Shown here: positions 1 through 24,284 of the stretch, one piece after another
Position numbering within the stretch: the stretch's first letter is position 1
How the letters are laid out: every line of letters begins with the position of its first letter
Program-made: the position numbers and the translations under genes
Notes under the pieces: model-generated
The model's input: the letters and a program-made list of their open reading frames with translations, nothing else
The model's database searches: none
Told to the model about the DNA's origin: nothing
From: Planoprotostelium fungivorum
Lineage: Eukaryota; Evosea; Variosea; Cavosteliida; Cavosteliaceae
Direction of reading: 5' to 3'
Assembly (NCBI GenBank): GCA_003024175.1
Contig: MDYQ01000317.1
Span: 1 to 24,284, forward strand
DNA length: 24,284 nt

Positions 1-1728
1 GTGTCTCCCAACGAAGATAAACTCATCAAATTGAACCCAAAATCCCTCGTACAACTCTCGTCCTACATGGAGGTGAAGTCACCACATCACACGATAAACG
101 TCCATCATCACATGATGACATCACGAACTCTTCTGAAACACTTCAGATAGATTTCACTGACGTCAGACGCGTCGAGAGGGTCGTGTTAGATCCGACCGTC
201 GCTCTAGCAGACAACATGAACCAAAAGATCCGGCAGATCTGCGGAGATTATCTCGCAGAAGTCAGTGTTATTCCCAAGGTGGAATACATCGATCGATGGA
301 ACGACAACAACGTGAGAGTGTCAGATTTGTGTGCCCTCAAGAAAGCCACGGCAAAATTGTCGGGGATATGTAAAGATCCACCAAAGGAGGTGAATGATGA
401 TGTCACGATTACGTGTGATGACGTACCACAGTTGATGGACCTTGCGGCGGCGGCGACGAGGCACATGGTCAACGAGTTTGAAGGGAGCATCGATTCGAAG
501 CCTTTCTTTATCCCGAGAAAAACATTTTCCATCACCGAATTTAAATTGCATCAATCAGATCAAGCGATGATCAAGGCCCGATTGCAGGTGAAGATGAAAA
601 AAAGCCTCATGTGTACTGAGCCGTACGCAGAGGTATCTCAGTATATGTCAGAGTGCGAGGGAGCATTTAGAGATGGACATCAAGACTTTCACTTCTGGAA
701 GTACGAAGAATCAAATCACAGATTGGTGGTTGACGTTGATTCGGGAGGAAGTGGATTCTTTCTTGAGGAGGATCGACTTCTGTCACGATGCCGTGCCCAC
801 AAATTACATCGGTGAGCATAACTACGCACATCAAAATCCATCCATCATCCATCATCACACATCGACATCGACCATATTATCATCACCATCGTCAGATCAT
901 CATCATCATCATCATCAGATCATCATCGCATGTGATGACGATTTGATAGAAAAACAACCCGAAGACATGGCACGAGTCAGAAACAACCTCTCTCTCGTTG
1001 AACAGATCATGAATTCTTTCAACGCGATGCAATTGCAGAGGAGACAGAGAGGTTACACGCTAGACACTTCTCTCGTAGACCATTCAGACAAGGACAACAT
1101 AGCTTCGGGGGTGAGATGATGAAATTCGACACGTGAAGCTGAAGGAGAGAAGGTCAAAATGTTGATCAAAGAGCTGAGAGATCGCATCTATCCGGTGTTA
1201 GATGGTTACGTCGGCTCTTGCAAGTGTATCTTGTACGATCACGTCAACGTGGACGAGTGCGAACACTTGTCCATGGAGAAGATCACAGAGTTGATCGAGG
1301 TGATGATCGCGGTCATGATGGAAGTGATCACGGCTGATCTCCTGCAGTTGACTGCGAAAGAGATGAAGAAGAAAGACGAAAAAGATTCAGCGCAGAGGTG
1401 GACGCGGTACGAACCGCAGTACAACAAGATGATGAAATTGATATCTGACGTACGTTACATCGAGAGGATGAAACTACTCGAAGAAAATCCGGAAAAGGTT
1501 CGTCTTCCACCCTCGATGAATTTTATTCCATTACGAAACGATTGAACGTATATTCAGGTCCACGAGAAAGACATCGTACCCATCACGGGGCTGATCATGA
1601 GCCGCTTCGCTCGATTCGAAAACGAACTCCAAACGGTCATCGAAGTGTGGGGCCGCAACACCACCCCAACAGAAGCACAACCGAATCAAACTCTCCCGCA
1701 GAACCCTGTATCTACCCAACTACCTTGA
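1..1728 (+). CDS. Unrecognised alpha-helical protein, 3' part (5' end outside window)
   Basis: I do not recognise this family. The gene is already open at base 1. Spliced exons that keep one frame are 1-72, 147-587, 631-811, 950-1110, 1150-1497 and 1558-1728, ending in TGA. Introns start GTGAAG, GTGAAG, GTGAGC, GTGAGA and GTTCGT. Two stretches that read through in frame, about 388-429 and 1300-1347, look like further introns of a multiple of three (GTGAAT...CCACAG and GTGATG...CTGCAG). The protein is rich in K, E, D and M and predicted largely helical, with no signal peptide or membrane segment and no catalytic motif I can name. It has segments such as LTLIREEVDSFLRRIDF and IKELRDRIYPVLDGYVGSC, and a polar N/Q/T/P tail. 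The 1111-1149 acceptor is the weakest junction (1152 is equally possible). The stop lies 14 bp from the stop of the convergent glucanase gene. Confidence 0.7.
896..917. repeat. CAT/ATG triplet microsatellite inside an intron
   Basis: About seven tandem CAT units lie within the 138-nt intron 812-949 of the first gene, flanked by looser CATC/ATCATC-rich sequence from about 838 to 927. This intron is far longer than the usual 35-50 nt in the window, so repeat expansion is a plausible cause of its length (inference). Confidence 0.75.
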
Positions 1729-1742
1729 GCGAACTCTCTTTA

Positions 1743-4700
1743 TCATATCATAAATACGGCCAAGAGGGTCAAGCTCAGTGAAACGTACAGTGCGGCGCCA
1801 CTGCCGACTAGATTGGATCCCTCTTCTGTCTTTGTGATCGGATTCGTCGTGCCCTCTTGACTATCAGACCCTCCATAGCTCTGGGGTTCCGACACAGAAG
1901 AGGTCCACGTGTTGACTGTCTTAACCACACGGCCGAGACCGTTGAAATAGCAAGCCGCGTCACCCTGATCGAAACCGAACTGGGCGTAGAAGAGGTTCAT
2001 GGCGTAAGAGGCTTTCTGAGCCGTCGTACACTTTCCGTACGATCCACCGGTGTTCAATTCCAAGCAGTAGAGGGGCTTCGTAGAGCAGAGGTAATTGAGA
2101 ACGTCTCCCACTTCGGTCGCGTTTACGACGGAAGGGTCCTCGGAATTCGTTCGACAGATGGTGTCTTGGTACATGAGATGACAAGGGTGATCATTGGATA
2201 AGGGGGAAGGTTCGACTGCGGGCACGATGGATTTCTTGATCTGACCGATTCCGTCAAAATAGCAAGCACCGTCTCCCTGCTGAACTCCGAATTCGAGGTA
2301 AAACTATCGCACGTCAGGTGATCATCTCGAAGATGAGATAGAATCACCTGATTCATCGCGTAGGAAGTCCTCTGAGCTTCGTTACATCTGTAATACTTCC
2401 CTTGTGCGTTGAGTTCTGTGCAGTAGGAGGGTTTCTGGGAGCAGAGATAAGCGAGAGAATTGCCCAAGATGGTGGCGTTCGATTGATCGACGCGTTCGGA
2501 TGTAGTTCTGCAGGCCAGATCGGCGTACATCAAGTGACAGACGCTGTCAGGGCCCAATGGATCGGGCAGAAGTGACTTCTGTGGGACACCGAGGCCTCCA
2601 AAATCACAGGCTCCCTCTCCTTGTGTGGGTCCGTATTGTGCGTAGAACTGTATCGGTGAATATCGATGAGATTTCATGGCATGCACAGTACCTTATCCAT
2701 GACCCACGAGGCCTGTTGGGCCTGGTTACAGCGGTAGTAGATACCGTTCTTTGAAATTTCCTTGCAGTAGTCTCCGTTCTGAGAACAGATGTAATCCACG
2801 GCGTCACCCAACTTCGTGAGGTTCAGCTTTGTCGTGTTCTCCGTGGGTGTACGACATGACAAATGGGTGAACATGATGTGACAGGAGCTATTTTCGGACG
2901 TGGGAGGTGGTAGGTTACCGAGGGCAGGAATGACACCCAGGCCATCAAAATCGCAGGCTGCATCGCCCAGCTGATCCTTGTGGTCCACGTAATACTGTAC
3001 AAGGGGTCACGTGACCGAAGAAATCTCGGAGAAATCTCACCTGGTTCATGGTGTAAGCCACCTTCTGGGCGGCATTACATCTTCCGTACGTACCATCTCT
3101 GCTCTCGATCTGTCTACAATACAGAGGATTCTGAGAACAGAGGTAATCCAGCGTGGCAGCAACGCGAGTGACGTTGAGATCCTTCGTGTCCTCCGACAAA
3201 GTACGACAAGAGAGTAAGCTGAACATGGCGTGACAGGCTCCATCTTTCGAGAGGGGGTCTGGATTGATCGACGTTACGATGCTGCCCAGACCTTGAAAAT
3301 CGCACGAAATTTCGTCTCCCAATTGCTGTCCGAAGCGTAGGTAAAAGTTATTCATGACGTGGGAAGCCTTCTGAGCTCCGCTGCAGCGCTGAAATTGTCC
3401 GGCGTAACCGATGTCCGTGCACATCTCCGGGTAATTTCCGCAGACGTAATTGATGACGTCACCCACCAGGGTGGCGTTCAGGCGGGAAATATCCTCAGAG
3501 GTGGTGCGGCAGTTGAGGGAGGCGTACATGTTTCGGCACGTATCAGAGACGTAAGTACCGGGCGGTTGGTACGTGTACGTGGAGACAGTGGAAGTGGGAG
3601 GAGCATCTGTCAAAATGAGACGAGCGGAATCAAATGACTCACCCTTGCAGGACCAGTTGGCCAGATTAAATTTAGAGGTTCGGTTGTTGTAGAAGATACC
3701 CCAGGTACCCTCTCTTGAATTGACACCCTTCCATGGTTGATCGAAGGCTTCGAACCAGTAGAAGGGAATCTTCTCGGAAAAGTAGCGGCAGGCGGCCTGC
3801 TTGAGATACCATTCGGAGGTCGTGATGCCGTTCTGAAGATAAAGTGTGAGAATGTCGGACTACAACGAGACATGACGTACCTGACCGTCCCTGCCCGCAT
3901 TCGTGGCCCATCCGGTTTCACCTGTAAAAGTCAGCGGGCGGAACTTCCGAAGAGATTTCGAGGAGGGTCACCGATGATGATGGTCGTGTTGGGGTAAGCT
4001 TGTTGCACTCTCCTAAATTGGGTGACGATGCGATCAGCTGATGCAGTGTCGGTGGGTGATTTCACCGTAGTGCCTTCCCAATAAGGAAAGATCTGGAACG
4101 ATACGTAAACATCTTATAGAAAAGGCAATACAAGATCATCATCATGTGAAGGTGGATGATGCATGGTGATCTCACATTGATGAGAAGTAGATCCGAAACG
4201 GTGGCTAAGACTTTGTTGCCTGTGATGGCTCCGGTCGTATCTGCGTATCCAACGGGAAATGTGAATCCGTTCGCTCTGGTCCAGTTCTGCGACGTATCAC
4301 ATCTCTCCATCGTTAAAGAGCCTCTCACCTTGACGAAAACGATGCGTTCGACTACAGTGGCCAGGGGGAGATCGTTTCGGTGGATGGATTCCGTTCCCAC
4401 GGCAGCTCCAGTGATGATGTCGTTGACTCCGTACTGATCTTCCAACCAAGCCAAGATGTTGAGTTGGATTTGAAGCTCTAAGAGAGGGTTGTTCTGGAAT
4501 CCGATGAAGACCTGTGACGGATGAGTCGATGTGGAATGGACGTCGATCGATGCATCACCTTTAAACCGACGGCCTTGGCAGCTCTGAGAGTGTAATTGCC
4601 TTGATCGCAGTCCAGCATGTTGTAGATGCGAACTTCAGAGGAGACTTTCTTCAAGATGACCAAGTCTTGATAGACCTCTTGATAAGTGGCACATCGCGAC

Positions 4701-4801
4701 GGATTGTCTCTTCTGACCGTATAGTCAAATCCGAGCACCTGTCCAGAAGTGATGCAGACGGAGACTAAGAGGAGAAAGAAGGTGATGATGGTACGTTTCA
4801 T
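1743..4801 (-). CDS. GPI-anchored GH17 beta-1,3-glucanase with five X8/CBM43-like modules
   Basis: Exons (complement): 4801-4559, 4511-4329, 4286-4176, 4092-3972, 3921-3881, 3832-3643, 3606-3041, 2994-2692, 2647-2348 and 2303-1743, about 872 aa. The start is the ATG before a clear signal peptide (MKRTIITFFLLLVSVCITSG). Residues ~22-300 are a glycoside hydrolase family 17 domain. The proposed acid/base is Glu ~122 in GAAVGTES and the nucleophile Glu ~221 in IIIGETGWA; FYWFEAFDQPWK follows. Five cysteine-rich modules then repeat CHxMY...C RT...YLC...YC...RC...ASYAMN...CDFxGLG, matching the six-Cys X8/CBM43 fold known to bind beta-1,3-glucan. A Ser/Thr/Glu linker and a C-terminal hydrophobic tail (ALYVSLSLTLLAVFMI) form a GPI signal. 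Likely role: remodelling of beta-1,3-glucan in a cyst, spore or cell wall, or digestion of prey walls; substrate is inferred from the family. The 42-nt piece 4287-4328 is read as a multiple-of-three intron. Confidence 0.92.
1929..3538 (-). repeat. Five tandem X8/CBM43-like protein modules
   Basis: Module starts (first Cys, complement) are near 3538, 3235, 2883, 2539 and 2183, each about 85 aa plus a 15-25 aa Pro/Ser linker. All keep six cysteines, 'CRT.SE', 'YLC/YVC/YIC', 'RC..AQ.AS..M' and 'CDF/CYF.GLG'. Modules 2, 3 and 4 are each cut by a phase-0 intron at the same place, just after MNQ, MDK and MNQ (introns 2995-3040, 2648-2691, 2304-2347). Modules 1 and 5 have no intron there. The first and last modules read VMNNFYLRFG and AMNLFYAQFG straight through. 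Confidence 0.88.
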
Positions 4802-5897
4802 GTTGTACGTTTATAGCCACGTCTAGCTAGCTGATGCGAGTTCAGCACTTATCGGATGGTGATGAAGAGATTGTCTCACCAGCCTGCAGTGCAAAGAATG
4901 GTGATCCTTCGATCGAAAGCGAAGCTTGTGGTGTCGTGTCTATCCATAAAATTCTTGGGAAACTCAAAGCCTGAGGAGGCGTCAGGGGTACAGAAGCAGA
5001 AGTCCCACCTACAACTGTCCCTCTTTCCGCCTCGGTCTAATAGTCCCTGGGATCAGCTTCTGGAAGTTATTCTCCCCATCATCTCGATTGACTGAATAAA
5101 GGACAGAAGAGTCACTCGAGAAACATCACTTCTGGTGATGTCTTCGGCTGTTATGAAAAGATGAAGGACCACAGAGATGGCAGATTGAAGATTAATGTGA
5201 TGTGATTCCAATCTTCTCAATCCTTCCAGTCAGCAACAGCAAGGCCACCCAAGGCCACCCTATCCCTCCTCTTCACTGTCCACTCCCTCCACTTTCCTAT
5301 CTTCTTCACCACCCATAATATTGTTTCACCCCAAAATAAAAAGGTCGACCCCCCTACTTGGCGCTTCTACAAAAGGGTTCACGGAAGTCTACGATAGGCG
5401 CAAACAAACGGATATTTCTTACGAAAACATCAACAACGCTTGGGAAGGTCTGAGTGGGCCGAACTCTCTCGGAGGGAATGCGGCGAGAGCCGCTGCCTGA
5501 GGGACCAGAAATGAGACCGCCTTCTCCATCGCGGGATGGAGCCACACAGTGTGTGCTTCTGATTGGGGGAAGGAAGGGTTGAAACATCCCTCGGTGGCCG
5601 GATAATCACAGTTCAATTCGTGGAATGGTGCAAGCACCACAACTCGATTCAGACTACTCTCCGTGGACCCTACTTTTGTAACTATCGTACACTACCAGGC
5701 TCAGCATCAACTCACAATCGTTCGAGTCAGATCCAAACGAATAAATGGACACGCACGTCTCATCATCTTGAAGTCAGTGGACAGAATCTGATGATGAATC
5801 AATCTATGAAAGAGATATAATCGCTCCATTTATCAAACTTTCAGAGAGCATGAGACGGAAGGGGGACGGCAAATCTCTCCCTGCACGAACGTCAGTA
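4802..5897. other. Spacer upstream of the glucanase gene; one doubtful + strand exon
   Basis: This 1.1-kb stretch lies between the glucanase start and the end of the next minus-strand gene, so it should hold the glucanase promoter. No convincing gene was found. On the plus strand, about 5342-5500 reads as an open stretch ending in TGA (FTEVYDRRKQTDISYENINN, then AWEGLSGPNS, then an Ala-rich end) that looks protein-like, but it has no ATG and no clear upstream exon. An imperfect direct repeat CAAGGCCACC CAAGGCCACC lies near 5240-5261. The region 5230-5340 is pyrimidine-rich. Open frames on the minus strand near 5354-5640 look like shadows. Confidence 0.4.
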
Positions 5898-6574
5898 TCA
5901 TCCTTGCGGACACACGCACTTGTAAAGACTCGTCGATTCAAAGGACGGTGCCGGTATGGGCTTGTAGTCCACAGAGGTCGGTCGGCTCTCGTAGATGGGC
6001 ATGATCTGCAGAGTCAAATCGGATCATCCAATGAAATGCTCACCCTTCTGACAACGGTTGGCTGCACGACATCTCTGCACAATATCGGTTGAAATTCTTC
6101 CACGATGGTACGTCTCGTCTTCTCTTCTATGTGAGCTGGTAGAGTCACCTCGATGACTCTCTTGTCCAGAGTCACTGTCGTGTCGTGCAAGTTAACTTCG
6201 ACCGGTCTGTACGATGGACGTGAATAATGGAGGGGAGGCTGGACGGTGTATGCACCTGACACTATGGTCTCCTGTGAAGATGACCGGACGAACTTGATCT
6301 GGAAGTCTGTCTTGAACGATGGTCACTGGCTTGACTTCATTCTCGTGAAGGTGATCGAGGACTTGATGGATCTCCAACTGTTCTCTCTCCCTGAACCGCT
6401 GTCAATCGACGTGAAAGTCTTTGAACACACACCGGTGAATCACAGGTTGAACGATCTCCCTCTCTACTGGTTGGATCCTCTCTTTCACCACAATAGGCTT
6501 TTCGATCTAACAGTTCAGCTGAATCATCAAACCTCATTCACCTTTTCGTTGATTATCGTCGTGGTGTTGCTCAT
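5898..6574 (-). CDS. Small Val/Glu/Pro-rich protein with 'ERIQPVE' and 'QPVIHRERE' motifs
   Basis: Exons (complement) 6574-6542, 6506-6433, 6390-6327, 6271-6044 and 6005-5898 join in phase to give about 168 aa, starting MSNTTTIINEK and ending YKCVCPQG. Introns are 35, 42, 55 and 38 nt, all GTG...AG. The protein is short, without signal peptide or membrane segment. It is built from alternating charged/valine strands: KPIVVKERIQPVEREIVQPV, HREREQLEIHQVLDHLHE, VTLPAHIEEK and RRTIVEEFQPI. Proteins with a similar 'ERIQPVE...QPVIxREREQxExxQV' signature exist, as I recall, in fungi and amoebae as hypothetical or 'allergen-like' proteins; function is unknown to me. The restored motif across splice sites (CG|GGAGAG giving HREREQ) strongly supports the model. 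The 6272-6326 intron is the least certain, because a reading-through frame (VTIVQDRLPDQVRPVIF) also looks protein-like. Confidence 0.8.
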
Positions 6575-6867
6575 GTTTGGTGTCTTTCGTTTTGGGAAAC
6601 CATAAACTCGGTTTTCGAAATCCATCGGGTTTTTCATGTGTGTGCCAAACCGACCGATCGTGTCTTTCATGTTGCTCGAGACACGCACAGCCGTAACTCT
6701 GCTTCTATAGAAGCCATCCTTCTTTCGAGTACTGGCGAGGAAATGGACTTGGATATATGTAGGGTACAAGAACAGTTCCACGTTGTCGGAAAATATTTGC
6801 TGACAACTAAAAAGGAGCTCCCCTGATCATCTGGAAGGGTACTCAGCATATAGACGACCGAGTGTTC

Positions 6868-7113
6868 CTATGCTTGGGGGAGTCGGTCTCCTATGCAATC
6901 CAGATAAAACTCTGGGGTCGGAAAACGACGTCTGTAGGGAAAATCGAAAATATTGTTCATGTTGTAGAGCCAAAAGGTCTGATAAACTGACAACCACACG
7001 CCGCCTGTAGACCAATTGGAAGAAGGAGAGCGTCTCACGTTGCAACGCACAGATATCGACAATCGATAAGGATAGCTCAGTCTGACCTCATCATCATACG
7101 GGTGGAGGTGCAT
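6868..7113 (-). CDS. Doubtful 81-aa ORF, hypothetical
   Basis: A single-exon frame from ATG at 7113 to TAG gives 81 aa rich in Tyr, Arg, Ser and Pro (LSYPYRLSISVRC, VYQTFWLYNMNNIFDFPYRR). I recognise no family. It contains an internal GTGAG...TACAG stretch of 34 nt that could be an intron, but splicing it does not give a better frame. It sits in the 620-bp interval between the small 'ERIQPVE' gene and the divergent LRR-RasGEF gene, where promoters of both must lie. It could be a small gene, a 5' untranslated region, or chance. Confidence 0.25.
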   Translation of the reverse strand: MHLHPYDDEVRLSYPYRLSISVRCNVRRSPSSNWSTGGVWLSVYQTFWLYNMNNIFDFPYRRRFPTPEFYLDCIGDRLPQA

Positions 7114-7194
7114 GCGATAGCTGGACTGTAGACAAGGACATCGAAACAGATTCCACCTGTATATCGTCTACTCCGCATGATACTCAGAGCGTCC

Positions 7195-10100
7195 ATGGAT
7201 AAAGAAATCAAGGAGTCGGTTAAGAGTTCAAAGGGGACAACTCTGCACATCACCGAACACAAGATCAGTAAAAAGGTAAGACGACAAAGAGGTTCCGGTT
7301 GTTTTTCGAATGTCCACATGCATGACATAATCTGTAATCTCGAGCGGAGATGTAACAATGTTACAGATAGACCGTATTTATAAAGAACTACCCAATCTCA
7401 AGACGCTTACTCTCTCAAAGTGTTCTCTCCAGGTACATTTCAATGTCATCACCCTTCTACATTCTCACCGACACAGAATGGTGACATCGTCGAACTTCTC
7501 AAATCACTTCCTCATCTCGAGACACTCATCCTGTCCTCCAATCCCATCTCTGCCCTCCCAGATACATTATCATGCCAAGATCTCTCTCACTTCTCCATGA
7601 CCGATGCGGAGCTGACAGACCTCCCCCGCTCCCTCCTTAAACTGCCCCACCTGAAAGAACTTGATCTATCCAACAACAAGATCCTGCAGCCAGATTTCGG
7701 TGGTTCACAAGAGAGGGCACTGAGACATCTGAACTTGAGCCACAATGCCATCCAGTGAGTCTTACCTTCACGTATGGTGTCATGACATCCATCAGCACGA
7801 TATCGTCGGAGGTAGTGGAGGCATTGAAGAATCTGGAACAATTGAATCTGGAGCAAAATCGAATCAAACAAGTACCGGGGTCCATCTGTAAATTGACCAA
7901 ATTGCTCAGCCTCAATCTCTCCCACGTACGTACCGATGCATATTCCATCGCGTTGACTCGTTGTAGAACGATCTGACCGTCCTACCTGAGGCCATCGGCC
8001 AGATGCAGAGTCTGACCGAACTGCTGGTGAAGGGAAACAAATTGACGGCGATTCCGACTTCCGTGGGCCTTCTAAAGGAGCTGAAGACTCTGTCTCTCTA
8101 CCAGAACCAGCTGACCAGCTTACCTGATTCGATTCAATTACTCAAACAGTTGCTCCACATCTCCCTGCAGCACAATCTCATCACCGAACTTCCAGCGGGT
8201 GAGAAGGTTGCAACGATCCAACGTGACGCAGATCTCAGGTCTGGGGCAGATGAAACAGCTCAGCACGTTACAGCTGGATCACAATCATCTGAGGTCACTG
8301 CCGAAGGAATTGGTTGCCCTGGACAACCTCACCTTCTTAGACGTCAGCTACAACCAACTGGAGACGATACCAAAGCCGAACATGAGATCCCTCGGAAAAT
8401 TCATGTTGGACAACAACCGATTGAAAGAATTACCCGACATGTCTGGGCTGCCGAAATTGACCGTCCTATCGTGAGTCGACACGCGGCCGTGGTGACTCTG
8501 AAATGTCGACAGATTACACTTGAATCACATATCCGATCCGGCCTCATTGAAACAGTTGAAGAACAACAAACTGCTGTTCAGGCTGACGCTGAAGAACAAT
8601 CCTCTGCCCCCGATCGCGTTAGAGTTTATTTCGAAATACGGTGAAATGGCATTCGTTCAGAAGGATGGTGACGTGGCGAACAACAGCCCGTGAGTCTCGT
8701 GGCTCGTTGTAGATGGCTGAACGTCGAAGGATGAACAGCATGAGGGCGAGGAGTCTGGGAGAGAGGGGAGGAAGTGAGCTGAAGAACTTGCTGACCAAAA
8801 CGTTGGACACTCTACGATTCGGCAGCTCTGATGTCAGTTTTTTCATCTTCTTCTATATTGAAAGGAGAATCATCGTAACACGAGAAATACTCTGAGATGT
8901 CGACGGAATACAATATATATTATTTTTTACGAAGAAGAAGATAGAAGAGAAGAGATATTTATTTAAGAAAAAATCCAAAATAGAAAACCAAAAATTGAAA
9001 AGAGAACAGAAAAAGAGTGCGGATGCAGAAGTGGGTCTACCCGAGATGGAGACAGACAAGAAGAGCGTAGATTTCAGCAAGATGTCCGCCGATTTCGAAA
9101 CGATGCTGGAAGAATTAGAAGTGACCGAAGAGAAGAAGAAGGAGATGAGAAGCATGCCGGTGGCCGCAAAGATGAAATTGGTCTCGCAGTTCAGAGGAGT
9201 CGAAACTACACCGAAGTCTCCACTGGTGAGTCACGTGATCATACGTCAACCTCCTGTGATATATCCTATGGAACACGTCTTATGTGATATCACACGTGGT
9301 AATGATGATAACATAGATTTCCTCTCCGTCTAGATTCAGGGGAACCAGCAGGACAGCATCGATCGGAGGTTACGATAATCCTAAATCGTTCACCGAATCG
9401 ATTCGGACCGGTAAGGCCACCCCGAACGGTACGTATCGTACGCTCGATGACGTGTGATGACGTCATGTAGATCTGGTCAGTCTGACCGTGGAGCTGAAAT
9501 CCGCATCTCGGCAGTGGGTGTCAGAAATTGTACAGAGAGAAAAAGTGATCGCTCACTTGTTGGATCTCATTCGAGATCAATTCGACAAGTGTGACAAGGG
9601 GTGAGCCCATGTTTTTATCGGTAGATGTTGAGAAGAAGAACAGTAAAGCACCCATCGATTTGTTGTATCAGGCTTTGGTGTGTCTGAGAGCTCTCGTCAA
9701 GCGCAATCAGCTGGGAGAGATGTTGGAGACGGGTGAGATGTCGCAGAGATTTCACGTGAAACTCATCGAAAACAGGCGGAAAAGAAGAATCGGAGGTAAC
9801 CAGTTATCCTGCCAAGATTCTCATCATGGGAATCGATCACCCGAAGATGAAAGTGAGAGCAGAGGTGGTGGGATTGCTCAACAAAATGGGTCAAGTTCAT
9901 TCGTATCACGAGTGAGGGATGAGCATCGACGATGCACGATTGATGAGGTCAGCTCGATGTTGGAAGCCTTCGATGCGTACGGACAGCATCGACAATTGCA
10001 GACGGCGACGAAATTCGGGCCGTTGGTGGAGAATCTGAAGACATCGGCGGAGAAATCAAATCGAGGAAGTGAAACGATCGAGCAGATGCACGAGACATCT

Positions 10101-13100
10101 TTGGTCTTACCTCTAAAGGTGACATCATCGATGTCAGGAGCATCACCTGATGTGATGACAGACGTCATCACTGTCTCTCATCAATCGATTGGTTTCGAAC
10201 GAGGAGAGCATCGAGAATCGATACTATATCCGTGCCGATTTCATCAATCAAGGTCTCCTCAAGGCCATCCAGGTGATGATCCTTCACATCACGTTCGAAC
10301 TCATCACATCGACATCTCATCGACGATTTAATCGACGTACATCGATTTGACGGAGTGCCGCAGGACATCCAGGCGGATTCAGGGGCCAGGGCATCAGAGC
10401 ATTTATCCGTGGAAGTTGATTTCTTCTACGAATCAATGAACGAGGATCAACAAGATCTACCCCTCGTACTGGGTGACCCGTCGATCTACAACGCCTCGTT
10501 GTAGTCTGACACACGTCAGGTCGCAACGAATTCATGAACCTATTGAATGCTCTGGGGCAGAACAATTTCAACATCCATTCGGTCAGCAACAGCAGCTTCA
10601 AGATGAATGCGAGGGCATCCATGGGAAGTACCTCACCTTCTTCACCTCAGATCACAGCGGGGGAGAACTTCATCGTCATGTACAATTACGTCAACATATC
10701 AGGTGATGGTAGAGTCGTCGAGAAAAACTGACGAAATTCCAGCGAAATTTGCGGCGAGGATGAGCTACACGCCAGAGACGATGGGAACCGCCATCATCTC
10801 CAAGATCGCCTCCTCCTTTGGTGTCCCCGGTGCGTTCTACATCTGAGACATCCACGTTGAAACTACAATCGAACACTTCTCATTCTTTACAGAGAGCGAA
10901 CATCAAGAGCTCATCGTCAGCGTTTGCATGATCAACAATCGCCCCAGGGACATCAAATTAGACCCGAAGAAGACTGCGAGAGAGCACGGGTTCGAGGGAG
11001 AGGTATCACCTGATGATTCGATCACGATGAAATCTTACGTTCTACAGGTCAGGGGAGATATCTCTTACAAGCCGTGGAGAATTACGGTGAAGATGAACAA
11101 TTTCCGCCCGGGGAAGCATAACGAGATGGCAACCGTGGCACAAGTGGCCATGGAGCTGTCCGTAACTGTCGACGTTTCGGCGACGTTCAACCACATCGTA
11201 CAGTTCCAGTACCAATCGTACTATGCGCAAGGTGAACCGTACAATCTAGGTGGAGCGTTGTAGACGAGCTGACCGGGGTAGGGAAACAATTACATCAGGG
11301 ATCCCACACGATGGAGGAACATCTGAGGGCCAGCGAGGGATACGGTTTGTATTGGAACGATTCGATATCTGGAAATTCATTCTGGCTGTCTGACACGGAC
11401 AAATTGATCACTTACGCGTTGAACAAGAAGAAGGTGAGGTGGAGAGGAGGGTGAAGGTGACGAAATCTCAGGGAAATCTCGAATTGAGATTGAGACCGTT
11501 GGGAGTGCAGCTGCACTACACGGAAGGTCCTCCCCGTGTCGTTTATTTCGATCAACATCAATTCATTTCGAAGGTGAGAGGAAGAAAAGTCGATGAAAAT
11601 TCACTCGAACAGCTCATCGTACAAGCCGCGGATGCCATGAACATCAACCCGGGTAGACGTCAGAATTTGGGTCTCGTTGTAGATCCAGAGGATCAGAATC
11701 AAGAGAATTTCGCATTCAAAGAACTGACGTGGCTCGAGCCAGGGAGGACCCTAGCTTGGTACCACTTCGACCAGATGGTGATTTATTCCATTTTATTGTT
11801 ACCCCCTCATCTCATCTTCCATTTCATCTGACGAAAACAAACAGGTGAGCTTGAGGATCGAACTGAAGCCCATCGACCTCCCCGTGACCTTTGGAGTATT
11901 CGGTCCAGCCGGGCAAGGGAAGATGAACATCCAATTGGACTTCACCAGTTATCTCCTCGCCAGCGACCTCTACCAAGCCATTCGAGAATCGAAGCCAGCT
12001 CTCCCCGCAGAAATGACAGAGATCGACATGGTCATGTTACTCAAATCAGGAAAAGGTGAACGTGAAAAGTCAGCGAGATTTCGACTGACTGGGTCAGAAA
12101 TGTCGATCTTACCGGAGCAATCGTTGAGAGATCCCAGACTGCCCTACGCCGACGTGTCATCCATAGACATTCGAGTGTCAGCTGCTCCCAGGAAGGCGAG
12201 GGACGCTGGGTCCATTTGGATGGAGCAGAGCTGCTCGGACACTGTTCTGATGGAGAAGGACTCCACTGGGAACATGATACTGGCCTCGGGCACCATCAAC
12301 AAGATCCTCGAACACATCACGAGCGATCATTCAGATGGTGCGTTGTAGATGCAGACAATTCGTGGAGATTTGACGATACGTACAGCAGCCAAGGCAGGGG
12401 AGGTGTTCTACGTGACGTATCCTTCTTTCACCAATGCCAAGGTGGGGTCGCATCGTGATGAAACTGACGCGCTGTAGATCGTTGTACAGAAACTAGCCGA
12501 ACTGTGGCATTGTCCCAACACTTACAAGAAGAACGACGTCTCTTCCCTCCAATCCAGGATATGCAAGGTGATTTATTCTATTTTATTCATTCCATTTCAT
12601 TCATCTCTGACGACATCGTAGGTCATCAAGAGACTGAAGGAGGAACCACCTTCTTCTCCCATGTTTCCCCTGGTGAAAGACATGATCATCTCAGAGAAGA
12701 ACGGTGAACTCGTTCTTACCAACCCTGAAGTCATGAAACAATTCATGACATCTTTATCAAAGAAGGTGAGATCGAAATCTCCGCGAGATTCCGACGAAAT
12801 TTCAGGAACGAAGGGCAGAATCGGCCATCGGAAAGGCCCACAGGAAATCGATATTGATCCCCGATCTGAATCTACAATCGGTCAAACCGAACAGCTCCGT
12901 CAACACACCCAGATCCATTTTATTCAACATCACGAAATTGGGACGATCCTCCACCGCTTCATCGAGAAATCTGACCCCCGCGAAAGATTTGAAACCCGCC
13001 AGGTGACCCATCCGGCCGATTGACGGACCCATCTGACTGATATCAGACCCAGCGAATCCAGGTCACCACCGGTGAGGCCTCCGCGACCTACCTCCCCCCT

Positions 13101-14409
13101 CGTTGGCAAGGAAACGTCTTCTCCCACACCACAAGAAGCTCCATCGACGTCACCACCCAACGAGCCCATCAGAAAGTTCAGCCTGGCCTCCGTTCTGAAC
13201 AAAAAGTCACCACCGGCAGCACCCCTCTCTTCTTCTCCACCGTCCGTGTCTCCAACTTCGTCGGCCGCGAACACACCGAGGAGCCCTTCGAGTAAGAGGG
13301 AAGAAGGACTTCCCGCCAAAGTGGTCAGTTTCAGTCCCACCAATTCTCCAACGATGTCCGAGGACGGTTCTTCTCTCTTCCGGTCCCAATCGGCTGGGAA
13401 ATCGGTGGGAAGGAAGGTCTCCAAGTCTGTGAGTGAAGACAAACCGGTGTCCCTCAAGCCCAAACTCTTCAAGAAGATCAACTTTGGAACAGTCGACCGC
13501 AACACCTTCTTCGAAGTCAACGGAAAGATGGTGAGGGGAATGGTATGACGTGTGATGACGTCATCAGGTGGCACAGCATCTGGCCTACGTGACCTCTTGC
13601 ATGTACGGCGAGCTGAAGACAACCGAGTTCCTCAAATTGTGTTGGGCCCATCCACGAACGCAGCATCTGTCTCCAGGCATCATTGCCATGATCAATCTGT
13701 TCAACGATGTCTCTGCCTGGGTGGCCTCTTGCATTGTTGGAGAAGTCAAACTGAAGAACCGATCGGACATGTTGGTCAACTTGATCAAGATCGCTGGGGT
13801 GAAGAGACATCATGCATTTCTTCTTCTCACGAAGGACAGCAACTCAAAAAGTTGGGATGCTTTCACTTGTTGGTGGCATTCATCACGGGCATCAACAACT
13901 CGGCCGTACTCCGTTTGAAATGGACTCAGAAGAAAGTTCCGGTCCGATTCCGCCAGGTGATGCTCCATCGGATCGTGGAGGATCTCGCATTCTGACGTTC
14001 CCAAAGGAGCTGTTGGCCCTGGAGTCCTTGGTATCCATGGAAGGATCGTACAAAGTGTACCGCAACATGCTGACCAACGTGGAAGGTAACGCAGTACCTT
14101 ACATCGGTGAGTCACGTGATCGATGACGTGGCACGACTGACTCGACCAGGTGTGACTCTGCAAGACCTCACCTTTATGGACGAGAATCCAGAGAAGATTG
14201 GCAACCAGATCAATTTTATGAAGCAGCGAATGGTCTACAACGTCATCACGACCCTCTTGTCCTTCCAAACGAGGCCGAGGTACCCCTTTGGTGAGAGCTC
14301 AGAGGTGGAGAAGTTTTTGGCCACGCTTCCCAGACTGGAATCGAAAGTGTTATATGATGCATCGTTGAAGATCGAGCCTAGGAATGCGGCCAGAGGAGAT
14401 ATCAAATAA
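7195..14409 (+). CDS. LRR - GBD/FH3 - talin-F0/F1-like - REM - RasGEF multidomain protein
   Basis: About 31 exons splice in phase into ~1,860 aa; main exon groups are 7195-8689, 8730-10472, 10520-12337, 12368-12765 and 12806-14409. The start is MDKEIKES at 7195 (an ATG at 7177 is also in frame). Residues ~1-400: leucine-rich repeats (LKELDLSNNKI, LEQLNLEQNRI, LTFLDVSYNQL). Residues ~475-795: formin-type GTPase-binding/FH3 domain (FETMLEELEV, MKVRAEVVGLLNKMG, LINRLVSNEESIENR), but no FH1/FH2. Residues ~800-1290: tandem ubiquitin-fold modules like talin F0/F1 (ELTWLEPGRTLAWYHF, YGLYWNDS...FWL). Residues ~1285-1395: REM/RasGEF_N (GTINKILEHIT, VTYPSFTNA). Then a Ser/Pro-rich linker. Residues ~1600-1858: RasGEF catalytic domain (FNDVSAWVASCI, FITGINNSAVLRLK, LYDASLKIEPRN). 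Expected reaction: GDP release from a Ras/Rap GTPase. The junction 9216-9333 is uncertain. Confidence 0.85.
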
Positions 14410-14410
14410 A
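14405..14410 (+). terminator. AATAAA polyadenylation signal overlapping the RasGEF stop
   Basis: AATAAA contains the TAA stop codon (14407-14409) of the RasGEF gene. The same arrangement occurs in the Rab24-like gene. Use as a poly(A) signal is inferred from the eukaryotic consensus. Confidence 0.5.
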
Positions 14411-14860
14411 TGGATCCTTCTCATGTTGATCTGTGTCGTTCGTAAAAGTGCATCAGGTGGACAGAGATGAAGGAGGAGGCTTGCAGTTCACTCGATTCGC
14501 TCAAACAGATAGATGCTAAACACTTTCTTTATATACATTGCGCATCAAGTAGGACGAGTCACGCTTCCAGCTTTTGCTTGATTTCTTGTTATTTCAGGCT
14601 GTTCTCTCTATGCCATGTTGGTCTCTCTTCTTTCCGTGCATCGCCAGATACATAAAATGTAATCCACTTCTCTTGTGTGGGAAATTGAATCGAACAAACT
14701 TTTCTGCACATCCTATTTCTGCGATTCTAAAACCTGCGCCGCCTGATGCGTTTCTTTTCATTGCACGCGCGGGAAGGAAAGACGCTCCGACCTGCATACG
14801 AGACCGTTTCGCTTGCTATTTATACATATCCATACCTCTTCTAGATAATAGATTCAAATC
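14410..14860. other. Spacer between RasGEF and Rab24 genes
   Basis: This is 451 bp between two plus-strand genes. It is more AT- and T-rich than the flanking exons. Short frames occur in it but none looks like protein. It should hold the Rab24 promoter; a TATTTATAC element at about 14818-14826 is a possible TATA-like site 35-43 bp before the ATG. Nothing else was seen. Confidence 0.5.
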
Positions 14861-15810
14861 ATGTCCAAAGTTGATGTCAAAGTGGTCCTGTTAGGAAAGC
14901 ACTCTGTGGGTGAGTAGATTTATCATTTTTGATACATTCCTGTTGGTTTTCACCCACCTCTACTTCGATCGAATGTGATGTCTAAACCCATATAGGAAAG
15001 ACATGTCTTGTGGAACGATTTCTTCGCGGTAAATTCAAGGAGAACACAGTGGCCGTGAGTATATTCGTCTATTCGATGTCGAACATCATAACCTCGATGG
15101 TCCTAATCTGTTTCTAATCGATTCCAATAGACTGTCGGTGCTGCCTTTGGAGCCAAAAAGATGGATGTCAACGGAAGGGAAGTCACCATCGGTGTTTGGG
15201 TGAGGGAGAGAGAAGGTAAAGAAGCTAACAGAGACAGGACACGGCTGGCCAAGACCGATATGAGAGCATGAGTCGAATCTACTACCGCTCTGCCAAGGCA
15301 GCTCTCGTGTGTTACGGTCAGTCCACTCATGCATCTTCTCTCCTCTAAATGTCACTCCTCTTCATCTTCTGAACGCATTCAGATCTGACAGACCTGCAAA
15401 GTTTCGAGAAAGTGAAGGTGCGTCTCATCATCGTGAAATCTCATTCATCTCATCATCCCTCAGCTGTGGGTGGACGAACTCCAACAGAACGAAGAAGAAT
15501 GTGCCATCTACATCGTAGGAACAAAGAGTGATCACCATCACCCCCATCATCTCGACTCACTCCATCAGGTGATGGCGTCGACGTCGGTGCCCTGCCCCGT
15601 CGAGACATGCAGGAGTACGCGAAACAGATCAACGGCTTCATGTTCGATACGTCGGCAAAGTCTGGAGACGGAATCGAAGAGATCTTCCAGCACATCGCAG
15701 AGGCGCACGTCAACAAGGAGCAGGCTCCATCAGACAAATCGGGGAGGATCAACCCGGGAGAAGGAAGGAGAACGAAATCGGGTGGCTGCTGTGGAGGCTC
15801 CGCCGAATAA
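14861..15810 (+). CDS. rab24: Rab24-like small GTPase
   Basis: Seven exons: 14861-14909, 14996-15054, 15131-15199, 15238-15316, 15383-15417, 15464-15527 and 15569-15810, all in phase, giving 198 aa (human Rab24 is 203). Motifs in order: P-loop GKHSVGKTC, switch [11 protein letters not shown], switch [22 protein letters not shown], then [18 protein letters not shown], base-binding GTKSD in place of NKxD, and TSAKSG. The GAAF, MSRIYYR, CYDLTD and TKSD signatures are those of Rab24. Rab24 acts in autophagy and late endosome traffic in animals; the role here is inferred. Unlike mammalian Rab24, which has Ser at the catalytic Gln position, this protein keeps Gln. The C-terminus [10 protein letters not shown] has the double Cys five residues from the end, an unusual prenylation site. 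AATAAA at 15806-15811 overlaps the stop. The convergent KMO gene ends 15 bp away. Confidence 0.93.
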
Positions 15811-15811
15811 A
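15806..15811 (+). terminator. AATAAA polyadenylation signal overlapping the Rab24 stop
   Basis: AATAAA spans the TAA stop codon at 15808-15810. Cleavage would then fall inside the 3' end of the convergent kynurenine monooxygenase gene, whose stop is 15 bp downstream. Confidence 0.5.
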
Positions 15812-15825
15812 CTTTATGTGACAAC

Positions 15826-17794
15826 TCATCGGTCGAGCTGCAGGACGGACAAGTGCTTCTCCACTAGATGGGTGGCCTTTTCTAAGTCGATGGAGTCGAT
15901 GTCGTCTTCTTTCACTCCTTCGATGAGTTGGGTGATGACCTTGTCTGGACTTGGATCAGTCGTTGTGCGTGTTCTCTATCTCACCGTTGATGGCACCCCT
16001 GTCTAATGCGTCCTTGTAAGGCATGAGAGAGAAGGAGACCAATTCGTATCGACTCAAGAACCTAAACCCTTCAGTTTCTTCGAAATGATGAATCTTTACC
16101 GTTCCGGGAATTTGTTCCCCAGCAGTCTCTCCACCTTCTTTCTCCACAGGAAAGTGTGATCTCCAACCTTACTTTGTTAGCTCTTCCCTTCTTATCTATT
16201 CTCTTATGTTCTTATCTCATCTTCTCTTCTTATCTTCTTATTCATCTCCTTATCTCCTTATCTTCTCACCTTGTCTCTCATCTCGTAGTGATTCTCCTCT
16301 GCCATCTGAGCGATGGCATCCGTGTTCCTCTTTCTCTCCTCCTGGAACTTCTTGAAGACTTGTCCCCAATCTCCCTTCTCTTCTCTCTTGATTCGATCGA
16401 AGACGAGACAGTCCTCGAAGGCTGCGTTCATTCCCTGCCCGAAGAACGGCACGATCGCATGGGATGCATCACCTGATCACGATCGTCAGATCGCGATCAT
16501 CATGAACGTCTCTCACCCAACAGACAGATGTTTCCGTTGACGGACCACGGCCAACACTTGATGGTGACGAGTGATGAAGTTGGATTGTTGCGGAAATCAT
16601 GAGTGAGAGAAGGAATGAGTGGAACGACATCCGGGAACTTTTCTTCGAAGAACTGGGTGAGGGTGGCATCGTCCGCGCGATCGAGTACGTCGAAACCGTC
16701 AGCGCCATCGAATGGAAAGAAGCAAGTCACGGTGAAGCTTCCGTCCTGTAAGAGTGAGAAGACGATCGTCAGGATGATGATCATGTCCAATGATGATGAT
16801 GGGAGGAGAAAATTATATAGGTTCACCTGGTTGGGAAGGGCGATCATCATAAGGTGACCTCTGGGCCAGATGTGAAGTGAGTTCTTGTCGATGAGATGCT
16901 CTGTCATCTGTCATCATGGTACTTCTCGTGGTGTATTTCACCTCCATTGGGACCGGGTGGAATGTGTAACTCTTTGTAGCCAGTGGGTAAGTATTCTTGA
17001 GAGTAATTGTATCTAGACATGTGCATCATGGTGCCTCTAGCTACGGAATAGGCACCATCGGTGGCGATGATGGTCTGACCTTTCACTACTTTCGTCTCTC
17101 CACTGGGGAGCTGAAGAACGTTCAGAGACGGAGAGAATAAAAGGAAATAAAAGGGTAGACCTGCACGGTGACTTGTTCGTTCTTCAGATCGATGTTGACG
17201 ACTTTGTGTTCGAAGAAGTACTTGACGTTGGGGTTCTTTTCGGAGAGGGTCATCAGCCTGCAGTTGAGATCACCACGTGAGATGGAGTTGATGTAGGATT
17301 CTCCATCTTTCGAATAAGGTTGAAACGTTAATTTTCCTTCTTCATGTCAGTCGTGAGAGTTGGAGAAGAGATCACCGTCGGTAGAGTGCATGGTTCTTCC
17401 CTTCATTGGAATGGCCATCGACATCACCTTTTGGATGGTAAATCGATGTCGAATCATGTGAACAATTCAGGGAACTCACCTCTTCACGAAATCCGACTTT
17501 GGATAGAGCTTCTATTCCTCGCGCTGACAGAGCGAGATTGATGGATCTGTTAGATTTCAATCATCTGGACCACTACGATTATCTCTCAGCTCACCTTCCA
17601 ACAGCTGCATTTGTGTCGTTTCTCATATCGGCTCTTCTCTCGTAAACCTGAAGTGGTTTTAGCTCACGTGAGCACTCGACATTAGATCTCACCTCCACGT
17701 GGAGTCCTTGGTTTGCCAGGTAACATGTCAATAGAGATCCACAAAGTCCTGCACCCAGTACAATCACTGGCTCGTTTGATGTCATTGTTCTCAC
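15826..17794 (-). CDS. KMO: Kynurenine 3-monooxygenase
   Basis: Twelve exons (complement): 17794-17693, 17647-17595, 17546-17480, 17427-17376, 17339-17161, 17110-16942, 16900-16827, 16745-16517, 16472-16270, 16167-16100, 16061-15985 and 15944-15826, giving about 463 aa (human 486). A second start, MTSNEP at 17785, is equally likely. It is an FAD-dependent aromatic hydroxylase: N-terminal dinucleotide fold VIVLGAGLCGSLLTCYLA, the KMO signature GRSINLALSARGIEAL, KLTFQPYSKDG with SISRGDLN, an ATDGAYS motif, and the second FAD motif GDASHAIVPFFGQGMNAAFED. It hydroxylates L-kynurenine using NADPH and O2 in tryptophan breakdown/NAD synthesis. Intron 17340-17375 is 36 nt and holds an in-frame TGA, which is removed by splicing. 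Animal KMO has C-terminal membrane segments; here the tail (DSIDLEKATHLVEKHLSV) is charged with no clear membrane helix. Confidence 0.93.
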
Positions 17795-18034
17795 TGCTTC
17801 ACCTTAGAGAGGGGAGCTTTGATCATCTATCTCACCACTAATTCGTCGTTTGTTTGTGATGCTTCCTGTTTGTGGCAGCTGCCGTGATCTAAAGTTACAA
17901 AAGGAAAAGGGAATTTTCTTCGGTTGTGATGTCACACCGAGTCGTGGCCTCAGCTCCCCCCACCTTTGCATCTTATCAAGTACAATCACCGTAAACGTTA
18001 TTGATTGTTAAGACCCAACAGAAGACACGAGAAT

Positions 18035-19372
18035 CTATTCGAACGGATAATTTTCAGGTAGACTGTGTGGCAGGATGCGACTGCTGAACTCTATGAAGAG
18101 ATCCCTGTCCTCTGCGCTGATCCTCTGTCTCCTTCCGTTCTTGTCCATCCTTACTCCCAGTGCTTGTAACGCCTCTCGACACCTATCCTCTTTCAGCTTC
18201 CAGCATGGACCGCTGTTCACCTGTCGGAGGGCATGTCTACCATCCTCAGCTTGCTGATGAAGGCCCTGCATATACTATAGTCCAGTCCCTTCCTCTCTTC
18301 CTCCATCATCTTGAACACTTCCCCGACCTGAGAGAGTCAACCAGCTTGCGTTCGTGCATGTGACATCACCTTTGGATACATTCCCTTCCCAAACGTAAGA
18401 TACGTTCTAATGGCGCAGCTGTAGTGGTCGCTGGTCGGTCCCAGATGGCAAGCCTTGATGTCCTTGAGGATCTCGTGCACCAGGTTAGGTTTCATCATGC
18501 GACCGAGAGAGTCGATCAGGAAGGACATGACGCTGGCATCGAGTGCCTTCCATCCGTCCCTCTCTCTCAACATTGAAAATTCTTCTTCGCTGTCTTTCTG
18601 TGGAGTGGTCTGAGATGTTCCCTTCTTTGAATCCTCCAGTTCTCTGATTCGCAACGCCTTCAGATGGTGGTAGAGGGGCCACAGCCCCGATTGGTAGTTG
18701 TTCTTGATGTATAATCTCATCATCTCTTGGTAGATGACTTTGTTTGGTTTCACTCTCGATGATTCCAGATCTTTCGCAACCTATTCTTGTTCAATCAACA
18801 CCATCATACATAAACATCATGATGCAGAACACACCTCTTTCGCTTCGGCCATGCGAGAGAAATATTGGAGGCTCTCAAAGACAAAAGTGAAGCTAACTAC
18901 ATCGGGTGCAACATCGGCGCTCTTCATCGCTTCATACACCTGAAGGCACTCTCCAGAGTAAGCTCGAGTTGCGTACAATGCAAGGTTCCAAGAATTGACG
19001 TCCTTCAACTCTCCTCTGTCGATTGCCTTCAAAGCCAAGTGCTTCATATCTGATTGATCTATCAGAGAAAATGATTCAAGTTGCATCACCCTCTGTTCTC
19101 CCCAGATTCATCAAACTTCTCAATGCATTTGTTATGTTCTCTTCCTTCCGTTTCTCTTGATCCCCCAATGCCTGATAATCATCATACTGCTGCTGATAAT
19201 TTACAACAGGAGAAAGGGTGGTATGCGTAGGTGGAGCGGGTTGACTCTTTGTGGAGGCTTGTCTATAGAAGATGATGGGCAGAGATGGTCTCAACACTCT
19301 CTGAGGTACAACCACTCTCGGTATCACTGATGATGGCAGACACGGCCGAGTCTTCAAAAGACGAAAGAGCAT
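18035..19372 (-). CDS. Pentatricopeptide-repeat protein, probably mitochondrial
   Basis: Five exons (complement): 19372-19090, 19049-18835, 18780-18370, 18327-18221 and 18182-18035, giving about 387 aa and ending ENYPFE-TAG. The N-terminus MLFRLLKTRPCLPSSVIPRV is basic, hydroxylated and free of acidic residues, followed by RQAST, typical of a mitochondrial targeting peptide. The body holds degenerate ~35-residue helical repeats of PPR type: NSWNLALYATRAYSGECLQV, VVSFTFVFESLQYFSRMAEA, VIYQEMMRLYIKNNYQSG, and DHYSCAIRTYLTFGKGM. PPR proteins bind organelle RNA sequence-specifically; the target cannot be read here. A polar insert (EDSKKGTSQTTPQKDSEEEF) interrupts the repeats. The gene lies 240 bp upstream of KMO on the same strand. 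Confidence 0.8.
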
Positions 19373-19806
19373 CGCAGACGATCGTGTGATGTGATCTCAT
19401 ATCTCTATCTACAAGACAAACAACCGAAAATCGAATTCGATTCTCTTTTATGACACGAGATCTCGACCCTATCTACGTCCACTCGGGCCCTCCGCTGCCA
19501 CAAGGAAGAAGGTCTCCTCAGGAGCTACATCTTCGGGCGCGTGCCAACATGTGGTGAGGTCGGGAGGGTGAGACCATGCGTGTAGAAATACCACCCACAA
19601 CCACACAGCTCGCTCGGAACGTCTTTCGGGCCATGTTCCGCAACATACCTCTTGTTTCGGGCTGAAATCTGAGTGGTTTTTCATAGCTATGCGCTCGGCC
19701 GGTTTTTGCTTTGAAGAATAACACAAAAAACAGAGACCCCATCAAGGAAGGGGCTCCCCTCACTCACGCTCGCTTCAACTCGTAACAACTGCACGTACGA
19801 ACTTTC
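19373..19806. other. Divergent intergenic region between PPR and GSDH genes
   Basis: This is 434 bp between the PPR start (minus) and the dehydrogenase start (plus), so it should carry both promoters. Open frames on the minus strand (about 19469-19763) have no recognisable protein features. No TATA box or tRNA was seen. Confidence 0.5.
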
Positions 19807-22434
19807 ATGCAAACGTTCATCTTCTTATCTTGCCTGCTACTGGCAGCGCAAGGCTATAACATTCTAGCCAACCCAGATGCTGGAGACTTCACCGTCTTTC
19901 CTCTGGTCAACCTGGGCACTGGCGCTTTCCCTACCTGCATGGCCTTCTCCCCCGATGGCCGTATCTTTATCGGACAGAAGAATGGAATGATCAAGGTCGT
20001 TGACGCCAATGGAAACCTCCAGGCTGGAAACTGGATCGATCTCTCCGACCGAGTCAACAATGCCGGAGACAAGGGACTCACCGCCATCGTCCTCCACCCT
20101 GACTTCCCCAAAACCCCATACCTCTATGCCACATACCCCATCTGGCAGTCTGACTCCCACGACTTGAACAGAGTCACACAGGGTGTCGTTGGAAGATACA
20201 CTGAGAACAACGGTGCTTCTTCCCCCTCTACTGAGCTTCTCATCGTTGGAAGAGTGAGTTTCATTTTAAAGTTTCCAACTCAAACATTCTAGGTCAATGG
20301 AACTGGATTCCCCTCTTGCCACAACTCTCACGTGACCGGAGATCTCGTCTTTGGAACTGATGGAACTCTCTTCGCTTCCGCTGGAGAGGGCTCTCACTGG
20401 GACGCCGTCGACGACGGAACCGACTTCCCCTTCGATCCTTATGATTGGCAATGTGCTCCCTTCTTCGGAGCCATCAACGATATCGGTTCTTTCAGAGCCC
20501 AGCACCTCACCAACATTGGAGGAAAGGTCATCCGTATCGACCCCCTCACCGGAAATGGAATCGGCTCCACCAACTTCCCCAATCTCGTATCCAACCCCTT
20601 CTTCGACAGCCAGAACCCCTCCTCCGCTGCTTCCGTCACATGGTCATATGGACACCGTAACCCATGGAAGCTTCGACTCCGAGCCGACTCCCCCGCCCCC
20701 GGTACTCTCTACATCGCCGAGGTCGGTGCTAAGGACTACGAGGAGATCAACGTCGTGAAGGCATCTGATAGAGGATCCAACTACGGATGGCCTTGCCAGA
20801 CCGCCAACCGCAGACAGCAGCCTTGGTTCACCAACACTGCCACCCCCACCGAGTACTATGTCCCCAGATACCCCACCAACCAGAACACCATCGACATGTG
20901 TGCCGCCCTCCAGCCCAACCTCACCAACACCAAGATCCCCATTCTCTACTACTCTCGCTCTCAGTATGTCTACGGCGAGCAGATCGGTATCATCGGTAAC
21001 TGTGCCTCCGGTCTCTCCTTCTACAACGGTTCGAGCTACCCCTCCGCTTATCGCATGAAGTCTGACGGCAGTCGATCTCTCTTCATCTCCGATTTCGGAA
21101 ACCAGTGGATCAAGGTCATCCGCGTCGATGGAAACGATCAGTTCATCCCTTCTCTCGGTGTGCAAGACTTTTTGGACAACGTAGGAACCATCCTGACGAT
21201 GACCCCTTCCCCCGTGGACGGTGACTTGTACTACATCACCGAAGAGGGAGAGATCAACCGCATCCGTTACACCGCCGGATACGTCGGTGCACCCATCGTT
21301 GTGGCTTCCAGCAACGTCACCACTCTCAACATGAACAACCGTGCTGCCAACTTCCAGTTCTCGTCGGACGGAACGTTCGACCCCGCCTCCCTGCCCATCA
21401 CCTTCTCTTGGACCTTCGGTGACAACTCTTCGTCCACTCTGCCCAACCCCAGCCACACGTACACGTCATCGGGTGTCTTCACCGTTACCCTGACTGTGAC
21501 CAACTCGGCCGGTTACTTTGCAACGCAGTCCTTCAAGGTGGCCACGAACAACGACGCCCCCACCGCCAAGATCGCCGGAGCTCAGTGGTTCCAATTCGAC
21601 AGCGGACAGTCTGTCACCCTGACTGCCACGTTCAACGACGACATCACCCCCGCCAACCAGCTGCAGTGGCAGTGGGAGTACCGCCTGGTGCACAACAACC
21701 ACTACCACCCAGGTGTCCTCACCATCCCCTCTGTCAATTTGGGAACGGGTTCTTCCAGCAGCACCGGAGGACAAGTCTTGTCTTCCCTCATTTCCGTCTA
21801 CGAGAGGAACACGTTGGAGATCTACGCCACGGCTTACGATGCCAGCGGTGTGAGCACCCGCACGAAGGTCATCGGTGTACCCAACCTCCCCAACAATGCC
21901 AACTATGGAAACACTGCCCCCGTCGCAAACTTTACGACCGAGCAGAAGGGAAGCTCCGTCTACTTTGATGGAGGCGTGTCCTTTGACTTTGACATCGATT
22001 ACCTCTACTACTCTTGGATCTGGGGAGATGGAACCAACGGCACTGGTATGGTGAACCACCACACCTACTCCAACAGCGGTACCTACGTCGTGTCCCTCAC
22101 CGTAGTCGATCCCTGGCAAGCAACTTCCACCTACACCCACTCGGTCGACTACGTCGCCCCTGCTGGCGTGACCTCGTCAGGAGCTGCCTCTTCTTCTTCT
22201 CCCTCTTCCACCAACGGAGGAGCCACCGGAGATGTCGCCAGCAGCAGCACACAAGCCACTCAAACCAACGCCAACCCCACGAGCAGCGTGGCCGGAGGCC
22301 AGACGACGCAGGTGGACAATGATCCCCAGGCCACACAGAGCGCCACACCTACTTCCAGCTTTGTCAAGGAGAACTCTGGTTCTGCTGCCCTTCTGGTCGG
22401 TATCGTCCCTTTGGTCGCTGTTTTGTTGATGTAG
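19807..22434 (+). CDS. Secreted GPI-anchored glucose/sorbosone dehydrogenase-fold protein with PKD domains
   Basis: Two exons, 19807-20253 and 20293-22434 (39-nt intron), giving about 862 aa. The N-terminal MQTFIFLSCLLLAAQG is a signal peptide. Residues ~25-490 are the six-bladed propeller of the GSDH (soluble quinoprotein glucose/sorbosone dehydrogenase) family: MAFSPDGRIFIGQKNG, SHVTGDLVFGTDGTLFAS, GHRNPWKLRLR, LYIAEVGAKDYEEINVV and GSNYGWP. Whether it oxidises sugars or binds PQQ cannot be told by eye. Two PKD-type Ig folds follow (TFSWTFGDNSSS...PSHTYTSSGVFTVTLTVT; WIWGDGTNGTG...HHTYSNSGTYVVSLTVV). A Ser/Thr/Gln-rich stalk and a hydrophobic tail (AALLVGIVPLVAVLLM) form a GPI signal. The gene has just one intron and very strong C-ending codon bias, unlike its neighbours, which suggests high expression (inference); recent transfer is the alternative. 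Confidence 0.92.
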
Positions 22435-22437
22435 AGG

Positions 22438-22443
22438 AATAAA
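22438..22443 (+). terminator. AATAAA polyadenylation signal after GSDH gene
   Basis: AATAAA begins 4 bp after the TAG stop of the GSDH-PKD gene. This is a third case in the window of a poly(A) signal at or immediately after the stop codon. Confidence 0.5.
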
Positions 22444-22628
22444 TCAATATTTAAAGATGTGTCTGTCTTTTCACCCACACAATCGCGGTAGGTGGGACAA
22501 ATAAACTGAAAGCGTCTAAGTTCATACATAGAGGATGATATGGATATGAGGGATGTGTCCCTGAACTCCGTACACCTTTTACTCGTGGCGAATCGGACGA
22601 CAGACGTGACCAGCGATTCAAAACAGAA

Positions 22629-24284
22629 ATGGATGAAGGAGAAATTGGGGCGAGTGATCAGCAGGGTATATTATCGATCCTCTCTTCGCGAATGCACTCC
22701 ACCCCGCACAAGCTTATCGAGATCGATATCTCTAACGATTCGCATCGGAGAATCGTTTGCGTGTCATGCCAGAATCATCGTATATGACGTCTCTCCCTGG
22801 GTCCGCTATACCGCGTGGTGTTTGGCACGCGTGACATCCTAAAGGCCGTAGGGGGCAAAGGCAGATCCATCGTCACCAATCACAGCAGCTGGAGGAGTGA
22901 TGTCATTTCAACTAACTGGACATATGCAGAACGGGATCATATCGAGTTACGACGTGACGAACACCATCTTGAAGATGGTGATGGGAGGGAAAAGCGATAC
23001 GAGAGACGACCGCTCTAGATTCCTCCAATTCACCATTCTCCGTAACACCTGCAAGATCTGGAAAGACCTCGGTGAGTTGTCGCTCTTTCCATCTTCTGAA
23101 ATAATGCAGTGCATACGTTCACCAATCTATTCGGCTACAAGCTTCTAATAAACACGTTCACTGGAGGACCAGAGCCAGTGCGTGTTCTTCTCCCTCTCGT
23201 CGAGATGTCCAAAGACGAGGCAGACGAAGTCTTTAATGCCGCACGTCACCTGCCGGAGATATTCGAAGTGCTCTTGGCCGACGCTCGTGTGGATCCATCA
23301 GTTGATGACAACTTCTGCCTCAGATCGATGTCACAATACGCATCGCCTCAGGTGGTGAAAGCACTTTTGGCCCATCCCAGAGTCGATCCATCGGCGGGCA
23401 ACAATGAGGCCTTCCTCAATGCATCAAAAAGAGATCGCCTGAAGACAGTCAAGCTGCTCTTGTCTGATCCTCGAGTGGATCCATCCGTGGACGATAATAA
23501 GGCCATCCATACGGCTTCACACTACGATCGGACTGAAACCATCCGATTGCTAATGACCCACCCCCGAGTCGATCCATCGGGGCGTGACAACAAGATCATC
23601 AGAAACGCCTCGACCCGTGGCAATCTATCTCTCGTGGAACTGCTCTTCACCGATCCTCGCGTCGATCCATCTGCATGCGATCAAGAGGCCATCAGAACAG
23701 CGGCAGCCTACGGCTACTCATCGGTGGTTCAGCTGCTCTTGACCGACCCTCGTGTGGATCCATCGGTCTGTATCGAACAGATCGACACTCTATCAGTGAT
23801 GAAGCTGCTCCTTCCTCATCCCAGTGTCGATCTGTTGGAATGCCACAACAAGGCCACCAGAGCAGCATCGAGCCTGGACCATTCGATGGTCGTGCAAGAG
23901 TTTGGCTCTTTACATCTATCTTATTCAACATGCCTCGCAGCGGCGGCAAGTATGGGCCATCTATCCGTGGTGGAGCTGCTCTTGACCGATCCTCGCGTCG
24001 ACCCATCTGCAGCAAACAACGAGGCACTCATCGCAGCGTCGATCGGTGGACAATCAGCCATCCTAGACATGCTGATGGCTCATCCTCTTTTGGATCTGGC
24101 AGTGCAAGACAATTATCTCATCCGAAACTTGTGTCTACGCCTACAACAACTGATAGGAAGACCGATGTACGATGATGAGACACCCCACTCATCGGAGGAG
24201 TTCACAAGTGTGAAAGAGGAGGAGCTAGACAGGATCATCCAAAATATAGCCAACGAGATGCTTCTGCTGCTGTTGGCTCATCCA
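22629..24284 (+). CDS. Ankyrin-repeat protein, 3' end beyond window
   Basis: Model: exon 22629-22760 (MDEGEIGASDQQG...RRIVC), intron 22761-22851, exon 22852-23071, intron 23072-23109 (GTGAGT...TGCAG), exon 23110 to the window end, always open. The second junction is firm: phase-1 joining gives KDLVHTFTNLFGYKLLINTF. The first exon and start are less sure; an ATG at 22540 in another frame is an alternative. From residue ~150 on, ankyrin-type repeats of ~33 residues recur as V(V/E)LLLTDPRVDPSAxxNEAIxxA(A/S)xxG. At least eight units are seen, some degenerate (the unit near 23870-23935 lost its core). Ankyrin repeats are protein-binding scaffolds; the partner is unknown. The N-terminal part has no recognised domain, although FLQFTILRNTCKIWKDL slightly recalls an F-box-like helix pair. 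Confidence 0.8.
23240..24085 (+). repeat. Ankyrin repeat array with DNA-level similarity
   Basis: Units recur every ~100 bp, each holding a core such as GATCCTCGCGTCGATCCATC near 23653 and GATCCTCGCGTCGACCCATC near 23988, with variants at about 23283, 23381, 23469, 23564 and 23750. The two named cores differ by a single base, so at least part of the array was duplicated or converted recently. Confidence 0.75.

Follow-up and report, generated by a model that had tools for sequence, protein, structure and literature searches.

The 24,284 nucleotides of Planoprotostelium fungivorum contig MDYQ01000317.1 analysed here (the window; contig C278 in our numbering) raise the question of whether leucine-rich repeats (LRR), a formin-type GBD/FH3 unit, talin-like modules and a REM-RasGEF unit are parts of one protein, and what such a protein might do. 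The preliminary description had spliced all exons between 7195 and 14409 in phase, and this holds in our hand-built model, in which 34 exons on the forward strand encode 1,832 residues free of internal stops and end with the stop codon at 14407-14409. The 33 introns (32-177 nt, median 43) are all GT-AG. The start is uncertain, since a gene finder favoured ATG 7177 over ATG 7195, and so is the acceptor of the longest intron (177 nt, 8833-9009). In addition, the gene finder read 11003-11047 as exon, where the hand model has an intron, and began exon 27 at 12490, where the hand model differs; at both places the hand model was guided by paralogue alignment. The Pfam scan was run on an earlier 33-exon model of 1,845 residues, which still contained the 39-nt in-frame intron 11574-11612 as 13 residues.

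Table 1. Features of the predicted gene in the window. Nucleotide coordinates of GBD and FH3 were converted by hand from protein residues.
Feature	Position	Strand	Basis
Whole gene, 34 exons, 1,832 aa	7195..14409	+	Splice model; full-length kin in same genome
Exons 1-7: short N-terminal stretch and LRR	7195..8689	+	Pfam LRR_8, E 6e-33
Exon 8, LRR-GBD linker	8730..8832	+	Splice model; acceptor of next intron (8833-9009) uncertain
Formin-type GTPase-binding domain Drf_GBD, with introns	9076..9884	+	Pfam PF06371, 50.1 bits (cut-off 30.1), residues 456-651
Formin FH3, Drf_FH3, with introns	9908..10460	+	Pfam PF06367, 52.9 bits (cut-off 27), residues 660-785
Talin F0-like module A, with introns	10660..11077	+	Six-block profile vs talin F0/F1, 88.8%; alignment
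Talin F0-like module B, long beta1-beta2 insert, with introns	11078..11501	+	95.7%; beats all 600 shuffles
Talin F0-like module C, with in-frame 39-nt intron 11574-11612	11502..11874	+	47.7%; beats all 600 shuffles
F0-like module D, with in-frame 42-nt intron 12056-12097	11875..12189	+	Only 6.3%; low-confidence model, Z at most 6.4
IW motif between modules and REM	12208..12228	+	Kept in 6/6 aligned paralogues
REM (RasGEF_N), with introns	12283..12642	+	Pfam PF00618, 30.0 bits (cut-off 28.3), E 6e-7
Ser/Pro-rich linker	12806..13530	+	S 44, P 31 of 225; alignment
RasGEF catalytic domain and C-terminus, with introns	13568..14409	+	Pfam PF00617, 143.2 bits, E 1e-41

LRR_8, Drf_GBD (E 3e-13), Drf_FH3 (E 6e-14), RasGEF_N and RasGEF each exceeded their curated Pfam cut-offs in the window protein, which bears out both the formin-type GBD/FH3 unit and the REM-RasGEF unit C-terminal to it that had been read from the sequence. 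The RasGEF match is full-length (residues 2-181 of 181), and from this complete match the window protein is a predicted exchange factor; its relatives of solved structure include a RasGRF1-type domain (2ije, E 6e-23), Epac2 and SOS1. The INF motif, which we take to be that of the RasGEF C-terminal helix, is present in the window and in its paralogues L001 and L002. By eye it is absent from two further paralogues, L010 and L012, and therefore not every family member need be an active GEF. The Ser/Pro-rich linker of the window is longer than in two other genes aligned with it.

Among the 18 contigs of this genome with a Pfam GBD or FH3 match, 11 also carried FH2 and are formins, six carried RasGEF, and one was a partial copy of C330. 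At E up to 1, the window protein gave no FH2 match, and none was listed on its contig. The three family proteins that were scanned contained no DAD-like motif with a basic tail; thus, a formin-style DID-DAD autoinhibition is not indicated. About 430 residues with the LRR precede GBD/FH3 in the window protein; in L001 GBD/FH3 is N-terminal.

At least seven genes of the genome, the window included, have the same domain order. The six co-linear paralogues (C330/L002, C11/L001, C204/L010, C36/L011, C21/L012 and C99/L025) comprise five with LRR and one without, and the seventh family member, C99/L025, is a prediction in two pieces. As the order is common to at least seven genes, it is very unlikely that two or three separate genes at 7195-14409 were joined by the earlier reader. 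Both doubtful borders do contain introns (8690-8729 and 8833-9009; 10473-10519), and one of these is the 177-nt intron, the longest of the 33. However, exons run across the borders in the window, L001 or L002: exon 25 of the window (12098-12337) and exon 16 of L001 pass from module D into REM without a break, and the unbroken exon 8 of L002 holds the end of FH3 together with modules A and B. Moreover, a single blastp alignment between the window and L011 spans LRR to FH3 (residues 29-743 of L011, E 1e-33), and a second one covers the modules and REM (E 7e-11); the LRR of the window also aligned with residues 8-363 of L002 (E 4e-35). With the splice model and the Pfam matches, these observations confirm LRR to RasGEF as one predicted gene with the module order originally proposed.

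The members of the family differ in how readily they are recognised. Among the six full-length genes scored, the window included, GBD was below the Pfam cut-off in three (L001, L011 and L012) and FH3 above it in five, L001 being below; for L025, Pfam reported neither at E 0.001. A tblastn search with the middle block of the window gave six matches, all on its own contig. The kin of this block came to light through family models and the L002 block alone, the latter leading to C204 by weak matches; the L001 block found C11 alone. An N-terminal MG start was seen in L002 and L010 and is absent from the window model; such a start is a possible myristoylation motif. L025 also has NIW at the position of the IW motif.

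A tree built from RasGEF domains only placed the seven members on one side of a branch (support 79/88); this held in 80% of the 200 bootstrap trees, and none of 500 shuffles came out as low. The tree pointed to C99 before the upstream domains of that gene were read. With six members labelled, the tree required two changes, and a single origin occurred in 0% of bootstrap trees; once C99 was labelled after its upstream part had been read, one change sufficed (80%). From 128 exon-level matches, just 12 RasGEF loci besides the members were taken into the tree; further members, or further non-members, may therefore exist. C45 (L026), which stands beside the group in the tree, looks by eye like an F-box RasGEF lacking the block, and the block profile gave no match to it among those listed. 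The architecture with the talin-like block, whose addition was regarded as unusual in the preliminary description, is that of a gene family and not a single oddity.

In the window gene, FERM_f0 scored 11.9 bits over the full protein and 18.6 bits when the block was scanned by itself (curated cut-off 26.9). It exceeded the cut-off in three of the seven genes (L001, L002 and L012) and was unmatched in L010 and L011 at E up to 0.05 and in L025 at E up to 0.001. Against a profile of five paralogue blocks, the window block scored 31.4 bits (E 5e-9), against 9.7 bits for the best of 1,000 shuffles. Comparison of the six-sequence block profile with one for the talin F0/F1 domains of this genome gave four matches in tandem (95.7, 88.8, 47.7 and 6.3%; controls at most 0.3%). 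Compared singly with a talin-only profile, seven of 12 modules beat the best of 600 shuffles; L001-A, window A and all D modules (0/3) did not, and the window A sequence entered there still included the 45-nt intron 11003-11047 as coding. Single-block hhalign comparisons were weak (window block against talin, only 18.1%; L001 block against L002 block, 0.5%), so the support for talin likeness rests on the six-sequence profile. A phmmer search of PDB sequences with the block gave one chance match only (E 0.99).

AlphaFold models of contiguous window pieces, made without an alignment, were too poor to assign a fold (pLDDT 53 for module D and 42 for module C), and each piece contained an in-frame intron read as residues. 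Foldseek returned 455 matches to the module D model at E up to 10 and none at E up to 0.001, with a talin head at rank 11 (E 0.27), and in VIA-align the best Z was 6.4 with no row at Z 8. The matched folds look to us mostly beta-grasp, which is consistent with an F0-like module without being decisive. The Pfam scan, at E up to 1, showed neither an F2 nor an F3 lobe in the window protein. Taken through the paralogues, the profile comparisons support four tandem talin F0/F1-like modules of predicted ubiquitin fold, so that the talin-like character proposed for the block was upheld, but the single F0/F1 pair gave way to four modules.

It had further been suggested that these modules sense Rap/Ras-GTP and that the protein might amplify its own product by feedback. 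Direct binding of Rap1 is described for talin F0 and F1 (PMC9198492, PMC4861126), with K15 and R35 of talin F0 (PMC9198492) and K16 of Dictyostelium TalinB (PMC4861126) given as contact residues. In addition, the L002 block showed a weak PI3K_rbd match (19.5 bits, cut-off 22), and L011 weak RA_2 (17.8 bits, cut-off 27) and RA (15.6 bits, cut-off 21) matches. However, all eight talin-type or stand-alone F0/F1 domains of the genome have K at both contact places, whereas both places were basic in none of the 12 modules of the window, L001 and L002. In the window, in an alignment-dependent count that included module A with 14-15 residues now taken for intron, the first place was basic in one of four modules and the second in none. 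As the contact residues are mostly missing, sensing of Rap/Ras-GTP in the manner of talin is not supported and positive feedback is not indicated by the sequence; we consider such a feedback loop improbable.

Given the domain order, single gene, family and four modules obtained by computation, we regard Rac/Rho-gated activation of Ras or Rap by one cytosolic multidomain RasGEF with docking arms as the probable role, its input, output and docking function being those expected from the protein families. A GTP-loaded Rac/Rho protein would bind the GBD/FH3 unit and thereby recruit or open the RasGEF protein at the cortex, REM-RasGEF would then load GTP onto a Ras or Rap protein, and the LRR and the module array would serve as docking arms and spacer. 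The four modules might instead bind no GTPase and serve as a rigid spacer, or as an autoinhibitory clamp of FERM-like type that covers REM-RasGEF. The tandem of four without F2/F3 lobes in Pfam speaks for this, as does the unbroken exon from module D into REM with its conserved IW motif; since the models of single pieces were poor, we think it rather unlikely. Similarly, the sub-threshold GBD of L001, L011 and L012, beside an FH3 that is above the cut-off in five of six genes, would fit an armadillo protein-binding unit for cortical anchoring that no longer reads a Rho-family GTPase, but the GBD of the window scored well over its cut-off, and this explanation seems doubtful to us.

The systems closest to the gated RasGEF proposed here are RasGEF-L and RasGEF-V of Dictyostelium, the GBD/FH3-bearing RasGEFs correctly named in the preliminary description and reported to be the first non-formin case of this domain (PMC555941). 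Slugs of the gefL mutant are reported to show poor phototaxis and thermotaxis (PMC1273635). Like these proteins the window protein has a complete GBD/FH3, with REM and RasGEF C-terminal to it, but theirs is N-terminal (PMC555941), whereas that of the window protein follows LRR; the passages on them name no LRR and no FERM-type block, a distinction by description and not by sequence, and an F0-like block may lie hidden in them. Diaphanous-related formins share GBD and FH3 with the window, which lacks their FH2 and DAD-like motif. The talin head (Pfam FERM_f0) shares profile similarity with the four tandem modules, but in the Pfam scan the window has neither F2/F3 lobes nor rod, and the Rap1-contact residues are mostly absent. 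GbpC, a Roco RasGEF of Dictyostelium, also joins LRR and RasGEF (PMC1273635), whereas the window protein gave no kinase, Roc, cNMP-binding or DEP match in Pfam at E up to 1. In the same genome, C421/L005 combines LRR with a FERM_f0 module (36.9 bits) but has a PP2C phosphatase where the window has GBD/FH3-RasGEF. We found neither a description of the LRR-GBD/FH3-F0-RasGEF layout nor a paper treating Protostelium together with RasGEF in the open-licence literature.

Tentatively, and with somewhat less than even confidence, we propose that these genes may be at least seven members of a Rho-to-Ras relay family not yet described, in which LRR, a formin GTPase sensor and a four-module F0-like rod are built into a RasGEF and one molecule would read and write several small GTPases; RasGEF-L and RasGEF-V of Dictyostelium would then be relatives in which an F0-like block has been overlooked. 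Cortical crosstalk from Rac/Rho to Ras/Rap is commonly drawn as several proteins; with a Rho-type sensor fused to a Ras activator, the direction and order of this link could be tested in a single molecule. The F0-like array would place talin-type ubiquitin folds far from adhesion proteins, and the sequence profile of the block could be applied to the central regions of further amoebozoan RasGEFs.

The exons of the window gene were assembled one by one from the DNA, and the hand-built splice model contains 33 introns, all GT-AG and 32-177 nt long (median 43 nt). The Pfam scan was made on the first version of the protein (1,845 aa), in whose residues LRR, Drf_GBD (456-651), Drf_FH3 (660-785), RasGEF_N (REM; 1269-1342) and RasGEF (1611-1786) follow in this order, each above the curated cut-off. 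This confirmed that leucine-rich repeats, formin-type GBD/FH3, REM and RasGEF are joined in one spliced protein, as the preliminary description had claimed, and of the families it had named for the search only FERM_f0 (talin F0) stayed below the cut-off. The closest solved relatives of the RasGEF domain are the RasGRF1-type, Epac2 and SOS1 domains; the domain looks intact. About 450 bp downstream of the window gene, a small GTPase gene begins in the same orientation.

Genes in the window
Feature	Position	Strand	Basis
Helical protein fragment, predicted	1-1728	+	Gene prediction; Pfam scan without match
X8-domain protein (three stretches), weak glycosyl hydrolase 17 match	1743-4801	-	X8 E 1.5e-35; GH17 E 2e-7
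Window gene, 34 exons, 1,832 aa (final model)	7195-14409	+	Exon-by-exon rebuild from DNA
Ras-superfamily small GTPase, Rab-like by eye	14861-15810	+	Pfam Ras E 1.5e-31; first-exon model doubtful
FAD-dependent monooxygenase	15826-17785	-	FAD_binding_3 E 1e-10 on first half; kynurenine 3-monooxygenase-like by eye
Glucose/sorbosone dehydrogenase, two PKD stretches	19807-22434	+	E 2e-32
Repeats with recurrent motif DPRVDPS, ankyrin-like by eye	22924-24284	+	Continues beyond window end

That these exons form one gene and not several was borne out by the same domain order at other loci, by exons crossing domain borders and by blastp alignments. The genome searched comprises 36.9 Mb in 471 contigs and gave 128 exon-level RasGEF matches. 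Family searches located GBD, FERM_f0 and RasGEF in that order on one strand of contigs C330 and C11, and FH3 followed by RasGEF on C36, C204 and C21. A small purpose-written gene finder was trained on the window gene, which makes its result circular for the window but not for the other loci. It predicted LRR-GBD/FH3-block-REM-RasGEF in L002 (C330; 1,614 aa), L010 (C204; 1,556 aa), L011 (C36) and L012 (C21), and the same order without LRR in L001 (C11; 1,188 aa); an upstream gene merged into the L011 and L012 predictions was removed by eye. RasGEF and RasGEF_N exceeded the Pfam cut-offs in L001 and, together with LRR, in L002, L010, L011 and L012. FH3 was above its cut-off (27) in the latter four and below it in L001 (21.7), while GBD exceeded 30.1 in L002 and L010 and fell below in L001 (29.2), L011 (22.2) and L012 (17.7). 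The window protein aligned with L011 over residues 15-785 in a single alignment (E 1e-33) and over residues 902-1343 in a second (E 7e-11). Unbroken exons lead from module D of the block into REM in the window gene (exon 25) and L001 (exon 16), and L002 exon 8 runs from the FH3 end through modules A and B. The first coding exon of L002 and L010 is just 7 nt long and gives the starts MGAKFS and MGGNLS, which, judging by the myristoylation motif, could be myristoylated; an MG start is absent from the window model.

GBD and FH3 searches at E up to 0.1, whose contig lists are lower bounds, gave matches on at least 18 contigs. At least 11 also carry the formin domain FH2, no more than a few kb away on the same strand (C27, C15, C313, C142, C471, C107, C232, C392, C43, C251 and C438), and at least six carry RasGEF (C278, the window's contig, C330, C11, C36, C204 and C21). 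C15 and C313 have identical scores and look like copies of each other. C309 holds a partial copy of L002 (L003), 98.85% identical across 4.5 kb from the L002 start; the two diverge inside module A and C309 lacks the RasGEF half. L003 could be a haplotype, an assembly break or a broken copy.

In a first tree of RasGEF domains only, with six family members and 12 other loci, C99 adjoined L010 (support 97/93). Upstream of its RasGEF, examined after the tree, lie LRR, a stretch resembling GBD, the block, the NIW motif and REM, the gene being predicted in two pieces. Its block matched the six-block profile at 65.7 bits (E 1e-19; best shuffle 6.0 bits), with other RasGEF proteins in the same test absent from the best 8 rows, and its GBD-like part matched weakly (10.8 bits versus 7.2 for the best shuffle). 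Once C99 was labelled, a single branch separated the seven members from the other loci in the tree (support 79/88; recovered in 80% of 200 bootstrap trees; 0/500 shuffles). The tree placement and the upstream domains of C99 therefore indicate that the family comprises at least seven genes.

The talin-like F0/F1 modules described for the middle block were recovered at the level of the family, but not by FERM_f0 in the window protein (11.9 bits for the whole protein and 18.6 for the block; cut-off 26.9). This cut-off was passed in 3/7 full-length proteins (L001, L002 and L012), and the L001 and L002 blocks alone reached 39.2 and 39.0 bits, with two stretches each. When a profile of six blocks was compared with eight F0/F1 sequences taken from talins and F0 proteins of this genome, four consecutive matches were obtained at columns 67-134 (88.8%), 146-241 (95.7%), 256-328 (47.7%) and 354-420 (6.3%); the controls gave 0.1% (reversed blocks, LRR and REM), 0.2% (GBD/FH3) and 0.3% (RasGEF). 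The window block matched the profile of the five others at 31.4 bits (E 5e-9; 1,000 shuffles reached at most 9.7 bits) and, by hhalign, at 94.6% across 315 columns. Module D is the weakest of the four and was placed by order, family match and a poor structural model. A talin F0 module also occurs beside LRR in L005 (C421, gene model 355-3787, reverse complement), which encodes an LRR-PP2C-FERM_f0 protein (PP2C E 1e-43; FERM_f0 36.9 bits, above cut-off).

The modules had been proposed to sense Rap/Ras-GTP. Talin1 binds Rap1 through F0 K15, R30 and R35 and F1 R98 and R118 (PMC9198492), and mutation of K16 in Dictyostelium TalinB is described as causing loss of function in adhesion (PMC4861126). 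In our alignment both the K15 and R35 places hold K in 8/8 talin-type domains, whereas modules A, B, C and D of the window have A/S, S/T, R/A and I/S. The L001 and L002 modules are basic at the first place in 3/8 and at the second in 2/8, and both places are basic in 0/12 modules of the three genes. Because the contact places are mostly non-basic, Rap1 binding in the talin manner is unlikely for the window protein, which speaks against the proposal in this mode; binding of other GTPases, or through other surfaces, is possible.

The computation establishes the domain order, the family, the four modules and an intact-looking RasGEF. GBD/FH3 would bind Rac/Rho-GTP, and Ras/Rap would be the output of the RasGEF; formin-type DID-DAD autoinhibition is not indicated. 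By eye, the INF motif of the RasGEF C-terminal helix is apparently lost in L010 and L012, so part of the family may function without catalysing exchange. As stated in the preliminary description, Dictyostelium RasGEFs bearing GBD/FH3 were already known, having been published in 2005 (PMC555941), and the window gene likewise joins GBD/FH3 to RasGEF. The consulted text passages of PMC555941, PMC1273635, PMC8923023 and PMC9197732 describe neither LRR nor FERM-type modules in such proteins. Loss of the near relative RasGEF-L is reported to affect slug phototaxis and thermotaxis (PMC1273635), which fits a role in oriented movement. Unusual features here are the presence of LRR, the array of four modules and the number of genes in the family.
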